Shown: positions 1 to 64,000 of the stretch, one piece after another
Layout: every line of letters begins with the position of its first letter
Numbering within the stretch: the stretch's first letter is position 1
Assembly (NCBI GenBank): GCA_029785625.1
Contig: JAFLZI010000001.1
Location: 117,860-181,859 of the forward strand
DNA: 64,000 bases
Direction of reading: 5' to 3'
Source of the DNA: Nitrososphaerota archaeon
GTDB lineage: Archaea; Thermoproteota; Nitrososphaeria; Nitrososphaerales; UBA183
The notes under the pieces: model-generated
The model's input: the letters and a program-made list of their open reading frames with translations, nothing else
Database searches by the model: none
Told to the model about the DNA's origin: nothing
Position numbers and translations under genes: made by a program

Positions 1-2
1 AC

Positions 3-233
3 CTATACCCCAACGTCGACCTCTTCTCCGGACTGGCCTTGAACCACATGGGAGTGCCTGCGTATCTGTTCACCCCGGTGTTCGCCATAGGCCGTGCTCC
101 CGGATGGCTCGCCCACGTCCTGGAACAGTACGCCGACAACAGGATAATCAGGCCTATCTCGGACTACGTCGGTCCGCAACTCATGACCTACACCTCCATA
201 GAAGGTCGAACCTCCAAGGGGCTGAGGCCTTGA
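3..233 (+). CDS. gltA: Citrate synthase, C-terminal end (partial)
   Basis: This is the last 76 codons of a gene that begins before the window. Citrate synthase condenses acetyl-CoA with oxaloacetate in the TCA cycle. The fragment reads YPNVDLFSG, which carries the catalytic aspartate region, and then FAIGRAPGWLAHVLEQY and RIIRPISDYVGP, the conserved C-terminal part of the family. The stop codon overlaps the TTG start of the downstream CBS gene, so the two are probably co-transcribed. The call is secure, although a 2-methylcitrate synthase cannot be excluded from the tail alone. Confidence 0.9.
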   Translation, partial: LYPNVDLFSGLALNHMGVPAYLFTPVFAIGRAPGWLAHVLEQYADNRIIRPISDYVGPQLMTYTSIEGRTSKGLRP

Positions 234-655
234 GGGTCGAGGCCCTGGTCAAGCGCAGGCCGGTTACCATAAGCCCAGGGGCGACCATAAAACAGGCCGC
301 AGAAGTCTTCGCCCGGGAGAAGATCGGCCTCCTGGTGGTAGCGCCCTCTGTGAGCCCGGTGAAGGCAGAGGCCGTGCTCTCCGAAAGGGACGTGGTCAGG
401 GCCGTGGCGAAGGGGGTGGCCCTCTCGGGGCGGCTGGACGCCGTGTCGACAAAGAAGCTGATCAGCGTCAAGCGGTCTGACAGAGCCTCCACGGCGGTCA
501 GGCTCATGGCGGACAACGGTATAAGGCACCTGGTGGTGGAGAACGACGACGGGACCCTGTTCGGGGTCCTCTCCATCAAAGACTTCTTCCGCGAGGGAAA
601 GCTGCTCAACTCGTTCCTCAGGGAAGAAGACCAAGAGGTCCACGGCGTCGATTAG
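230..655 (+). CDS. CBS-domain protein
   Basis: A protein of 141 residues made of two CBS motifs in tandem (roughly residues 8-65 and 78-135). The second ends GIRHLVVENDDGTLFGVLSIKDF, with the typical GVLSxxDF signature. CBS pairs bind adenine nucleotides or S-adenosyl ligands and act as sensors. I chose the TTG at 230 because it overlaps the citrate synthase stop and gives a protein starting at the first CBS helix; an open frame extends further upstream but only antiparallel to known sequence. The target it regulates is unknown; coupling to the upstream citrate synthase is only suggested by position. Confidence 0.8.
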   Translation: MRVEALVKRRPVTISPGATIKQAAEVFAREKIGLLVVAPSVSPVKAEAVLSERDVVRAVAKGVALSGRLDAVSTKKLISVKRSDRASTAVRLMADNGIRHLVVENDDGTLFGVLSIKDFFREGKLLNSFLREEDQEVHGVD

Positions 656-918
656 GCCGTCGAGGGCGTGGTCCGTCGCCTGGGGTCCAAAGTCCAGATA
701 GCGTCTCGCTCGCTGTAGTGAGCGTCTAGCGTGTCGTCTTAGAAGACTCTCCGCTGGACTTCAGGGTGGAGAAACAGGCTTATGCGCCGATTGGCTCGCA
801 TCGGTGCGTTCCTAGGTTCCACCGTCGTGTGGACCTTCCTTGGCTTGAACGAGAGACGTAGGTACGTGCTTCCCTTGCACCTTCGCACCCTGAGTATTTG
901 CCCACCGTAGCAGATTAT
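656..918. other. Intergenic region without a recognisable gene
   Basis: About 260 bases between the CBS gene and the nuo promoter. I see no convincing reading frame, RNA gene or repeat here apart from a few short imperfect inverted repeats near 700-745. It probably contains the transcription end of the upstream pair. Confidence 0.4.
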
Positions 919-926
919 CTTAAATA
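919..926 (+). promoter_or_regulatory. TATA box of the nuoABCD operon
   Basis: The motif CTTAAATA lies in an AT-rich patch inside otherwise GC-rich DNA. A start site about 26 bases downstream would fall around 945-950, directly at the first ATG (944) or just before the second one (953). A leaderless nuoA message is therefore likely. Confidence 0.55.
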
Positions 927-943
927 ACGTAAGAGGCCTCTGG

Positions 944-1324
944 ATGCTGAGAATGGCTCTTTTCGGCGACATCGGGATAATCTTCGTCATGGCCCTCGTC
1001 GCGGTGGGGCTCACGGGGCTGGTCATGATAATCCCGCGCCTATTCGCGCCCAGGCGGCCCAACCCGATCAAGAACCTCCCCTTCGAGGCAGGCCAAGTCC
1101 CCCAGGGCGCCGGCAAGATGCACTTCATGATGCAGTACTACGCCTACCTCCTCATGTTCATAGTGTTCGACGTCCTCTCTATGTTCCTCTACGCCTGGGC
1201 GTCGGCCTACAAGCCGCTCGCCCTAGGGCTGTCTTCCGACTGGACGGTGACGCTCTTCATGGGGATGCTCTTCATCCCAATGGGCTTCGCCCTGTTCCTC
1301 GCGGGGAAGAGAGAGCTATGGTAG
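944..1324 (+). CDS. nuoA: NADH-quinone oxidoreductase-like complex, subunit A
   Basis: A membrane subunit of respiratory complex I (the archaeal form probably takes electrons from ferredoxin or another donor instead of NADH). The 126 residues contain three hydrophobic segments (about 6-30, 66-90, 97-120) and the conserved cytosolic loop NPIKNLPFEAGQVPQG, whose family consensus is K-x-x-x-Y/F-E-x-G. The final segment carries FVxFDVLSMFLYAWA. An internal ATG at codon 4 (953) is an alternative start. The 3' end overlaps nuoB by 7 bases, indicating translational coupling in the ABCD operon. Confidence 0.9.
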   Translation: MLRMALFGDIGIIFVMALVAVGLTGLVMIIPRLFAPRRPNPIKNLPFEAGQVPQGAGKMHFMMQYYAYLLMFIVFDVLSMFLYAWASAYKPLALGLSSDWTVTLFMGMLFIPMGFALFLAGKRELW

Positions 1325-1845
1325 TCGCCCAGCAGCAGAAGGCGGGGACTTTCCAGGTCCTCGTAGGCAAGATAGACGACGTCCTTCAGTACGCCATAGG
1401 TGACCCCCTGCGCTACCTGGCAAACTGGGGACGCCTCTATTCGCTCTGGCCCGTCCATCTAGAGACAGCCTGCTGCTCAGTCGAGGTAGGTGCCGCCGCG
1501 GGGTCCCGTTTCGACATAGAGCGTTTCGGCACGCTAGAGGCATTCGGCTCTCTCCGCGCCTGCGACCTCATAATAGTCATGGGGACGGTGACCAGGAAGC
1601 TGGCCCCTAGGCTGAAGCTCATCTACGACCAGATGGCAGAGCCGAAGTGGGTCATCGCCATGGGAGCGTGCTCCATAACGGGCGGGCTCTACTTCGACTC
1701 CTATAACGTCCTCAGGGGCATCGACGACATCATACCGGTGGACGTGTATGTCCCGGGCTGCCCTCCGAGGGCCGAGGCGCTGATCCAAGGGATAGTCCTA
1801 CTGCAGGAGAAGATCCGAAGGATGCCCACGCTCAGCGGCCGGTGA
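1318..1845 (+). CDS. nuoB: Complex I subunit B (4Fe-4S cluster N2)
   Basis: A soluble subunit of 175 residues that holds iron-sulfur cluster N2, the last electron carrier before quinone. The adjacent cysteine pair is in ETACCSVEVGAA (Cys52-Cys53). The remaining ligands are in MGACSITGG and VPGCPPRAEAL. Starts with ATG overlapping the end of nuoA and ends overlapping nuoC by 4 bases. All four ligand cysteines are present, so the protein should be functional. Confidence 0.95.
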   Translation: MVVAQQQKAGTFQVLVGKIDDVLQYAIGDPLRYLANWGRLYSLWPVHLETACCSVEVGAAAGSRFDIERFGTLEAFGSLRACDLIIVMGTVTRKLAPRLKLIYDQMAEPKWVIAMGACSITGGLYFDSYNVLRGIDDIIPVDVYVPGCPPRAEALIQGIVLLQEKIRRMPTLSGR

Positions 1846-2432
1846 CGATACCCATGAGCAAGGCCAGTCAGCCAGCCAATCCCGCTCCTTCCCCGGCCGT
1901 GGCTCCGCCGCAGCCGGCCAATGCTCCGCCCAGCTCTGCCCCGGCGGCCGCCCCTGCTGCAAATCCGGACTTGGACAGGGCAAAGGCCATCGCCGACAAG
2001 ATAACGTCGAAGCACCCAGGGACGAAGCTGGAGTGGGTCAAGCCGCGCCGGCTGAAGGTCTCCGCCCCGGCGAGCATGATCAAGGACGTGGCGCTCTTCG
2101 CCAGGGACTCGCTCGGGTTCGACCACATCAGCACGGTAAGCGGGGTCGACTGGATTGCGAAGAACGCGCTTGAAGTCGTCTACTTCGTTGGCTCCACGGT
2201 CCCAGGCCAGGAGGGGTTCGTCCTGGCCCTCTCCGAGAGGGTGCCCAGGGACAATCCGGTCGTCTCAACCCTGATTGGGGTATGGAGGGGCGCGGAGTAC
2301 CACGAGCGCGAGACGCACGAGATGTTCGGGCTCAACTTCCAGGGCCACCCCGACCAGAGCCACCTCTTTCTCCCGGAGGACTGGAACGACCTGCCGCCCC
2401 TCCGTAAAGACTACGTTTCGCCAGGTAGATGA
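1842..2432 (+). CDS. nuoC: Complex I subunit C (30 kDa)
   Basis: Peripheral-arm subunit of complex I, 196 residues. The first 45 residues are a low-complexity Pro/Ala/Ser linker, unusual compared with compact NuoC proteins. The family core follows, with FDHISTVSGVDW and, near the end, the signature REtHEMFGLNFQGHPDQSHLFLPEDW. Translation may start at either of two in-frame ATGs (1854 gives MSKASQ). It overlaps both neighbours by 4 bases. Confidence 0.92.
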   Translation: MTIPMSKASQPANPAPSPAVAPPQPANAPPSSAPAAAPAANPDLDRAKAIADKITSKHPGTKLEWVKPRRLKVSAPASMIKDVALFARDSLGFDHISTVSGVDWIAKNALEVVYFVGSTVPGQEGFVLALSERVPRDNPVVSTLIGVWRGAEYHERETHEMFGLNFQGHPDQSHLFLPEDWNDLPPLRKDYVSPGR

Positions 2433-3553
2433 GAATGACCCTCGAAAGCGAGTACTCGCCAGACGCCGACCGGATCATGGCCGTCTCACTCGGCCCTCAG
2501 CACCCGGGAGCCGGCCACTTCCGCATCAGGCTCTGGCTAGACGGCGACTACGTCGTCAAGGCCCTCCCCGACGCGGGCTACGTCCACAGGGGCGAGGAGA
2601 AGATGGGGGAGTACAGGAACTACACCCAGAATGTCCCGCACCTGGAGAGGCCGGTGATACTAGACAGCTCGAACATACTCTTCGCCTACTCCTTGGGGGT
2701 CGACGAGCTCATGAACAGCAAGGTCCCCCCCAGAGCGCAGTACCTCCGGGTCATCATGTCTGAGATCAACCGCATCATCTCGCACATGTACTTCATCGCC
2801 ATCCAGGGGCTCTTCCTGGGCCACACCACGATGATCACCTGGTGCATGGGCGACAGGGACTTCTGGATTGACCTCGGCGAGAGGATAGCGGGCGCGAGGG
2901 TGACCTTCGCCTACATCATCCCTGGCGGAGTGAGGAACGACATCCCGGAGTTCGCCATCGAGAAAGGGCTCAAGACCTGTGACTGGTTCGAGAAGCGCAT
3001 GGGCGAGTACGAGAAGATATTCTACGACAACCCCATGGTCCACCAGAGATCGGACGGCGTCGGCGTCCTGTCCAGGGATGACGCCATCGCCTTCGGCGCA
3101 ACGGGGACCGTCGCCAGAGCCTCCGGGCTCGCGCTCGACGTAAGGAAGGACGAACCCTATAGCTCATACTCGGACTTCGAGTTCAAGACGCCGGTGCTCA
3201 CCCAGGGGGATTCCTGGGCTCGCGCCTACGTCGCGCTGCTCGACATGCGCGAGTCGATCAAGATAATCAGGCAGGCGCTCAAAGGCCTCCCACAGGGCCC
3301 GGTGCGCCTCAAGCTCGGCCCACAGCCGAGGGTCCCCGCGGGGGAGGTGTACTCCAGGACAGAGGCTGCCAGGGGGGAGATGTCGTACCACATAGTCAGC
3401 GACGGCTCGCCGCGCCCCTACCGTCTGAAGATCGGGGTGCCTTCGGCGAAGAACCTCAGGGCCCTGCCGCACCTTCTGAAGAACGTCCACATAGCAGACA
3501 TCCCTGTGATCTACTGGAGCCTGAACTACTGGCCGGTCGAAGCGGACCGATAA
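2429..3553 (+). CDS. nuoD: Complex I subunit D (49 kDa, quinone site)
   Basis: 374-residue subunit that with NuoB forms the quinone-binding pocket. The N-terminal part has LGPQHPGAGHFRIRLWLDGD, the canonical GPQHP motif with its conserved histidine, and GYVHRGEEKMGEYRNY. The C-terminus ends PVIYWSLNYWPVEADR instead of the usual D-x-V-x-G-x-V-D-R. No further nuo genes follow: the next gene is on the other strand, so the membrane arm (H, I, J-N) must be encoded elsewhere. Confidence 0.95.
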   Translation: MRMTLESEYSPDADRIMAVSLGPQHPGAGHFRIRLWLDGDYVVKALPDAGYVHRGEEKMGEYRNYTQNVPHLERPVILDSSNILFAYSLGVDELMNSKVPPRAQYLRVIMSEINRIISHMYFIAIQGLFLGHTTMITWCMGDRDFWIDLGERIAGARVTFAYIIPGGVRNDIPEFAIEKGLKTCDWFEKRMGEYEKIFYDNPMVHQRSDGVGVLSRDDAIAFGATGTVARASGLALDVRKDEPYSSYSDFEFKTPVLTQGDSWARAYVALLDMRESIKIIRQALKGLPQGPVRLKLGPQPRVPAGEVYSRTEAARGEMSYHIVSDGSPRPYRLKIGVPSAKNLRALPHLLKNVHIADIPVIYWSLNYWPVEADR

Positions 3554-3647
3554 GCCGCCCTCTTCTTGGGCTGTAAGCGCAGGTCAGCCCAGGAAAAGCA
3601 CCCTCTGCTTCCGGGTCGTCCCGCGGCAACGCTACCCTTCGGCAATG

Positions 3648-4568
3648 TCACAGTTCCCCCACCGCTACTACGAAGGGCTCGGCCTCCGGGGTCTTCTCGC
3701 CCCTCCTGAGGAGATAGACGCCCAGCATGATCAGTGCTCCCCCGAAGACCTGGACCGCTGTGATCTGCTCCCCGAGTACCGTGAGCCCGAAGAATGCGCC
3801 GAACACCGTGGACGTGGACCATACGAGCAGCATCCTGATCGCCCCCAGTCGTTTGACCGCGGCTATGAACAAAATCGTTGCGCCGGAGACCGTGAGCGCC
3901 AAGAGGAGCATCACGGCGGAGGAGTAGGCAGAGAATCCGAACGGGAAGCCTCCGACGAGGAAGATGGCGGTCAGGATGCATCCCCCGATGAGGTTGCGGA
4001 ACTTGCTCAGAAGTGCCGTGTCGAACCTCTTCGTGGCGAGCACGATTATGTTGTTCTCGATCGCCCACCCTGCCCCGGAGCCAAGAATCAGCAGGTTCCC
4101 GGCCAGTCCCTGGAGGAACGCTATGTGGGAGAGGTCAAGGTTGGTAGAGACCACCAGGAGCCCTGCCACGATGAGCAGCCCCCTGGCGGCCTGTCCACGC
4201 CCCAGTCTCTCTCCGAATATCGCGAAGGCGATTACGGTGGTAAACAGGACCTCGCCGTTGGCCAGGAGGGAGGCGTTCACGACTGTAGTCTGGTTCAGGC
4301 CCAGGGTGTACATCAGCGGAGCGAGGCCCGCCCCCACGAGCCCGAAGAAGACGAGGTACCTGTAGCTCCCGGGCTGAGGCTTCCTCCTGGGCTGATACAG
4401 CAGCAGGATGAGCCCGGAAAGGAGGAATGTTACCCCTGTGACCACGAGCGGCCCGTTCCTGGCGAGCGAGATCTTTGTCAGCGCCGACACAGAGCCGGCG
4501 CAGACTGATCCAAGGATGGCGTAGAGGTAGCCCTGCCTGGTCTCAGAGTCCCGTCTGTTTCCTCCCAT
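3648..4568 (-). CDS. EamA/DMT-family membrane transporter
   Basis: A polytopic protein of 306 residues with ten predicted membrane spans arranged as two EamA repeats (about 12-140 and 160-290). Sequences such as YAILGSVCAGSVSALTKISLA and ITAVQVFGGALIMLGVYLL are typical of the drug/metabolite transporter superfamily. Substrate cannot be told from sequence. It is transcribed towards the nuo operon and stands alone. The last 15 residues are polar and cytosolic. Confidence 0.85.
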   Translation of the reverse strand: MGGNRRDSETRQGYLYAILGSVCAGSVSALTKISLARNGPLVVTGVTFLLSGLILLLYQPRRKPQPGSYRYLVFFGLVGAGLAPLMYTLGLNQTTVVNASLLANGEVLFTTVIAFAIFGERLGRGQAARGLLIVAGLLVVSTNLDLSHIAFLQGLAGNLLILGSGAGWAIENNIIVLATKRFDTALLSKFRNLIGGCILTAIFLVGGFPFGFSAYSSAVMLLLALTVSGATILFIAAVKRLGAIRMLLVWSTSTVFGAFFGLTVLGEQITAVQVFGGALIMLGVYLLRRGEKTPEAEPFVVAVGEL

Positions 4569-4699
4569 CAGTGCCCCGGTGCAAGGGCTGTGATGTTCTG
4601 GAATTAACCGTAAGTCCGCTTGGTGCTCCCGCTTCGGCCGCAGGACGCACCGTGCGCCGGGAGCTAACGCTTAAGCCGGCAGAAAGCGCCGATTCTGCG

Positions 4700-5089
4700 A
4701 TGTCCTCCGACAAGGAGATCATCGCCGAACTTCAGAAAATAAGGGAGCTCCTCACACCCAAGCCAGCCCCTCCCGCCCCGCCACCCCCCAAGGGTCTCGC
4801 CGCTGAGTTCAAGGCATTCCTCACCAATTACAAGGTCCTCGGCCTCGCCGTGGCCTTCATCCTCGGCGTCTACCTCGGGAGCCTGGTCCAGGCCCTGGTC
4901 ACCGACCTGATACTTCCAGCCATCGGCATACCACTGAGCGGCATAGGGAACCTAAGCACCTATGCCGTGACATATGCGGAACAGGACTTCCAAATCGGCG
5001 CCTTCCTCATAGCCGTCATCACCTTCATCATTGTCGCCTTCGTGGTCTTCCTTATAGTCAAGGTCGCCACCCGATACAAGATACAGTAG
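4700..5089 (+). CDS. mscL: Large-conductance mechanosensitive channel (MscL family)
   Basis: 129 residues. After a charged, proline-rich N-terminus (KPAPPAPPPPKG) come two hydrophobic segments: LGLAVAFILGVYLGSLVQAL, with the family AxxxGxxxG-like pore helix, followed by TDLILPAIGIP, and IGAFLIAVITFIIVAFVVF. MscL opens under membrane tension to release solutes. The start is the ATG at 4700, 26 bases after a TATA-like element (CGCTTAAGCC near 4669). Bacterial MscL has its charged bundle at the C-terminus; here it is short and the N-terminus is longer. Confidence 0.8.
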   Translation: MSSDKEIIAELQKIRELLTPKPAPPAPPPPKGLAAEFKAFLTNYKVLGLAVAFILGVYLGSLVQALVTDLILPAIGIPLSGIGNLSTYAVTYAEQDFQIGAFLIAVITFIIVAFVVFLIVKVATRYKIQ

Positions 5090-5102
5090 CGAGCTCCCTC
5101 AG

Positions 5103-5108
5103 GTTTTT
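5103..5108 (+). terminator. Oligo-T terminator after mscL
   Basis: A run of six T on the coding strand 14 bases after the mscL stop, in GC-rich surroundings. Archaeal RNA polymerase terminates at such runs without needing a hairpin. Confidence 0.45.
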
Positions 5109-5205
5109 TCGCCCGACCCATGTGTGAATCGTTGAGCATAGTGTCAATGCTAATTGCCTGGGTCAGTCATGTCGTCAGCCCGCGACATCGGGTCTGGGTC
5201 GAAGG

Positions 5206-5850
5206 TTGAGCAACAAATTCGAAAAGGGCTGGAAGACACAGGAGAAGGAGCCATTCGGGAAGATGGTCCGCGAGACGGTCCGCGGGCCCCAGCCTATGCG
5301 CCCCCAGATTCAGAAAGCAGCCGATCAGCTGACCAAGGAGGTCGGCCGCCTGGACCAGGCCATGGGCAGGCTCAAGCTGCGGGAGAGCGCGATATTCAAG
5401 AAGACGGTCACCGCCGTCCAGGCGCACGACCAGGAGTCGAGCAAGGCATACTCCAACGAGCTCGCAGAGGTCCGCAAGATGGAGAAGATTGTCACTCAGT
5501 CGAGGATAGCTCTGGAGCAGATCAACACCCGGCTCCAGACAGTAACAGAGATCGGTGACTTCGCATCCACCATCGCCCCCGCCATCGGAGTGATCAAGAA
5601 CGTCCGGGCCACGCTAGGCGAGGCGATGCCAGACGCCCAGGGGACCCTGGGGGAGATAGGCGCGCAGCTTAACTCGGTAATGGTGGATGTCGGCCAGATC
5701 ACGGGGACGACCTTCTACCAGGCGGAGAACAGCGAAGAAGCCAACAGGATCCTCGCAGAAGCCTCAGCGGTCGCGGAGAAGCGCATGGCTGACTCGCTCC
5801 CAGAGGTCCCGAGCACCAGCGCGGACCAGTCGATCTTCACCAGCGAGTAG
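5206..5850 (+). CDS. ESCRT-III / Snf7-family protein (CdvB type)
   Basis: 214 residues, almost entirely helical and strongly charged, with the Snf7 pattern: a basic N-terminal helix (KGWKTQEKEPFGKMVRETV), long helices with heptad spacing (RMEKIVTQSRIALEQINTRL) and an acidic tail (EEANRILAEASAVAEKRM). ESCRT-III filaments constrict membranes and drive cell division in TACK archaea. The tail lacks a clear winged-helix domain, so this is more like a CdvB paralogue than CdvB itself. The TTG start at 5206 is inferred; cdvA and cdvC are not in this window. Confidence 0.75.
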   Translation: MSNKFEKGWKTQEKEPFGKMVRETVRGPQPMRPQIQKAADQLTKEVGRLDQAMGRLKLRESAIFKKTVTAVQAHDQESSKAYSNELAEVRKMEKIVTQSRIALEQINTRLQTVTEIGDFASTIAPAIGVIKNVRATLGEAMPDAQGTLGEIGAQLNSVMVDVGQITGTTFYQAENSEEANRILAEASAVAEKRMADSLPEVPSTSADQSIFTSE

Positions 5851-5891
5851 GAAGACTCCGCCTATAGTCGGCGGGCCGCCCGACCGAGGCG

Positions 5892-6590
5892 CTATGCCGG
5901 GGAAGAGGTGCTCCACAGAAGCTCAAGGAACTGCTTGAAGTGGCTCGCCACGGCCGGGCTGTCTATCCATCCACAGGCCGAGTGGTCAGGCAGGCCGATC
6001 AGCGCCACCTTGTCGTCCACGAGCAGGTCGAAGGCCACCTGATTCCCCGTCCTGATGTCCACTCCGGGCGGCAGGAGCCCGACCCCTCCGTCGTCGCATA
6101 TCGCCCTCACGCTCACCCCCCTTTGCACCGCCCCAGACAGGAGCTCCATGGTCTTCGCGTCTTCCAGTCCCATGGCTGGCGCCACAAGGATCGCAGTCTC
6201 CTTCGCCTCCCTGAGCAGCTCGTACACCTTGGCCCGGACCTTCTCGCTCCCCCTGACGGTGTAGACCAGTTCGGCCTCCTGGGCGGGCTGGGGGCTGTAC
6301 AGCTTCTCCAGGGCGTCGAACGTCTCTTCGACTTTCGATTCCACCATCGTCCTGATGCTTGACGGCGCCTTCGCCCTGTACGTCGCCGGCTTCTTCACCA
6401 CCAGGTCTGCCCATCCTTTTGAAGCCAGGACCCTCAGCGCAGTGTAAGCGCTCGGTTTCGGGATATCTGCGTCGTCGGCCACCCGAGCCGGGTCGGCCGG
6501 CCCCAGTGACGCCAGAGAGACGTAACACCTGGCCTCGTAGCTGGTGAGTCCCAGGTCTTGCAGCTCACCGATGACGTCGCTCCTGTGCAT
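5892..6590 (-). CDS. TrmB-family transcriptional regulator
   Basis: 232 residues. The N-terminal winged helix reads VIGELQDLGLTSYEARCYVSL, the standard TrmB opening, and continues DIPKPSAYTALRVLASKGW. The C-terminal half (about 105-230) is a phospholipase-D-like/sugar-sensing type domain with VYELLREAKETAILVAPAMG. I prefer the ATG at 6590, which sits about 26 bases from the shared TATA box, over the TTG at 6611. It is divergent from the geranylgeranyl reductase, with an inverted repeat in between, so it may control that gene and itself. Confidence 0.85.
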   Translation of the reverse strand: MHRSDVIGELQDLGLTSYEARCYVSLASLGPADPARVADDADIPKPSAYTALRVLASKGWADLVVKKPATYRAKAPSSIRTMVESKVEETFDALEKLYSPQPAQEAELVYTVRGSEKVRAKVYELLREAKETAILVAPAMGLEDAKTMELLSGAVQRGVSVRAICDDGGVGLLPPGVDIRTGNQVAFDLLVDDKVALIGLPDHSACGWIDSPAVASHFKQFLELLWSTSSPA

Positions 6591-6615
6591 AACAGGCCGA
6601 AAGGACGGCAAAGCT

Positions 6616-6650
6616 CTTATATAGGATTTTAGTAGCGTTCACGACTACTA
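6616..6650. promoter_or_regulatory. Shared divergent promoter with inverted-repeat operator
   Basis: CTTATATA (6616-6623) is AT-rich on both strands and lies about 26 bases from the ATG of the TrmB gene on one side and about 30 from the TTG of the reductase on the other. TAGTAG (6630-6635) and CTACTA (6645-6650) form a perfect 6-base inverted repeat with a 9-base spacer that ends exactly at the reductase start codon. A regulator bound there would block transcription initiation. Confidence 0.6.
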
Positions 6651-8126
6651 TTGCAAGGGAACCCTGACTACGACGTCATCATAGCGGGCGGCGGGATGGC
6701 CGGCTTGATCACCGCGGCCTCCATAGGGCACCACTCAAAGGGGAAGGCGCAGATACTCGTCATAGACAGGAACAAGCAGGACGAGCCGGGCAAGAAGACC
6801 AACAACGGCTGGACCTGCGGCGACGCCACCAGCAAGCGTTCGTTGGACTATCTTGCGGAGCACATAGGGATCCGGTACGGCTCCCCTGAGCTCGAGCACC
6901 CCGTCAAAGGGGTCTATGTCTACTCCCCTGACCGGCAGACGAAGGTCCTCTTCGAAGGCGAGGGGTACCTCTTCAACCGCAAACTTGCGCCGAGGAGGCA
7001 GGTCAGCGACGCCAGGAAGAACGGCGCAGAGCTCATGTTCGGGGCGACAGCCGAGCGACTGCTGGCAGATGACGGGAGGATCACAGGGGTCTCGGGGAGG
7101 AAGGCCGACGGGTCTGCTTTCACCCTGACTGCCAAGGTCGTCATCGACGCCACCGGCTCCTCCTCAACGCTGAGGCGTTTCATGCCAATACCTACGAAGA
7201 TCGAAAAGGAGATCGATCCGGACGACGTGGTCGGGACGGGCAGGTACATCCTAGACTTCGAGCCCGCGGCCGACCAGCCCTCGTTCTTCTCCCCCGACTA
7301 CTGCATCATACATCTCGACCAGTTCATCGCCCCGGCAGGGTACGCCTGGGTGTTCCCAAAGGGAAAGAAGAAGGTGAACATCGGTCTCGGGGTCTCACAC
7401 TCGGGGCTCGCCAGGCGGAATAGGCGCTTCGGCCTCAACGACAACCTCCAGAGTCTCATCGACAAGTACCTCGCGGAGAACCCGGTCATCAAGAACTACG
7501 GACAGCCCTCAGACGACGCCAACTCAGGGAACACGAAGGGGAACTGGCAGGTCCCGGTGAGGCGCCACAACGACTGTATGGTGGCCAACGGGTTCGCCGT
7601 GGTGGGCGACGCCGCCTGGATGCCGCGGCCCATCGACGCCGGAGGGATCAGCCCGTCGATTTACGGAGGTACGATACTTGGGAAGGTGGTGGCCGAGGCC
7701 CTGGAGGCTGGGGACACCAGCGAGGCCGGCCTCTGGAAATATAACGTGGAGTACATGAACACCCACGGGTATCCCATGGCGAGTTTCGAGGTCCTCAGGA
7801 GGTATCTTCAGACAGTCACCAACGACCAGATCAACTACGGTATGAAGCACTTCCTTTCGGAAGAGGACGTGACCGCAATCACCGAGAGGAAGCACCCTGC
7901 GTTCAACCAGGCGCGGTTCATGAACCCCGCCATGTGGTACCGTGTCATGGGGCAGCTTTCCCTGGCCAGAGGCCTGAGGTATACGGTGAAGAAGAGCGCG
8001 GTCCTCGTGGAGATAAACCTGGCCTACCCATCTGCCCCGCAGGGGTTCGAGGAGTGGCAGAAACGTCTCGGAGCAGAGCTCAGGGAGACCGTCGAGAGGT
8101 TCAAGCCCCTCGACATCGCGAACTAG
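6651..8126 (+). CDS. Geranylgeranyl reductase family FAD enzyme
   Basis: 491 residues. It begins with the FAD-binding Rossmann motif DVIIAGGGMAGLITAAS (residues 7-23). Later motifs are KVVIDATGSSSTLRR and VVGDAAWMPRPIDAGGISPS, the second FAD motif with the GD pair. These enzymes saturate the isoprenoid chains of archaeal lipids (or of menaquinone side chains). It starts with TTG immediately after the operator. Length is slightly above the typical 400-450 because of an extended C-terminal domain. Whether the substrate is a phospholipid or a quinone cannot be decided. Confidence 0.88.
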   Translation: MQGNPDYDVIIAGGGMAGLITAASIGHHSKGKAQILVIDRNKQDEPGKKTNNGWTCGDATSKRSLDYLAEHIGIRYGSPELEHPVKGVYVYSPDRQTKVLFEGEGYLFNRKLAPRRQVSDARKNGAELMFGATAERLLADDGRITGVSGRKADGSAFTLTAKVVIDATGSSSTLRRFMPIPTKIEKEIDPDDVVGTGRYILDFEPAADQPSFFSPDYCIIHLDQFIAPAGYAWVFPKGKKKVNIGLGVSHSGLARRNRRFGLNDNLQSLIDKYLAENPVIKNYGQPSDDANSGNTKGNWQVPVRRHNDCMVANGFAVVGDAAWMPRPIDAGGISPSIYGGTILGKVVAEALEAGDTSEAGLWKYNVEYMNTHGYPMASFEVLRRYLQTVTNDQINYGMKHFLSEEDVTAITERKHPAFNQARFMNPAMWYRVMGQLSLARGLRYTVKKSAVLVEINLAYPSAPQGFEEWQKRLGAELRETVERFKPLDIAN

Positions 8127-8152
8127 ATAAGGGGGCAGGCAGACTGGCGCCC

Positions 8153-8551
8153 GTGGGCGTGCTCACCCCCCGGGTCAGGAAGTTCCTCGACGGAAAGCGG
8201 ATTGGCAAGCTGGCCACAGTGATGGAAGACGGTTGGCCCCACGTCACCCCAATCTGGTACATGCGAGAGGGAGACAGGCTGGTGATCAACACCACCACTA
8301 CCAGGGTGAAGTACCGCAACGTGAAGCGCGACGGCAGGGTCTGCTTCTTGGTAGACGACGACTATCCCTATGTGGTCATCTTCGGGACTGCGAGAATCGC
8401 GGGGGAGCGGGACAGGATGAAGGACATCGAGAAGCTGGCCATCAGGTACACAGGCAAGGAGGCGGGTACCAAGGCAGCCAGGACGCGGTTTTGGAAGGAG
8501 CCCCGTGCGTCAATAGAGATAACCCCAGAGCGGGTGGTCGTGGAGCTCTAG
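8153..8551 (+). CDS. Pyridoxamine 5'-phosphate oxidase-fold protein (F420/FMN type)
   Basis: 132 residues with the split-barrel signature KFLDGKRIGKLATVMEDGWP, then HVTPIWYMREGDRLVINT and VCFLVDDDYPYVVIFGTARI. Members use F420 or FMN to reduce or bind small molecules. The GTG at 8153 begins just before the conserved first strand. It follows the geranylgeranyl reductase by 26 bases in the same direction and probably shares its transcript. The F420 link would fit the F420:NADP oxidoreductase elsewhere in the window. Confidence 0.8.
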   Translation: MGVLTPRVRKFLDGKRIGKLATVMEDGWPHVTPIWYMREGDRLVINTTTTRVKYRNVKRDGRVCFLVDDDYPYVVIFGTARIAGERDRMKDIEKLAIRYTGKEAGTKAARTRFWKEPRASIEITPERVVVEL

Positions 8552-9136
8552 TCACTTCATCGCGCGAAAGAAGAAGTCAGTCACGAACCTGGTGTACGCT
8601 TCCCTGTCGAGGCTCTTCGCGAAGTGGATGTGCTGGAAGATCACCCGGTTAAGCATCCCCAGCAGGCAGTCGACGGCTGAATCCGCGTCAGTCTTGCGGA
8701 AGAGCCCCTTGGCCATCGACCTCTCGACCATCGTGGTGGCGATCCCTTTGATTTTCTCCAGGTCCTCGGATACCCTCTCGGCGCTCTGCTTGTCGAGCGT
8801 CGCCGAGTCACGCATGTAGAGGCCCATGTCGAAGGTGTGCTCCGGGAATGTGGTCAGGTACGTCACAATGAACGACTCCAGCCCGTCCCTGGGGTCGGCG
8901 GCCTTCGACGCCTGCGACAGCTTCCCGATGAAGCCCTGCATGGAAATCTGCCTACGGACCACCGCATCGAAGAGCCCCTTCTTGCTCCCGAAATAGTAGT
9001 AAATCACAGGGGCAGTGGTCTCGGCTTTCTTGCAGATGTCCCTGACTGAGACGTTGGCGAAACCTCTCGCCGCGAACATGCGTGAAGCGGCTTGGAGTAT
9101 CTTCTCCGCTGTCGCGGTGTGCTCCTCGGCCTGCAT
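8552..9136 (-). CDS. TetR-family transcriptional regulator
   Basis: 194 residues. The N-terminal helix-turn-helix reads ILQAASRMFAARGFANVSVRD, followed by ICKKAETTAPVIYYYFGSKKGLF, a textbook TetR DNA-binding domain. The remaining helices form the ligand-binding domain; effector unknown. The ATG at 9136 lies 26 bases from CCCTTAATAG (minus strand), suggesting a leaderless message. Its 3' end abuts the convergent oxidase gene without a gap. Confidence 0.88.
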   Translation of the reverse strand: MQAEEHTATAEKILQAASRMFAARGFANVSVRDICKKAETTAPVIYYYFGSKKGLFDAVVRRQISMQGFIGKLSQASKAADPRDGLESFIVTYLTTFPEHTFDMGLYMRDSATLDKQSAERVSEDLEKIKGIATTMVERSMAKGLFRKTDADSAVDCLLGMLNRVIFQHIHFAKSLDREAYTRFVTDFFFRAMK

Positions 9137-9185
9137 CGTCTCCCGAATGACCAGGTTCGACTATTAAGGGTTGGCGAGGTTACGC

Positions 9186-10856
9186 CTAGTCGAAGTCGCC
9201 GCCTTCGCCGCCCATCCCTCCGGCACCGCCTGGGGGACCGGCAGGGGCCTTCGACTTCCCTGAGGCTATGACGTCGTCGATCCTCAGTATCATCGAAGCA
9301 GCCTCAGTGGCCGACCTGATGATCTGGACCTTGACCGCCAGAGGCTCGAAGACCTGGCGCTGGTACATGTCCTTGATCTTTGCGTCTGCCGCTTCTATGC
9401 CGTACCACTTGCCGTTCTCGGTGGCGTGCTTGGCTCTGAACTCCACCTGCGCGTCGATCGGGTCCATCCCCGCGTTGAGCGCGAGGGCCAGTGGAATGGC
9501 TTCGAGGGCCTCGGCGAACTTCTGCGCGGCCAACTGCTCCCTTCCTGACAGCTTGTCAGCCCACTTCAGGACCTGCGAAGCGGCCTCCGCCTCGGCGGCG
9601 CCGCCGCCAGCCACGATGGCCGGCCTCTCGATGACGTCCTTCGTCACCATCAGCGCGTCGTGAAGGGACCTTTCGCCTTCGTCCACTATGCGTTGGGTGC
9701 CTCCTCTCACCAAGATGGTCACCGCCTTTGGGTTCTTCGCCTCTTCGATGAACACCCACTTGTCCTCCTCGACCTTCCTTTCCTCAACGTGGCCAGCGTG
9801 GCCCAGATCCGCAGCCGAGAGGTCTTCGAAGTTGTTCACCACCCTTCCGCCTGTGGCCTTCGCCAGCTTGGTCATGTCCGACTCCTTCGCCCTCCTCACT
9901 GCCAGAATCCCTGCCTTGGAGAGGTAGTGCTGGGCGATGTCATCGATGCCCTTCTGGCAGACCACGACGTTGGCCCCCGCCGCTGCTACCTTGTCGACCA
10001 TCCCCTTCAGCATCTTAGTCTCCTCGTCCAGGAACTTCTTCATCATGGTTGGGTCGTTGATGTTGAGCTTCGCATCGAACTCGGTCTTCTCTATCTCGAA
10101 GGGTGCGCTCACCAGCGCGATCTTCGCCTTCTCGACCACCTTCGGCATCCCGGAATGGACTATCTCCTTGTCGAGGACGATTCCCTTTATCAGCCTGGTG
10201 TCTTTGAGTGATCCTCCTGGCTTCTTCTCTACTTTGATGTTGTCGATGTCGACGCGGTATCCCTTCTCGACCTTCTCTGCGACAGAGAGAGTGGCGTCAA
10301 CCACCAGCTCGGCCAGGTCCTGCGCCTCCTTGGAGACCAGCTTGGTCTGCATGCTGGTCCGCGCGACCTTCGTGAGCCACTCCTTGTTGTCTGGAGTGAC
10401 CTTCTCAGCGACTGCCTCGAGCGCCTCTATCGCCTTCCGCGACGCCTTCGAGTATCCGTCGACAATCACGGTAGGATGGACGTCCTTGTCCAGGAGTTCT
10501 TCCGCCTTCTCAAGGAGCGCCCCAGCAAGCACGACAGCGGAGGTCGTGCCGTCGCCCACCTCGTTGTCGGTGGTCTTCGAGACCTCTACGAGCATCTTGG
10601 CGGCCGGATGCTGCACGTCTATCTCCTTGAGCATGGTCGCTCCGTCGTTGGTTATGGTGACGTCTCCCAGCGAATCCACGAGCATCTTGTCCATGCCCCG
10701 TGGTCCTATGGATGTCCTCACAATCTCTGAGATCAGCTTGGCGGCGGCGATGTTGTTCCGCTGCGCGTCTCTTCCTCTGCTCTGGCTAGACCCCTCCTTA
10801 AGAATCAGGACGGGCTGCCCCGACTGGGTAACGGCTGGTATAGCGGTCGTTGACAT
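9186..10856 (-). CDS. thsA: Thermosome (group II chaperonin) subunit
   Basis: 556 residues. ATP-dependent folding chamber subunit in the cytoplasm. Visible signatures: RTSIGPRGMDKMLVDSLGDV, TITNDGATML, and VGDGTTSAVVLAGALL, which carries the GDGTT ATPase motif. The C-terminus is the usual Gly/Met-rich tail GGAGGMGGEGGDFD that projects into the cavity. I chose the ATG at 10856 (MSTTAIPAV) over a possible start 8 codons upstream because the TATA box and inverted repeat lie just before it. Confidence 0.97.
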   Translation of the reverse strand: MSTTAIPAVTQSGQPVLILKEGSSQSRGRDAQRNNIAAAKLISEIVRTSIGPRGMDKMLVDSLGDVTITNDGATMLKEIDVQHPAAKMLVEVSKTTDNEVGDGTTSAVVLAGALLEKAEELLDKDVHPTVIVDGYSKASRKAIEALEAVAEKVTPDNKEWLTKVARTSMQTKLVSKEAQDLAELVVDATLSVAEKVEKGYRVDIDNIKVEKKPGGSLKDTRLIKGIVLDKEIVHSGMPKVVEKAKIALVSAPFEIEKTEFDAKLNINDPTMMKKFLDEETKMLKGMVDKVAAAGANVVVCQKGIDDIAQHYLSKAGILAVRRAKESDMTKLAKATGGRVVNNFEDLSAADLGHAGHVEERKVEEDKWVFIEEAKNPKAVTILVRGGTQRIVDEGERSLHDALMVTKDVIERPAIVAGGGAAEAEAASQVLKWADKLSGREQLAAQKFAEALEAIPLALALNAGMDPIDAQVEFRAKHATENGKWYGIEAADAKIKDMYQRQVFEPLAVKVQIIRSATEAASMILRIDDVIASGKSKAPAGPPGGAGGMGGEGGDFD

Positions 10857-10869
10857 ATGGAATCTTGAG

Positions 10870-10894
10870 CCGGTATACAACCGGTGGTATATTA
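10870..10894 (-). promoter_or_regulatory. Thermosome promoter with inverted repeat
   Basis: On the minus strand a TATA-like TTCTAATATACC (about 10886-10897) precedes the gene. Between it and the start codon lies CCGGT-TGTAT-ACCGG (10870-10884), a perfect 5-base inverted repeat around the expected transcription start. This could be a heat-shock regulator site; the binding protein is unknown. Confidence 0.45.
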
Positions 10895-10935
10895 GAATTA
10901 CTTGAAGTGCTCCCTACTCGGAGAGGGTCCTCTGG

Positions 10936-11259
10936 CTATCTGCTTCGTGTGCGTCGTTTCGTCGGTCTGACGCCGGCACGCGCCACCTTCTCTATTGCCG
11001 TGGCGAGCCCGAAATCCCACGCGGTGACGCCTCCTGCGGAGTGGGTCTGAAGGGCCAGGGTGACTTTGGTGTATCGCAGGTGGATGTCCGGATGGTGCTC
11101 CTGCTCTTCGGCCACCCTCGCGACCTCTCCGATGAATGCGATGCCATCCATGAACTCCTCGAACTCGTAGGTCTTCGTGATGAATCTCCCTTCCTTCTTC
11201 CAGCCGTCGAGCCTTTTCAGCTCGGTGTCGACTTCGGACTTGTCCAGGCGCCTCGGCAC
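10936..11259 (-). CDS. phhB: Pterin-4a-carbinolamine dehydratase
   Basis: 107 residues. The family motif appears as EQEHHPDIHLRYTKVTLALQTHSAGGVT, in which the three histidines of the active site (HHPDI plus the H of THSAGG) are present. The enzyme recycles oxidised pterin cofactors. The start is GTG at 11259, 25 bases from the TATA-like CTAAATTAAAG (minus strand near 11288). The basic C-terminus (KRRTRSR) is unusual. It is also possible that it acts as a moonlighting DNA-binding cofactor, as in animals. Confidence 0.88.
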   Translation of the reverse strand: MPRRLDKSEVDTELKRLDGWKKEGRFITKTYEFEEFMDGIAFIGEVARVAEEQEHHPDIHLRYTKVTLALQTHSAGGVTAWDFGLATAIEKVARAGVRPTKRRTRSR

Positions 11260-11357
11260 GCGTGCCTATGGCCCGCCCATGGTCTTTAATTTAGCGAACC
11301 GGCAAGGTGATTTGACAACGTGCGTTAACGCATCCTCCCTCGAACACACGTGCCGTA

Positions 11358-11678
11358 TTGCAGGACAAGAAGGTGCTACAAAGCGCTGCCGAGTCCCTCG
11401 TGCGAGTCGCAGAGACGAAGTCCGACGTAGCGGGGAAGACAGAAACGTCCGCCCTGGCCCGGCATGTGGAAGGGCTCACAAAGCCGAAGTCGCCTTCGTC
11501 GACGATGAAGAAAGCCGGGGTCGCGCTAATCGCCGCCCCAGATCCAGTGACGGGCGTGGCAGGGGTGGCGCTCCTCGCTTCGTCGTTCGCCCTCAAGAAC
11601 AAAGAGCCCGCGAAGATCGCCGACATCGCGGCAGAGACCAGGAAGATTCTCCGCGAAATCCAGTCCTTTAGGATTTAA
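11358..11678 (+). CDS. Small hypothetical protein with a hydrophobic segment
   Basis: 106 residues from a TTG start. I do not recognise the family. The first 50 residues are a charged helical region and residues 51-78 form a hydrophobic Ala/Gly-rich stretch (AGVALIAAPDPVTGVAGVAL), possibly a membrane or packing helix. The end is amphipathic. The codon usage matches the neighbours, which supports it as a real gene. The promoter of the next gene overlaps its end. Confidence 0.55.
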   Translation: MQDKKVLQSAAESLVRVAETKSDVAGKTETSALARHVEGLTKPKSPSSTMKKAGVALIAAPDPVTGVAGVALLASSFALKNKEPAKIADIAAETRKILREIQSFRI

Positions 11679-11703
11679 GTAGCCGCGGCTCCCCGCGCCG
11701 CTG

Positions 11704-11997
11704 ATGGAGCTGAAGCCGTCGAAGGGGCTCAAGGTCAATGTCAACGCCCAGCGCGAAGCGATTTTCGGGGACGAGTCCGTCAATGTCCAGAAGGTAACCA
11801 TAGGCAACGGCGCCAGGACAGGCGTCATGACCGGTCGGGCTCTCGTCGGGTTCTGCGAGGTCGAGATGAAGAAACTCGATGGTGGCAACCACTGGTACCC
11901 CATCGAGGATCTTACGGGCGAGAACGGCGAGAAGATAGTGGAGGAAGAGATACCAGTTGAGCTCGACGAAGGCGAAGGGCCCGAAGAAGAATCCTAG
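11704..11997 (+). CDS. Small acidic hypothetical protein
   Basis: 97 residues beginning MELKPSKGLKVNVNAQRE and ending in an acidic tail (VELDEGEGPEEES). No known domain recognised. It looks like a compact beta-rich protein. The ATG at 11704 lies about 28 bases after GGATTTAAGTA (near 11672), a good TATA match. It overlaps or abuts the next gene, so the two are probably one transcript. Confidence 0.6.
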   Translation: MELKPSKGLKVNVNAQREAIFGDESVNVQKVTIGNGARTGVMTGRALVGFCEVEMKKLDGGNHWYPIEDLTGENGEKIVEEEIPVELDEGEGPEEES

Positions 11998-12001
11998 CAG
12001 C

Positions 12002-12334
12002 GTGCCGGCTGCGGGCGGGGCCGAGCTGGTCTTCGTCATCGACGTGTCATCGTTTACCGAGAACGGCTTCGTGGGCGTCACGCCATACCAGGGGAAGAGG
12101 GTGAATCTGGAGTTCGACGACAAAGGCGAAGGGGTCTTTCTGACGCCTGAGATGGCGGCCCGCCTCCAGGTGCGCGAAGGCTCTAGGCTGACCCTGATGC
12201 TCGAGGACGGCTCGAGCGGAGCGGTGGAGTTGACGGTCGCCGGGGTGGGCAGCAAGTTGAGAATCTCCGACCCCAGAGCCTACTATGGCGTCGGGAGGGA
12301 GGGGGGCGCGGTCCTCAGGCTCAGGAGAGCCTAG
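12002..12334 (+). CDS. Hypothetical protein, beta-rich
   Basis: About 110 residues from the GTG at 12002; a TTG at 11957 would overlap the previous gene by 41 bases and is less likely. Segments such as LVFVIDVSSFTENGFVGVTPY and FLTPEMAARLQVREGSRLTL resemble small barrel or AbrB-like folds, but I cannot assign a family. It ends convergently 2 bases from the nucleotidyltransferase gene. Confidence 0.55.
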   Translation: MPAAGGAELVFVIDVSSFTENGFVGVTPYQGKRVNLEFDDKGEGVFLTPEMAARLQVREGSRLTLMLEDGSSGAVELTVAGVGSKLRISDPRAYYGVGREGGAVLRLRRA

Positions 12335-12336
12335 AC

Positions 12337-13101
12337 TTACTTCAGCACCGCGTCGCCGTCGGAGTCAGGGAGGTCGTACCACTTGGTCCTCTCGCCTACC
12401 CTCGCCCGCATCTTCCATCCGAAACTCTTCGGGGCGGCTTCCATCATGGACATTAGCTTCCGGACCCGCGAGCGGACCATGTCGCTCTCTTCTCCAGCCA
12501 ACTCAGGCGCCCTGGCCATCACGGCCTCGAGGGTCTTCCAGAACGTCGTGTAGACGCCCCAATCCTTGGAACATAATTCGGCTATCTCGTCCCCTCTGAT
12601 GCCGTCCGGTCCAGACGTCACATCGAAGTCGCGGAAAGCTACTACCATGTCCTTGTACTCCTTGTCGGTCTTTTCCACGACCTGCAGCTTGGTCATCAGA
12701 AGCTGCGTGACAGGGAGGGTGTAAGTGCCAGCCAGGATGTTCTCCTTGAAGTTGAACTTGTGGCACATGACGAACTCATCCAGGAAGAGGTCTACCCTCC
12801 TCTTGTTCGTCATGTCGTAGTAAATCAGCCTCTGTCCCATGTTCAGCTTGTTGAAGAGCTCCCGGGGCTTGTAGCCTAGGCCTTCCAGGATCTTCATTAT
12901 CGCGCGGGAGTCCTCTCTCTTCCCCATCAGGTCGATATCCTTGTTCTCCCTGAAGTAGCGCGGGTCTCTGGAGCTTGCGCAGAGCTTCTTGAACGCAAGG
13001 CCTCCGAGGAGCCTGAGACGGACGCCCTTGGACTCTGCTTCGTCGATGATTTGCGTCGCCGCCTCCAGGGCGTCAGTCGGGAGCAAGACTAAACTCTCCA
13101 T
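12337..13101 (-). CDS. Nucleotidyltransferase-fold protein
   Basis: 254 residues. Residues 29-60 read VRLRLLGGLAFKKLC ... ENKDIDLMGK, the G-G and D-x-D pattern of minimal nucleotidyltransferases related to AbiEii-type proteins. A second acidic position follows in RRVDLFLDEF. The rest is helical. Such proteins transfer nucleotides to protein or RNA targets; the substrate here is unknown and there is no partner antitoxin gene next to it. The ATG at 13101 sits 26 bases from ATCTTAAATCC (minus strand near 13130). Confidence 0.65.
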   Translation of the reverse strand: MESLVLLPTDALEAATQIIDEAESKGVRLRLLGGLAFKKLCASSRDPRYFRENKDIDLMGKREDSRAIMKILEGLGYKPRELFNKLNMGQRLIYYDMTNKRRVDLFLDEFVMCHKFNFKENILAGTYTLPVTQLLMTKLQVVEKTDKEYKDMVVAFRDFDVTSGPDGIRGDEIAELCSKDWGVYTTFWKTLEAVMARAPELAGEESDMVRSRVRKLMSMMEAAPKSFGWKMRARVGERTKWYDLPDSDGDAVLK

Positions 13102-13265
13102 GCAGGTGTCGAACAGGGGCCTTTCGGATTTAAGATGTCTTTTACATCATCATGTTGAACGCGACCAGAAATGGGAAGCCTCAGCAGGCGTCCAGGCTCA
13201 GCCAGGCCTCCCCGAAGGGGCTCCGAAGGGGAGCCCCGCGAAACCCGTCCCGTCTTCCCGGCCCC

Positions 13266-13574
13266 CTAGTCCTTCCTCTTGCGCGTACTCTCGAGGGTCC
13301 AGTGGGGTCTATCCCAGAGTTCTTCATAGCCCGCGGAGTCTCTGATCAGAATCCTTCCTCCGTCTGAGTCCAGCAGTTCCACGGCTGGGACCTGGGCCCT
13401 GAACCGCGCGTACTCCGGGTCGGTCATGCCGACGCTCTTCTTCTTCCCAATGGTCGCGTGCCAGTCGGCGCTCGTGCCATCCAGCGAGAAGTGGACCGAC
13501 GTGGGGCCCGCCTGGAAGTAGAACCTCGCGTACCTTAGCCTTCTGGGAAGTTTGTGCTCGAGCATGAACTTCAT
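13266..13574 (-). CDS. Hypothetical protein
   Basis: 102 residues from the ATG at 13574, which lies about 26 bases from CCCTTATTGG on the minus strand. The reading frame extends further upstream but would pass through a tRNA-like fragment and the nurA promoter. The sequence (RLRYARFYFQAGPTSVHFSLDG) suggests a small beta-rich protein. No family recognised. Confidence 0.5.
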   Translation of the reverse strand: MKFMLEHKLPRRLRYARFYFQAGPTSVHFSLDGTSADWHATIGKKKSVGMTDPEYARFRAQVPAVELLDSDGGRILIRDSAGYEELWDRPHWTLESTRKRKD

Positions 13575-13575
13575 T

Positions 13576-13600
13576 GGCGGTTCGATTCCGCCACTCCCAA
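13576..13600 (+). repeat. tRNA 3'-end fragment (T-arm plus acceptor strand)
   Basis: GGCGG-TTCGATT-CCGCC is a perfect T-stem and loop that includes the B-box GGTTCGATTCC. It is followed by ACTCCCA and A, which fit a 7-base acceptor strand and discriminator. No D-arm or anticodon arm precedes it. Such lone 3' halves are typical leftovers of integration into a tRNA gene. Confidence 0.45.
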
Positions 13601-13691
13601 TAAGGGTTGCCTCGTCACTTTCGCAGGCGGACTTTCTCTGTTCCCGGACCTCCTTCCAAAGTTTAAACTCCTTACACTCCACGCGGAGTCG

Positions 13692-15515
13692 TTGCCTGAG
13701 GTCGACACTTCTGGAGCTGAATCCCGGACCATCGCCGGTGTGCAGGCGTCCACCCGCTTCCTGCTCAACACCTTCAAGGCCAAGATGCGTGCGCTCGAGG
13801 AATGCGGCCCTGAAATCAAGGCGCTGCTCAGGTTCGGGGTGGACCTCAGGGGAGCCGCGTCGACGGCCGGACGATTCTTCGGCGCGGACACGGTAAGCTA
13901 CCTGGCCATCGACGGGACCAACTCCGTGGACCAGCAGCTCGACCTCATCGTGTTTTACGTGGGCGCCTTCGCCTACTCCGGGACGGTGACCTTCCGCGAA
14001 GGCGGGGTCGCGGTGGGAGCTCCGCGGGCCACGGACGACGGCCTCTCGGCGTCTGCGGCTATCCCTCTGTCGGAAGAGGACGCCGCACAGGTGTTCGGCC
14101 AGAAACGAGAATCAGGCGTGGAGGTCGACCCGGAGCGACTGCCGAACGCCCTGATGCACATGGCAGAATACTATCTCGCCTTCCGAGGTGTCTCGGAGGA
14201 CCCAGAGAGGAAGATCGTCCTACTGGACAGGACCCTGGCGGGGGATGTCGCCCACCTGGTCTGGAGTACCAGGGACCTCATAAAAGACAGGCGATGTGTC
14301 CTAGAGGGGCTGGACACACCCTCTGGCAAGGTCACCGCGCTTGACCTCGAGTTGGCCAGGATGCTCCTCCCCAACGAGCAGCTTGCCACCCCCACGCCGA
14401 GGAGCCAGCTGCTGAAGTTCGCGGCCGTCCTCGCGCTCTTTGCCGGGGAACCGCTGACCTCCAGCGAGCTCATCGCCCGCATGGGCGCAGACCTCGAATG
14501 GACCGACAAGCTGGGCGAGGACCTCCTCGAGCTCGACGACCAGTTCAGCGGCTTCGAGCAGACTTCCCCCGCCTTCAGGCTCAGGCCCGGAGCCTCGGCC
14601 TATTGGGACCGGGTACTCGCGGCTACGCTCGCCGTCGCCAGCCATGTGTTCGCTCCGGCGGGGGGGCATCCGCTCCGCGTGAAGGGCGGGGGCTCCGAGC
14701 GCTGGGTCACCGCGGACGACCTTGACTTCATGGTCCTTGTCCTGATCAGGGCGCTCACCAGGAAGGCCTGGTCCGACGGAGTCCTCCCGATCGGGTTCAT
14801 CAAGGACACCAACGCCTTCGAACTGGTCAACGCGGTCGTCCCCATCCTCGGCTATGCCGGGCTGGTCACTTCGGAGGGGAGGTTCCCCAACTTCAACAGC
14901 GACAAGATGCTCCTCCAGACGAACAGCGTGGTCAACGCCGCAACCATCCCGACCCCCTGGTATACACCAGAGATCGACGCTTCCTTCAGGACAATGGCGC
15001 CCAGAGACGATCCCAGTCTGGCAGCCGGGAAGGCTCGCGTGAACGGCGCCTTTGAGAACGTCATCTATCCCGAGAGGGTCTACCTGAAGTCCTATGTCCA
15101 GCTGTGGAGCAGCGAGTCGACTCCCAGCGTGAGGAGCCACGTCTTCACCTACGACCGACCCGTGTACCCGGGCTACGACCACTGGGACGAGGTCACCCTG
15201 CTCAACAAGGACGGCCCCGCCGACGTCAGAATACACCCGGTGCTCCACTTCAGGAGAGGCTCCGATCTGACCAACATGGTGATGGCCATGCTGACTGAGA
15301 TGGGGAAGGAGGTAATCCCCGAAGCCCTGGGTCATAACTACCCGCTCTTCCTCGCCGATAAGAAGGCAAAGTCGGTCTTAGAAGAGACGAGACAAGCCTA
15401 CCTGAGCGCGGTGGCCATAGAGATGGCAAAGTCGGACCTCGACCAGCAGGTGCTCTTCTCCCGCAGGTTCAGAGACTACCGCAGCCAAATAGAGGGACGA
15501 CGGAGGGGGGGCTGA
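13692..15515 (+). CDS. nurA: NurA-domain nuclease
   Basis: 607 residues. The NurA family is a 5'-3' nuclease that works with the HerA helicase to resect broken DNA ends. The N-terminal part contains VSYLAIDGTNSVDQQLDL, which matches the conserved aspartate-glycine motif of NurA. The protein is far larger than the usual 300-400 residues; the middle and C-terminal parts may be extra domains. I chose the TTG at 13692 because it lies 25 bases after GTTTAAACTCC (near 13663). The herA gene begins 3 bases after its stop, which supports the call. Confidence 0.75.
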   Translation: MPEVDTSGAESRTIAGVQASTRFLLNTFKAKMRALEECGPEIKALLRFGVDLRGAASTAGRFFGADTVSYLAIDGTNSVDQQLDLIVFYVGAFAYSGTVTFREGGVAVGAPRATDDGLSASAAIPLSEEDAAQVFGQKRESGVEVDPERLPNALMHMAEYYLAFRGVSEDPERKIVLLDRTLAGDVAHLVWSTRDLIKDRRCVLEGLDTPSGKVTALDLELARMLLPNEQLATPTPRSQLLKFAAVLALFAGEPLTSSELIARMGADLEWTDKLGEDLLELDDQFSGFEQTSPAFRLRPGASAYWDRVLAATLAVASHVFAPAGGHPLRVKGGGSERWVTADDLDFMVLVLIRALTRKAWSDGVLPIGFIKDTNAFELVNAVVPILGYAGLVTSEGRFPNFNSDKMLLQTNSVVNAATIPTPWYTPEIDASFRTMAPRDDPSLAAGKARVNGAFENVIYPERVYLKSYVQLWSSESTPSVRSHVFTYDRPVYPGYDHWDEVTLLNKDGPADVRIHPVLHFRRGSDLTNMVMAMLTEMGKEVIPEALGHNYPLFLADKKAKSVLEETRQAYLSAVAIEMAKSDLDQQVLFSRRFRDYRSQIEGRRRGG

Positions 15516-15517
15516 CG

Positions 15518-17317
15518 ATGCAGCCCTTCGACGACCTCGATGGCGAGTTCAAAGCCCGGCTCCGTGAGATTGCGACCACCACACGCTCCACGGTGGACAA
15601 CTCGACTGTCACCTTCCGTACCGCAAGGGTCGACTGCGAATACACCCCCAACGTGATCAAGCGGCTGGCAATGGGGCAGCTGATCGCCATCCCCAACGTC
15701 CAGGCGCTGGGGGCCAACAGCTCGTACTCGCTCTACGAGATAGCAGACGTCTATCCAATGCACTACTCGATGCTCACTCTCGACCGCTCTCAGCCTGCGG
15801 CCATCAGGACTGAGTTCATGGATCTCATCCAGAAAGAATGGGAGAAGGGATCGAAGAGCACCTGGATAGAGATAGTCGCCGCGCCCATAGGTCACGTGAT
15901 GAAGACGGCGGCTGACGGCGTCTCTTATGAGAGGAGGGCGATGGCCCCGCTCACAGGCAGCCAGGTGAAGCTACTCAGCAAAGAGGCGATAGAAGAGCTC
16001 ATCTGCTTCAAGCCGCAGGGGCGCGACGCGGACGACTACTCGCTGGGGAAGCTCCTAGGCTTCACCGACGGCTCCATAGCGTTCTCGGTCAACCTGGAGC
16101 AGCTGATACATTACATGAGCGGGACGTTCGCCTTCACAGGCAGCGGCAAGTCCAACCTCACTGCAACCGTCATACGCAAGGCGCTCCACGCCATACCTGA
16201 CCTCAAGGTGGTCATCTTCGACGTCTCGGCAGAGTACGGGATACACATACTCGACGTCCTCAACCGCCTTCCGAGCCGCGTGCTTTTCACTGATTCGTTC
16301 AAGGACAGCAAGAGCCCCGAGGCCGAATACTTCAAGCGCCACGCCACTCCCGAAGCGCTTACCGGAAGAGAGAAGGACTTCTACCCCAAGATAGCCCAGC
16401 TGTTCGCGGCAGGGAAGGTCGAGTTCCTCCAGACCAGGATGGCCGGGGAGGAGGATGCAGCGAGGTTCAGCACCTATGAGGGAATCGTCGAGGTACTGTC
16501 CAACACCCTCAACGAGAAGTATGGGCCCGTCCAACAGAAGATACTCGTCCCCCAGGTGATAGAACTCATCAAGGGGTTCCTCCGCGAGAACAAGCTCGAC
16601 ATCGAGGCCAGGTTTGACGCCAAGACCATGGACCTCATCCGAAAGATACAGCCGCTGCTAGCAGACCTCCCGGCGAACAGCGCGCTGAAGAAGGCATTCG
16701 ACAGCCTCGCCCGGATAGTGGAGTCCATCCCGGAAATCGAAGAGGAGGAAGAAGGTTACAGCTGGAGTAGGCTCTCGGAGGAGATACTCTCTACAGACAA
16801 GGGCTCGCCTAGGGTGTTCGTCGTCAACCTCCCGGAGGCCGAGGACGCCAGACTCGAGACCGCCAACGTCATCAACGAGGTCTTCAGGAGGCGCAAGCGG
16901 AGCTTCACCCTCTCTCCCCGCGTGCTGTTCGTAATCGACGAAGCGCAGGAGTTCATCCCCCAGAACACCAGGAAGGAGGACGGCACGGACCAGTCGAGCA
17001 GGGCTCTGGAGCGGCTCCTCAGGCACGGCAGGAAATACCATCTCAACTGCTGGGTCGGCACCCAGAGGGTCGCCCACCTGAACACCAACGCCCTTCAGCA
17101 GCTTCACACCTACTTCGTGTCGACGATGCCGAGACCCTATGACCGACAGCTCATCTCGGACACCTTCGCCATAGACGACGCCTTCATGGAAAGGACGCTG
17201 GCCTTCCAGAACGGAGACTGGCTCCTGACCAGTTTCAAGGCCACGGCCACTCAGAACATCCCTGTTTTCTTTCACGCGGAGAACAACGAAGAGATCCTGG
17301 ACAAGTACCTGAAGTAA
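15518..17317 (+). CDS. herA: HerA-type DNA translocase/helicase
   Basis: 599 residues. An N-terminal barrel-like region is followed by a HAS/RecA-type ATPase core. Walker A is FTGSGKSNL near residue 205, an aspartate-rich strand VVIFDVSAEYG follows, and Walker B is VLFVIDEAQEFIP near 468. An arginine-finger region occurs in LLRHGRKYHLNCWVGTQRV. HerA forms a hexamer that feeds DNA to NurA during double-strand break repair. The pair is translationally linked here. Mre11 and Rad50, often adjacent, are absent from the window. Confidence 0.9.
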   Translation: MQPFDDLDGEFKARLREIATTTRSTVDNSTVTFRTARVDCEYTPNVIKRLAMGQLIAIPNVQALGANSSYSLYEIADVYPMHYSMLTLDRSQPAAIRTEFMDLIQKEWEKGSKSTWIEIVAAPIGHVMKTAADGVSYERRAMAPLTGSQVKLLSKEAIEELICFKPQGRDADDYSLGKLLGFTDGSIAFSVNLEQLIHYMSGTFAFTGSGKSNLTATVIRKALHAIPDLKVVIFDVSAEYGIHILDVLNRLPSRVLFTDSFKDSKSPEAEYFKRHATPEALTGREKDFYPKIAQLFAAGKVEFLQTRMAGEEDAARFSTYEGIVEVLSNTLNEKYGPVQQKILVPQVIELIKGFLRENKLDIEARFDAKTMDLIRKIQPLLADLPANSALKKAFDSLARIVESIPEIEEEEEGYSWSRLSEEILSTDKGSPRVFVVNLPEAEDARLETANVINEVFRRRKRSFTLSPRVLFVIDEAQEFIPQNTRKEDGTDQSSRALERLLRHGRKYHLNCWVGTQRVAHLNTNALQQLHTYFVSTMPRPYDRQLISDTFAIDDAFMERTLAFQNGDWLLTSFKATATQNIPVFFHAENNEEILDKYLK

Positions 17318-17339
17318 TGTCCCGTCGTCTCGCCGGTGG

Positions 17340-18809
17340 TCACTCAGAGGGGGCGGCCGGTCCAGGGTGGTAGTCAGCCTTCTGCTTCTTCGTCATGTAC
17401 GCCGGCACGGCGCCGAACAAGCTGATGAATCCCATTATCAGAAACACGCTGTGCAACGACCCCACGAACCGCTCCAAGACCGCGCAGGCCCCGGCCGGGG
17501 GGCAGATGGATGAGGCGGTCCCGGCGAAGATGCCCTGGAGGACCGTGGTAGGGACGCTGGCCGCCATCACTGCGAACGCGAGTCCGAGGCTGAGCAGGAA
17601 CCCCGTGTTCACCAGGGTCGAGTTCATCCCTGACGCTATTCCCCTCCGCGCCGCCGGGGTCGCATTCATCACCGACGCCACGTTCGGCGCCACGAACATG
17701 CCACCGCCCGCCCCCGCCAGCACCATGGGCACGAGCAGCTCGATGTAGTCAGACGAGTTCCCGAAGGGGAACAGACCGAACCAGAACAGCGCCACCGAGG
17801 TGACGAGCAGCCCTGCCGTCGACAACCCTCTGGATCCGACCTTGTCCGAGAGGTACCCGCTCAGGGGGCCGAGTGTCACGAAGGCGACCGAAAACGGGAT
17901 GAGCCAGAGCCCCGCTGTGAAGGCGTCAAGCAGGAGCACCCCCTGGAAGTAGAAGACCAGGACAAGCGACACCCCTCCCCTGGCGACGGAGGCGAGAAGG
18001 TTGCTCGCCATCCCAGTGGCGAACGCCTTGATCCTGAACAGGGACAGGTCCATCAGGGGATACCGCACCCTCGCCTCGGTGATCACGAAGCCTGCTACCA
18101 TGGCTATCCCGACCGTCATCACCCCCAGGTAGGCAGGGGCCCAGCCGATCAGGGCGCCGAGCATCAGGCCGACGAGGAAGACCGTCAGCCCCCCCGAAAA
18201 CAGCACGTTCCCCAGAAGGTCCAGCTTCTCGGTCCGGCGCGGCTCAGAGAGCTCCCTGAGCTTGAAGTAAGCCCAGATGGTGGCGAAAGACCCAAAGGGG
18301 ACGTTGATCCAAAATATCGACCTCCAGCCGAGGAACGAGCCCGCCAGTATCCCCCCCAGCGCCAAGCCAATGACCGACCCGACGGTCCCGGCGACCTGGT
18401 TGAGCCCCAGAGCCCTCCCCCGTTCAGTGGCAGGGAACGCGTCGGTGAGGAGCGCGGCGGCGTTGGAGAAGATCAACGCTCCGCCAGACCCTTGCACGAG
18501 CCTGAACCCCACCAGGGCCAACCCGTTCGGCGCGATGCTGCACAGGGCGGAGCCGACGGTGAACAGGGCAAAACCGAGGTTGTAGAGCTTCACCCGCCCG
18601 AAGATGTCAGAGAGCCTCCCAAAGGTCATCAGAAGGGAGGCGGTCACCAGGATATACCCCATTATGATCCAGACTGCCTCGAAGGGGGTCGCGTGGAGGT
18701 CCTTGGTTATGGTCGGGAGGGCTATGAGCACGATGTTGGAGTCGAGGACCGCCATGAAGGCGCCGATGGTGGTATTGATGAGGACGACGTACTTGTATGC
18801 GAGTGGCAA
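17340..18809 (-). CDS. MFS transporter, DHA2 (EmrB-like) type
   Basis: 489 residues with 14 predicted membrane helices. Motif D1/A region: LDSNIVLIALPTI in the first helix and FGRLSDIFGRVKLYN in the first cytosolic loop. Helix 5 has the antiporter-like motif GPALGG in degenerate form (GLALGGILAG). These carriers export drugs or other small molecules by proton antiport. It converges with herA. The start is in the region just after the GGGGGTTCGG block and could be a few codons away. Confidence 0.88.
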   Translation of the reverse strand: MPLAYKYVVLINTTIGAFMAVLDSNIVLIALPTITKDLHATPFEAVWIIMGYILVTASLLMTFGRLSDIFGRVKLYNLGFALFTVGSALCSIAPNGLALVGFRLVQGSGGALIFSNAAALLTDAFPATERGRALGLNQVAGTVGSVIGLALGGILAGSFLGWRSIFWINVPFGSFATIWAYFKLRELSEPRRTEKLDLLGNVLFSGGLTVFLVGLMLGALIGWAPAYLGVMTVGIAMVAGFVITEARVRYPLMDLSLFRIKAFATGMASNLLASVARGGVSLVLVFYFQGVLLLDAFTAGLWLIPFSVAFVTLGPLSGYLSDKVGSRGLSTAGLLVTSVALFWFGLFPFGNSSDYIELLVPMVLAGAGGGMFVAPNVASVMNATPAARRGIASGMNSTLVNTGFLLSLGLAFAVMAASVPTTVLQGIFAGTASSICPPAGACAVLERFVGSLHSVFLIMGFISLFGAVPAYMTKKQKADYHPGPAAPSE

Positions 18810-18979
18810 CTTTTGCGCGTCCTATAGGGGGTTCGGATAAGTCTGTCTCACGCTGTGCGCCGGCAGCCACCGCAATGACGGACTCAAGAGATCTGGGTCG
18901 GACAGCATGAGCGTGGCGTCGAATGGGAACCGAGAACGGGTCCCATGCTAGAAGGATGTATGTCCTGCTCCCTCAAGCG

Positions 18980-19369
18980 TCAGCTGGGTGCAAGGCCCGG
19001 ACCGCCATAATTCAGACCTCCTGGACCGGCTGTGTCGTATGCGAAGATCTTCCCGATGGTTATCGAACCCGGAGCCACCCAGGCGCCAATGACCAGTCCG
19101 TCACGCGAACTGGTCACGATGCACTCGCAGACGAGATAGGTCGTTCCGTTGTTGCCGAAGCTTACAGTGCCATCGGAGAAGTCATACGGGTTTCCGCACG
19201 TGGAGTAAAGCCCCCCATAGGGCCTCAGTTCGGAGACCGAGTAGCCGTTGGAAGCCAACCGCGAACTCACGGCCGGCAGGTGCAGTATGGTCGAGTTCAT
19301 CGCGTATTCCTGGAAGGGGAACGAGTCGTTCTGCCACAGCTCACCTCCTGCCAGCTTGCACGAGTAGGT
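18980..19369 (-). pseudogene. 5'-truncated remnant of a secreted protein gene
   Basis: The frame is open from a TAG at 19370-19372 and contains no start codon in the first 23 codons, which nevertheless look coding (KLAGGELWQNDSFPFQEYA). The downstream part has cysteines and Gly/Asn/Thr-rich turns (GNPYDFSDGTVSFGNNGTTY), typical of an extracellular domain. It therefore appears to be the C-terminal end of a longer surface protein. If the ATG at 19300 were used it would encode 106 residues, but without a signal peptide. Confidence 0.45.
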
Positions 19370-19423
19370 CTACCCGTACGAGCCTGCACTTCTCGTACTG
19401 GATGCGCCTTTGGGACCCTAGGC

Positions 19424-19699
19424 AGAGGTGGCAACGCCGAGGTCCGGGGGGACCAGAGATACGGGGAATCGCTACATGGCGAGTTCGCAGGGCTGTTCAA
19501 GCTCAGGGTCGGCGACTACAGGATAATCTACGCCCTGACTGGATCAGATGCCCTGATGCTCAGGATTCGACACCGCGGAAAGGCCACGAATGGATTGCGT
19601 CAGAAGCGTCTCGGCCGAAGGCCCTGTTGGACGGCACGACGTGGCGAGTCGCCCCTTGAAGGGCGCCCCTGGCTACTCCACGGAGCTGTAACAAGCTAG
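19424..19699 (+). pseudogene. Remnant of a RelE/ParE-type toxin gene
   Basis: The segment GEFAGLFKLRVGDYRIIYAL followed by LMLRIRHRGKA matches the C-terminal half of RelE-family mRNA interferases, including the L-R-x-G-D-Y-R core and the final I-x-H-R. The N-terminal helices expected before it are not recognisable, and there is no antitoxin gene upstream. The sequence after RHRGKA is unlike the family, so the end is also decayed. Together with the neighbouring fragment, this marks a dead region. Confidence 0.6.
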
Positions 19700-19775
19700 G
19701 CAGTATCGGCGAGGCTCCAGGACGACGCCGAAGCGGCTGTCTGCCCGCAGTCAGGGAAAGCGGCGCGCCGGTCTC

Positions 19776-20216
19776 TCACTTCCACCCGACCATGACCCGG
19801 TGTTCCACCCTCATGCACTTGTCCATCACATAGTCTATCTTCGCCTCGGACAGAATCTTCTTCGCCTCCTCGTTCTCCAGCCCTAGCTGCCCCCAGAAGA
19901 CGAAGGGCCGTCCGGTGTTCTTCTTCATCTCAGCCACTTGCCTGGCGACCTCGGGGAACTCTTCCGAGGGCCTGAACACGTCGACCACCTCCACCTTCTC
20001 CGCCACCTCCTTGGGGATACCGGCGAGGGTCGGGTACGCCTTGCTCCCGTTCACCACGTCTGCGGTAGGGTTGACGGGGATGATGGTGTATCCCTGCGCC
20101 TGGAGGTACGCAGGGACGGTGAACGCCTCCTTCTCCGGGTTCTTCGAGGCGCCGACCACCGCTATCGTCCGGTACTGCCTCATCACTTCGACTGGATTGA
20201 CTGTGAACTTCTCCAT
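19776..20216 (-). CDS. CoA-binding domain protein
   Basis: 146 residues with a Rossmann fold: YRTIAVVGASKNPEKEAFTVP at the N-terminus, then YTIIPVNPT and VVDVFRPSEEFPEVARQ. This is the stand-alone CoA_binding_2 (YccU-like) family, related to the N-terminal domain of succinyl-CoA synthetase. Its precise role is unknown. The ATG at 20216 is 28 bases from CGTATTAAGTG (minus strand reading CACTTAATACG). Confidence 0.88.
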   Translation of the reverse strand: MEKFTVNPVEVMRQYRTIAVVGASKNPEKEAFTVPAYLQAQGYTIIPVNPTADVVNGSKAYPTLAGIPKEVAEKVEVVDVFRPSEEFPEVARQVAEMKKNTGRPFVFWGQLGLENEEAKKILSEAKIDYVMDKCMRVEHRVMVGWK

Positions 20217-20292
20217 AATGACCGCACTCCTCAGCCACTTAATACGACTGTCGGGGTCTGGCCTCGCCCAGGGGCGACCGCGAGCCCTTCCG

Positions 20293-20676
20293 TCACTTCG
20301 GAACCAGGAACTCTCTGCTGTTCGGCTCTTTGCCGGCCCAGCGCTTCGACCACGAAGCCAGTTCGAGGAGTATCTTGTAGATCTCGTGCCCCTTCACGGT
20401 GAGCGAGTACTCTATCTTCGGCTTCTCCTCGGCATAGACCTTCCTCTGCACCACGCCGAACTTCTCCAGCTGGGCGAGGCGCTCGGCCAGGGATGTGGCG
20501 CTTATCCCGACTATGTGCCGTTTCAGCTCGTTGAACCTGGTGGGCTCTATCTGCCCCAGCATGTGGATGGTCGGTAGGGTCCAGGTCCTGGTGATCTCGT
20601 TCCACGTCTGGTGCACGACCGCGCACGAGTCCAGAACCTTCCGGTCGAGCTGTTCCGACTTGGCTAGGCTAGCCAT
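20293..20676 (-). CDS. HxlR-family winged-helix regulator
   Basis: 127 residues. The conserved pattern runs from RTWTLPTIHMLGQIEPTRF through FNELKRHIVGISATSLAERL to LEKFGVVQRKVYAEEKPKIEYSLT, matching HxlR/MarR-like repressors that respond to redox or aldehyde stress. A cysteine near the N-terminus (DSCAVV) is at the position of redox-sensing cysteines in the family. It is divergent from the HtrA gene; the palindromic CTTTAAAG (20702-20709) is its probable TATA. Confidence 0.85.
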   Translation of the reverse strand: MASLAKSEQLDRKVLDSCAVVHQTWNEITRTWTLPTIHMLGQIEPTRFNELKRHIVGISATSLAERLAQLEKFGVVQRKVYAEEKPKIEYSLTVKGHEIYKILLELASWSKRWAGKEPNSREFLVPK

Positions 20677-20789
20677 GGCTGCCCGTGACCGGGGGCGCTT
20701 GCTTTAAAGTGTAGCTGGGCGCTCTCCAGACGGCGCGCCAAGGCGATGGGCGCGGCAGACGCCTTATCACATGCCAGGGTGTGAGCGAC

Positions 20790-21797
20790 ATGCGCGCGAA
20801 GCCACTCAACAATAGGGGGCGGAAGCCGGGGCTGGCCATGGCACTTTCAGGATTCGAGAGCCAGGTGGTCGGAGCGGTGGAGAAGGTCAGCGAAAGCATC
20901 GTCAGCGTATCCAGCATGAGGCTGGAGCGGCGGTTCTTCGGGTTGGTCCCCCTCGAAGGCCAGGGGTCAGGGATCGTCCTGGACAGGGGCGGGCTCATCG
21001 TCACGAACAACCACGTCATCGACGGGGCCAGCCAGGTCCATGTAAGCCTCAAGGACGGCCGGACCTTCACAGGGAAAGTGGTCGGCTCAGACGACGCCAC
21101 CGATGTCGCCGTCATCAGGGTAGACGCGTCGGAGCTCCCGGCGGCAGACCTGGGTGACTCTGAGTCGGTCCAGGTGGGGCAGTTTGTCCTCGCCATCGGC
21201 AACGCGCTTGCGCTCCCCGGCGGACCCACCGTCTCGATGGGCGTGCTGAGCGCGAAAGGGAGGCCGCTCCCGGGGACTGACTTCATCTTCGAAGGGCTCC
21301 TGCAGACAGACGCGGCTGTCAACCCAGGCAACAGCGGAGGGCCCCTGGCAGATCTTGGGGGGAATGTCATCGGGATGACCACCATGATGATCCCTTATGC
21401 CCAGGGGATGGGGTTCGCCATCCCGATCAACACTGTCAAGAAGATCGCCCAGGAGATACTCGAAAACGGCAGGGTCAGCCGGCGCTGGATCGGCATCTCG
21501 GGTGTCGACGTGACCCCCCAATTGGCTCGCAGGTACAACCTGCAGGCCGACCGGGGGCTCCTGGTCGCCGAGGTCGTCCCCCGCAGTCCGGCCCACTACG
21601 CAGGGCTCAGGAGCGGGGACGTCATAGTAGGCGCCGACGGTGCTGCGGTCAAACAGACCAAAGACCTCCTTCTGGCGGTCTCCAAGTCCCCCGCAGGTGG
21701 CCTCGTGAGGCTCGATGTCAACAGGCTCGGACGGACCGGGCCGCTTGACGTCACCCCGACCGACGCGCCGTCTTTCCAACAGGTCCGGGAGAGGTAG
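20790..21797 (+). CDS. htrA: HtrA/DegP-type serine protease with PDZ domain
   Basis: 335 residues. The trypsin-like domain has all three catalytic residues: His in TNNHVIDGA, Asp in DDATDVAVIRV and Ser in VNPGNSGGPL. A C-terminal PDZ domain (about 235-325) contains RGLLVAEVVPRSPAHYAGLRSGDVI. There is no signal peptide, so it may work inside the cell, unlike bacterial DegP. I prefer the ATG at 20790, which is 26 bases from the TATA-like CCTTATCAC, over GTG 20781. Confidence 0.9.
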   Translation: MRAKPLNNRGRKPGLAMALSGFESQVVGAVEKVSESIVSVSSMRLERRFFGLVPLEGQGSGIVLDRGGLIVTNNHVIDGASQVHVSLKDGRTFTGKVVGSDDATDVAVIRVDASELPAADLGDSESVQVGQFVLAIGNALALPGGPTVSMGVLSAKGRPLPGTDFIFEGLLQTDAAVNPGNSGGPLADLGGNVIGMTTMMIPYAQGMGFAIPINTVKKIAQEILENGRVSRRWIGISGVDVTPQLARRYNLQADRGLLVAEVVPRSPAHYAGLRSGDVIVGADGAAVKQTKDLLLAVSKSPAGGLVRLDVNRLGRTGPLDVTPTDAPSFQQVRER

Positions 21798-21947
21798 GGC
21801 GGGCCGACAGCTCCGAAGCAGAAGCGGCTCCGCGGTCACGGCTTCTCCATGCGGCCGTCCCAGGCAGCCAAGCCCGGCACGTCACCTGCCTAGGTGGCGC
21901 TGACCGCGCCACCAACGGTTTATACCGAATGCCCCGCGGGGACTACC

Positions 21948-22691
21948 ATGCACCGAGTCACTCAGGCCGCCATCCTATGCGGCGGAAGGGGGGAACGGCT
22001 GAAGCCTCTCACAGACTACTTTCAGAAGGTCATGATACCAATCGGGCCGAAGAAGCTGCCGCTCCTCGCCTACACCATAGCGATCATGAAGCGCCATGGA
22101 GTCACGAACATCGCCCTGCTCACCGGATATAGGTCCGAGGACATCAGACGGTACTTCGGCGACGGGTCGCAACACGGCGTGAAGCTGTCCTACTCCGAGG
22201 ACCAGAGGGGGCTCAAGGGGAGCCTGAACGCAGTAGCCCACGCATTGCGAGACGGCGCCATAGCCTGCGGCGAGCTCCTGATCTACTACGGAGACATCCT
22301 GGCAGACCTGGAGGTGACCCAGCTTCTAGAGACCCATCGCAGGACCAAGGCAGACCTCACGCTAGTCCTTGACAGGGGTTACTCCCTCCCGGTGGGGGTG
22401 GCAGACGTGGACGACGGGCTGGTGACGTCCTTTAGGGAGAAGCCGAGGCTCGACCTGACCGTGACCACCGGCCCCATGGTCGTCGGCCCGAAAGGCATGA
22501 CCCTGATGGGCAAGTTGGCCGGCCGCAAGAGGCCAGACCTGATGACCGACTTCGTCCCTGAGATGATCCACAGGGGCGGGAGGGTGAGCGCTTTCTACAC
22601 CGAGAAGGAGTGGTTCGACGTCGGCACTGTCTCGACCTTCATGAAGCTCGACGAGGAACTCGCCAGGCACCCCCTCAACTACGTCGTCTGA
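21948..22691 (+). CDS. Sugar-phosphate nucleotidyltransferase
   Basis: 247 residues. The N-terminal signature is AAILCGGRGERLKPLTDYFQK, i.e. the G-G-x-G-x-R-L-x-P-L-T motif, with a later lysine in QKVMIPIG. LLIYYGDILADL is the metal-binding aspartate motif. It activates a hexose-1-phosphate (glucose or mannose) to an NDP-sugar for glycan synthesis. The C-terminus has VGTVSTFMKLDEE instead of a hexapeptide-repeat domain, so it is the short form. The ATG at 21948 lies 26 bases after GGTTTATACCG; upstream in-frame codons are ignored. Confidence 0.85.
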   Translation: MHRVTQAAILCGGRGERLKPLTDYFQKVMIPIGPKKLPLLAYTIAIMKRHGVTNIALLTGYRSEDIRRYFGDGSQHGVKLSYSEDQRGLKGSLNAVAHALRDGAIACGELLIYYGDILADLEVTQLLETHRRTKADLTLVLDRGYSLPVGVADVDDGLVTSFREKPRLDLTVTTGPMVVGPKGMTLMGKLAGRKRPDLMTDFVPEMIHRGGRVSAFYTEKEWFDVGTVSTFMKLDEELARHPLNYVV

Positions 22692-22704
22692 CGCGAGGAC
22701 CAGG

Positions 22705-23832
22705 TCAGTCTTCGCGCCAGCGGAAGAACCTCACAGCCAGGGCGAAGACCACCACCGAGATGCCCAGGAGGACCGCCATGTCGAAGTAGGCGGCGCCGAA
22801 GTTACCATAGATCATCACCTCGTTCAACCCGTCGATCATGTAGTAGAGAGGCAGGACATGGGCGATCCCTTGGAGATACTTGGGCATAGAGCTCACTGGG
22901 AAGAACGTCCCCGAGAGGAACATCATGGGGAACGTGACAAGGTTGCCTACGACCGAGGCGGCCTCGGGGGTGTTGGAGACGCTCCCCACCAGCATCCCCA
23001 GGGAGACGAAGAAGAACGGCCCCAGCACCAAGAATATGCCTATCCCCCAGTTCAGCGCTATGTGGGCGCCGAACGCATAGACGCCGACGGCGGCCATCAG
23101 CATGAATGAGACCGCGGTGGTGCCGACGTACCAGATTATCTTCGACAGCAGCCACTCTGTCTTGGTGAGCGGCGTAAGTGAAAGGAGCTTGAACACCTTG
23201 TCGCGCCGATAGGTGGAACTGATGTTGACCATGGCGAACATGGGGCTGGTGAGGGCTGCGAAGCCTACGAGGCCGGGGACCAGGAAGTCGATGTACTTGT
23301 AGTTCGATGACACGGCGGTGCGCGGCGTTATCCCCACCTGGTGCACGCCGGTGGCGCCGTGCAGGTTGAATCCGTTGACCACCTCTGCGACTATCCCTGA
23401 AACCACGGCGCTGGCGGTCGACGAGGGGTTTCCAAAGACGGTCACATTCACCTTCTGACCTGACTCGAAGGCGAGGCTGAAGTTGGCAGGGATGATTATC
23501 CCATCCGAGGCCGACTTCGAAGAGAGATACTGGGAGAAGTTCAGGTCTGCCGGGACGGGCCTCATGCACAGGCCGGCGCCGCTGCTGGTGCTGCAGTAGT
23601 TGGACGTGCTGTTCAGGGCAGAGATGAAGGTCGCCCCCACCGGGCCTGTGTCATGGTTCTGCACGTAGACCGTGGACTGGCTGGCCCCTCCCCCGGAGAA
23701 GATGGCCCCAAAGAGCAGGATGAGTATGATTGGGAATACCAGTGTGAAGAAGAAGCCCTCCCTGCTCCTGAGGCTCGACTTGCCGTAGATTTTCAGGTCA
23801 GAGACCATCCTGCTCAGGCTGAACCCCATCAC
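22705..23832 (-). CDS. ABC-2 type exporter permease
   Basis: 375 residues. One membrane helix near the N-terminus (FFTLVFPIILILLFGAIFSG), a large extracytoplasmic domain of about 170 residues rich in Ser/Asn, and five to six helices in the C-terminal half, ending in VLLGISVVVFALAVRFFRW. This is the DrrB/YhfA-like architecture. The extracellular loop contains two cysteines (NYCSTSSGAGLCM) that could form a disulphide. It follows the ATPase with a 4-base overlap. Confidence 0.88.
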   Translation of the reverse strand: MMGFSLSRMVSDLKIYGKSSLRSREGFFFTLVFPIILILLFGAIFSGGGASQSTVYVQNHDTGPVGATFISALNSTSNYCSTSSGAGLCMRPVPADLNFSQYLSSKSASDGIIIPANFSLAFESGQKVNVTVFGNPSSTASAVVSGIVAEVVNGFNLHGATGVHQVGITPRTAVSSNYKYIDFLVPGLVGFAALTSPMFAMVNISSTYRRDKVFKLLSLTPLTKTEWLLSKIIWYVGTTAVSFMLMAAVGVYAFGAHIALNWGIGIFLVLGPFFFVSLGMLVGSVSNTPEAASVVGNLVTFPMMFLSGTFFPVSSMPKYLQGIAHVLPLYYMIDGLNEVMIYGNFGAAYFDMAVLLGISVVVFALAVRFFRWRED

Positions 23833-24749
23833 TCGACCCCCTTCTCGATGCTCCCGCCCTCTCCGACCAGCTTGAGGAAGACGTCTTCCAGGCTGTCCCT
23901 CCTGACCGTGAGGTCTTCCCAGGCCGCGCCGGACTCCTCAATGGCGCCGAGCGCCACCATCGCGTCCGACTTGTCCCTTAGGAAGATGGTGATGCTCCCC
24001 GCGCCCCCTTCAGCATGCAGCCTGGTGCTCTCTCTGAGATACTTCAGCAGGTCGTCGCCTCCCTTCACCACCATCCGCTGCCCTGACCCGAACTTGGACT
24101 CTATCTCCGCGGTGGTCCCCATCGCCACAATCTTCCCATGCTTCATTATCGCCACCCTGTCGGCGAGCTCTTCGGCCTCTTCGAGGTAGTGGGTGGTCAG
24201 CATCACTGTCCTCCCTTCGTCCTTGAGCTTCCTGACCACCTCCCAGACCGCCCTTCGCGCCTGGGGGTCGAGGCCCGTCGTCGGCTCGTCCAGGAACACG
24301 ACCTGGGGGTCGTTGACCAGCGAAAGCGCCATGCCAAGCTTCTGCTTCTGACCCCCGGAGAGGTTCTGGAACCAGACGTTGGACGCGTCGTCAAGGATCA
24401 CCCTCCTCAGCAGCTCATCTGGGTCCACCTTTCTCCCAAAGAGCGCGCCGTAATAGGAGAGGGCTTCCCTGGGCGTGGGATAGTCTAGGAACTTGAACCC
24501 CTGGGGGATCACCCCTATTCTCTTGTGCAGCTCGTACCCTGATTCCCATGGGTCGAGCCCCAGGACCTTGGCGGTCCCCGAGTCTTTGTTCCTCAGCCCC
24601 TCGAGAATCTCGATGGTGGTTGTCTTGCCCGCCCCGTTCGGCCCCAGAAGGGAGAAGACCTCGCCTTCATCCACTGAGAACGAAGTCCCATCGACGGCCT
24701 GGATGTCCCCGTACTTCTTCTTCAGACCGCTCACTTCGATGGCGGGCAC
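23829..24749 (-). CDS. ABC exporter ATP-binding protein
   Basis: About 306 residues with all nucleotide-binding motifs: Walker A LLGPNGAGKTTTIE, Q-loop GVIPQGFKFLD, signature NLSGGQKQKLG, Walker B VVFLDEPTTGLD and H-loop TTHYLEEAEEL. The C-terminal region (225-306) is a DrrA-like extension. The GTG at 24749 is 26 bases from the TATA box GGTATAAATGG; a GTG at 24758 would lie upstream of the expected transcription start. With the permease it forms a two-gene exporter. Confidence 0.92.
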   Translation of the reverse strand: MPAIEVSGLKKKYGDIQAVDGTSFSVDEGEVFSLLGPNGAGKTTTIEILEGLRNKDSGTAKVLGLDPWESGYELHKRIGVIPQGFKFLDYPTPREALSYYGALFGRKVDPDELLRRVILDDASNVWFQNLSGGQKQKLGMALSLVNDPQVVFLDEPTTGLDPQARRAVWEVVRKLKDEGRTVMLTTHYLEEAEELADRVAIMKHGKIVAMGTTAEIESKFGSGQRMVVKGGDDLLKYLRESTRLHAEGGAGSITIFLRDKSDAMVALGAIEESGAAWEDLTVRRDSLEDVFLKLVGEGGSIEKGVE

Positions 24750-24791
24750 TTGGGCCACGGCTCGGTTTTGGGTATAAATGGAGTCCGTCCT

Positions 24792-25013
24792 TCAGTAGTC
24801 TACCAGGCGCGTCCAGCCCCACGTACCGCGGCGCCAGAAGCGTTTCCCGAACAGGAGCAGGGCGACTCCTCCGAGCACGAGGATCACGCCCACCACCACC
24901 GCGAGGAGCTGCAGAATGAACATGATGATGCTCAACACGAAGCCGGCCAGAAGGACGAGTATGGCCGCCCCGAGGATGATCATCAGCAGCCCAGCTACCT
25001 GGGACCTGTGCAT
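24792..25013 (-). CDS. Small two-helix membrane protein
   Basis: 73 residues: MHRSQVAGLLMIILGAAILV, then hydrophobic segments about 6-27 and 28-54, followed by a basic tail FGKRFWRRGTWGWTR. No family recognised. The ATG at 25013 is 26 bases from GGATAAATAGC on the minus strand, a clear TATA box, so it is a real leaderless gene. Its role cannot be guessed. Confidence 0.65.
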   Translation of the reverse strand: MHRSQVAGLLMIILGAAILVLLAGFVLSIIMFILQLLAVVVGVILVLGGVALLLFGKRFWRRGTWGWTRLVDY

Positions 25014-25100
25014 GGGATGATACCCGGCCGGTGCTATTTATCCTGTGGAGCATGGCCCGCCAGACCGATTATTAACCGGGTCGAGCCGGAAGCGGGCGGC

Positions 25101-25997
25101 TTGAACATCGGCATCATCGGCGCCCCAGTCGATCTGGGGCAGCAGCGGCGGGGGGTGGACATGGGTCCGAGCGCGATCAGGATAGCCAACTTGGAGGCGC
25201 GACTCGAAGCCCTAGGGCACAAGGTGAAAGACTACGGCAACGTCCCCGTGGCAGACATGGCCACGGCGCACATGGGAGACAGGAAGGCCAGATACCTCGT
25301 CGACGTCGTGAGGCAGTGCGGTCTCCTGGCCGACAAGGTTTCGACCTGCCTGAGGCAGGGGTCCTTTCCTCTGGTGCTCGGTGGCGACCAGAGCGTGTCC
25401 GTCGGCACCCTCGCAGGGCTGGCCCGGACAGGGAGTGAGCGGGGGATAGTCTGGCTGGACGCCCACGGCGACTTCAACACGCCGAAGTCGACGCCGTCGG
25501 GGAACATCCATGGGATGGCGCTCGCAGCCATCCTGGGATACGGGGACCCCAAGCTGGCGGGGCTAGGCGGCGTCTCCCCGAAGGCGACGGAGAAGAACAC
25601 CGTCCTGGTCGGGTGCCGTGACTTCGACCGGGAAGAGGCCAAGGCGATAGCCCGCTCGAAGATGACGGTCTTCACCATGAAGGAGATCGACGAACTCGGC
25701 ATGACGTCGGTCATGCGGGAGGCCATCCGGATAGCCGGGACAGGCCTGGATCAGGTCCACCTCAGCTTCGACGTGGACGCGGTGGACCCGAGAGAAGCGC
25801 CGGGGACCGGGACCCAGGTGAGGGGAGGCCTCACCTATCGCGAGGCGCAGCTGGCGATGGAGATGCTGTTCGAGTCAGGGCAAGTGACCTCAGCCGAATT
25901 CGTAGAGGTGAACCCCATCCTCGACGTTGCCAACCAGACTGCCGAGCTCGCTGTCGAGCTCGCTCTCTCCCTCTTTGGCAAGAGGATAATCGGATAG
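25101..25997 (+). CDS. rocF: Arginase/agmatinase-family ureohydrolase
   Basis: 298 residues. The binuclear manganese motifs are all present: LVLGGDQSVSVG (the family G-G-D-H has Gln in place of His), VWLDAHGDFNTP and LSFDVDAVDPREAPGTGT. The enzyme hydrolyses arginine or agmatine to urea plus an amine. The opening LNIGIIGAPVDLGQQRRGVD is more typical of arginase. The usual first-ligand histidine is replaced (GGDQS), seen in some active homologues. I chose the TTG at 25101, 27 bases after GATTATTAACC. Confidence 0.87.
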   Translation: MNIGIIGAPVDLGQQRRGVDMGPSAIRIANLEARLEALGHKVKDYGNVPVADMATAHMGDRKARYLVDVVRQCGLLADKVSTCLRQGSFPLVLGGDQSVSVGTLAGLARTGSERGIVWLDAHGDFNTPKSTPSGNIHGMALAAILGYGDPKLAGLGGVSPKATEKNTVLVGCRDFDREEAKAIARSKMTVFTMKEIDELGMTSVMREAIRIAGTGLDQVHLSFDVDAVDPREAPGTGTQVRGGLTYREAQLAMEMLFESGQVTSAEFVEVNPILDVANQTAELAVELALSLFGKRIIG

Positions 25998-26073
25998 CCC
26001 TCCCCGCTGGCCTCCGCCGGGCCCTCGGGCGTCAGGGCATTTTATAACGAACCCAAAATGGGGGCTGCGAAAG

Positions 26074-27534
26074 ATGCAGTCGCAACCGACCGGCGCGCCA
26101 CAGCCTGGGGCCTCTCCAGAGGCGACTTCCCATCAGCTCAGGGCGCTCCTTGGCATGGTCGGGGTGGCGCTGCTCCTGAACTACGTCGAGACGATGATCA
26201 TCCCTGGAATCCTCACCATCCAGACCTTCTTTTCGACCACCGAAGGGACCGTGGCCTGGGTCACGTCGGCCTTCCTGATCGTGGGTTCGGCCGTATCGCC
26301 TCTGTTCGGGAAGTGGGGGGACAGCTACGGCAAGAAGAAGATGTTCCTGATCGCCCTGGTCTTCTACACCGCCGGGGTGGGGATGGCGGGCTTCTCGCCT
26401 TCAATCTACTTCCTCATAGCTGCCAGGGCAGTCCAGGGTATCGGGTTCGCCATAGTCCCGCTGGCGCTCGCTATCATAGCGGAGACCTTCCCCAACGAGC
26501 GCATCGCCACCGCCCAGGGGGTTGTCAGCGCGACGTTCGCCATCGGGGCTGCGGCCGGGCTCATAGGAGGGTCGTACATCATACAGGACTTCGGCTGGCA
26601 GTGGGCTTTCCACTCAGCCTTCATCCTCAGCCTCGTCCTCTTTGCCGTAGTCGCCAAGTTCCTCCCGCGGGGGAGCCCTGGGACAGGCCTCAAGGTGGGC
26701 TATGGGACCGTGGTCCTGCTCATGACGGGGGTGTCGCTCGTGCTCCTCTACCTGACCGAAGGGCCCTATGATGGATGGTACTCCGCCTACGGGCTGGCGG
26801 CACTGGCTACGGGAATCGCCCTGACCGCCGGCTTCTTCGTCGCAGAAAGCAGGAAGTCCAGCCCTCTGATTCAGCTCAGCTTGCTCCGCATAAGGAACGT
26901 CCTGGTGGCCAACGGCATCGGCGTAATCTCCGGGATCGGCCTCTTCATGCTCTTCTTCGCCGTCACCTTCTACGCCGAGGACCCCAAGCCGCTTGGGCTG
27001 GGCCTCGACCCCATCTCGGCAGGGCTCACCATAGGGCCCGCCGCCGTCCTCATGCTCATCGCGGGCCCGCTCATAGGCAGGCTCGTCACCAAAGCAGGGC
27101 CCAAACCAGCACTGGTGGTCGGGGGGGCCGTGGCCATAGTCGGCTTCTCGCTTTTCGTCCTCAACAGGGCGACGGCCACCGACATGGTCATCGCGACTTC
27201 GATATCGATGGTCGGGGCCGTGGCCGTCATCATCCCCATAGTCAACATGATCAGCGTCTCGCTTCCGAGAGAGACGGTGGCCACGGGGCTGGGACTCAAC
27301 ACGATGCTCAGGAACATCGGAGGGGCCATCGGGCCGGTGGTCGCTACGTCCATCATGAGCACCTACACCGCCACAGTCTCCATCCCGCATGGCGGGGTCC
27401 TGGTCCCGGCGTCCTTCCCGAACGCCACCGCGTTCGATTACGTGTTCTATCTGGGCATAGTAGCCATGTTCGTGGCCATCCTCTTCTCTCTGGCCTCCAA
27501 GAACTACGTCTTCAGGAAGCAGCCTCAGCGCTAG
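26074..27534 (+). CDS. MFS transporter, 14-helix drug exporter type
   Basis: 486 residues with about 14 membrane spans. The first loop is SPLFGKWGDSYGKKKMFL, the classical MFS motif A (G-x-x-x-D-x-x-G-x-K-x-x), and helix 5 region has ATFAIGAAAGLIGGSYI. It is not closely similar to the other MFS gene at 17.3 kb and lies in the opposite orientation. TATA is TTTTATAACG near 26045. Substrate unknown. Confidence 0.88.
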   Translation: MQSQPTGAPQPGASPEATSHQLRALLGMVGVALLLNYVETMIIPGILTIQTFFSTTEGTVAWVTSAFLIVGSAVSPLFGKWGDSYGKKKMFLIALVFYTAGVGMAGFSPSIYFLIAARAVQGIGFAIVPLALAIIAETFPNERIATAQGVVSATFAIGAAAGLIGGSYIIQDFGWQWAFHSAFILSLVLFAVVAKFLPRGSPGTGLKVGYGTVVLLMTGVSLVLLYLTEGPYDGWYSAYGLAALATGIALTAGFFVAESRKSSPLIQLSLLRIRNVLVANGIGVISGIGLFMLFFAVTFYAEDPKPLGLGLDPISAGLTIGPAAVLMLIAGPLIGRLVTKAGPKPALVVGGAVAIVGFSLFVLNRATATDMVIATSISMVGAVAVIIPIVNMISVSLPRETVATGLGLNTMLRNIGGAIGPVVATSIMSTYTATVSIPHGGVLVPASFPNATAFDYVFYLGIVAMFVAILFSLASKNYVFRKQPQR

Positions 27535-27627
27535 CCGGGCAGATCCCTTCACGCCGCCAATGGCGCCCTTCCCCCCTGTGCTCTCCTTCGCCTTAGCCGC
27601 GCAAGCACACCTCCAGCGGTCGCGTGA

Positions 27628-28032
27628 CTAATCTGGCGGAACCGAAGATGTCCCCTGCCTCTGTCCCCCTAGCCCATACTTCTTGGCGGTCTCCGACTGA
27701 AGCTTCCTCACCTCCCTGATCCTCTCAGCCAGCCTCCTTTCGAACAGAAGGTTCCTCGCCCCTGCATAGCACCAGAGGATCGAGACTGCGAGGCTCAGGA
27801 TCCCCACAGCCACCAGGCCCGGGGCCACCAGGTCCACAGTCTGGCTCGTGACCCCAAGCCCGTAGGGGACGACAACCAGTTGGACGAAGTAGCTGACAGC
27901 GAAGTAGGCGCCCGTGACAGTGGCGACGAGGGCGAGCATCCTGATCTTCTTTCCTCCTCGTTCCATGTGCCTGATGAACTCCTCCTGGAGCTCGATCATG
28001 GACACGCCGGGGTCCTTGTCCTCGGGCATCAT
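27628..28032 (-). CDS. Small membrane protein with two helices
   Basis: 134 residues from the ATG at 28032. Two membrane spans (about 36-60 and 68-92) lie between a charged N-terminal helix (SMIELQEEFIRHMERGGKKI) and a basic cytosolic tail (RRLAERIREVRKLQSETAKKY). No known family. The TATA is GCGTTATAAGC on the minus strand; the sequence just upstream of it carries one copy of AACTTGT, also found in the next promoter, so it may share regulation with the winged-helix gene. Confidence 0.6.
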   Translation of the reverse strand: MMPEDKDPGVSMIELQEEFIRHMERGGKKIRMLALVATVTGAYFAVSYFVQLVVVPYGLGVTSQTVDLVAPGLVAVGILSLAVSILWCYAGARNLLFERRLAERIREVRKLQSETAKKYGLGGQRQGTSSVPPD

Positions 28033-28077
28033 CTGTCTCAGGCCCACCGCTGCTTATAACGCAAGCTCACAACTTGT

Positions 28078-28341
28078 TCACTCCAGGGCGGAGAAGAGCA
28101 TCTTCAGGCCGCTGTCCAGCCTGCCGAGGACCTCCATCCCCTTCGGCGTCACCGAGTACCTCTCATGACCATCGGAGGCATCAGCTTTCACGAACCCATT
28201 CGTGGTCAGGAACTCCAGGTACTCCCCGAGCCTGTTGTACGGGATGTTGGTGGTCCGGGCCAGCCTGGTCGGGAGTTGGGGGCCCGATGCCATGGTCCTG
28301 AGAAGCTCCCAGTAGATCACCGTCGTGTCCCGGTTCCTCAA
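28078..28341 (-). CDS. Winged-helix transcriptional regulator
   Basis: 87 residues from a TTG at 28341. The pattern RDTTVIYWELLRTMASGPQL, then LARTTNIPYNRLGEYLEFLTTNG and HERYSVTPKGMEVL, matches single-domain winged-helix proteins common in Thaumarchaeota. The frame stays open up to 28422, but a start there would place the operator inside the gene. The 28341 start fits TATA-like CATATCAG at 28364-28371 (minus strand). It is divergent from the ATPase cluster and a plausible autoregulator of it. Confidence 0.65.
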   Translation of the reverse strand: MRNRDTTVIYWELLRTMASGPQLPTRLARTTNIPYNRLGEYLEFLTTNGFVKADASDGHERYSVTPKGMEVLGRLDSGLKMLFSALE

Positions 28342-28363
28342 CCGGCCCCCGGACGGACCCAGC

Positions 28364-28413
28364 CTGATATGAACAAGTTGTGCTCTCAACTTGTGCGTCA
28401 GTGCCTTAAGTAA
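28364..28413. promoter_or_regulatory. Divergent promoter with 8-base inverted-repeat operator
   Basis: ACAAGTTG (28373-28380) and CAACTTGT (28387-28394) form a perfect inverted repeat with a 6-base spacer. On the plus side CCTTAAGTAAACC (28402-28414) is a TATA box 26 bases before the TTG of the ATPase-like gene; on the minus side TTCATATCAGG serves the regulator gene. A single half site, AACTTGT at 28071-28077, lies before the neighbouring membrane-protein gene. Confidence 0.6.
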
Positions 28414-28433
28414 ACCATGCACCCGCTGACCCG

Positions 28434-29657
28434 TTGAGCGCGAAAGGAGACGGATGGCTCGGCTACTCCCTCGACAGGCCAGGGGGGCGCGTCGGGGTCC
28501 GTGGGCTGGGCGACCGCGTCCTCATCCTGGGCAGGCAGGCCGGTGCCATGGCGAGCCTGTTCGCCTACGCCGGGGCGGAGGCAGGGTCGGGGCTCACGAT
28601 TCTTGACATCGACGGCTCGATCTCCACCGACGTCCAAGGCTATTACAGGACGTTCGACTACCGCTCGATGCTGTACGAGGCGTTCCACCTCGAGGGGGAT
28701 GATGCGATGCACGGCCAGCTCGTCGCCTCTGCCTACGCCGCCGCCCTCGACCTCACCTCAGAGGACGAGGCGATACTCTCGGCCTCCCTGCAGAGGCTCT
28801 CGGAGCAGAACGACCTGGCGACCCCCGCCGCGCTGTACGACGTCCTGGGAGCGGTCGAAGGCTTCAGGGGGTACTATGTCGACAAGCTGAAGGGGAGGAT
28901 CGGGTCCCTCAGGCACCTCGACGCCACCAGGGCGGACGCATTCGACGAGCTGACGGCGGGACGAGCCCTGGTGACCTTCGCCAGCGCCCCCTACCCCCAG
29001 GCCGCAGAGCTCGCCGCGGGGCTCTACGTCGCCAAGCTCGTGCATCTCCTTTCCGGTCCGGTCTCCTCCCCAGACGCCCTCCTCATCACCGGCGCTCACC
29101 GTCTCTTCAGGCGCCTCACCCGCTACCAGAACCCAGCGAAGCTCCTGGCGCGCCTCCTCGAATCGAAAACCCCGCTCGTCCTCGCCACCTCCCTCCCTGC
29201 CCTCCTCAGCGGCGAGCTGACAGACTCGATGCAGGTAAGAGTCTACTCAAGCGAAGCATGGAACGGCAGGAATGCCCGGAGGCAGGCCGCGGCCCTCGCT
29301 TGCTCCTACACCGTCTGTGACGACCGCTCAGATGAGACGCAGGGGTTCGTCCCACGCATCATCAGGCCCATGTCTTTGCCCGGTGCCCCCAGGCTGGTCC
29401 TGCCCAAGAGACCCAGCGCGGAGCTCACGAAGACGATCCTCGACGAGGTCTCCAGGTATGAATCGGCCAACAGGCAGTCCGTGGTCTCCTACCTCTCCGT
29501 GCAGTTCCTCCCGGCGGACGTCGCGGCCGAGATAGACAGGCTCCATTCAGAGGGGTACCTGGTCCTTGAGCCGAAGGAGGCCGGCGGCGGCCCGAAGATC
29601 CTCTCTTACACCGTGACGGAGACAGGCAGGCGCCTCCTCCAGGGGCTGAGCGGGTGA
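28434..29657 (+). CDS. ATPase-like protein without a P-loop, winged-helix C-terminus
   Basis: 407 residues, start TTG 28434. The opening LGDRVLILGRQAGAMASLFA sits where HerA/VirB4-like ATPases have Walker A, but G-K-S/T is missing. A Walker B-like strand PDALLITGAHRLFRRL and a terminal TSLPALLSGELTDSMQVRV strand follow the HerA topology. The last 70 residues (RYESANRQSVVSYLSVQFLP ... GRRLLQGL) form a winged-helix domain. I infer a degenerate, DNA-associated relative of HerA. Ends overlapping the RadA-like gene by one base. Confidence 0.5.
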   Translation: MSAKGDGWLGYSLDRPGGRVGVRGLGDRVLILGRQAGAMASLFAYAGAEAGSGLTILDIDGSISTDVQGYYRTFDYRSMLYEAFHLEGDDAMHGQLVASAYAAALDLTSEDEAILSASLQRLSEQNDLATPAALYDVLGAVEGFRGYYVDKLKGRIGSLRHLDATRADAFDELTAGRALVTFASAPYPQAAELAAGLYVAKLVHLLSGPVSSPDALLITGAHRLFRRLTRYQNPAKLLARLLESKTPLVLATSLPALLSGELTDSMQVRVYSSEAWNGRNARRQAAALACSYTVCDDRSDETQGFVPRIIRPMSLPGAPRLVLPKRPSAELTKTILDEVSRYESANRQSVVSYLSVQFLPADVAAEIDRLHSEGYLVLEPKEAGGGPKILSYTVTETGRRLLQGLSG

Positions 29658-30664
29658 TGGAGCACCTCACCACCGGATGCTCCGCCGTGGACTCCCTGAC
29701 GGACGGCGGCCTGGCCACGGGGACGGTCACTCAGATCTTCGGGGAGAAGGCCCTGGGGAAGAGCATAATCTCCTTCCAGGCCGCCTGCCACGCGGCCGCG
29801 TGCGGCGGGAGCGCCGTCATACTCGACACCGAGCAGTCCTACGCGAGCTATCTCGTCCCATACTGGCGTGACAGGATGGCCAAGAGACTAGGGAAGGAAC
29901 TCAACGTCGCGGAGATAAAGCTCGAGAGGGCGCCAAAGGTCTCTCCGAAGAGGAAACCGGTGACGAGGGGACAGCTCATCAACGCGATCGACGGAGCCCT
30001 GAGCCATCTCGGAGTCTCCTACTCCGACTCCCACCTCAGCGCCGTGGCTGACATCTTCTCGCCTGACTTCACAGTCGAGCTCCCTCCGAAGGGGCCCTCG
30101 GTCCTCGTGTTCCAGACCCCTGAGGTGGTGGACCTGCTTAACCTCCACGGCATCGACGCGGCCAAGGAGGTCTCGAGCGGGGGGAGGGTCGAGCTGAAGA
30201 TGAGGCAGACGCCAACCTATCAGTCAGCGCTGCATCAGATCATCCGGGACACCGGCGCCAAGCTCCTCGTCTATGACTCGATATCCGCGCCGTTCAAGGC
30301 CTCCTTCCCGAGCACCCAGGACCTCCCTGCCCGGAGCGCGGGCCTCGCAATGCTGCTGGCCCACGCCCAGCGCCTCTGCGCCGAGTTCAAGATCGCCGTC
30401 CTGGTCACAAGCCACGTCTCCATCGACCCCATCAACCCCTGGGACCGGATACCCTACGGCGGTGTCATCCTGGGCCACGACGCGAAGTTCTCCCTCGAGC
30501 TCACGAAGTCCACGGCGTCGAGGAACAAAGACAGGAATCCGGAGGCGCTCAACCCGGACGAGAAGGAGGAGTGCACCAAGGCCTTCTGGGCCGCCAGGCA
30601 CCCAGCCCTCGAGGAGTACACCAGGTTCGCCTACGCCCGGCAGGACGGGGAGGGGTTCCACTGA
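29657..30664 (+). CDS. RadA/RecA-like ATPase paralogue
   Basis: 335 residues. It starts with CSAVDSLTDGGLATGTVTQIFG, as in RadA/RadB (usually LDxLLGGGIexGxxTEIFG), with Walker A GEKALGKS. Walker B is AKLLVYDSISAPF near residue 205. The C-terminal strand GGVILGHDAKFSLELTKS resembles the RadA C-terminus. Between them there is an insert of about 80 residues (75-160) not found in RadA. It lacks the N-terminal helix-hairpin-helix domain. It is the second gene of a tightly overlapping cluster. Probably a DNA-dependent ATPase. Confidence 0.75.
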   Translation: MEHLTTGCSAVDSLTDGGLATGTVTQIFGEKALGKSIISFQAACHAAACGGSAVILDTEQSYASYLVPYWRDRMAKRLGKELNVAEIKLERAPKVSPKRKPVTRGQLINAIDGALSHLGVSYSDSHLSAVADIFSPDFTVELPPKGPSVLVFQTPEVVDLLNLHGIDAAKEVSSGGRVELKMRQTPTYQSALHQIIRDTGAKLLVYDSISAPFKASFPSTQDLPARSAGLAMLLAHAQRLCAEFKIAVLVTSHVSIDPINPWDRIPYGGVILGHDAKFSLELTKSTASRNKDRNPEALNPDEKEECTKAFWAARHPALEEYTRFAYARQDGEGFH

Positions 30665-31704
30665 TGGGGTGGGGAGCGCGAATGCTCGCGGTCTTAGCGG
30701 GGCTAATCGCCCTGGGTCTCGGCGCGTGGCCCATCTTCCTGCTGGCCCTGGTCTACCTCGTCTACTCCTTCCGTAAGCCGAGGGCCCAGCGTGCGGTCAT
30801 GCTCAAGCAGCAGGTCCTGGCGAGGCCCCGGCGTCCCTGGGGCAGGTATACGGCGGGGGGCGTGCTTTTCCTGCTGGCGCTAGCCGCGGTGGAAGCCGGT
30901 GGGACGCTCTCGCCGATAGCCTTCTTCACGGGCGGGCTCGCCGTAGTCTTCTGGCCCCTCGCGCGCAGGCACGGGGTGGGGGGCGGGGTGGTCCCCATGA
31001 CTGACTCGATACTCCTCAGGAGCAGGCTCTTCCCGCTGCGCTGGCACGCACTCGCCGAGGTCAAGCTCGAAGCGCAGGATCAGACGAGGGGGGTCGCCGC
31101 CCTGGACGGCCGGCTCCTGGTCTTCGCGGGCAGGTCCCCCTCGGCGTTCCAGGTCGTGAGCGTCTACGCACTTGGTTACAGGGGAGCCGAGGAGAAGGTC
31201 CTCAGGACCCTGCGGTGCAAGGCGCGGATGCTATCGCAGAGGGGGGCCCACCTTCTCCCCCTGGACAGCCGCGACGCCGGCAAGAGGCTCTCACTGACGC
31301 TCGACCGCCTCGACATCGGGACCGAAGACCTGGAGGCCGTGTCGTCCCTCCCATTCGACGTCTTCGCCGTAAGGACCAAGGAGGGGTTGGTCGTCTCCCA
31401 CAGGGCGTTCAGGCTCTCCGAGCCTGCGGGTACCCCCTCCATACCCCCTTCCGATCTCACCCCCGCCAGGCAGCCTCTCTTCGCCGAAGTCGTCGAGAAG
31501 ATCCAGGAAAGGCACGGCTGGCCCGGGCCCGACGCGTTCTCCCCTTTCCTCGCCGCGCTGGACGCCTCCAGGACGGAGCCGTTCTCCGACAGGGTCATGG
31601 CCAGGGGCGAAGCGGAAGGAAAGGTGTCCGTCGAGACCCCGGGGGGCGCCGAAGTGAAGCTCACCAGGGCGCAGTTGAGGGCTGTGGCGCGGATCTATGC
31701 CTAG
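30664..31704 (+). CDS. Membrane protein of the ATPase cluster
   Basis: 346 residues. Four hydrophobic helices in the first 105 residues (about 7-22, 24-36, 58-76 and 80-95), then a large soluble part from 110 to the end without a recognised domain (RLFPLRWHALAEVKLEAQDQ resembles a PH-like fold used by small membrane proteins). The ATG shares bases with the stop of the RadA-like gene (ATGA arrangement). No homologue comes to mind. It might anchor the ATPases at the membrane. Confidence 0.6.
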   Translation: MGWGARMLAVLAGLIALGLGAWPIFLLALVYLVYSFRKPRAQRAVMLKQQVLARPRRPWGRYTAGGVLFLLALAAVEAGGTLSPIAFFTGGLAVVFWPLARRHGVGGGVVPMTDSILLRSRLFPLRWHALAEVKLEAQDQTRGVAALDGRLLVFAGRSPSAFQVVSVYALGYRGAEEKVLRTLRCKARMLSQRGAHLLPLDSRDAGKRLSLTLDRLDIGTEDLEAVSSLPFDVFAVRTKEGLVVSHRAFRLSEPAGTPSIPPSDLTPARQPLFAEVVEKIQERHGWPGPDAFSPFLAALDASRTEPFSDRVMARGEAEGKVSVETPGGAEVKLTRAQLRAVARIYA

Positions 31705-32095
31705 CCCCGGGGACACCTCCAGGGGCCTCGGCAGGGCCTTCCGGATGGTCGAGGTCCTTGTGCAGGCTGACCTCCTCAACGAAGCGAGGAAGGCGGTGCA
31801 CGTCGCCTTCGGGGGCTCTCCGGAGTACAGGCTGGTCTGCGTCCTGACCAACGCCCAGGAGGCGCTCCCCCTCCGGGAGATTGGTTCGAGGTGCGCGGCG
31901 GGGAGGCGGTCGGTTCTGAGGGAAGGGCGGTTCAGGCTGGCCCTGGAAAGGCTGGAGCGATACGGGGTCGTGACCAACGTTGGGTCCCGCGAGAGGCCGC
32001 GATACCAGATGAACACCCTGGACGACGGGGCGAAGATGCTTGCTTTGCTCATCCGGGGCGAAAGGCTTCGGCCGCTCGGTGACGCTGGTCCCTGA
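31697..32095 (+). CDS. Winged-helix protein of the ATPase cluster
   Basis: 132 residues, ATG overlapping the end of the membrane protein gene by 8 bases. The central part (LVCVLTNAQEALPLREIGSRCAAG ... RLALERLERYGVVTNVGSRERPRYQ) is a winged-helix fold in which the wing is RERPRYQMNT. It is likely DNA-binding. The 3' end overlaps the convergent HerA-like gene by 47 bases, so both cannot be fully free of antisense pairing. Confidence 0.65.
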   Translation: MPSPGDTSRGLGRAFRMVEVLVQADLLNEARKAVHVAFGGSPEYRLVCVLTNAQEALPLREIGSRCAAGRRSVLREGRFRLALERLERYGVVTNVGSRERPRYQMNTLDDGAKMLALLIRGERLRPLGDAGP

Positions 32096-33221
32096 ACGCT
32101 CCCACTACCAGGTCGCCTAGGACATTCTTCCGTTGTCCGTCGGTGCCAATCCTGACCCTGACCGCGTCCTTTGGCTCCGGGTGGTTCACCTGAAGCATCC
32201 CCACCCCCACAGGGAGCCGCCTCAGCGAGTCTTTCACATTCGAACCTACGAAGAACCCCGCCGCGGCTTCCAGGTCCGTCTCGTTGTTCAGCATGTGGCA
32301 GATGAGGGTGTTGCTGTTCGCGATGACGTTCTGGCTCAGCAGCGAGGGCCTGCTCGCGCAGACCACCAGGGAGAATCCATACTTTCGGAGCTCCATGGCG
32401 CACCTCTCCGGGATGCTCGTGTAGTCCTTCAAGACCGGAGCCAGGTTCTGGGCCTCATCGATGACCATCACCAGACGCAGCGCCTCCGTCCTCCCCCGCT
32501 TCCTGGTCTCTTCGTATACCTCCTTGAGCAACAGCTGGCTCAGCATGTTCTTCGCCCTGTCGTCCGGGAGCCCCGAGAGGTCCACTACCTTCACCCCGGC
32601 CCCGAAGAGGCTGGTTGTCTCGAACCCTCCGCCCTGGGCGTCGAGGGTCCTTCCTATGGCGCCGTGGGTCAGGGGCCAGAGCTTTGAGACCAGCGCTTCT
32701 ATCGACTCTACCCACCCCCTGAGCTTGAAGAGCTCGTCCTCGGCCTCTTGGAGCCTCCGGACCAGCTCGCGGACAGGCAGGGGCCTCTGGGTCCCGTGGA
32801 AGTATGACTCCAGGGCGTCTCTGAGCACCCGGTTCTGCAGCGGGGAGAGGCCAACCCCGAAGCTCACCCTGCTGTAGTGCTCCAGGAGCGAGATCCATTC
32901 GTCCGTGCGCTCGTGGTCGAACTTCCCGCGCGGGTCGAAGGGAGAAATGGCGAAGTCGCTCCCGGGGGTGAGCACCGCCGGCGCGGCCGACCTGAGGAGT
33001 TCCACGTACTCCCCCGTCCTGTCCAGGACGACGACCGCCTTGCCAAGCGCGCCCAGCTCCCGGGCGATCATCGCGGCGCAGGTCGACTTCCCCGACCCAG
33101 TGGTCCCAAGTATCGCGACATGCCTGCTGAGCGCCTCCAGGTCCAGGGTGACGACCCCCCTCGGGGTGGGGTCGAGGGTGCGCAGCTGCTCCCCGACGAC
33201 TATGGAGCCTTTCGGGGCCAT
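32049..33221 (-). CDS. HerA/VirB4-like ATPase
   Basis: 390 residues: N-terminal strand SRHVAILGTTGSGKSTCAAM (Walker A, near residue 40), then VVVLDRTGEYVELL, and Walker B RLVMVIDEAQNLAPVLKD. The core matches HerA-type translocases, though the protein is shorter than the repair HerA at 15.5 kb and lacks its HAS barrel. In Crenarchaeota, HerA/VirB4 proteins power DNA uptake (CedB). It faces the cluster on the opposite strand and ends in the winged-helix gene. Confidence 0.8.
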   Translation of the reverse strand: MAPKGSIVVGEQLRTLDPTPRGVVTLDLEALSRHVAILGTTGSGKSTCAAMIARELGALGKAVVVLDRTGEYVELLRSAAPAVLTPGSDFAISPFDPRGKFDHERTDEWISLLEHYSRVSFGVGLSPLQNRVLRDALESYFHGTQRPLPVRELVRRLQEAEDELFKLRGWVESIEALVSKLWPLTHGAIGRTLDAQGGGFETTSLFGAGVKVVDLSGLPDDRAKNMLSQLLLKEVYEETRKRGRTEALRLVMVIDEAQNLAPVLKDYTSIPERCAMELRKYGFSLVVCASRPSLLSQNVIANSNTLICHMLNNETDLEAAAGFFVGSNVKDSLRRLPVGVGMLQVNHPEPKDAVRVRIGTDGQRKNVLGDLVVGAFRDQRHRAAEAFRPG

Positions 33222-33697
33222 GCCCGTCGTCGGGCGTGACTCTCCTTTGAAGGGTGGCTCACAGATCGTGACAGTGCCGCGGGTTCAGAGTCACGAAACG
33301 TTACCTTGTGGTGCCGTCCCCGCACGAAACCGTGCCCACGGTCACGACGTGTGAATGAAAGGCTGTGGTTTGGTAACGCTTTGTGAAGCAGTATAGAAAT
33401 CTGGGTAACATCCCAGAGGTTTCCGTGCCCCATCGGAGTGCAAGATGAACGCCCGATCGAGAGGTCAGGCGCGAGACAGGTCCGCATAGGAACGGCCCGC
33501 GAGCAAAGCACGCTGAAGGTGGGGAGGCGACCGACTGACCATGCGGAAGGAGGAAAGGGAAGACAAGGAAACGGTTGTGACTGGTCATCAGTACAGCGAA
33601 GCAATGGACCAGTTCTAACAGACCACCAACACATCCAAACTTTCGCAACAGATTCGGTCGTTGTTCAGGACTGGCACAGCCTGGCCGTTAAGAGGAA
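33222..33697. other. Intergenic boundary of the low-GC island
   Basis: No convincing gene. Short inverted repeats occur (for example CGTTACC at 33298-33304 with GGTAACG near 33372). GC falls from the left side to about 50% on the right, so this stretch marks the island boundary. A small structured RNA cannot be excluded, but none is recognised. Confidence 0.4.
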
Positions 33698-34981
33698 ATG
33701 CAGACTATGGACAACACGAGACCGAACGACGAATCGAACAAAGGGGAAAAGAAGGGAACAGATTCCAAGACCTTCGAAATCGAGTATGCAATTTCCAGAG
33801 TCAGGAACCTAGGTGCTGCGCAAATAACTACACAAAGTCGTCGGCTGCACCAATACAGGCCAGAGTGGCTGGACCAACTCGAAGCACACTATCGTATCAA
33901 TCCTGGGAAGCCTCTGATTCATCTCAGTGACCTCCCTGGCAAGACCGCAATTCATCTCTCTGAACGTGGCCTCTCGATTCTGGCAGACCTCTGGAAAACA
34001 ATCAGGCAGAGATACAGCGCCAAAGAAGCCAAAAGTCTTGGCCTCGAGAACATCTACTCGTGTGCTGTAGCAAAATACTACGGCTACATCACCATCGAAA
34101 GCCTATTCCGAGCTAGGGAGCATGTTAGCTTCGACATCGACCAACTTGAACCCTGCGTGCTCCGCGTGAAGTGCCACAAAAACAATTGGCCTAAGGAGAT
34201 CGAACCCAAACTCCCATTCAACTTCTTCAATGCGGAAGGAGCTGCAATTCTGGGATACTACACTGACTCCAAGCACGGAAACTGTACCTTCACGAACAAA
34301 GACCAACAGCTCCATGATCTAATGAAGCGGGCTGTCGAACACGTCATCGGACGCATGCGGGTCAATACAGGCATCTATCCAGACATAAGCGAAACAAACT
34401 GGAGTCTCCTCATGCCAACTCTTCTGAACTTGGCAGGGATTAACACGAAACTTCGACAGAAAGTTGCCAACAACGCAACTCCACTGTGGCTGTTTTCATC
34501 TCCTAGTAACGTCGCATCTGCATATCTCAGAGCCTTGTGGACCGCTGAAGGGATGGCTCGGTTCATGCGACTCGTTCAAACTGTAGCCGTTCCCCAGCTT
34601 GAACCTTACAGGAATCTAATCTCGCGAAAACCGCGCGTCACACCATACAACAATCTGCCCCCCGATGCCAAAGAAATTGTCAACCAGCATCCTTCACTGC
34701 TTCTGGCCTCGGCAGCACTTCTTCAGAGATCGTTCGGGATGGAGACAACTTTGAAGCCTTCAGTCGCATACTCGGACTTTCGCAAAGAGTTGACTGTTCT
34801 CTGGACCAGTGAGATTACCAGCGCCGGGGAAATCTCCAAGTTCTCAAAACTCGTCGGGTTCGATAGTGAAACAAAGCAACAGTTGTTATTCTATCGGCTC
34901 AACAGACAGTCTTCCCATCCCCCTTTTTCTATGCTTGACCACCTGAAACAACGTAGTGAAAGCTCCCTTAAACTGCCCTGA
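33698..34981 (+). CDS. LAGLIDADG-like protein (possible homing endonuclease)
   Basis: 427 residues, low GC compared with the host genes. Two regions match the LAGLIDADG pattern: AAILGYYTDSKHGNCTFTNKD (motif 1 with its acidic D) and ASAYLRALWTAEGMARF (motif 2 with E). The intervening PLWLFSSPSN fits the saddle region of such enzymes. The first 170 residues are unlike anything I know. Either a homing endonuclease or a domesticated LAGLIDADG DNA-binding protein. It lies 3 kb from an intron in EF-2, but there is no evidence of a functional link. Confidence 0.5.
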   Translation: MQTMDNTRPNDESNKGEKKGTDSKTFEIEYAISRVRNLGAAQITTQSRRLHQYRPEWLDQLEAHYRINPGKPLIHLSDLPGKTAIHLSERGLSILADLWKTIRQRYSAKEAKSLGLENIYSCAVAKYYGYITIESLFRAREHVSFDIDQLEPCVLRVKCHKNNWPKEIEPKLPFNFFNAEGAAILGYYTDSKHGNCTFTNKDQQLHDLMKRAVEHVIGRMRVNTGIYPDISETNWSLLMPTLLNLAGINTKLRQKVANNATPLWLFSSPSNVASAYLRALWTAEGMARFMRLVQTVAVPQLEPYRNLISRKPRVTPYNNLPPDAKEIVNQHPSLLLASAALLQRSFGMETTLKPSVAYSDFRKELTVLWTSEITSAGEISKFSKLVGFDSETKQQLLFYRLNRQSSHPPFSMLDHLKQRSESSLKLP

Positions 34982-35042
34982 AGGATATTATCCGCTAAGG
35001 AGGCAATCACTTTATACAATATGTTGAGCCGATTCGGCGGGC

Positions 35043-36690
35043 TTGACTTCACCTTCCAATCCGAAGGTCAACACCCTATTCTATGGCGACAATCTCAAGA
35101 TCCTCAGAGACTACTTACGATCTGAAAGCATCGCGCTGATTTATCTCGACCCTCCGTTCAACAATAAGGAGACATACAACGTCCTCTTCAAGGAGAAGGG
35201 CGGTAAACAGTCAGCGGCCCAGATTCAAGCATTCGATGATTTCTGGCATTGGGACGATGCGGCAGAAGCTGCTTATGTTGAGTTACAAGAGCGCTCCCCA
35301 GAGGTAGGCGAGGCCGTCAAGGCTTTCGTCGCCTTCTTGGGAAGGAATGACCTTACCGCTTACCTTGTGATGATGGCGATTCGCCTAGTAGAACTTCATC
35401 GCGTCCTGAAGGACAACGGCTCTCTCTACCTCCATTGTGACCCGACAGCGAGCCATTACCTGAAAGTCATCCTCGATACCATTTTCGGCCCCACTCGTTT
35501 CAGGAACGAGATTTCGTGGAAGAGAACTTACGCCTAGCGGCGCGAATCGATATGGCCCGATTCATGATACCATTTTCTTCTATACCAAATCGGATGAGTA
35601 TGTCTGGCATCCGAAACCCCTCGAATACTCGCAGGAATACCTCGACAATTTCTTCAAGTTCGAAGATTCAAGGGGGCAATATCGACTTACGCTTCTAACT
35701 GGTTCTGGAACGCGCAACGGCTCGTCCGGAAAGCCTTGGCGTGGGATTGACCCGACGAAGATCGGCAGGCATTGGGCGATACCTGGCTATGTCCGACCTT
35801 TGTTGGGGAAGGGACCGTTCCCAGATGTTCAAACGGCGCTTGACAAACTGGACGAGATTGGCCGCATTTCTTGGCCGAAGAAAGAGGGAGGGACGCCGAT
35901 GTTCATGCAGTATAAGGACGATCTTGGTGGCGTCGATGTGCAAGACCTCTGGACTGACATTGGCCCAATCCCACCGCAATCTCCTAAGCGGCTTGGTTAT
36001 CCCACTCAGAAGCCGGCTGCATTGCTCGACAGAATCATAGAGGCCAGTTCTGACGAAGGCGACTGGGTTCTCGACCCCTTCTGTGGTTGCGGGACAGCAA
36101 TCTTCGAGGCCAATGAATTGAAGCGGAATTGGATAGGAATCGACATCACACATCTGGCAATCTCCATTATGAAATCCGCGTTAAGGGAAATGAAGGTCTA
36201 CACGCCCCGCAATTACCAGATTATAGGGGAGCCAACCACATTCAATGAGGCACAGGGCCTCGCCAAGGCCGACAAATACCAATTCCAGTGGTGGTCACTT
36301 TCTTTGCTCGACGCCCGACCAATCGGAGCGCCAGAAGGGAGCAAGGTCGGCAAGAAGGGGGCCGACAGAGGAAGGGACGGTTATCTCACCTTCAAGGAGG
36401 GTAACGACCCCAACTTCCGAAGGATTATCATCCAAGCCAAGGGTGGCGAGAACGTAGGCGCGAGCGACGTACGGGATTTGATTGGGACTGTCAACAACTG
36501 GAAAGCCGCAATGGGGATTCTGATAACCCTAGATGAGCCAACTGAACCCATGAAGACGGAAGCGAGGGACGCTGAATACTACGAATCGCCAACTTGGGGT
36601 AGGAAATACCCGAAGATTCAGATTGTCACCGTGAAGCAACTACTCGAGAAGAAATGGCCGGAAATGCCCTTCCCAAATCCCTTTCAGTGA
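35043..36690 (+). pseudogene. DNA adenine methyltransferase fused to Mrr-like nuclease, frameshifted
   Basis: A beta-class site-specific methylase: DPPF motif IV in LIYLDPPFNNKETYN (residues 30-45), then, after the break, motif I LDPFCGCGTAIFEA. The reading frame is broken by one extra base in TACGCCTAGCGG at about 35535 (TAG stop); deleting it restores YASGANRYGPIHDTIFFYTK. A C-terminal extension of about 130 residues has GADRGRDGYLTF and RRIIIQAKGG, matching the Mrr-type nuclease D...QxK active site. The start is TTG 35043, 26 bases from CTTTATACAA. Confidence 0.7.
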
Positions 36691-36725
36691 CAGCGCAGAT
36701 AACTTAACAGGAGACCCCTGATAAG

Positions 36726-36837
36726 AGGCTTGTTGAATAACTACTGTGTCTATGATAATTCTACCTGGTTGTCTGGCGAGCCACTCCTGTGCGACTTAAC
36801 ATAAATCTGGTCTGATTCGGAGTTATTCAACAACGCT
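36726..36837. mobile_element. MITE with 17-base inverted repeats
   Basis: A 112-base element without coding capacity. Left end AGGCTTGTTGAATAACT (36726-36742) and right end AGTTATTCAACAACGCT (36821-36837) are inverted repeats with two mismatches. It is flanked by the 8-base duplication CTGATAAG at 36718-36725 and 36838-36845. The sequence just inside the left end (CTGTGTCTAT) recurs inside the IS next to it, so both are mobilised by related transposases. Confidence 0.7.
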
Positions 36838-36845
36838 CTGATAAG

Positions 36846-37901
36846 TAGATTGTAGCATAACTTGAGTTCTGTGTCTATCGCCCTTGTCCTGCCTCCGTAA
36901 TCCGCTCACGGCCTCGGTTGAGGCATGCCTCGTGGAATGTCATGGCACGACTACAACGAATCCCTGGTGGAGAGAGGGAGGGTCCTGTTCGACCTCGGCT
37001 TCGCCAGTCGCTGGAACGACGAACTTGAGGGGATGAACGGCGACAAGACGGGGAGGCCGTACGAGTTCCCAGAGTCCTACATCGAGTTCCTGTCCTTCTT
37101 CAGGGTAGGGTTCAACGCGCCGTACAGGGTGATAGAGGGCATGACCGGGTCACTCTCCGAGTACCTCGCTTTCGTTAAAGAGATGCACTTCACACAGGTC
37201 AGGAGGAGGATACTGGCGATGGTCAAGAGGAAGAAGCCAGAATACGTGGAAAAGATGGCGGAGGGGAAAGACGACGACGCCATCACCGTGGTCGTCGACT
37301 CGACGGGCCTCTCCACCACGAACAAGGGCTCCTACATCGAGGCGATCTGGAGGAAGGAGAAGAGGAAGTTCATCAAGCTCCACGTCGTCGCGGATGGGAA
37401 GACGGGGAAGATCGTCGGGTTCAGGGTGACGTCCGAGAAGACCGGGGACACGAAGAAGTTCGTCCCGATGGTCAGGGAGGTCGCAAGGAAGAGGAGGGTG
37501 GCGAGGGCGTACGCGGACTCTGCCTACGACTCCAGGAGGAACTTCCCTATGCACGAGCGTGGCATCGACCCTGCCATCAAGCTCAGGAAGAACGCGTCGG
37601 AGAAGGCCAAGTGGTCCCCCCTCAGGAAGGACGAGGCGATCCTCGTGCGCAGGGTCGGGTACGAGAAGTGGAAGGAGCTGAAGGGCTACGGCAAGAGGTG
37701 GATGGCAGAGATAGTCTTCTCTGCGTTCAAGAGGGTCCTCGGGGACACCCTCATGGCGAGGAGGTTCCTGAGCCAGAAGGCAGAGGCCACCCTGAAGGTG
37801 GTGCTCTACAACAGGTTCATGTCCTTCTGAGCCGAGAGGTGGCGGACGACGGGTCGAGCTAGAGATACTGGAGCGGCAGAGAACATTATGCTACAATCTA
37901 T
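36846..37901 (+). mobile_element. IS5-like insertion sequence
   Basis: About 1.06 kb. Ends are TAGATTGTAGCATAA (36846-36860) and its perfect inverted copy TTATGCTACAATCTA (37886-37900). Copies of CTGATAAG flank it (36838-36845 and 37902-37909), consistent with an 8-base target duplication. One copy is shared with the adjacent MITE, so the IS landed in the MITE's own target duplication. The element carries one transposase and ends 55 bases before the EF-2 start codon. Confidence 0.8.
36925..37830 (+). CDS. tnpA: IS5-type DDE transposase
   Basis: 301 residues. The DDE motif is visible: first Asp in TVVVDSTGLSTTNKGSY, second in ARAYADSAYDSRRNF, and the Glu in MAEIVFSAFKRVLG (with K-R-W before it). 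The N-terminus is a helical DNA-binding region. All catalytic residues are present and the frame is intact, so the element may be active. High GC in this gene differs from the surrounding low-GC island. Confidence 0.88.
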   Translation: MPRGMSWHDYNESLVERGRVLFDLGFASRWNDELEGMNGDKTGRPYEFPESYIEFLSFFRVGFNAPYRVIEGMTGSLSEYLAFVKEMHFTQVRRRILAMVKRKKPEYVEKMAEGKDDDAITVVVDSTGLSTTNKGSYIEAIWRKEKRKFIKLHVVADGKTGKIVGFRVTSEKTGDTKKFVPMVREVARKRRVARAYADSAYDSRRNFPMHERGIDPAIKLRKNASEKAKWSPLRKDEAILVRRVGYEKWKELKGYGKRWMAEIVFSAFKRVLGDTLMARRFLSQKAEATLKVVLYNRFMSF

Positions 37902-37955
37902 CTGATAAGGAAACGTTCATAACCACTTCATAAGGGCAGACTTAGTGAAAGGACT

Positions 37956-40180
37956 ATGCCGAAGTTCAAGACGACAGCAGAAGCCCTGAAGATAGTCCAC
38001 AACAAGGACCAGATACGCAACCTTGGAATCATCGCTCACGTGGACCATGGTATCAACGCCGATAGTCATTCGGCGTTGCCATAGAGACAACCACAAGCGA
38101 TAGTCTCCTAGCTGCGACTGGCATGTTGTCGCCTTCGGTGGCAGGGCAAGCGTTAGCTCTCGACTACATGGAACTCGAGCAGCAAAGACAGATGACCATC
38201 AAAGCCGCCAACGTGACGCTGTACTACGAGTCCGCGGGGAAGCCCTATGTCATCAACCTGATTGATACTCCCGGACACATTGATTTTTCCGGCAAGGTAG
38301 TTCGAAGCTTACGGGCGGTTGACGGCGCAATTGTCGTAGTCGACGCCGTCGAATCCATTATGACCCAGACCGAAACTGTGACCCGTTCGGCCCTTGAAGA
38401 GCGCGTCCGCCCCGTCGTCTACATCAACAAAATCGACCGGCTGATCAAGGAGCTCCGCCTCTCCCCTGAGAAGATGCAGGAGTGGCTCTTCGGCATCGTG
38501 AGGGACTTCAACCGTCTCGTCGAGACATACGCCGAACCGGAGTACAAGCAGAAGTGGAAGGTCTCGGTCCAGGACGCCCAGGTCGCGTTCGGGTCATCGA
38601 AGGACAAGTGGGGATTCAACTTCGACATGGCGAAGGCCGCGGGGATGTCGTTCAAGGACATCATCAACGCGTATCAGAGTTCGACTCCGGAGGAGCTCGG
38701 CAAGAAGCTCCCTCTCCACGAGGCTCTGCTGGGCATGGTCGTCAGGCACCATCCGCCTCCTCACGTCGCCCAGACCTACCGCATCCCGAAGATCTGGCCA
38801 CAGGGGGACCTCAACAGCGACGTAGGGAAGGCCCTCCTCGCCTGCGACGAGAACGGACCCACGGTCATGATGGTCACCAACGTGGTCGTCGACCCCGCCG
38901 CGGGGCTCGTGGCCACCGGGAGGCTCTTCTCCGGCAGCGTCAGCAACGGCGACACGGTCTACCTTCTCAACTCGAAGAGAGAGGGGAAGATACAGTCGGT
39001 CCAGATATTCATGGGCTTTCAGCGGGAGATAGTCGATTCGCTCCCTGCGGGTAACATCCCGGCGCTCCTCGGCCTGGACATCAGGTCGGGGGAGACCATC
39101 TCGAACCAGAAGGGGGTCGCCACGTTCGAGTCCATCCACTATGTCAGCGAGCCCGTCGTCACTGTGGCGGTGGAGGCGAAGCACCCGAGGGATCTCCCCA
39201 AGCTCGTCGAGGTGATGCGGAGGCTCAACATCGAGGACCCGAACCTCGTCATAACGATCAACCAGGAGTCCGGGGAGACCCTCATGGCAGGGATGGGGGT
39301 GCTCCACCTCGAGATAGCCACCACGCAGATTCAGCAGGCGGGGCTGGAGATCATCACCTCGCCGCCAATCATCAACTACAGGGAGACCATCCGCGCGCGC
39401 GCCGGCCCCATCATGGCCAGGTCTCCTAACAGGCACAACAAGATCTTCATCGAGGTCGAGCCCCTTGAGCCCGACGTCGTCGAGCTAATCCGCAACGGGA
39501 CCATAAGCGAGAACGTGGAGACGAAGGGGGTGATCAAGACCCTCCGCGACCACGGATGGGACCCCGACCAGGCCCGCAACTTCCAGGCCGTCGACGAGAG
39601 GGGCAACATCCTGACCGAGGTCACCAAGGGGGTCCAGTTCCTGCAGGAGTCGATGGACTCCATCAGGGCAGGCTTCGACGACATCATGAAGAACGGGCCG
39701 CTCGCCTACGAGTTCACCCGAGGGGTCAAGGTGGCACTCACCAACTTCGTCCCCCACGAGGACCCAGCCCACCGGACCTACGCCCAGCTCATGCCCGCTT
39801 CACGGAGGGCCATACTCGGGGCCATGCTGTCAGCCAACCCCACTCTCCTGGAGCCCATACTGGGGATAGAGGTGAAGGGGCCGTCAGACCTCATAGGCGC
39901 GGTGACCGGGGTCATCAGCGCGAAGAGGGGGAAGCTGGTCAGGATAGACCAGAAGGAGGTCATGACAGTGGTGGAGGGAGAGATCCCCGCGGCCGAGACG
40001 TTCGACCTGAGCGAGAAGATGAGAGGGGCAACGGCGGGCAAGGCTGTCTGGAACACCCACTTCAAGACGTGGCAGGCGGTCCCTCAGAACATGCTGTGGG
40101 GGCTGGTCACGGACATCAGGAAGCGCAAGGGACTCCCGCCGGACCCGCCGAAGGCCGAGGAATTCATCGACAAGGAATAG
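37956..40180 (+). CDS. fusA: Translation elongation factor aEF-2 (spliced gene, one intron)
   Basis: The GTPase that drives ribosome translocation. Exon 1 is 37956-38052 and exon 2 is 38085-40180; joined they encode 730 residues. Exon 1 starts MPKFKTTAEALKIVHNKDQ and stops inside the G1 motif; the join gives IIAHVDHGKTTTSDSLL, the P-loop, with one codon (AAG) split across the exons. G3 is DTPGHIDF, G4 INKIDRL. Length and domain order match archaeal EF-2, with the diphthamide-region histidine expected near the C-terminus. TATA is near 37930, just right of the IS. Without splicing only 42 residues would be made. Confidence 0.92.
38053..38084 (+). other. Bulge-helix-bulge intron in the EF-2 mRNA
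   Basis: 32 bases. Predicted fold: exon ATGG (38047-38050) pairs with CCAT (38079-38082) as the 4-bp central helix; 3-base bulges TAT (38051-38053) and AGA (38083-38085); inner stem CAACGCCGA/TCGGCGTTG (38054-38062 with 38070-38078), loop 38063-38069. Cuts after the second base of each bulge, as the archaeal splicing endonuclease makes, excise exactly the 32 bases that break the frame. The outer helix is weak (one pair, then GTGG/CCAC). Confidence 0.9.
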
Positions 40181-40241
40181 GCCGTCAAGCATCCTTTAAG
40201 GGGGCTCTCGGCGGCCCAGAGGCCGGTGGTCAGGAACGGAG

Positions 40242-42650
40242 ATTGTATCCTATGACCTCAGGCTCGACGTCGACTTTCGAAAGGCCCGCCTGAAAGGCGA
40301 GGAGACCGTGGCGGTCAAGGGGTCCCCCGCCTCGCTGTCGCTGGACTGCTCGGCACTGGATGTGGGGTCGGTCAAGGTCGACGGGAAGGCGGCGAGGTTC
40401 CGGCACGACAAGAAAAGGTCCAAGCTGCTCATCTCGGGGGTCCCACGGAAGCTGTCGAAGGTGGACATATCCTACGCCAAGCAGGTGACCGACGACGTCA
40501 TCTTCGGGCTCTACAAGTCGAAGTACGGGAAGGACTACATCCTCGCCACTGACCTGGAGCCAGCCGAAGCCAGGACCGTATTCCCATGCGTCGACGAACC
40601 ATCGTACAAGGCCGCGTTCAGGCTCGAGATCACCGCCGAGTCCGGGCTCAAGGTCATCGCCAACACCCAGGAGGCCCGCGCCGAGGACCTTGGAGGGGGG
40701 AGGACGAGGCATGTGTTCGAAGAGACCCCCCGGATGTCGACATACCTCCTCTTCTTCGCCATCGGCAACATGGAGGAGACCAGGACCCGCTCCGGGGACG
40801 TCGAGGTCATCACCGCCACCCGGCCTGGCCAGGCCAAGAACTCCGAGCTGGCCCTCAGGATGGCGTCCGGCTCTGTACATGACTTTGCAGACTACTTTGG
40901 TGTCCCATACCCGTTGAAGAAGCTCCACATCGTAGCCCTCCCCGAATACCACACAGGCGCCATGGAGAACTGGGGGGCGATCTCCTCTAGGGAGAGCTAC
41001 GCCCTTGTCACCGAGGGCGCCGCCTTCCGACAGAAGAACAGGGGGGCCATGTCGATGGTCCACGAAGTGGCGCACCAGTGGTTCGGCGACCTCGTGACGA
41101 TGAAGTGGTGGGACGACCTCTGGCTGAACGAGAGCTTCGCCACCTTCATGGGGTACAAGATGACGGACCGGCTCAGGCCGGAGTGGGACACCATGAGCAT
41201 CTTCCTAATGGACGAGACCCTCATGGCGCTCAACCTCGACGCGGTCAAGAACACGCACCCTGTCCAGGCCCATGTCCGGCGGGTAGAAGACGCAATGCAC
41301 ATGTTCGATCAGATCAGCTACAACAAGGGAGGGAGCATATTGAGGATGCTCGAGTCTTACGTGGGGGAGGATGCCTTCAGGAGGGGGGTGTCTGACTATC
41401 TCAAGAAGTTCAGCTTCTCCAACGCTTCAGGGAAGGACCTCTGGGACTCCCTAGGCAGGGCCTCCAGCCTCCCAGTGAGCAAGGTGGCCAAGGGGTGGCT
41501 CACCAGGCCGGGTTTCCCCGTGGTCGAGGTCCGCTCCGAAGGGAAGAAGGTCAGGCTCACCCAGAAGAGGTTCATGATCACCGGGAGCGTCTCTGCTCCT
41601 CCATGGCCGATTACGACCGCAGTCAGCGCCGGGGGGAAGGAGACAAAGGTCTTCTTCGACAAGAGGTCAATGACGCTCGACGTAGGGGGCCAGGACGTGC
41701 TAGTCAACCCTGGGAGAGGGGGCTTCCACGTCACCCGCTACGACAGTAAAGGGTACGAGAGGCTGGCGGCGGGGTTCGCCGACCTCAACTCCTACGACAG
41801 GGCAGGCCTAATCAACGACCTCTTCCTCTTCCTGCAGGCGGGGGAGATCGACCCGGCGGAGTACTTCAGGTTCATCGCTCTGTGCGGCGGGACCCCCGAC
41901 AACCTCACGATCCAGGTGGCCGCCGAGCAGCTGCATCTTCTCAACGCCATCGCCTGGGACTCGCCAGGGCTCCACTCCGTCTACCCGAAGTTCTATCCGC
42001 CTCTCATCGCCAGCATAGGGGAGGACCCGAAGCCCGGCGAGCCTGAATATCTGGGCGCGGCCAGGGAGGCTCTTGTTTCGCAGTACGTCGGCGTCGACTA
42101 CGCCTACGCTGCCAAGCTCGCCAAGAGGTTCGATCACTACCAAGACCTCGACCCGAACCTGAAGGGGGCAGTCGCTTCAGCCTATGCCATAACCTACGGG
42201 GAGAAGGCCATGGGGCCTCTCGTAGAGATGGTGAAGACGCTGCAGGGTGAGGTGGACAGGGCGAAGATCTACGAGGCCCTCTACTCCTTCAAGGACCCGG
42301 CGCTGGTCGAAAAGGCCCTAGACCTAGGGATTAGCAAGGATGTCAGCCGCTCGGACTCAGCCTACCCGATGGCCTTCGGCGCCCTCAACACCAGTGCCCG
42401 GGACGTCTACTGGGCGTGGCTCTCCGAGCACTACGACGCCATCTACGACATGTACGGAGGGTCGCAGCAGTTCTACCTCTACATGATGCGCATCCTCCCT
42501 GTCTGCGGGGTGGCCAGGGAAGCTAAGGTGAAGAGGTTCCTCTCAGGCAGGAGGATGAAGCTGGGCGGGTCCAGCCTCGTCAGGGCCCTCGAGCGGCTAG
42601 AGATCAACTCCGGCGTCCGCAAGCGCCTCCTGAAGAGCCCGCGAAGATAG
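40242..42650 (+). CDS. M1-family zinc aminopeptidase
   Basis: About 800 residues, close to tricorn-interacting factor F2/F3. The exopeptidase motif GAMENWGAISSRE and the zinc site HEVAHQWFGDLVTMKWWDDLWLNESF (H-E-x-x-H, then E 18 residues on) are intact. It trims peptides released by the proteasome. The frame is open from 40200 and conserved sequence (SYDLRLDVDFRKARLKGEE) begins at 40242, but no ATG, GTG or TTG is available before 40308; the start could be ATT at 40242 or reflect a one-base error. Confidence 0.9.
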   Translation: MVSYDLRLDVDFRKARLKGEETVAVKGSPASLSLDCSALDVGSVKVDGKAARFRHDKKRSKLLISGVPRKLSKVDISYAKQVTDDVIFGLYKSKYGKDYILATDLEPAEARTVFPCVDEPSYKAAFRLEITAESGLKVIANTQEARAEDLGGGRTRHVFEETPRMSTYLLFFAIGNMEETRTRSGDVEVITATRPGQAKNSELALRMASGSVHDFADYFGVPYPLKKLHIVALPEYHTGAMENWGAISSRESYALVTEGAAFRQKNRGAMSMVHEVAHQWFGDLVTMKWWDDLWLNESFATFMGYKMTDRLRPEWDTMSIFLMDETLMALNLDAVKNTHPVQAHVRRVEDAMHMFDQISYNKGGSILRMLESYVGEDAFRRGVSDYLKKFSFSNASGKDLWDSLGRASSLPVSKVAKGWLTRPGFPVVEVRSEGKKVRLTQKRFMITGSVSAPPWPITTAVSAGGKETKVFFDKRSMTLDVGGQDVLVNPGRGGFHVTRYDSKGYERLAAGFADLNSYDRAGLINDLFLFLQAGEIDPAEYFRFIALCGGTPDNLTIQVAAEQLHLLNAIAWDSPGLHSVYPKFYPPLIASIGEDPKPGEPEYLGAAREALVSQYVGVDYAYAAKLAKRFDHYQDLDPNLKGAVASAYAITYGEKAMGPLVEMVKTLQGEVDRAKIYEALYSFKDPALVEKALDLGISKDVSRSDSAYPMAFGALNTSARDVYWAWLSEHYDAIYDMYGGSQQFYLYMMRILPVCGVAREAKVKRFLSGRRMKLGGSSLVRALERLEINSGVRKRLLKSPRR

Positions 42651-42723
42651 GGGCGCGCGGGTTCCGCAGAGTCGCCCGCGCCTGCGCCTCCACTTAACTA
42701 ACCGGAGTCCCACCGCTTGCCCC

Positions 42724-43251
42724 ATGGGCATCGACCCGTCGCTAGTCCACCGCCTCTTCTATCCTCAGGTCCCTCTGGTGATGGCCGCGAAGGCAGGGGC
42801 CAGGGTCTCGGCCATGCCCGTGGTGTCCTACCTGTCTGTCTCCGAGCGCCCGCCGATGGTCGCCGTGGCGTGCGCTCCTCGGGGCTACACATGCAGGCTA
42901 GCCAGGAAGGCGCGCTGCTTCTCCCTCTCAATCGTCGGCAGAGAGAGATCGTCAGCCCTGTCGAAGCTGGCCACCGCCAGCGGTGCCGCGGTGAAGGACA
43001 AGCTCGCAGAGGCCGGGCTGAAATACTCGGAGGGGGTGAAGCTGAAGGTCCCGGTCCTCGACGCAGCGGTGGCGACCCTGGAATGCAGGCTGCAGGCGAC
43101 CCGCCGCCTCGGCGACCACCTGCTCCTGGTCGCGCGCGTAGAGGACGCCCGCGCTGCGGGCGCCTTCAGCGGCTTCTGGGACTACCGTAGGTACAGGCCG
43201 GTCCTCTATGCCGGATGGCAGGACGGGCTGAGCCAGTATCCCGGATCCTAG
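42724..43251 (+). CDS. Flavin reductase-like FMN-binding protein
   Basis: 175 residues. FYPQVPLVMAAKAGARVSAMP and VSYLSVSERPPMVAVACAPR are typical of the flavin reductase (NADH:FMN) domain; the FMN-binding loop SLSIVGRERSSAL follows. Enzymes of this fold reduce flavins or serve as oxidase partners. The ATG at 42724 follows CACTTAACTAACC by 26 bases. It stands beside the F420:NADP oxidoreductase and ECF operon, all flavin-related. Confidence 0.82.
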   Translation: MGIDPSLVHRLFYPQVPLVMAAKAGARVSAMPVVSYLSVSERPPMVAVACAPRGYTCRLARKARCFSLSIVGRERSSALSKLATASGAAVKDKLAEAGLKYSEGVKLKVPVLDAAVATLECRLQATRRLGDHLLLVARVEDARAAGAFSGFWDYRRYRPVLYAGWQDGLSQYPGS

Positions 43252-43279
43252 GCGCGGGGCATGACCGCTCCGGCCTCCT

Positions 43280-43906
43280 CTATCCCCTTACGGAGACGAA
43301 CCTCGTGGTCAAGCTTCCTGTCTTGTTGAGCTTGGCGAGGTTGAGGACCAGGGGGGTCATCCTTTCGATGACCCGGGCCTGGGAGAGGGGCCCGGCGTAG
43401 AGCGGCCTGAGGTTCGGGATGGACTTCACCAACCCTGAGACCACCTCGAACGTCTCCCTGGTCTCCGCAGCCACAAGTATGTCCATGGCGACCGGCTCGT
43501 CCCTCTCGAAGAACAGAGAAGAGACATGGTTGAACGCCGTGGCCACTCTGCTCTCCCGGAGGAGGCCGGCAAGCTCCTCCGCCGCGGACCCCTCTTCCAG
43601 CCCGTACCGTAGAAGCCCAGCCTCGACCCTCAGCGGGTTGACCGCTGAGACCACCACCTTCCCCGAGAGCGCAGCGGCGAGCCCCGCCGCAGCGCCCAGG
43701 GCCTCATAGGGGACTGTGAAGACCACGACATCCGCGGCCTCCGAGGCGCCGAGGTAGTCTGACCCGGTCGCCCCGTGAATCAGCCTGGCCGCCTCCGAGG
43801 CCCTCGACGGGTCCCGGGAACCGATCACCACTTCGTTGTGCCGGGAAAGCTGCCTGGCGATGGCCCTTCCCATGCGGCCTGTCCCTCCGAGAACCGCGAC
43901 CTTCAT
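43280..43906 (-). CDS. npdG: F420-dependent NADP oxidoreductase
   Basis: 208 residues. N-terminal Rossmann motif VAVLGGTGRMGRAIARQL, followed by the phosphate-binding SRDPSR for NADP. VVVFTVPYEALGAAAG is also typical. The enzyme passes hydride between coenzyme F420 and NADP. The ATG shares bases with the stop of the XPF-type gene (ATGA), making it the last gene of the six-gene ECF operon, which links F420 and flavin metabolism. Confidence 0.87.
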   Translation of the reverse strand: MKVAVLGGTGRMGRAIARQLSRHNEVVIGSRDPSRASEAARLIHGATGSDYLGASEAADVVVFTVPYEALGAAAGLAAALSGKVVVSAVNPLRVEAGLLRYGLEEGSAAEELAGLLRESRVATAFNHVSSLFFERDEPVAMDILVAAETRETFEVVSGLVKSIPNLRPLYAGPLSQARVIERMTPLVLNLAKLNKTGSLTTRFVSVRG

Positions 43907-44589
43907 CCTTCCAGCCTCGACTGCGGGGCAGCTTCGACGTACCTCGCATATTTCGAGTCCAGCACCTCCTTGATCTTCTCGGCCCTCTTCCAGCCTATGC
44001 CTCCGGTCATGGCCAGCTCCCCCGCGGTGAGGGCCATCACCCGTCTGGGGGTGCCGTATTTCGACAGGAGCTTCTCCGCCAGCCTTCTCCCGACCCCAGG
44101 GAGGGACGAAAGCAGGTAGACCTGCTGCAGGGGGGTGCTCTTCGCCTTGCGGGGGACCTCCGACGGCATCCTGGCGAGGGGCTTAGCCCTGGCCTGGACG
44201 AGTAACTCTGAGATGGCGAGGGCGGTCTCCCTCTGGTTCGCCGTGTAAAGCACCCTCAGCCCGTAGGCGATGGACACGTTGGCGATGGCCCCGAAGAACG
44301 ACTTCATGTTCCTTGCCAGGATGGCGACCTCCTTGGAGTCCCCTTCGACCACCAGGAACGGCTTTGCGTAGGCCGCAGAGATCTTCGCCGCCTGGTCGAA
44401 TATGCGCGAGTCGTAGACTGACGCGACCAGGTCCCTGACAGACTTCCTCTCTACGGCAATCTCGGGGTTGAGGACATAATCCGCCACCGGGAGCCTGCTG
44501 AAGTACACCCTGACGTTGAGCTTGGCCAGCTCGTCAGGGACCCCGCTCGCCCTCTCCCTCTCGTCGACCACCACCCGGGCGGGAATCAC
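43903..44589 (-). CDS. XPF/ERCC4-type structure-specific nuclease
   Basis: 228 residues. ERCC4 nuclease domain with VVVDERERASGVPDEL and, after it, YVLNPEIAVERKSVRDLV: together the D...ERK...D catalytic pattern (V-E-R-K-S). The C-terminus has two helix-hairpin-helix motifs (LSSLPGVGRRLAEKLLSKYG and LAMTGGIGWKRAEKIKEVL). It resembles archaeal XPF without the helicase domain. The GTG at 44589 overlaps the ecfT stop. Its place inside a transporter operon is unusual. Confidence 0.9.
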   Translation of the reverse strand: MIPARVVVDERERASGVPDELAKLNVRVYFSRLPVADYVLNPEIAVERKSVRDLVASVYDSRIFDQAAKISAAYAKPFLVVEGDSKEVAILARNMKSFFGAIANVSIAYGLRVLYTANQRETALAISELLVQARAKPLARMPSEVPRKAKSTPLQQVYLLSSLPGVGRRLAEKLLSKYGTPRRVMALTAGELAMTGGIGWKRAEKIKEVLDSKYARYVEAAPQSRLEG

Positions 44590-45332
44590 GGGAACTGCAC
44601 TGGAATGACGAAATAAAAGGAATAGGCGGCGAGCGCGAACAACGCGACGGACGCGCACGCTACCCCGATGTCCACCCGCCTCGCCCTGTATGCCAGGAGG
44701 GACGTGGGCCTGGGGGCCGCGCCGTACGCCCTTGCCTCCATGGCTTCGGCCAGCTCTCCGCTCCTCACCACCGAGTTGACCACCAGAGGGATCAATATGG
44801 GTATCATGTTCCTGACCCTGCGGACGAGGTTCCCCTTTTCCAGCTCCAGCCCTCTGGACTTCTGGGCGTCCATGATTTGTATGGTGTCGAGCATCATGAC
44901 CGGTATGAACCTGACTGCGGTGACGAAGGCAAAAACGACGTCCCTGGGGAGCCTGAACATCTTCATGACCTGCTCGAGCTCGTCAGGCGACGTGGTGATG
45001 AAGAAGATGCTGGTCGACACCACTATTGCTATGAACCTCGTGGCGTAGAGGACCGACGTCTCCAGGTCCCTGGTGAACAGCACGTTCACCACGAAGATGA
45101 ACCCCGAGAACAGCGCCGTGAACGCCATGGTCCTGGCCACCCTCTTCAGGACCGTGGCGGCTGCCGAAAGCCCAACCATGAACGCGACTACCAGTACCAT
45201 CTCGAAGACGGACCTCGCGAGGAGCGTCGTCACGAACATCAGCACCGAGTTCAGGAGCTTGGCCCTGGGGTCCAGCCTGTGATAGAACGAGTAGCCTTTC
45301 CTGAAGATGAAGCCTCCGCTGAGCCACATCAT
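44586..45332 (-). CDS. ecfT: ECF transporter T component
   Basis: 248 residues with five to six membrane helices. The conserved cytosolic coupling helix appears as IMDAQKSRGLELEKG and ELAEAMEARAYGAAPRP (A-R-G-x-x motifs; the last is ARAYG). EcfT joins the substrate-binding protein to the ATPases. Overlaps the preceding ATPase gene by 4 bases. The N-terminus is short and starts inside GFIFRKGYSFYHRLDPRAKL, where D-P-R-x-K is typical of the family. Confidence 0.9.
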   Translation of the reverse strand: MMWLSGGFIFRKGYSFYHRLDPRAKLLNSVLMFVTTLLARSVFEMVLVVAFMVGLSAAATVLKRVARTMAFTALFSGFIFVVNVLFTRDLETSVLYATRFIAIVVSTSIFFITTSPDELEQVMKMFRLPRDVVFAFVTAVRFIPVMMLDTIQIMDAQKSRGLELEKGNLVRRVRNMIPILIPLVVNSVVRSGELAEAMEARAYGAAPRPTSLLAYRARRVDIGVACASVALFALAAYSFYFVIPVQFP

Positions 45333-46141
45333 GGCTGCAGGGTCTCCCCGGCCCAGCGCGCGGCGTCCAGGGCGTGGACGAAGGGTGCCACAGGCCTGCG
45401 GTGAAGCGCTTGGTAGAACTCCACTAGCTGCGGCTGGGCGATCCTCGCCGATCCCAGCAGATCCCTATCCTGCATGAGGTCTGCCGAGGGGCCGTCTCCC
45501 ACGACCCTCCCGCCCTTCATCACCACCACCCTCGGTTGTATCGGCCAGAGGAACTCGATGTCGTGGGACACCACCAGCACGGTCTTCCCGGCAGACTTCA
45601 GCATCTGTATCGTCCCCGCCAGCCTCTCCTTCTGGATGGCGTCCTGCCCCACCGTGGGCTCGTCGAGTATCACCACCTGCGGGTCCCAGGCCAGGATGCA
45701 CGCCAAGGTCAGCCTCTTCTTCTCCCCGCCGCTGAGGACCAGCGGAGACGACCTCCTGTACTCTTCCAGACCGAAGAGTTCCAGCCCCCAGGCGACGCGG
45801 TTCCGCACCAGCTCCGGGGAGAACCCGAAGTTCCGGAGGGCGAACGACATCTCCTCCTCCACGGTCTCTGAGAAGAGCTGGTGGTCGGGGTTCTGGAATG
45901 CGACTCCGACCTTCCGCGACAGCTGGGCCGTGCTCGCCTCCCTCGTGTCGACGCCGTCGACGAGGACGCTGCCTGACGCCGGCTTCAGCAGGCCAGTCAC
46001 ATGCTTGACGAGGGTCGTCTTCCCCGCCCCGTTCTCACCGACCAGGGCGACGAACTCGCCTGCCTCCACCCTGAGGCTGACCCCATCCAGGGCCTTGACG
46101 CCGTTCTGGTGGACGAACGTGACATCCCTGAACTCTATCAT
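45329..46141 (-). CDS. ecfA1: ECF transporter ATPase A1
   Basis: 270 residues: Walker A LVGENGAGKTTLVKHVTGLL, signature LVLSGGEKKRLTLA, Walker B VVILDEPTVGQD, H-loop VVSHDIEFLW. It pairs with the second ATPase to power uptake. The C-terminal tail (AQPQLVEFYQALHRR) is the EcfA extension that contacts EcfT. Overlaps both neighbours by 4 bases. Confidence 0.93.
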   Translation of the reverse strand: MIEFRDVTFVHQNGVKALDGVSLRVEAGEFVALVGENGAGKTTLVKHVTGLLKPASGSVLVDGVDTREASTAQLSRKVGVAFQNPDHQLFSETVEEEMSFALRNFGFSPELVRNRVAWGLELFGLEEYRRSSPLVLSGGEKKRLTLACILAWDPQVVILDEPTVGQDAIQKERLAGTIQMLKSAGKTVLVVSHDIEFLWPIQPRVVVMKGGRVVGDGPSADLMQDRDLLGSARIAQPQLVEFYQALHRRPVAPFVHALDAARWAGETLQP

Positions 46142-46989
46142 CCCTGCCTCCCCTCCACGGCGGAGGCCAACTCGGACGGGGTCAGCAGCCGTCCTGCGAC
46201 AGCCCTCCCGCCTTTGCTCTCTGTGAGCGCCTTCTGCACCCTGGTGACAGCAGGGATGGCCACGCCGTGTGCCTCGGCATCATCGCCGAAGAGCACGTCC
46301 CTGGGGGCCCCTTCGAGAACCTTCCTCCCTCCGTCCATCACGACCAGCCTGTCTGCGACCCCCACAAGGAGGTCCAGGCGGTGCTCCACTACGACGAAGG
46401 TGGTCCCCAGCTCTTCCCTGAGCCTGGCCACCAGGGCGACCAGCTCAGAAGCCGTCTTGGGGTCGAGCAGTGATGTCGGCTCGTCGAGTATCACCAGCTT
46501 TGGCCGCATCGCGAGGACCCCGGCAAGGGCCACCCTCTGCTTCTGCCCGTCGGAGAGCTCGTGGGGGGCCCGCTGGGCCAGGTCGCCGATCCTAAGGAGA
46601 CGGAGGGCCTCGTCCACCCTGGCCCTCATCTCTTCCCGGGGGACCCCGAGGTTCTCCAGCCCGAAAGCGATGTCCCTTTCAACGGTGAACATGAATATCT
46701 GGTTCTCCGGGTTCTGGAAGAGGAACCCGACCGTCTGGGCGAGGTCGCGCATGCTCGAACCCTTGACGCTCGATCCTGCCACGATCACGTCCCCCGAGTA
46801 CTCACCGCCGTACATGTGGGGAATCAGCCCGTTCACTGTCCTGAGGAGGGTGGACTTGCCGCACCCCGACGGCCCGGCCAGCACCGCTATCTCGCCTTCA
46901 GGTATCGACAGTTCGAAGTCGGAGACCGCGTTTTTGGGCGACTCCGGATACCTGAAGTTCAGCCTCTCTATCCCGAGTATGTCGCCCAT
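46138..46989 (-). CDS. ecfA2: ECF transporter ATPase A2
   Basis: 283 residues with LAGPSGCGKSTLLRTVNGL (Walker A), ELSDGQKQRVALAGVLA (signature), KLVILDEPTSLLDP (Walker B) and VVVEHRLDLL (H-loop, with E-H). Two distinct ATPases next to each other define a group I-type ECF module, as in cobalt or vitamin systems. It overlaps ecfA1 by 4 bases and lies 23 bases after the S component. Confidence 0.93.
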   Translation of the reverse strand: MGDILGIERLNFRYPESPKNAVSDFELSIPEGEIAVLAGPSGCGKSTLLRTVNGLIPHMYGGEYSGDVIVAGSSVKGSSMRDLAQTVGFLFQNPENQIFMFTVERDIAFGLENLGVPREEMRARVDEALRLLRIGDLAQRAPHELSDGQKQRVALAGVLAMRPKLVILDEPTSLLDPKTASELVALVARLREELGTTFVVVEHRLDLLVGVADRLVVMDGGRKVLEGAPRDVLFGDDAEAHGVAIPAVTRVQKALTESKGGRAVAGRLLTPSELASAVEGRQG

Positions 46990-47012
46990 GTGGCTGCCGC
47001 CATCTGGCGGGG

Positions 47013-47711
47013 TTAGAGTCTTTCCCTAGGGGCTGTCGCGGCGGGCGGCTGCATCACGTCGGAGAACCACGGGGTCCTCCCTGCCACCCTCAGCCTGGGG
47101 ACCGACGGGACCCTCAAGACCAGGGATGCGATGCCCATGACCATGGCCAGCTGAGTGACGTTGAACACGGCCGTGAAAGCGAGGATCACCAGCAGGGCGT
47201 TGGAGGAGGTCAGCCCGATCCCCACCGCGGCGAAGGGTGCGCTGACGAAACCCTCGGTGGCTGCGAGGCCATAGATGTAGACGACGAGGTAGAAGTTGGC
47301 TACCGTCATCACCGCGGCCCGGAACGCGCTGCCCATGGCAGTGGTCCACCCTGCGAGCCTGAGGAAGCTGGTCCTCCCGCCGCGTGCCGCGATTTTCGTG
47401 CCGGCCCAGAGACCGACGACCGTGGACACCAGCGCCGCCAGCTTCAGAAGAGGGCCTATGGGTATCTGCTGGCCGAAGGCCATCAGCCCGCCGAACTCCA
47501 CGAAGGAGGCTACCAGCGCAGGGGCGGGCCCGAAGATGAAGAACGCTAGTATGATTGCGACCTCGCCAAGGTCGAACTGCAGGTACGGGACCAGAGGGAA
47601 GTTCAGGCCCATGGCCTGGGAGCCGGCCGCGAGGATGATCGCCAGGGCGCTGAATATGGCGCTACCTGCGATGGAGGCCGTGTCCAGGCGGCCCCTTGAG
47701 ACTGTGCCCAT
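47013..47711 (-). CDS. ECF transporter S component (probably riboflavin)
   Basis: 232 residues with six hydrophobic helices. FPLVPYLQFDLGEVAIILAF in helix 2 fits substrate-binding S components of the RibU/related type, with a conserved D and G. Substrate assignment is by context: it is divergent from an RbkR-type riboflavin regulator and next to a second riboflavin kinase. The first gene of the operon. TATA is shared at 47735-47742. Another vitamin cannot be excluded. Confidence 0.75.
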   Translation of the reverse strand: MGTVSRGRLDTASIAGSAIFSALAIILAAGSQAMGLNFPLVPYLQFDLGEVAIILAFFIFGPAPALVASFVEFGGLMAFGQQIPIGPLLKLAALVSTVVGLWAGTKIAARGGRTSFLRLAGWTTAMGSAFRAAVMTVANFYLVVYIYGLAATEGFVSAPFAAVGIGLTSSNALLVILAFTAVFNVTQLAMVMGIASLVLRVPSVPRLRVAGRTPWFSDVMQPPAATAPRERL

Positions 47712-47734
47712 GTTCCGCGCCGAGCCGGATATTC

Positions 47735-47755
47735 TTATAACAGTTTAGTAGCTAC
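47735..47755. promoter_or_regulatory. Divergent promoter between ecfS and rbkR
   Basis: CTTATAAC (47735-47742) lies 28 bases from the rbkR ATG on the right, and, read on the other strand, about 25 bases from the S-component start on the left. The 8-base perfect palindrome GTAGCTAC (47748-47755) lies between the TATA and the rbkR start, a natural repressor site. The protein that binds it is probably RbkR, which has an N-terminal helix-turn-helix. Confidence 0.55.
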
Positions 47756-47769
47756 CAGCATCCTTGTAG

Positions 47770-48483
47770 ATGTCAGAAAAGAGCGCCAGCGCGAGTGCGG
47801 AGCAGCTCACCACTCTCCTCCACCTGGTGAGGCTGGGGGCAGTCAACTCCTTCGTCAACGTCACCACGGGGATGCTGGGCGAATCCCTGGGACTCAGCCA
47901 GCAGGCGGCCTCACTGAGGCTCTCAGACCTCCAGAGGGTGGGCCTGGCCGAGAGAGCCCACTCTGGACGGGGGCTCGCCGTCAGGCTGACGGAGGCGGGC
48001 CTCGACGCCGTGGAGACCTTCCTGGCTGATGTGGGCGCAAACCTGGAGAGGGGCAAGGACACCATGCAGTTCCGAGGGACGGTGTCCGCCGGGCTGAAAG
48101 AGGGCGCCTACTATGTCTCGCTGAAGGGCTACGCCGAGGGTTTCGCCAGGGCGCTCCACTTCGAGCCCTTCCCGGGGACCCTCAACCTGCGCCTCACCAC
48201 CGAGGCGATGATTGGGCAGCGGCGGCGCCTCGAGCTGCTGAAGGGGATTGAAATCCCAGGCTTCAGCGACGGCAGGAGGTCCTACGGCGGCGTGAAATGT
48301 TTCCGCGCGAAGATAGCCGGGAAACACCCCGGGGCGGTCCTAGCCATAGAGAGGACTCACCACGACAGCTCGGTCCTCGAGGTGATCTCTCCGGTCGATC
48401 TCAGGAAGTCACTGGGCCTAGAGGACGGGGACGAGTGCGCGGTCATGACCTACCTTGGTGAGGGGTGGGCACGTCGACGCTGA
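47770..48483 (+). CDS. rbkR: RbkR: winged-helix regulator fused to CTP-dependent riboflavin kinase
   Basis: 237 residues. N-terminal winged helix (about 10-85) reads GMLGESLGLSQQAASLRLSDLQRVGLAERA. The C-terminal part is the archaeal riboflavin kinase: KEGAYYVSLKGYAEGFARAL, then PFPGTLNLRL and LEVISPVDLRKSLGLEDGD. This fusion is known as a bifunctional regulator of riboflavin genes in archaea. It senses flavin and controls uptake and synthesis, presumably including the ECF operon opposite it. It ends inside the next kinase gene (41 bases of overlap). Confidence 0.88.
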   Translation: MSEKSASASAEQLTTLLHLVRLGAVNSFVNVTTGMLGESLGLSQQAASLRLSDLQRVGLAERAHSGRGLAVRLTEAGLDAVETFLADVGANLERGKDTMQFRGTVSAGLKEGAYYVSLKGYAEGFARALHFEPFPGTLNLRLTTEAMIGQRRRLELLKGIEIPGFSDGRRSYGGVKCFRAKIAGKHPGAVLAIERTHHDSSVLEVISPVDLRKSLGLEDGDECAVMTYLGEGWARRR

Positions 48484-48865
48484 AGGTCACGGGGTCGCCG
48501 TCCTTCAGGCCGAGCTTCCCCCTGAGGTAGGTCGGGGAGATCAGCTCGGCGACAGTCTCGTTGTAGTATGTCACGTCGATGAAGAGGAGGGTGACCTTCT
48601 CCCCCTTCAGCTCCCCTTCGAAGCAAGTGAGGGAGCTGAACGTCTCGCCGCCCAGGGCGAAACTCTCTATCTTCGACCCGTCCGCCGACCTGATCTCCCC
48701 GAGCCTGCGTATCACTTCCCTGTCGTCTAGCTTCACGTTGAGGGTGCCGGGGTATGGCATGTAACCCAGCCGCTCCCTGAACCGCCTCTGGTACTCGGGG
48801 TGGCCCACATAGTACTTCCCCTTCCCCATGCCGCTGAACAACGTCCCCGTCACCGAGAGGCGCAT
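48443..48865 (-). CDS. ribK: CTP-dependent riboflavin kinase, single domain
   Basis: 140 residues with the same kinase core as its neighbour but no DNA-binding domain: LFSGMGKGKYYVGHPEYQRR, then PYPGTLNVKLDD and ELISPTYLRGKLGLKDGD. It phosphorylates riboflavin to FMN using CTP. ATG 48865 is about 25 bases from CTTTTTATTTCG (minus strand). Having both the regulator-fused and the free kinase side by side suggests that one is mainly regulatory. Confidence 0.88.
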   Translation of the reverse strand: MRLSVTGTLFSGMGKGKYYVGHPEYQRRFRERLGYMPYPGTLNVKLDDREVIRRLGEIRSADGSKIESFALGGETFSSLTCFEGELKGEKVTLLFIDVTYYNETVAELISPTYLRGKLGLKDGDPVTFSVDVPTPHQGRS

Positions 48866-48935
48866 GGATGCCCCCGAGGCTGCCGAAATAAAAAGCCCGA
48901 TTGGCTTATCTAGAAACCGCCCGCCCACGGGGGGG

Positions 48936-49469
48936 TTGGCCAAGGAGGAGATACTCATACTCGTTGACGAACACGACAGGGAGATAGGGACGGACACGCG
49001 CGAGAGCTGCCACGCGGGGAAGGGGAAGCGCCACAGGGCATACACCGCCCTCATCTTCCACGGCGGCAAGCTGCTGCTCCAGCAACGAAGCCAGAAGAAG
49101 CTGCTCTGGCCCGGCGCCTGGGACGTCTCCTTCACGAGCCACGTCTATCCAGGGGAGACCTACCAGCAGGCAGCCTCGCGCAGGGCGAAGGAAGAGCTGA
49201 GCGCCACGGTGGGGGAGCTGGAGGACGTCCACTCCTTCGTCTACTTCGCCCCCCAGGGGGCGAACGCAGAGAACGAGTTCTGCAGGGTACTGGTGGGGGA
49301 CTTCGACGGCGCGATCGTCCCCAACGGGGACGAGATGTCGTCTGTAAGGTGGGCCAGCGTTACCGACGTGGTCGCAGACCTCACGGCGCACCCTGACTCA
49401 TACACGCCGTGGTTCAAGCTCTCCTTCGAGGGCTTCCTGAAGAGCAGGGCCTCCTCCAGGTACGCCTAG
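48936..49469 (+). CDS. idi: NUDIX hydrolase, IPP isomerase type 1-like
   Basis: 177 residues from a TTG. Reads LVDEHDREIGTDTRESCHAG, then GKRHRAYTALIFHGGKLLLQQRS and EELSATVGELEDVHSFVY, matching the NUDIX fold of isopentenyl-diphosphate delta-isomerase. The catalytic cysteine expected near TSHVYPGE is Ser (WDVSFTSHV), so isomerase activity is doubtful; several relatives are pyrophosphatases. TATA is GGCTTATCTAG near 48910. The stop overlaps the convergent DHH gene by 4 bases. Confidence 0.7.
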   Translation: MAKEEILILVDEHDREIGTDTRESCHAGKGKRHRAYTALIFHGGKLLLQQRSQKKLLWPGAWDVSFTSHVYPGETYQQAASRRAKEELSATVGELEDVHSFVYFAPQGANAENEFCRVLVGDFDGAIVPNGDEMSSVRWASVTDVVADLTAHPDSYTPWFKLSFEGFLKSRASSRYA

Positions 49470-50470
49470 TCCAGCTTCTTCAGCTCGCCGATGAGCTCCC
49501 CGAACAGCTTCATGGTCGCCGCAACCGTCTCCTCCTCACCCACGGGGGCGGAGAAGGAAGCGGCGGTGGCGTGCCCCCCGCCATGCCCTCCGAGCCTCCT
49601 CGCCATCTCCTCGGCGACCTCGGATCCCAGCTTTACTTTCGCAGACTCTTGGAACCTCGGGGTCGCCCTGAGGCTGACCCTGGTCTCGCCGTCCGACTCA
49701 CCGCTGACCAGCGCCAAGTCTGCCCCGAGGTAGACCATGGACCTGGCGACGTGGGCCTGGAACGAGCCGATGTGGCTGGTCGCCACCACCCACGTCCCTG
49801 CCTTGAATATCGATATCCTCTGAGCTCCCTTCAGCTTAGCGATGACCTCTCCGTAGTCAGGCTCGCTGCGAAGCTCCCGCCGCGCCTGGGAGATGTCCGC
49901 CCCTGCGTCCATCAGCTTGACCGCCGCCCCGAGCCCGGAGCGGCCCGCGATTGCAAGATGTGAGGAGTCGAAGAGGATCGCCTCGAGGAGCGCCTGAGCC
50001 GTCTGTGGGTCCGGGGTCACCCCCCGGCTCTCGAAAAGCCCGTAGACCACCTCGGCAGCCGAGGTCGCGCCCTCGTCTACCACAGAACGGTCATACAGTC
50101 CCCCTTCTCTGCGCGGATGGTGGTCCACCAGGACCTTCATTCCGGGGCTCTCCCTGAACTTCTCCTTCCACTCACTGAGGAGCTCCTCGTCACCCACGTC
50201 CACCGCGACATACAGGTCATAGTCCCCCCCGCTCCCGTCGGCGATGTCATGCGGGAACCGCGCGCTCAGCTTCTGGGTGAGCATCGTCATCCCTCCCGGG
50301 GTGGCTATGGAGACGTGGCACCTGGGAGCGACTGACCCGATGAGCTTAGAGACGGCGTAGGCCGAGAGGTAGGCGTCAGCGTCAGCGTTCCTGTGACATA
50401 CCACCACGGCCCTCTTGAGGGCTGATGGCTCCAGGAAAGGAAAGTCTTCCGGCTTCGTTTCAGGGGTCAA
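49466..50470 (-). CDS. DHH/DHHA1 family phosphoesterase (RecJ-like)
   Basis: 334 residues. Motifs: AVVVCHRNADADAYLSAYA (motif I with its H-N-A-D-A-D), LYVAVDVGDEELL, KVLVDHHPRREGG (the DHH triad) and GGHGGGHATAAS in the C-terminal DHHA1 domain. Members degrade short RNA/DNA or cyclic dinucleotides, and archaeal RecJ relatives act with GINS. It heads the superoperon of RNA-processing genes below. Function within the group is not decided. Confidence 0.88.
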   Translation of the reverse strand: MTPETKPEDFPFLEPSALKRAVVVCHRNADADAYLSAYAVSKLIGSVAPRCHVSIATPGGMTMLTQKLSARFPHDIADGSGGDYDLYVAVDVGDEELLSEWKEKFRESPGMKVLVDHHPRREGGLYDRSVVDEGATSAAEVVYGLFESRGVTPDPQTAQALLEAILFDSSHLAIAGRSGLGAAVKLMDAGADISQARRELRSEPDYGEVIAKLKGAQRISIFKAGTWVVATSHIGSFQAHVARSMVYLGADLALVSGESDGETRVSLRATPRFQESAKVKLGSEVAEEMARRLGGHGGGHATAASFSAPVGEEETVAATMKLFGELIGELKKLD

Positions 50471-50483
50471 GGGTCGCCACGGT

Positions 50484-50867
50484 CTACGCGTCCCCGGGCG
50501 GCTGCTGAGTCTGCGGTGGCCTCGCCTTCACTGCCTCGTCTATCTTAGTCTGGAGGTCCTTGAGGCTCTCCCTGAACCTCGACTCTTGCTTCGCGAGGAC
50601 CATCTTTCTGGTGTTGGCTAGCTCCTTCTTCTCTCCGAGCTCCTTAGTCACCTCTTCCTTCTTTGTCTTGATCAGCAGGTTCCCGGCGAACTTGTACACG
50701 GCTTCAGAGTCGGTGGCCTTCCCGAGCTCCTCCAGCGCCTTTTCCGTCTCGTTGAGCTCGAGCTCCACCTGTTGCTTCTGGGCAAGCACAGCCTGAAGGT
50801 TCTGCTGCGCCTGGTCGTACCTCGCGAGCTGCTCTCTGAGGAGAGGAGGAAGTTCTGGCTGGCTCAA
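50484..50867 (-). CDS. pfdB: Prefoldin subunit beta
   Basis: 127 residues forming a coiled-coil hairpin: LREQLARYDQAQQNLQAVLA at the start, a short turn with LLIKTKKEEVTKELGEK, and a second long helix RFRESLKDLQTKIDEAV. It captures unfolded proteins and passes them to the thermosome. The 13 to 24-base gaps to the neighbours suggest one operon. The C-terminal tail is Pro/Gln-rich, likely disordered. Confidence 0.9.
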   Translation of the reverse strand: MSQPELPPLLREQLARYDQAQQNLQAVLAQKQQVELELNETEKALEELGKATDSEAVYKFAGNLLIKTKKEEVTKELGEKKELANTRKMVLAKQESRFRESLKDLQTKIDEAVKARPPQTQQPPGDA

Positions 50868-50891
50868 CTTTTGGAACAGCGGCTCCGGTCT

Positions 50892-51131
50892 CTACTTAAA
50901 TCCTTTCGAGCTGGACTCGACGGATCTCACCTGCTCTAGCAGGGCCTTGGCCCTCTCGGCGACCTCGCCCGGGCTGCTCCCTTCGATGCTCACGACGCAC
51001 TTGCCTCCTCTTACTATGGCCGAGGGGAACTTCTCGGCTATCTTCGCGGCGGTCTGCCTGTCAGCGTGGAACGTGATCTTCAGTTCGACTGACTCTATGG
51101 GCCTATCTTGCCTTCGCCTGGGTGAGGTCAA
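50892..51131 (-). CDS. pcc1: KEOPS complex subunit Pcc1
   Basis: 79 residues. SVELKITFHADRQTAAKIAEKF and VVSIEGSSPGEVAERAKALLEQV match Pcc1, the dimerisation subunit of the KEOPS complex that makes threonylcarbamoyladenosine on tRNA. It pairs functionally with Sua5 at 61 kb. It overlaps the L37Ae gene by 29 bases, an arrangement also seen in other archaea. Short, so a moderate call. Confidence 0.78.
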   Translation of the reverse strand: MTSPRRRQDRPIESVELKITFHADRQTAAKIAEKFPSAIVRGGKCVVSIEGSSPGEVAERAKALLEQVRSVESSSKGFK

Positions 51132-51327
51132 ATGCCCCTCCGGCCACGGTGTAGCCGCAGGACTTGCACTTCCAGATCCCCGAGGAGGTCCGGGCGAGCC
51201 TCTTGCTCGCGCAAGCCGGACACGACCTGGCCTGCTTCAGCGTCCTGAAGACCCTGGCGTACCTCTTCCTGAGGGTGCCGCCGTACTTCGCGCCGAGGCC
51301 TCTGAAGCTCTCCTTCGCCTTCGGCAC
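51103..51327 (-). CDS. rpl37ae: Ribosomal protein L37Ae
   Basis: 74 residues with the zinc ribbon SCPACASKRLARTSSGIWKC and KSCGYTVAGGAFDL (C-x2-C ... C-x2-C). N-terminal RGLGAKYGGTLRKRYARV is the conserved rRNA-binding segment. Large-subunit protein. Shares one base with the stop of rrp42. Confidence 0.95.
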   Translation of the reverse strand: MPKAKESFRGLGAKYGGTLRKRYARVFRTLKQARSCPACASKRLARTSSGIWKCKSCGYTVAGGAFDLTQAKAR

Positions 51328-52142
51328 TACCTGGTCGCCTCGAGTATCTTGGCCCTGATCGCCTTGCCGACGCTTATGGATGTGTCCGCCGCCCGCAGCA
51401 CCTGCTCCGGGCTGATGGTGCTCGCTTCGCCCTTCTGGCTCGCACAGATGTTCCCATCGTCGTCCGTGGTTATGGTAATCCTCATGTCCATGGACGCTTC
51501 CTCTTCCGCGCTGGGGTCGACCACCAGCCTGTCGCCCAACCTGGCTATGGTGACTGACACCGGTGTTTTCTCGACCGGGACCGGGATCAGCTCGTCGGTG
51601 GCTTCAACCTTGTCGTCCTTTATCACGTACTTCTTCATCTTGGCGGTCCTGAGCGCGGACACCACGGCGTAGCTGGTGGCGTCGAACAGGTTACCGTCGA
51701 CGTTCATGATGTTGCAGTCCACGAACACCGCGATGACCGATTTCCCGGGGATGAGACCGAGCTTGGTCAGGTCGACCATCTCAGACTCCCGTATGCCCCT
51801 GTCCGTCACCCTTGCCAGCTCTATCGCATCCTCGCTTGGCGGCCCCGCTTCGGCGTAGGGGGACGACATCGGGAGTATCTCGGCGTTCACCATCAGTATC
51901 CCTTTGTCTGGCGTGTCAGGGAATGGTATCCCGGTGGCTATCTTCACCCCTGCCAGCACCTGGGTGTTCCCTAGGGTCACCCTGGCTGAGCCGTTGGCCT
52001 TCGGGATGACTCCGGTCTCAATCTTCAGGTTCCTGGGCTGGTCGAGGGCTCTCTCGTCGAGGCGCTTGCCGCTTGCTAGCAGCTGTAGCAGCTGTGCCTT
52101 CCTGATGGCCTCTACCACGTAGTTCTTCTTCATCATCGACAT
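51327..52142 (-). CDS. rrp42: Exosome subunit Rrp42
   Basis: 271 residues, RNase PH fold. GKRLDERALDQPRNLKIETG and VTIARLGDRLVVDPSAEEEAS are characteristic. In the archaeal exosome, Rrp42 is the non-catalytic half of the hexameric ring and pairs with Rrp41. Adjacent to and in the same order as in other archaea (rrp4-rrp41-rrp42). Confidence 0.95.
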   Translation of the reverse strand: MSMMKKNYVVEAIRKAQLLQLLASGKRLDERALDQPRNLKIETGVIPKANGSARVTLGNTQVLAGVKIATGIPFPDTPDKGILMVNAEILPMSSPYAEAGPPSEDAIELARVTDRGIRESEMVDLTKLGLIPGKSVIAVFVDCNIMNVDGNLFDATSYAVVSALRTAKMKKYVIKDDKVEATDELIPVPVEKTPVSVTIARLGDRLVVDPSAEEEASMDMRITITTDDDGNICASQKGEASTISPEQVLRAADTSISVGKAIRAKILEATR

Positions 52143-52898
52143 CTACTCGGCCACCTCCTCAACCTCAGTCGTCTTGGCTTCGCCCCCGAAGAACCTCGTC
52201 GTCAGGGCCTCCCGCTGCATCTGGTAGATCTGCTTCCCCTTCTCGATGGCAAGCTCAAAGGCCTTCTGGAAGTTCTCCCGGGTGTATACTCCGTCCACCT
52301 GGAGGAGCGACACCAGTCCGAGGTTCGGCATGATCGCCACGGGCATGTCCCCGTTCCCCTCCTTGTCCTCGGTGTCGTCCAGGTCAGATACCACCTGCTC
52401 CCCGATGAGGCCACAGGAGCAGCCGACCACGAGGTCTCTCATGTTGATCCCGGCGTCCGCCAGGGCCAGCGAAGCCGCCGTGATTCCGGCGACCCTCGAC
52501 CCTCCGTCGGACTGCAGCACTTCGACCCAGACCTCTATGGCCGTCCTCGGATAGTCTTCCACGATCACCGCGGGCACAAGCGCCTCTCTGATCACCTTCG
52601 AGATCTCTATCTCTCTCCTAGACGGCGCGGGGTTCTTCCTCTCGTCGACCGAGAAGGGCGCCATGTGGTACCTGCACCTGAGCAAGGCCCTGTCAGGCAG
52701 GACCTGGTGCTTGGGGTGCACCTCCTTCGGCCCGTACACCGCGGCCATGATCTTGTTCTTGCCCCACTCGATGTAGGCCGACCCGTCGGCGTTCTTCATG
52801 ATGCCCACCTGCAGCTTTATCGGCCGGAGCTCGTTCCACTTCCTGCCGTCGAGCCTGACGCCGTTCTTGTCTATGAGTTCCTTCTTAGTTCCCGCCAA
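52143..52898 (-). CDS. rrp41: Exosome subunit Rrp41 (catalytic)
   Basis: 251 residues. VRLDGRKWNELRPIKLQVG, then MAAVYGPKEVHPKHQVLPDRALLRCRY, with the R-C-R-Y segment and GDMPVAIMPNLGL near the D-x-D-x site that in family members binds phosphate and metal. It performs 3'-5' phosphorolysis of RNA. Starts 14 bases inside the rrp4 stop end. The C-terminal tail is extended and acidic. Confidence 0.95.
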   Translation of the reverse strand: MAGTKKELIDKNGVRLDGRKWNELRPIKLQVGIMKNADGSAYIEWGKNKIMAAVYGPKEVHPKHQVLPDRALLRCRYHMAPFSVDERKNPAPSRREIEISKVIREALVPAVIVEDYPRTAIEVWVEVLQSDGGSRVAGITAASLALADAGINMRDLVVGCSCGLIGEQVVSDLDDTEDKEGNGDMPVAIMPNLGLVSLLQVDGVYTRENFQKAFELAIEKGKQIYQMQREALTTRFFGGEAKTTEVEEVAE

Positions 52899-53571
52899 CG
52901 ACGCTCCCTCCTAGAGCCGCCTCTACCTTGGACATCAAGTCCGGCGCGTGAGTCTCCTCTTCCACGAGCCTGATGGCCTTGACAGCCTTCGTAATTCCCT
53001 CAGGGCTCCCGTCCACGACTATCACGCCGTTCTGGCCTACCCTGATGTCGCATCCTGTCTTTTCGCTGATTAGGTTGATCATCGAACCTCTTTTCCCGAT
53101 TACTCGGGGGACCTTCGTTGGTGATATCTTAACGATTTCCCCCGACGAGATCTTCCCGTAGCCTTCGCCCCTGATGCTCAGCTGCGGGTCCCTGGACCTC
53201 TCGAAGGCCTCTATCCTTGTCCCCAGGATGTCCCCCACCCCGAACTTGCTTGAAAGGTCGTGGGTCGCGGGGGAGAAGTCCCTCCCGAAGACGAACGAGG
53301 CTGGTAGGAAGCCATCGAAGCACGAGTTGATGTCTATTACCCAGCCGAAGCCGTTGATGTCTATCACCTTGCCGATCACCTCGTCATCGGCGCGAGGGAG
53401 GTACGGCCCGGTGAATGGGTTGAGCTTTATCCCGTCACTCCCCACCTCGGCGACCCCCACCCTGAGGGCCACATACTCGTCTCCGCGCTTCTCGATGTAA
53501 CTCCCGTAGCGGTAGTTCCCCTTTGCTACGACGTCTCCCGGGATTACCTGTTTTCTCTGTATCATTGGCAT
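52885..53571 (-). CDS. rrp4: Exosome cap subunit Rrp4
   Basis: 228 residues with S1 and KH RNA-binding domains. KQVIPGDVVAKGNYRYGSYI starts the N-terminal barrel, GKVIDINGFGWVIDINSCFDGFLP is the S1 region, and VIGKRGSMINLISEKTGCDIRVG the KH motif. It caps the Rrp41-Rrp42 ring and selects substrates. Overlaps rrp41 by 14 bases. Confidence 0.95.
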   Translation of the reverse strand: MPMIQRKQVIPGDVVAKGNYRYGSYIEKRGDEYVALRVGVAEVGSDGIKLNPFTGPYLPRADDEVIGKVIDINGFGWVIDINSCFDGFLPASFVFGRDFSPATHDLSSKFGVGDILGTRIEAFERSRDPQLSIRGEGYGKISSGEIVKISPTKVPRVIGKRGSMINLISEKTGCDIRVGQNGVIVVDGSPEGITKAVKAIRLVEEETHAPDLMSKVEAALGGSVVGGN

Positions 53572-53573
53572 CT

Positions 53574-54314
53574 CTATTTCACCACTGTGACCTGTGCGGC
53601 TCCCTTCGTGGTCGAGCCGAGGCGGTCCAGCAGGCCGGGCTGTCCGCCAGCGGGTATTTCTACTATTGCGGAGAGCGTCCCGTCGGCTAACCAGTCCTCT
53701 TTGACTATCTCGCCGAAGGTCTTCAGGATGCCAATCGCCTGGCCGGTGTACTGTGCGCTCACCTTCACCTGGAGCCTGATCTTCTCCGACTTCAGAGGGA
53801 GTATCGTCCTAAGGGCGTCGACCACGGCCTTCATCTGCTCATTCGGGTCCTGGAACGGGTCCACAGAGACCCTGGCCTCCAGCATGGCCTGGTCTATCCT
53901 CATCGGCGGGTGGGGGAGCAGGGTCCTCGGGTCGACGAAGTTCTTTGAAATCGCCGCTATTATCGCACGTCTCTTCTCTTCCGTCAGCCTCTTCCTCTGT
54001 TCCTGGGTGAGGTTCAGTTCCCCTCGCTTCAGTACCTCGAGGGCTGCTTTGGCGGGGTCATCCGTCCCGAAGTGGAGCTTCAGCTTCTCGCCGCTTGACC
54101 TCAGGCCTTTCCGAGAGTCCGAGTAGACCTCGTCTACGGCGACGACTGCGGATGGCTCGACGTTCCTCCCCTGTTTGTAAGACAGGGCCGGGTCTGGGTT
54201 GACCAGTATCTCATACTGCTCCCCTCCGATGGTGAGCCTGACCGTGGTGAACTTCGACGACTCGTGGGTTCTCGGCTTGAAGCTTCCGCCGCCCCGACCG
54301 AAGTTCCCGCTCAT
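53574..54314 (-). CDS. sbds: Ribosome maturation protein SBDS
   Basis: 246 residues. SSKFTTVRLTIGGEQYEILVNP is the FYSH domain, and domains II and III follow, ending GLLDRLGSTTKGAAQVTVVK. It releases eIF6 from the 60S-like subunit. Gly-rich extension at the N-terminus (FGRGGGSFKPR) is unusual. Sits between rrp4 and psmA, as in the archaeal superoperon. Confidence 0.93.
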   Translation of the reverse strand: MSGNFGRGGGSFKPRTHESSKFTTVRLTIGGEQYEILVNPDPALSYKQGRNVEPSAVVAVDEVYSDSRKGLRSSGEKLKLHFGTDDPAKAALEVLKRGELNLTQEQRKRLTEEKRRAIIAAISKNFVDPRTLLPHPPMRIDQAMLEARVSVDPFQDPNEQMKAVVDALRTILPLKSEKIRLQVKVSAQYTGQAIGILKTFGEIVKEDWLADGTLSAIVEIPAGGQPGLLDRLGSTTKGAAQVTVVK

Positions 54315-54329
54315 CTGAGCCTACGCTTC

Positions 54330-55103
54330 TCAGGAGCTCTTGGCCGGCGGCTTGTCTGACTTGGTCTTGGCCCCAGCCGCGCTCTTGCCTACCTCAGCTT
54401 CGGCGAGGCGCCTCCACTTCTTGGTCTCAGCATCCACCACAGCGACCTTGATGTGCGAAGTCCCGCTCTTGTCCTCGCTCACCAGGTAGATGCATTCTAT
54501 GGCCAGGGTGACGGCTTCGTCCAGGGTCAGGTCCGGGGAGTAGCTCTTCTCCAGGTAGTCGTTGACCTGGTCGCTCCCCTGCCCTATCGCTATGGCATGG
54601 AACCCGGAATACGTCCCCGTAGGGTCAGCGAGGTAGACCACCGGTCCGGCTCCGTCGACGCCCGCTATGATGAGGGAGACCCCGAAGGGCCTCACGCCGG
54701 CATACTGCGTGTACTGTTGGTTCATGTCGGCGATGCGCTTGGCTATGGCTTCGATGTCGACCGGCTCGTCGTAGATTAGCCTGTTGCTCTGGGCCAGGAC
54801 CCGCGCGTTGTCCACCTGTATACGAGCGTCTGGGATGTAACCCGCTCCGACCGCTCCGACGTGGTCGTCGATCTGGAACATTTTGATGACCGACTCCGCA
54901 CTCTGGAGCTTCCTCTGCTTCTCTTCTACGGCCAGCACCACTCCCTGCTTCGCCTGGACCCCCACTGCCAGGTTGCCTCTCCTGACCGTCTCAAGGGCGT
55001 ACTCTACTTGGTACAGCCTGCCGTCGGGCGAAAAAATCGTGATCGCCCTGTCATATCCTGCCGAAGGTGCAAACATTTTCTTGCCTTGCTCCTTTTTGCC
55101 CAA
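54330..55103 (-). CDS. psmA: Proteasome subunit alpha
   Basis: 257 residues. AGYDRAITIFSPDGRLYQVEYALETVRRG is the classical alpha-subunit opening with the YDRAxTxFSPDGRL motif. GVQAKQGVVLAVEEKQRK and the central strands match. It forms the outer rings of the 20S core. The C-terminus is lysine-rich (KTKSDKPPAKSS). It is the first gene of the operon running left; no beta subunit lies in the window. Confidence 0.97.
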   Translation of the reverse strand: MGKKEQGKKMFAPSAGYDRAITIFSPDGRLYQVEYALETVRRGNLAVGVQAKQGVVLAVEEKQRKLQSAESVIKMFQIDDHVGAVGAGYIPDARIQVDNARVLAQSNRLIYDEPVDIEAIAKRIADMNQQYTQYAGVRPFGVSLIIAGVDGAGPVVYLADPTGTYSGFHAIAIGQGSDQVNDYLEKSYSPDLTLDEAVTLAIECIYLVSEDKSGTSHIKVAVVDAETKKWRRLAEAEVGKSAAGAKTKSDKPPAKSS

Positions 55104-55187
55104 CTAATTCCTTGGCCATTTAAACTGTTCTGCGGTTCTTGCTTTTTCCGTGAAAGTTCTTATCGTGAAGCGGGGCCCTGACCTGGG

Positions 55188-55775
55188 TTGACCAGGGTCC
55201 TGGTGGTGAACAACTACCCGGCCAAGGAGCGCGCCGGGAAGCTGGAAGAATGCTTCGAGGGGAACGGCGCGACTGTGACCGCCATCGAGTGGCACGAATC
55301 ATCTGCCGCCAAGTTCGACTCGTTCGACGGGGTCGCCCTTAGCGGCTCTCCGGAGATGATGACCGACCCCGAAACTAGAGCCAAGTTTCGCGTCGAGGCT
55401 CAGGCCATACTTGACTCCCGCGCACCCATACTCGGCATCTGCTTCGGGCACCAGCTCATGGCCCACGCTTTCGGCGCCGAGGTCGTCAAGGACAAGAGAC
55501 ACGTCCTCGAGATGGTGAACACCACCGTCCTGGGCGACGACCCGCTCTTCGAAGGCCTCTCCCGCTCGCTCGTGCTCTTCGAGTCGAGGTACGAGGTGGT
55601 GAAGTCGGTCCCGGAAGGGTTCACACTGCTGGCCAGGAGCGACACCAGCGCCGTCGCTGCCATGAAGCACAGAAGGCGCGCCCTCTACGGGGTGCAGTTC
55701 CATCCGGAGCGGTTCACGGCCGACAACCCGGACGGAGACAAGGTGGTGGCCAACTTCATAGGCCTCCTGAAGTAG
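55188..55775 (+). CDS. Class I glutamine amidotransferase
   Basis: 195 residues. The catalytic cysteine is in PILGICFGHQLMAHAFGAEV, and the His-Glu pair in ALYGVQFHPERF. Closest in style to the GMP synthase glutaminase subunit (GuaA N-terminal), though the synthetase part is not adjacent, so it may serve another enzyme. The TTG at 55188 begins the first strand (VLVVNNYP). Divergent from psmA. Confidence 0.87.
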   Translation: MTRVLVVNNYPAKERAGKLEECFEGNGATVTAIEWHESSAAKFDSFDGVALSGSPEMMTDPETRAKFRVEAQAILDSRAPILGICFGHQLMAHAFGAEVVKDKRHVLEMVNTTVLGDDPLFEGLSRSLVLFESRYEVVKSVPEGFTLLARSDTSAVAAMKHRRRALYGVQFHPERFTADNPDGDKVVANFIGLLK

Positions 55776-55784
55776 GGTAGCGGC

Positions 55785-56168
55785 ATGGTCGTCGAGAAGG
55801 TCGTCTTCCACAAGCAGGTAGTGGACAGCCTCTTCAGTTACTCTGCCATGGCCTACCCCAACGAAGGCATCCTGCTCCTCAGGGGCAAGTCGAAGAAGGG
55901 GGTGGTGGAGGTGACGGGCGTAGTGATCCCTCCCCTCGCCAGCCACGGGGCCTCGTTCTCTTCCTTCAACTGGTGGATGCTCCCCGTCGACTTCTCCTAC
56001 CTGGGGGTCGCCCACTCCCACCCCTCTGGGAACCACAACCCCTCCCACCAGGACCTGCTGCACGCCAGCGGCAAGCTCATGGTGATAATGGGGTATCCAT
56101 ACGCCACAGTCGACAATCTAGGCGTCTACGACCACAACGGGAACAGGATTCCATTCGAAGTGAAGTAA
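55785..56168 (+). CDS. JAMM/MPN metalloprotease
   Basis: 127 residues. The zinc site is visible: Glu in YPNEGILLLRG, then LGVAHSHPSGNHNPSHQDLL (H-x-H-P-x7-S-x2-D). Such JAB1/MPN enzymes remove ubiquitin-like modifiers (desampylase in archaea). The proteasome subunit next door fits a role in protein turnover. It follows the amidotransferase by 9 bases in the same direction. Confidence 0.88.
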   Translation: MVVEKVVFHKQVVDSLFSYSAMAYPNEGILLLRGKSKKGVVEVTGVVIPPLASHGASFSSFNWWMLPVDFSYLGVAHSHPSGNHNPSHQDLLHASGKLMVIMGYPYATVDNLGVYDHNGNRIPFEVK

Positions 56169-56262
56169 CGGCCCTGGGCGAAAGGCGCAGCAACAGACGG
56201 AGGCCAGGACACGCTACAAGAGACGTTAAGCCTTATATCGTCTCAAGCAGGGGTGCTCTTAC

Positions 56263-56442
56263 ATGTCTCAGTATACTAAGGGTCAGAGCTGGGGCGCCCT
56301 GAAGAAGGCATGGCGTGGTTACAAGGTCGCCAAAGTTCAGAACAATGCCGAGGACATGAAGAAGTACGCAGAGCGCATCAGGACTCTCCAAGGCGAACTC
56401 GGGCTCGTCAAGGCGAAGTTCCCTGACCTAGGTCTCAACTGA
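56263..56442 (+). CDS. Small helical protein, 59 residues
   Basis: Short gene encoding MSQYTKGQSWGALKKAW and continuing with NNAEDMKKYAERIRTLQGEL; basic at the start and helical. A good TATA box (CCTTATATCG, 56231-56240) lies 26-30 bases upstream of the ATG, supporting a real leaderless gene. No family recognised. Confidence 0.55.
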   Translation: MSQYTKGQSWGALKKAWRGYKVAKVQNNAEDMKKYAERIRTLQGELGLVKAKFPDLGLN

Positions 56443-56460
56443 AACCCGGGTCGCACTATT

Positions 56461-56838
56461 TTACCTAGCCAACTCCGCGTGGTTCGTTATTATCTGGTTC
56501 CGCAGGTCCTGCGCCTGTTGCAGGGTGAAGTCAGGTTCGGCAGAGACTAGGATCAGCTTGTCCCCGAGGTAGAATGTCATGATGTTCAGCCTCTCCCTCT
56601 TGTTGAACGTGTACTGGCTCTTCCCGAAGTAGCGGTCCCAGGTCCGGTCGGTGTTGATTTGGATGGTGATTCCAGCGATGAGCCTTATGTCCTCGCTCTG
56701 CGGCTCCAAAGATGGTATCCCCTTCCTCATCCCTCCGGCGACCTGCCTGCCGCTCTGGTCGAGGATCTGGGCGGACCTTATCCTGCGGTCAAACTTGAAG
56801 ATCTCTGTTATGATCTTGTCCCACTGAATCTGAAGCAT
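56461..56838 (-). CDS. Roadblock-like/DUF6659-type hypothetical protein
   Basis: 125 residues from the ATG at 56838, which lies 26 bases from CTTATATCTC (minus strand). Sequence WDKIITEIFKFDRRIRSAQILDQSG then FYLGDKLILVSAEPDFTLQQ resembles proteins of the roadblock/longin type seen in Thaumarchaeota. An upstream extension to 56907 is not needed. Role unknown. Confidence 0.6.
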   Translation of the reverse strand: MLQIQWDKIITEIFKFDRRIRSAQILDQSGRQVAGGMRKGIPSLEPQSEDIRLIAGITIQINTDRTWDRYFGKSQYTFNKRERLNIMTFYLGDKLILVSAEPDFTLQQAQDLRNQIITNHAELAR

Positions 56839-56884
56839 TACGCTACACACAGCACGCGCTGAGATATAAGCGAAACCCCTGCAG

Positions 56885-57505
56885 TCAGGTTCGGAGGAGG
56901 GCGTCAAGTATTTCCTGGGTATGCCTCACCCTGCCTATCCTCTTGAGTACGAACTCCACCGCGTTCTTGTGGGCCTCGGCCGACCGGTCGGACATGGCGT
57001 CCTCGGCGAACACCTGCTGGAAGCCGTACTCGTAGGCGAACCTGGCTGTGCTCTCGACACCATAGGAGGTCGCGATGCCGCAGAGGACTATGGTGTCAGA
57101 CCCGCCTCTCCTAAGCCTCAGTTCGAGGTCGGTGCCGTAGAACGCCCCCCACTGGTGCTTTGTTACCACCACGTCAGACGGGGCGGGGCCGAGCTCAGGG
57201 ACGATGTCTGCCCAGTCGGGTGGCATCTCCCCTCCGGACGGGAATGACGAGTCCGACTGCGTCGTCAGGGACGTCCCTTTAGGCCGTGTCACGTGGACCA
57301 GATACACCGGCATGTCATGCTCTCTGAACGCTCTTGCCAACAGTACAGCGTTGGCGATTACATTCTTGGCGGGGTTGGGCTGCGTCTCCATTGAGACTAT
57401 ACCCTTCTGCAGGTCGATGACGACTAGGGCCGTCTTCGCCCTGTCGATAGTCAGGATGCTCACGCTGGCGCTCTCGGTCACCGCCGCTTTAGCAGTTCGC
57501 ATCAC
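56885..57505 (-). CDS. Isochorismatase-family hydrolase
   Basis: 206 residues. Conserved Asp in KTALVVIDLQKGIVS, Lys in VVTKHQWGAFYGTDL. The catalytic cysteine region reads VLCGIATSYGVESTARFA, with Gly where nicotinamidases have Cys, as in isochorismatase-type members. It is therefore not a cysteine hydrolase of the nicotinamidase class. Substrate unknown. Confidence 0.82.
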   Translation of the reverse strand: MMRTAKAAVTESASVSILTIDRAKTALVVIDLQKGIVSMETQPNPAKNVIANAVLLARAFREHDMPVYLVHVTRPKGTSLTTQSDSSFPSGGEMPPDWADIVPELGPAPSDVVVTKHQWGAFYGTDLELRLRRGGSDTIVLCGIATSYGVESTARFAYEYGFQQVFAEDAMSDRSAEAHKNAVEFVLKRIGRVRHTQEILDALLRT

Positions 57506-57594
57506 AGGGCTGTCGTGCAGGACCGAGTCTGGTCTGCGGGGAAGCAGCTTCAGTTAATTTTTTTAACTAGCTCTCTGACGCTGACCAAATCAAC

Positions 57595-58008
57595 ATGTCT
57601 GCACTAATCAGTCCTGGTTACGTGTCGCTTGTCATCAGGGTCGCCGTGGGGGCTGCGATGATCGCCCACGGGATGCCCAAGGTGAAGGGGGGTTGGGGGA
57701 AGCAGTCGGGGGCCTGGATAGCTACCATGGGAGTCCCGCCTGCGGCTGCGAGGCTCGTTACCCTGCTCGAGTTCTTCGGTGGGATGTTCCTAATCGTGGG
57801 GTTCCTGGTCCCGCTGGTCGCGGCGTTTCTGGCAATACAGTTCGCAGCGATCATCGTCATGAAGACCACCAAGATGAAGGCGGGCTTCATGGGAGCCGGA
57901 GGGAATCCAGGGTTCGAACTCGACTTCGTCTACCTGGTCCTCTCTGTCGCCATCCTCCTGCTAGGGTCCGGGGCGCTGTCCCTGGACGCACTGCTGGGGA
58001 TACCTTAA
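57595..58008 (+). CDS. DoxX-family membrane protein
   Basis: 137 residues with four membrane helices. VIRVAVGAAMIAHGMPKVKGGWG is the DoxX opening; LVTLLEFFGGMFLIVGFLVPL follows. DoxX proteins are linked to thiosulfate oxidation or quinone redox. TATA TTAATTTTTTTAAC (57555-57568) is close upstream. Exact function is not known. Confidence 0.85.
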   Translation: MSALISPGYVSLVIRVAVGAAMIAHGMPKVKGGWGKQSGAWIATMGVPPAAARLVTLLEFFGGMFLIVGFLVPLVAAFLAIQFAAIIVMKTTKMKAGFMGAGGNPGFELDFVYLVLSVAILLLGSGALSLDALLGIP

Positions 58009-58088
58009 CCGTCCGCCGACGGCATACTTGGTCGAATCAACATTACGGACTTGTTGATACTGTTTGACTCAGGCGGTGAAGAGCCACG

Positions 58089-58505
58089 ATGGGGCGTATC
58101 AACAACATGGTCCCAGAAATAGCCGCCATCTTGCTTGGTACCTGCGTGGGAGCGGTAGCCGTTGTCTACGCGGGGTCGAAGGGCTATCTCGGACACCGGA
58201 AGACTAGGGCAGCGCCGTCACCAGCCACAACAGCGAGCACTTTCACAGCGTCGACGAGTCAGGCCGAGGCCCCAGCCGCGGCAGAGCCTGTCACCTCTCC
58301 AGCACCATCTCCGGCCCCATCACAAGCACGCTACGAGACGGTCCAGCCAGCGCCAGCGCCAGTAACCTACTCGGCGCCTTCATCGACTTCGTTCGCGGCG
58401 CCTTCTATCGCGAAGAAGCCGACCCGAACCTACAGGCGCAGGACGGCCCCCGTGAGGGGTGCCACCGGTGTCAAGAAGACACTCGCCAAGCCCAAGAAGC
58501 GCTAG
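58089..58505 (+). CDS. Membrane-anchored Pro/Ala-rich protein
   Basis: 138 residues: one membrane helix near the start (IAAILLGTCVGAVAVVYAGS), then a long disordered Pro/Ala/Ser/Thr stretch and a basic end (RTYRRRTAPVRGATG ... KKTLAKPKKR). The tail could bind nucleic acid. No family recognised. Composition alone, without homologues, makes this a medium-confidence gene. Confidence 0.55.
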   Translation: MGRINNMVPEIAAILLGTCVGAVAVVYAGSKGYLGHRKTRAAPSPATTASTFTASTSQAEAPAAAEPVTSPAPSPAPSQARYETVQPAPAPVTYSAPSSTSFAAPSIAKKPTRTYRRRTAPVRGATGVKKTLAKPKKR

Positions 58506-58527
58506 ACTGTAGACGCAAAGCGTGAGC

Positions 58528-58545
58528 GTGGGTTCATAAACCCAC
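58528..58545 (+). terminator. Hairpin after the Pro-rich gene
   Basis: GTGGGTT-CATA-AACCCAC is a perfect 7-base stem with a 4-base loop, followed by CTCTCCCTCTTTT. It may terminate transcription, or the TTCATAAA inside may act as the promoter of the endonuclease IV gene that starts about 25 bases further on. Confidence 0.4.
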
Positions 58546-58582
58546 ACTCTCCCTCTTTTGACACACATTGACTTCAGAGCCC

Positions 58583-59419
58583 ATGGTCGGGCTACACGTC
58601 TCCATCGCGGGTTCCATCGACCTCGCCTTCAACCGGGCAAAGGAGATAGGGGCCAGCACCTTCCAGATCTTCACCAGGAACCCGAACCAATGGAAGTTCA
58701 AGCCTATCGCAGACGAGACGGTCGCCGCCTTCCGGGAGAAGAGGAAGGAGTCGGGGTTCAGGAAAGTCGTGGACCACATGCCCTATCTCCCGAACCTGGC
58801 CTCCCCCGAGACGTCGACCATGAAGATTAGCCGCTACTCCATCGAGGAAGAGGTCAAGCGCTGCGACGCCCTGGGGATAGACTACCTTGTCATCCACCTC
58901 GGGAGCCACCTGGGGAAGGGGACGGCGGTAGGGGTCGCCAACATCGCGGAAGCGTGCAACGAGGCCATAGCCGTGAGCAGGGGTGAGACAACCATACTTC
59001 TGGAGAACATGGCAGGGCAGAAGAACAGTGTCGGGGCAAGGTTCGAAGAGCTCGAGATGATACTCGCCAAGGTCAAGGCTGATGGGAGGGTGGGGGTCTG
59101 CCTCGACACCTGCCACATGTACGCGTCCGGCTTCGACCTCGCAACCAGGGACGCAGTGGAGCGTTCGCTGGGGCTCTTCGACGAGGTCGTGGGGCTAGAC
59201 AGGCTGAAAGCCGTCCATCTCAACGACTCGAAGGGGGCGCTCGGGAGCAGGCTCGACCGACACGAGAACATAGGCGAAGGAAAGATAGGGCGCAGGGGGA
59301 TCAAAGAATTTCTGCACTATCCGGGGATTACGGAGAGGCCAATCATAATGGAGACGCCCTACGAGGACGAGGCGGCCGAGAGAAAGACCATGAGGACGGT
59401 CCTTGGCCTGCTGCCTTAG
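58583..59419 (+). CDS. nfo: Endonuclease IV (AP endonuclease)
   Basis: 278 residues. Opening VGLHVSIAGSIDLAFNRAKE (first His ligand) is followed by IFTRNPNQWKFKPI, LVIHLGSHLGKG, ILLENMAGQKN, VGVCLDTCHMYASG and VHLNDSKGALGSRLDRHENI, which contain all the zinc ligands. It cuts DNA at abasic sites in base excision repair. ATG 58583 is preferred; TTG 58568 would add 5 residues. Confidence 0.94.
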   Translation: MVGLHVSIAGSIDLAFNRAKEIGASTFQIFTRNPNQWKFKPIADETVAAFREKRKESGFRKVVDHMPYLPNLASPETSTMKISRYSIEEEVKRCDALGIDYLVIHLGSHLGKGTAVGVANIAEACNEAIAVSRGETTILLENMAGQKNSVGARFEELEMILAKVKADGRVGVCLDTCHMYASGFDLATRDAVERSLGLFDEVVGLDRLKAVHLNDSKGALGSRLDRHENIGEGKIGRRGIKEFLHYPGITERPIIMETPYEDEAAERKTMRTVLGLLP

Positions 59420-59482
59420 GGCTGCTCACAGTAAAATACGGGACATATCGCGAAGGGTGGCGCGGGCCCGTAGCTTAGTTCC

Positions 59483-59500
59483 ATAACCAGAGAGAACTCA
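59483..59500 (+). other. tRNA-Lys intron 1 (D-loop)
   Basis: 18 bases. AGTT (59477-59480) pairs with AACT (59495-59498) as a 4-bp central helix, with 3-base bulges CCA and CAG at the cut sites. The spliced D-loop is AGTTCCGGTA, keeping the G18-G19 pair. Slipping the helix by one base is also possible, so the exact borders are less certain than for intron 2. Confidence 0.6.
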
Positions 59501-59531
59501 GGTAGAGCATCGGGCTTTTAACCCGAGGGTC

Positions 59532-59546
59532 AGCCGACGCCCCTAA
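59532..59546 (+). other. tRNA-Lys intron 2 (variable region/T-stem)
   Basis: 15 bases. Canonical BHB: outer helix CCCG/CGGG (59522-59525 with 59548-59551), central helix AGGG/CCCT (59526-59529 with 59541-59544), bulges TCA and AAA, inner 2-bp stem. Excision joins GGGTC to ACGGG and restores a perfect T-stem (ACGGG/CCCGT). Confidence 0.85.
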
Positions 59547-59624
59547 ACGGGTTCGATTCCCGTCGGGCCCGCATCCCCCTGCATTCGGTTCCGGCAGTTA
59601 AGTCCGCACGAAGACCACAAAGAC

Positions 59625-59800
59625 GTGGAAGAACCCGTCGGAGAATTGACCCCCACCCATGGACGGAGGACGAGGGGGGAGTCGAAATACGCCCACCTGC
59701 TCGAGGAGGACAGGGGGTTCAACGCCTGGTACCGCAACGTCCTCAGGGGGTCGTACAACACCGGCGCCTACCTAGACCGACAAGGCCCGGCCATGGCGTC
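59625..59800 (+). pseudogene. Integrase N-terminal remnant next to tRNA-Lys
   Basis: The frame encodes ESKYAHLLEEDRGFNAWYRN followed by VLRGSYNTGAYLDRQ, which matches the SAM-like N-terminal domain of archaeal tyrosine recombinases (F-x-x-W-Y-R-N-x-x-R-G-S). It then loses similarity. No catalytic domain is present. Location 50-100 bases from a tRNA 3' end suits an integrase decay product. Confidence 0.5.
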
Positions 59801-59967
59801 TCTTCCCGTGCCACAAGGCCAGCCTCATCATCCCGCCCCCGACCATCCACCAGTATCCAATCGTGCCCGCTCGGGCGTCCACGGCGAACAGGCGTGGGCG
59901 TGCGCCCATGGGGCTCTCATCGCCCCGGTCGACGCCTTATTACGTCCCGGCACGCCGGAGAGGGCCC

Positions 59968-60477
59968 ATGGAGCTTCTGGAAGGAGAGGGTCTGAGGAGG
60001 CGCATGCTGGATGGCTACTCCAGGAACCCGAAGGGGTGGAGCTTCACAGTGTCGCCCTCGCTCGGTTCCGGGTTCTACGACGCAGTCGTCTCAGGGCCGG
60101 ACGGCACCTGGATGCTCAAGATAGACTCGATGTTCAAGCCCTTTCCGACGGTGCTCGGTTCTCTGGCCGAGGGGGGCGGGAGACCGCAGCCTGGGAGCGC
60201 GTTTCCCTACGGCTACAGGAGGCTCCCGCCCGGGCTGGTCCTCCGGCTGCTGGGAGGCGAAGGGCCGTCGCCGGAAGAAAAGATGCCGGCCAGCCTCGCG
60301 TCGGTGCTCGAATCAGAGCCCACGGTGCCTGAGGCTGGGAGCAGCTACGCGGAGGGGCCCATCGTCCTGACCATGCCCGGGACGGTGAGCCTGTCACAGA
60401 ATCAGAAGGAGGTCGATGCCAGGCTCGCCTCGGAGATGCGCAGGCTCCTTAAGAGCAGGTACCCGGCCTACGGCTGA
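59968..60477 (+). CDS. Hypothetical protein
   Basis: 169 residues from the ATG at 59968, 26 bases after CCTTATTACG. It contains LDGYSRNPKGWSFTVSPSLG and an Ala/Glu-rich end. The composition is consistent with coding and the tail has a helical KEVDARLASEMRRLLKSRY. No known family. An in-frame upstream ATG (59863) would lie inside the integrase remnant. Confidence 0.5.
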   Translation: MELLEGEGLRRRMLDGYSRNPKGWSFTVSPSLGSGFYDAVVSGPDGTWMLKIDSMFKPFPTVLGSLAEGGGRPQPGSAFPYGYRRLPPGLVLRLLGGEGPSPEEKMPASLASVLESEPTVPEAGSSYAEGPIVLTMPGTVSLSQNQKEVDARLASEMRRLLKSRYPAYG

Positions 60478-60950
60478 GCGGCGTCTCGCCTTTCCACCAC
60501 GACACCCTCCGGTCCCGGGGGCGCAACGCGGAGAGGCTCACTGAGCTGGAGCTGATTGCCTACGAGTTCTTCCATCACGTCCAGGACAGATTTTTCTGGG
60601 GTCCGAATACCAGCAATACCGCAATCGCGGATAAGCACAGGCTGAACGAATTCATGGAGGGTGCGGCCTTCCTTTTTGCGGCTCTCTGCGTTTCCCAACA
60701 TGCGGGTTAGTCCCACGCGCGGTCTACGGTTACATGTCCTCGACGGCACACATGACAAGGAGCGGGTTGGGGAACAGGCTGGCCCTCGCCGCGTTCGAGC
60801 TGAGCGACTTCGACGCCGGCAGGTTCAGAAAGAACTCTCTGGTCCACGGGTTCGTTAGTGTGCTTTGCGGTCGTAAGAAGCGAGAGCCCAAGGGAAGAAC
60901 AGGCCGCACCGACCGTGCATCGCAGTTGCCGCGCGGAAAGAGTTAAAATT
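60478..60950. other. Region without a clear gene
   Basis: About 470 bases. Short open frames exist on both strands but have no recognisable protein motif and no good promoter spacing. GTTAAAATT at 60942-60950 is probably the TATA of sua5. Confidence 0.35.
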
Positions 60951-60990
60951 CGTGGTGCGAAATTTCCGTGCAGATATCGACAGGATTCAC

Positions 60991-62067
60991 ATGACCACGA
61001 TAATAAGGATAGACCCTGTAAATCCGGAGCCGGAGAAGATAAGGGAGGCGGCTTCAGTCATAAGGCGCTCGGGCACGGTAGCCTTCCCGACAGAGACTGT
61101 TTACGGCCTCGGCGCAAGCGGCCTCGATGCCACTGCCTGCAGGAAGATATTCTCCATAAAGGGCAGGCCCGCGGACAACCCGCTCATACTCCACATCCGC
61201 AGCGCTAGCCGCCTCGGCGAGGTTGCCATGGACGCCGGCACCAAGGCCGCCAGGCTATCGAGGGCGGTCTGGCCCGGACCGCTGACTATGGTGCTCAGGA
61301 AGAATCCCCTGATTCCATCTGTGGTCACCGCAGGCCAGGACACTGTCGCCGTCAGGTGCCCAGCCCACAGGATAGCCCTGCGCCTTATAGGGGAGAGCGG
61401 CGTCCCCATAGCGGCCCCTAGCGCCAACATCTCTACCCGGCCCAGCCCCACGAAGTTCGAGCACGTCCTCCAAGACCTCGACGGGAAAGTCGATGTGATA
61501 ATAGACGGCGGCGACACAACCTTCGGCGTGGAGTCAACGATAATAGACATGACCTCGGAGCCGCCGACCCTGCTGAGGCCCGGCGCGTTCACGGTTGACG
61601 ACCTCGAGAAGTACGTCGGCAGAATCTCAGTGCCCAAGAGCCTGCACAACGGCGTGGCCGTTGGTCAGCCGCTTGCTCCCGGCATGAAGTACAGGCACTA
61701 CGCGCCGTCAAAGCGCCTTGCGCTTGCGGACCGCACCTCGGTCATGCTGCATGCGCCTGAGGTGGCCCGTGCCGCCCGCAAGAGGGTCGCCATTCTGTGC
61801 AGCATGGAGACCGCGGCCAGATTGGGTGCGCACGACGCGCAGAGCGCAACGATAATACAGCTGGGCAGCAGTAGCGACCTCTACGACGCGGCGAAGAACC
61901 TCTTCAATGCCTTCAGGGCCCTCGACAGGAGCAGCGCGGAGCTCGGCATAGTCGAGAGATTCGAGGAGCGTGGCCTCGGCCTGGCCATAATGAACAGGAT
62001 CTACAAGGCCACCGGTGGCCTCACCGTAAAAAACGCTAAGGAGCTAGCCATGCTTCTGGGCGGCTAG
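60991..62067 (+). CDS. sua5: Threonylcarbamoyl-AMP synthase (Sua5/YrdC)
   Basis: 358 residues. YrdC domain: SGTVAFPTETVYGLGASGLD, IFSIKGRPADNPLILHI, WPGPLTMVLRKN, VAVRCPAHRIALRLI and PSANISTRPSPT. The C-terminal Sua5 domain starts PGMKYRHYAPSKRL and ends GLGLAIMNRIYKAT. The enzyme makes the threonylcarbamoyl-AMP that KEOPS (with Pcc1 at 51 kb) transfers to tRNA. ATG at 60991 is chosen; an upstream GTG (60952) adds 13 unlike residues. It uses more AUA codons than most of the window. Confidence 0.93.
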   Translation: MTTIIRIDPVNPEPEKIREAASVIRRSGTVAFPTETVYGLGASGLDATACRKIFSIKGRPADNPLILHIRSASRLGEVAMDAGTKAARLSRAVWPGPLTMVLRKNPLIPSVVTAGQDTVAVRCPAHRIALRLIGESGVPIAAPSANISTRPSPTKFEHVLQDLDGKVDVIIDGGDTTFGVESTIIDMTSEPPTLLRPGAFTVDDLEKYVGRISVPKSLHNGVAVGQPLAPGMKYRHYAPSKRLALADRTSVMLHAPEVARAARKRVAILCSMETAARLGAHDAQSATIIQLGSSSDLYDAAKNLFNAFRALDRSSAELGIVERFEERGLGLAIMNRIYKATGGLTVKNAKELAMLLGG

Positions 62068-62339
62068 CCAGCAATCTCCAGTTTCCTTACCTCGACCTCG
62101 TTTATTTGGGTTATGTGGCGCAGCCGAGCCTGCATGCTAGCCTGTAGCTTGCCGTCTATTACCGCTGCGATGACCTCGTTTGCCGTGTGCTCCCCGGCGA
62201 AGCCGGCGGCGATCTCGTTCATCTCCTTCCTAAGGCCGATAAGTTTCATGTGCGTCGTCCTGCCCTTCGTGACGGCGAACATCTTCAGCACTATCCTAAC
62301 GTTGTCGCTCGTTGTGGCCTGCAGCACCGAGTCCGCCAT
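62064..62339 (-). CDS. Hypothetical protein, possibly 5'-truncated
   Basis: 91 residues (MADSVLQATTSDNVRIVLK ... INEVEVRKLEIAG). The coding-like frame continues upstream to about 62420 (LVSIEELYGYIRSLRRYRS) with no ATG, GTG or TTG, so the true protein is longer and its start is missing. The 3' end overlaps sua5 by 4 bases. Family not recognised. Confidence 0.45.
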   Translation of the reverse strand: MADSVLQATTSDNVRIVLKMFAVTKGRTTHMKLIGLRKEMNEIAAGFAGEHTANEVIAAVIDGKLQASMQARLRHITQINEVEVRKLEIAG

Positions 62340-62454
62340 GCTCCTGTAGCGCCTTAGCGACCTGATGTAGCCGTAGAGCTCCTCTATCGAGACCAGCCTA
62401 GGTGAGAAAACGAGTCGACTATCTAATCCTCACTAGGGCATGAGGAGATACCTG

Positions 62455-62472
62455 GGCGGGAGACTCCGCCCG
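62455..62472. repeat. Inverted repeat at the compositional break
   Basis: GGGCGG-GAGACT-CCGCCC forms a perfect 6-base inverted repeat. It lies exactly where the high-GC region changes to the lower-GC end and where two genes appear cut. Confidence 0.4.
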
Positions 62473-62898
62473 TCATATGACTAGATTAGCATGATTCACA
62501 ACTCCCGCGGCAGTGGGCTCGACAACCCGGAAATACTCGAATGAAAAGCCCATTCGTCGAAGAAGCTGTGTGAATCTGTTGACGGGATCCTTGAGATTTG
62601 CCGAGAGAGCACCAGTCTCCTTATCATACCTTATGGTAAGGACGATGTAGTCCACACGCTGACTTTCGCCTTTAGCAATTCTAACCCCCGCCAGCAGGTT
62701 ACGTCTGTAGCGAGACAAGCGCCGCGCGTGGCTTGGCGTCGGGTGCACACGGTCGGGACCTAGAGGGCACGGCCTGGGGTCGAGATCCTGAAGTAGTCCT
62801 TCAACACGTGCAATCCGTCGCCGTGACTGTTGCGTTGTGTCATTGGTATGAACGCTTATAATCGTAAAGAGACAATGTTTGCTGGCGCGAATGAACAA
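62473..62898 (-). pseudogene. Rep-like fragment (possible replication protein remnant)
   Basis: The frame from a TTG at 62898 encodes a basic N-terminus and then VDYIVLTIRYDKETGALSAN and FSFEYFRVVEPTAAGVVNHA, ending at a TGA right after HANLVI. The pattern (E-x-T-x-x-G-V-x-x-H) resembles the HUH motif region of rolling-circle Rep proteins, though the second His is Asn. The C-terminal half of such a protein is absent. Low certainty. Confidence 0.3.
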
Positions 62899-62961
62899 GC
62901 TGGAAGAGTTCGATAGATTCTCCCAGACATGTTCCCCCTCCGAATCAGTACACGAGGCAAG

Positions 62962-64000
62962 ATGATGGCAAATATGAATGAAGCACCCGGATATCACGCC
63001 ATACCAATCACTGTAGCCTATGGTGATGGAATCGGCCCGGAGATCATGGAAGCAACACTTGGTATTATCAACGCAGGTGGGGCTAGCCTGGCAATAGAGA
63101 CCATTCAGATAGGCGAATCTGTGTACCATAAGGGAATCACTGCCGGCATCGAATCTTCAGCATGGGACTCGTTGCGCCGAACGAAGGTGTTCTTGAAAGC
63201 CCCGATCACCACACCGGAGGGCGGGGGGTTCAAGAGTCTCAACGTTACGGTCCGCAAGACGCTCGGGCTATTTGCCAATGTTCGCCCTTGTCCAGCCTAT
63301 GCTCCGTTCGTAGCTACAAGACACCCCGATATGGATGTAGTGATTATCCGAGAAAATGAGGAAGATGTCTATGGCGGTATCGAGCATCGGCAGACTGATG
63401 AGGTGGTGCAATGTCTCAAGCTCATCACTCGACCTGGATCGGAGCGGATAATCCGATACGCCTTCGAGTACGCCAGGCGCTACGGTCGTCACAAGGTGAC
63501 ATGTTTTACGAAAGACAACATAATGAAACTTACTGATGGCACCTTTCACAAAGTGTTTGACGAGGTGGCCTCCGAGTATCAAGACATAACGAGCGAGCAC
63601 TGGATTGTCGACATTGGAGCAGCCAAGCTGGCCGATTCTCCTGAGCAATTTGACGTGATTGTAATGCCGAACCTCTACGGAGATATCCTTTCTGATGTAG
63701 CTGCGCAGATAGCCGGTTCGGTCGGTTTGGCGGGAAGTGCGAATATCGGTAGCGAGGTGGCCATGTTCGAGGCGGTCCACGGCTCAGCCCCGAGACGAGC
63801 CGGACAGAACGTAGCCAATCCATCGGGGCTACTGCTTGCAGCCGTACAGATGCTAGTACACATTGGTCAAGGCGACGTAGCTGCCAGAGTGCACAACGCT
63901 TGGTTGAAAACGATCGAAGACGGGATCCACACATATGATATTTATGATCCCGCTGTATCTAAGGAGAAGGTGGGTACGCGAGAGTTTGCGGCCGCCGTGA
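62962..64000 (+). CDS. icd: Isocitrate dehydrogenase, bacterial type (partial)
   Basis: The gene runs off the window; 346 residues visible. TVAYGDGIGPEIMEATLGII starts the fold, then VFLKAPITTPEGGGFKSLNV, DVVIIRENEEDVYGGIEHRQ, TCFTKDNIMKLTDGTFHKVF, MPNLYGDILSDVAAQIAGSV and FEAVHGSAP. The substrate-binding arginines and metal aspartates are intact. It converts isocitrate to 2-oxoglutarate. The sequence type is that of Rickettsia/Chlamydia-like enzymes and its GC (near 50%) is lower than the rest. Confidence 0.92.
   Translation, partial: MMANMNEAPGYHAIPITVAYGDGIGPEIMEATLGIINAGGASLAIETIQIGESVYHKGITAGIESSAWDSLRRTKVFLKAPITTPEGGGFKSLNVTVRKTLGLFANVRPCPAYAPFVATRHPDMDVVIIRENEEDVYGGIEHRQTDEVVQCLKLITRPGSERIIRYAFEYARRYGRHKVTCFTKDNIMKLTDGTFHKVFDEVASEYQDITSEHWIVDIGAAKLADSPEQFDVIVMPNLYGDILSDVAAQIAGSVGLAGSANIGSEVAMFEAVHGSAPRRAGQNVANPSGLLLAAVQMLVHIGQGDVAARVHNAWLKTIEDGIHTYDIYDPAVSKEKVGTREFAAAV

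Follow-up and report, generated by a model that had tools for sequence, protein, structure and literature searches.

Predicted bulge-helix-bulge introns interrupt elongation factor 2 genes around the P-loop in several archaeal lineages

How is elongation factor 2 (EF-2) made from a gene that is broken inside the codons for its GTP-binding P-loop? The question is raised by a stretch of archaeal DNA of 64,000 nucleotides (hereafter the window), in which the EF-2 gene spans 37956-40180 on the forward strand and is interrupted within the P-loop by 32 bases at 38053-38084. The unedited reading frame breaks right after HVDHG, and in the list of open reading frames for the window EF-2 appears only as 38123-40180 (685 aa). 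Deletion of 38053-38084 gives an open EF-2 of 730 residues that reads HVDHGKTTTSD and contains no stop. The codon for the P-loop lysine (A|AG) is present only once the exons are joined; the unjoined DNA reads ATC (Ile) on one side of the break and GAG (Glu) on the other, so only joined RNA encodes this residue. To judge from the sequence, the insert is very probably an mRNA intron excised by the tRNA splicing endonuclease EndA, one of a family of predicted bulge-helix-bulge (BHB) introns whose distribution near the EF-2 P-loop in several lineages points to repeated gain and loss. The parts of the gene were assigned as follows.

37956-38052, forward strand: EF-2 exon 1, 97 nt, starting ATGCCGAAG and ending ...GGT A, where the last A is base 1 of the Lys codon
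38053-38084, forward strand: predicted 32-nt BHB intron, assigned from the restored frame, the helices and the fold
38040-38043, forward strand: 5' half (GUGG) of a weak outer helix, partner CCAC at 38091-38094 in the predicted fold
38047-38050, forward strand: exon side (ATGG) of the central helix, partner CCAT at 38079-38082
38051-38053, forward strand: 5' bulge TA^T, with a cut predicted after 38052 from the BHB rule (PMC2738675)
38054-38062, forward strand: 5' arm of the inner stem, forming 9 bp with 38070-38078 across a 7-nt loop
38079-38082, forward strand: intron side (CCAT) of the central helix, partner ATGG
38082-38084, forward strand: TAG stop in the frame of exon 1, entirely within the intron
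38083-38085, forward strand: 3' bulge AG^A, with 38084 as the predicted position after which it is cut
38085-40180, forward strand: EF-2 exon 2, 2096 nt including the stop codon, with EF-2 domains in 38123-40177

The core of the insert reads ATGG-TA^T-CAACGCCGA-TAGTCAT-TCGGCGTTG-CCAT-AG^A and shows defining parts of a BHB, namely a central helix of 4 bp, all Watson-Crick, that pairs exon with intron, and on opposite strands two bulges of 3 nt each, whose junctions after base 2 restore EF-2. The inner helix within the intron is 9 bp long, and the minimum-energy RNA fold contains both the inner and the central helix (z = -3.5). The original prediction had described a 32-base insert with an in-frame TAG that splits EF-2 after HVDHG, an ATGG/CCAT central helix, two 3-base bulges, a 9-bp inner stem, and cuts after the second bulge base that restore HVDHGKTTTSD with a split AAG codon; all of this was reproduced, with the same coordinates and length and a 730-aa open frame. 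Its term 'canonical' holds for the central helix, bulges and inner stem, but is slightly too strong for the whole because the outer helix is weak, consisting in the minimum-energy fold of one C-G pair followed, past an internal loop, by GUGG/CCAC. As folded here the insert is a BHB with a relaxed outer helix, and relaxed forms without an outer helix are described as known EndA substrates (PMC6379350).

Chance formation of this structure was assessed by shuffling. Of 300,000 shuffled versions of the insert, 2 formed a fully paired (4/4) central helix together with nine or more continuous inner pairs at that junction. Across the real window, BHBs made of Watson-Crick pairs only and having a 9-bp stem numbered two, one of them the EF-2 insert, whereas 20 dinucleotide-shuffled windows gave a mean of 0.25 and a maximum of 2; when G-U pairs were allowed, 61 motifs of at least 8 bp were counted in the window against 58.7 expected, with no excess. 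From these counts and the junction-specific shuffles it follows that the motif alone is not rare, while its formation at this exact place is. The second Watson-Crick site is an overlapping one on the minus strand near 61813.

The broken frame might also reflect gene decay, or a false insert arising from sequencing or assembly. Such an account would be in keeping with the state of the window MAG (728 kb, 61% complete) and with an IS element lying 55 bp upstream of the gene. However, the insert recurs without change in two further MAG records, JAFMAI010000004 (L032) and JAJZIG010000038 (L033), and unrelated inserts of like build are found at the same codon elsewhere. The gene has no frame break apart from the insert, it is the only EF-2 found in the MAG, and it is under strong purifying selection, with 143 synonymous versus 11 non-synonymous codon differences to the EF-2 of L005, which is intronless. 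A pseudogene or an error of this kind is therefore considered highly improbable. At bases 40027 and 40030, the window differs from its own assembly (L001 of G000), from L004 and from L032, and matches L003 and L033.

Relatives were searched in 46 genomes of the window family, 400 of the order, 397 of the phylum (taken to be Thermoproteota of GTDB), 141 of the G549 class and 126 of the G470 class; the order, phylum and G549-class searches covered the strongest matches. A total of 125 EF-2 5' regions were read in three sets (93, 12 and 20), many of them picked for looking interrupted. Junctions were placed with a solver that seeks the join restoring the motif, so that independent evidence comes from the helices, from the places shared between loci and from covariation, as described below. 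Predicted BHB inserts of 16-63 nt, 58 of them distinct, were found in 60 of the 125 regions, and the join exactly restored the frame and HVDHGKTT in the window and 59 other loci. The first set comprised 53 interrupted and 34 intact regions and six without a solution (L029, whose contig starts inside the gene; the inteins L058, L103, L146 and L147; and the break in L120 of G117), the second set 7 interrupted and 5 intact regions, and the third set 20 regions that were all intact.

The inserts occupy four places, IR|N (31 + 5 loci in the first and second sets), AH|V (7 + 1), HV|D (1) and G|K (14 + 1), and are carried by at least 22 families, which within the order are f1, f2, f3, f4, f5, f7, f11, f12, f14 and f17 and outside the class f25, f26, f30, f35, f37, f46, f52, f54, f61, f82, f83 and f85. 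Different BHB inserts occupy the same EF-2 codon in other genera and families. A search of related genomes for EF-2 split at this codon had been named as a check in the original prediction, and the case proved wider than supposed there. An EF-2 match was obtained in 38 of the 46 window-family genomes, and their 32 readable 5' ends divide into 9 interrupted and 23 intact; eight of the nine carry inserts of 32, 31 or 23 nt at G|K, in two phases one base apart, and the ninth (G022) carries a 29-nt insert at HV|D, three codons earlier. The AcS1-27 record (L071), which lies outside these 32 ends, has 39 nt at G|K. The P-loop Lys codon is split as A|AG in 10 of the 14 first-set G|K loci and one base later in the other four. 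Family f2 includes Candidatus Nitrosocaldus, for which an nr protein is 100% identical to the EF-2 of G046 over 97% of its length; the nr entry has 705 aa, begins MAHVDHGK and is without exon 1. Six f2 genes have exon flanks that are 92-100% identical and introns 37-63 nt long. A very short predicted intron, in L107 (G088), has 16 nt, a 3-bp inner stem and an in-frame TAA.

The central helix was fully paired (4/4) in 49 of the 53 first-set loci and in all 7 second-set loci, with 2/4 pairs in L096 and 3/4 in L071, L093 and L094. Its exon and intron bases change in concert across introns. Covariation was measured by re-dealing the 3' partners among the introns of one place in 2000 deals, and true versus dealt partners paired at 100 versus 79% (central helix) and 89 versus 59% (inner arm) for IR|N, and at 90 versus 68% and 89 versus 53% for G|K. 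For these two best-sampled places 0/2000 deals were as high as observed, a figure in which kinship of the introns is not corrected for; at AH|V, with 7 introns only, 97/2000 and 55/2000 deals reached the observed pairing. At IR|N, CGA encodes the arginine in 25 of 31 genes with an intron versus 7 of 72 intact ones, a preference that would follow from constraint on the exon half of the helix.

A stop codon in the frame of exon 1, lying wholly within the intron, is present in each of the 58 distinct introns; in the other two frames, 11 and 21 introns contain a stop. The mean chance of a stop in the exon-1 frame was 0.40 when the first 51 distinct introns were shuffled, and for 20 of these 51 the length is a multiple of three. 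TAA, TAG and TGA are all used, at varying positions. Some loci had been picked by their stops, a bias from which the frame-shifting introns are free (36 of 36 distinct ones carry a stop), and, introns being related within lineages, there are fewer than 58 independent cases. Selection of 5' regions partly by stop or late start also means that a stop-free intron of length divisible by three could escape. Among the matches listed in the order and phylum searches, inspection by eye showed no stop-free row with an excess length above 21 nt, and the two whose 5' ends were read, G659 and G648, were intact. The searches of the G470 and G549 classes gave many stop-free rows that were 18-33 nt too long; 20 mostly long or typical 5' ends were read (17 from those two classes or their long rows) and, because all proved intact, the excess is attributed to ordinary protein differences.

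A short hairpin insert with an in-frame stop could alternatively stay in the message and be hopped over by ribosomes, and the bypassing known from phage T4 gene 60 and from mitochondrial byp elements also uses hairpins and stop codons. Identical take-off and landing codons would serve in one of 51 distinct introns (L009), but fail in the other 50, and the codons flanking the break in the window are those of isoleucine and glutamate, never of the lysine. Hopping, moreover, does not require BHB geometry, and bypassing is regarded as most unlikely. More generally, for 31 of the 44 introns that split a codon, the affected residue is encoded on neither side.

Under excision by EndA, the enzyme would cut after base 2 of each bulge and RtcB would join the EF-2 exons. 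An unspliced message would terminate at the intron stop as a short peptide, of 23-38 residues in 36 of 53 loci (those with a start within the retained stretch) and of 42 in the window, and EF-2 synthesis would depend on splicing because the unspliced message stops within the intron. EndA (PF01974) was found in 40 of the 46 window-family genomes, with at least two matches in 25 of those 40, and RtcB in 43 of the 46; neither was found in the assembled part of the window MAG (G000, 61% complete). A genome whose EF-2 DNA is identical to that of the window (G029) encodes both. Its catalytic-type EndA subunit resembles A. pernix 3p1z, with aligned Tyr, His and Lys that we take to be the catalytic residues of EndA, and a second EndA-like subunit is without the histidine. 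Two-subunit EndA reportedly tolerates relaxed BHB motifs (PMC6379350). The RtcB matches of nine genomes (G003, G009, G013, G017, G018, G036, G041, G043 and G044) are split near profile position 49 or start late and sit in long open frames of 792-1108 aa (887 in G013), and these ligase genes look like carriers of inteins.

Cleavage by EndA might also occur without joining, as a means to destroy or regulate the message. An intact P-loop is obtained only by joining, however, and no other EF-2 was found; nor would a mere cleavage signal need exact restoration of frame and residue, so that there seems very little chance of cleavage alone. A second, intact EF-2, which the original prediction had named as evidence against an intron, was found neither in the window genome and its family nor in 33 intron-bearing genomes at least 95% complete, which gave one match each among the matches listed (all candidates were scored in the window family, and the two best per genome in the order and phylum searches). 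Family f20 (e.g. G549 and G636) has 2-3 EF-2-like matches per genome, with one set 46-50% identical to the query; going by this divergence, the extra matches are diverged EF-2 paralogues. Every test applied to the sequence was consistent with the reading of the window insert as a BHB mRNA intron, as first predicted. A further proposal, possible but rather doubtful, is that splicing acts as a gate in many archaeal lineages: stop-bearing introns would be kept or re-acquired at the P-loop, EF-2 output would fall whenever EndA was scarce or occupied with pre-tRNA, and the stops would be selected because they turn unspliced message into a short peptide instead of harmful EF-2 with a broken P-loop. 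If true, such a gate would tie elongation in translation directly to the maturation of tRNA.

On a FastTree tree of 110 EF-2 exon-2 proteins, at least 17 changes of presence or absence and at least 20 changes of site state were counted, numbers that are rough because the tree has open forks. The distribution suggests that EF-2 introns have been repeatedly gained and lost and that they may move together with the flanking exon by recombination. The EF-2 of intronless L005 differs from that of the window in 11 of 730 residues. Among the matches listed in a protein search with the window EF-2, none exceeded 92% identity. At the DNA level the window gene is a mosaic, its spliced 37956-38370 part being 81% identical to L005 and its 38371-40180 part 93-97% identical to L005 and L006, with short identical patches; a 5' part, either intron-bearing or intronless, would therefore have moved by recombination. 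No donor of the window 5' part was found among the EF-2 loci compared, and the intron sequence had no match among them once same-species copies were set aside.

Introns in archaeal mRNAs are known from an RNA polymerase subunit gene and from XPD of Sulfolobales. The closest likeness is to the introns of cbf5 in Sulfolobales and Desulfurococcales, which are likewise short BHB introns in an archaeal protein gene and are cut between bulge bases 2 and 3, as predicted for EF-2 (PMC2738675). The cbf5 intron splits the codon of the catalytic Asp between letters 1 and 2, as the window intron does that of the P-loop Lys, and cbf5 introns have been gained and lost among relatives, which is linked there to hetero-oligomeric EndA (PMC2738675). 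The window intron would work like that of cbf5 but is not it, since the host gene is EF-2 and four insertion places are used. Whereas splicing of cbf5 was confirmed on cDNA (PMC2738675), that of EF-2 is predicted from sequence; the words 'stop codon' are absent from the text of the cbf5 paper (PMC2738675), whereas all 58 EF-2 introns carry stops. The class of G470, a sister class, is taken to be Thermoprotei, in which the cbf5 introns occur; a late start or a stop was seen in none of its 125 genomes that gave an EF-2 match, so that none of these genes looks interrupted, and the 5' ends read there (10 of the third set and G659) were all intact. Archaeal tRNA and rRNA introns share the motif and presumably the enzyme (PMC6379350), but the EF-2 introns differ in lying in mRNA, restoring a frame and carrying an in-frame stop. 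Earlier work had predicted putative introns in further protein genes of archaea and in a rudivirus (PMC2738675), which are, like those of EF-2, predicted introns of protein genes; by the titles of that work they concern Sulfolobus genomes and 12-bp viral elements, and EF-2 is not named in the passages on them. A paper of 2020 gives the cbf5 mRNA intron as the sole additional BHB intron reported in archaea (PMC7714728). The original prediction had supposed that an intron in EF-2 may be new, and no EF-2 BHB intron was found in the open-access papers searched, none of which contained 'bulge-helix-bulge' together with 'elongation factor 2'.

At least 22 families have this highly conserved translation gene in split form, and the split escapes annotation, as in the EF-2 of Candidatus Nitrosocaldus. 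EF-2 is a widely used phylogenetic marker, and truncated models of it spread for this reason. The in-frame stop in 58 of 58 introns makes it testable whether archaeal mRNA splicing is tied to translation and whether it is regulatory, and several insertion places in one gene, together with intronless close relatives, make a good system for the origin of BHB introns.

EF-2 also harbours P-loop inteins (L058, L103, L146, L147 and L158), which lie at GK|T (HVDHGK|C...HN|TT), one codon away from the introns at G|K, and, unlike the BHB introns, comprise hundreds of residues and are removed from the protein; the only one scanned (L146) has intein splicing and LAGLIDADG domains. The IS element of the window occupies 36846-37900, with a DDE transposase at 36925-37830 and perfect 15-bp terminal inverted repeats; its end falls 55 bp before the EF-2 start, and a 99.5% identical copy is present in L003. 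The open reading frame at 35800-36690 encodes an N6/N4 DNA methylase domain fused to an Mrr-type restriction-endonuclease domain. Thaumarchaeal casposons are described as targeting EF-2 most often (PMC6563490), and several kinds of inserted element thus meet in this gene.
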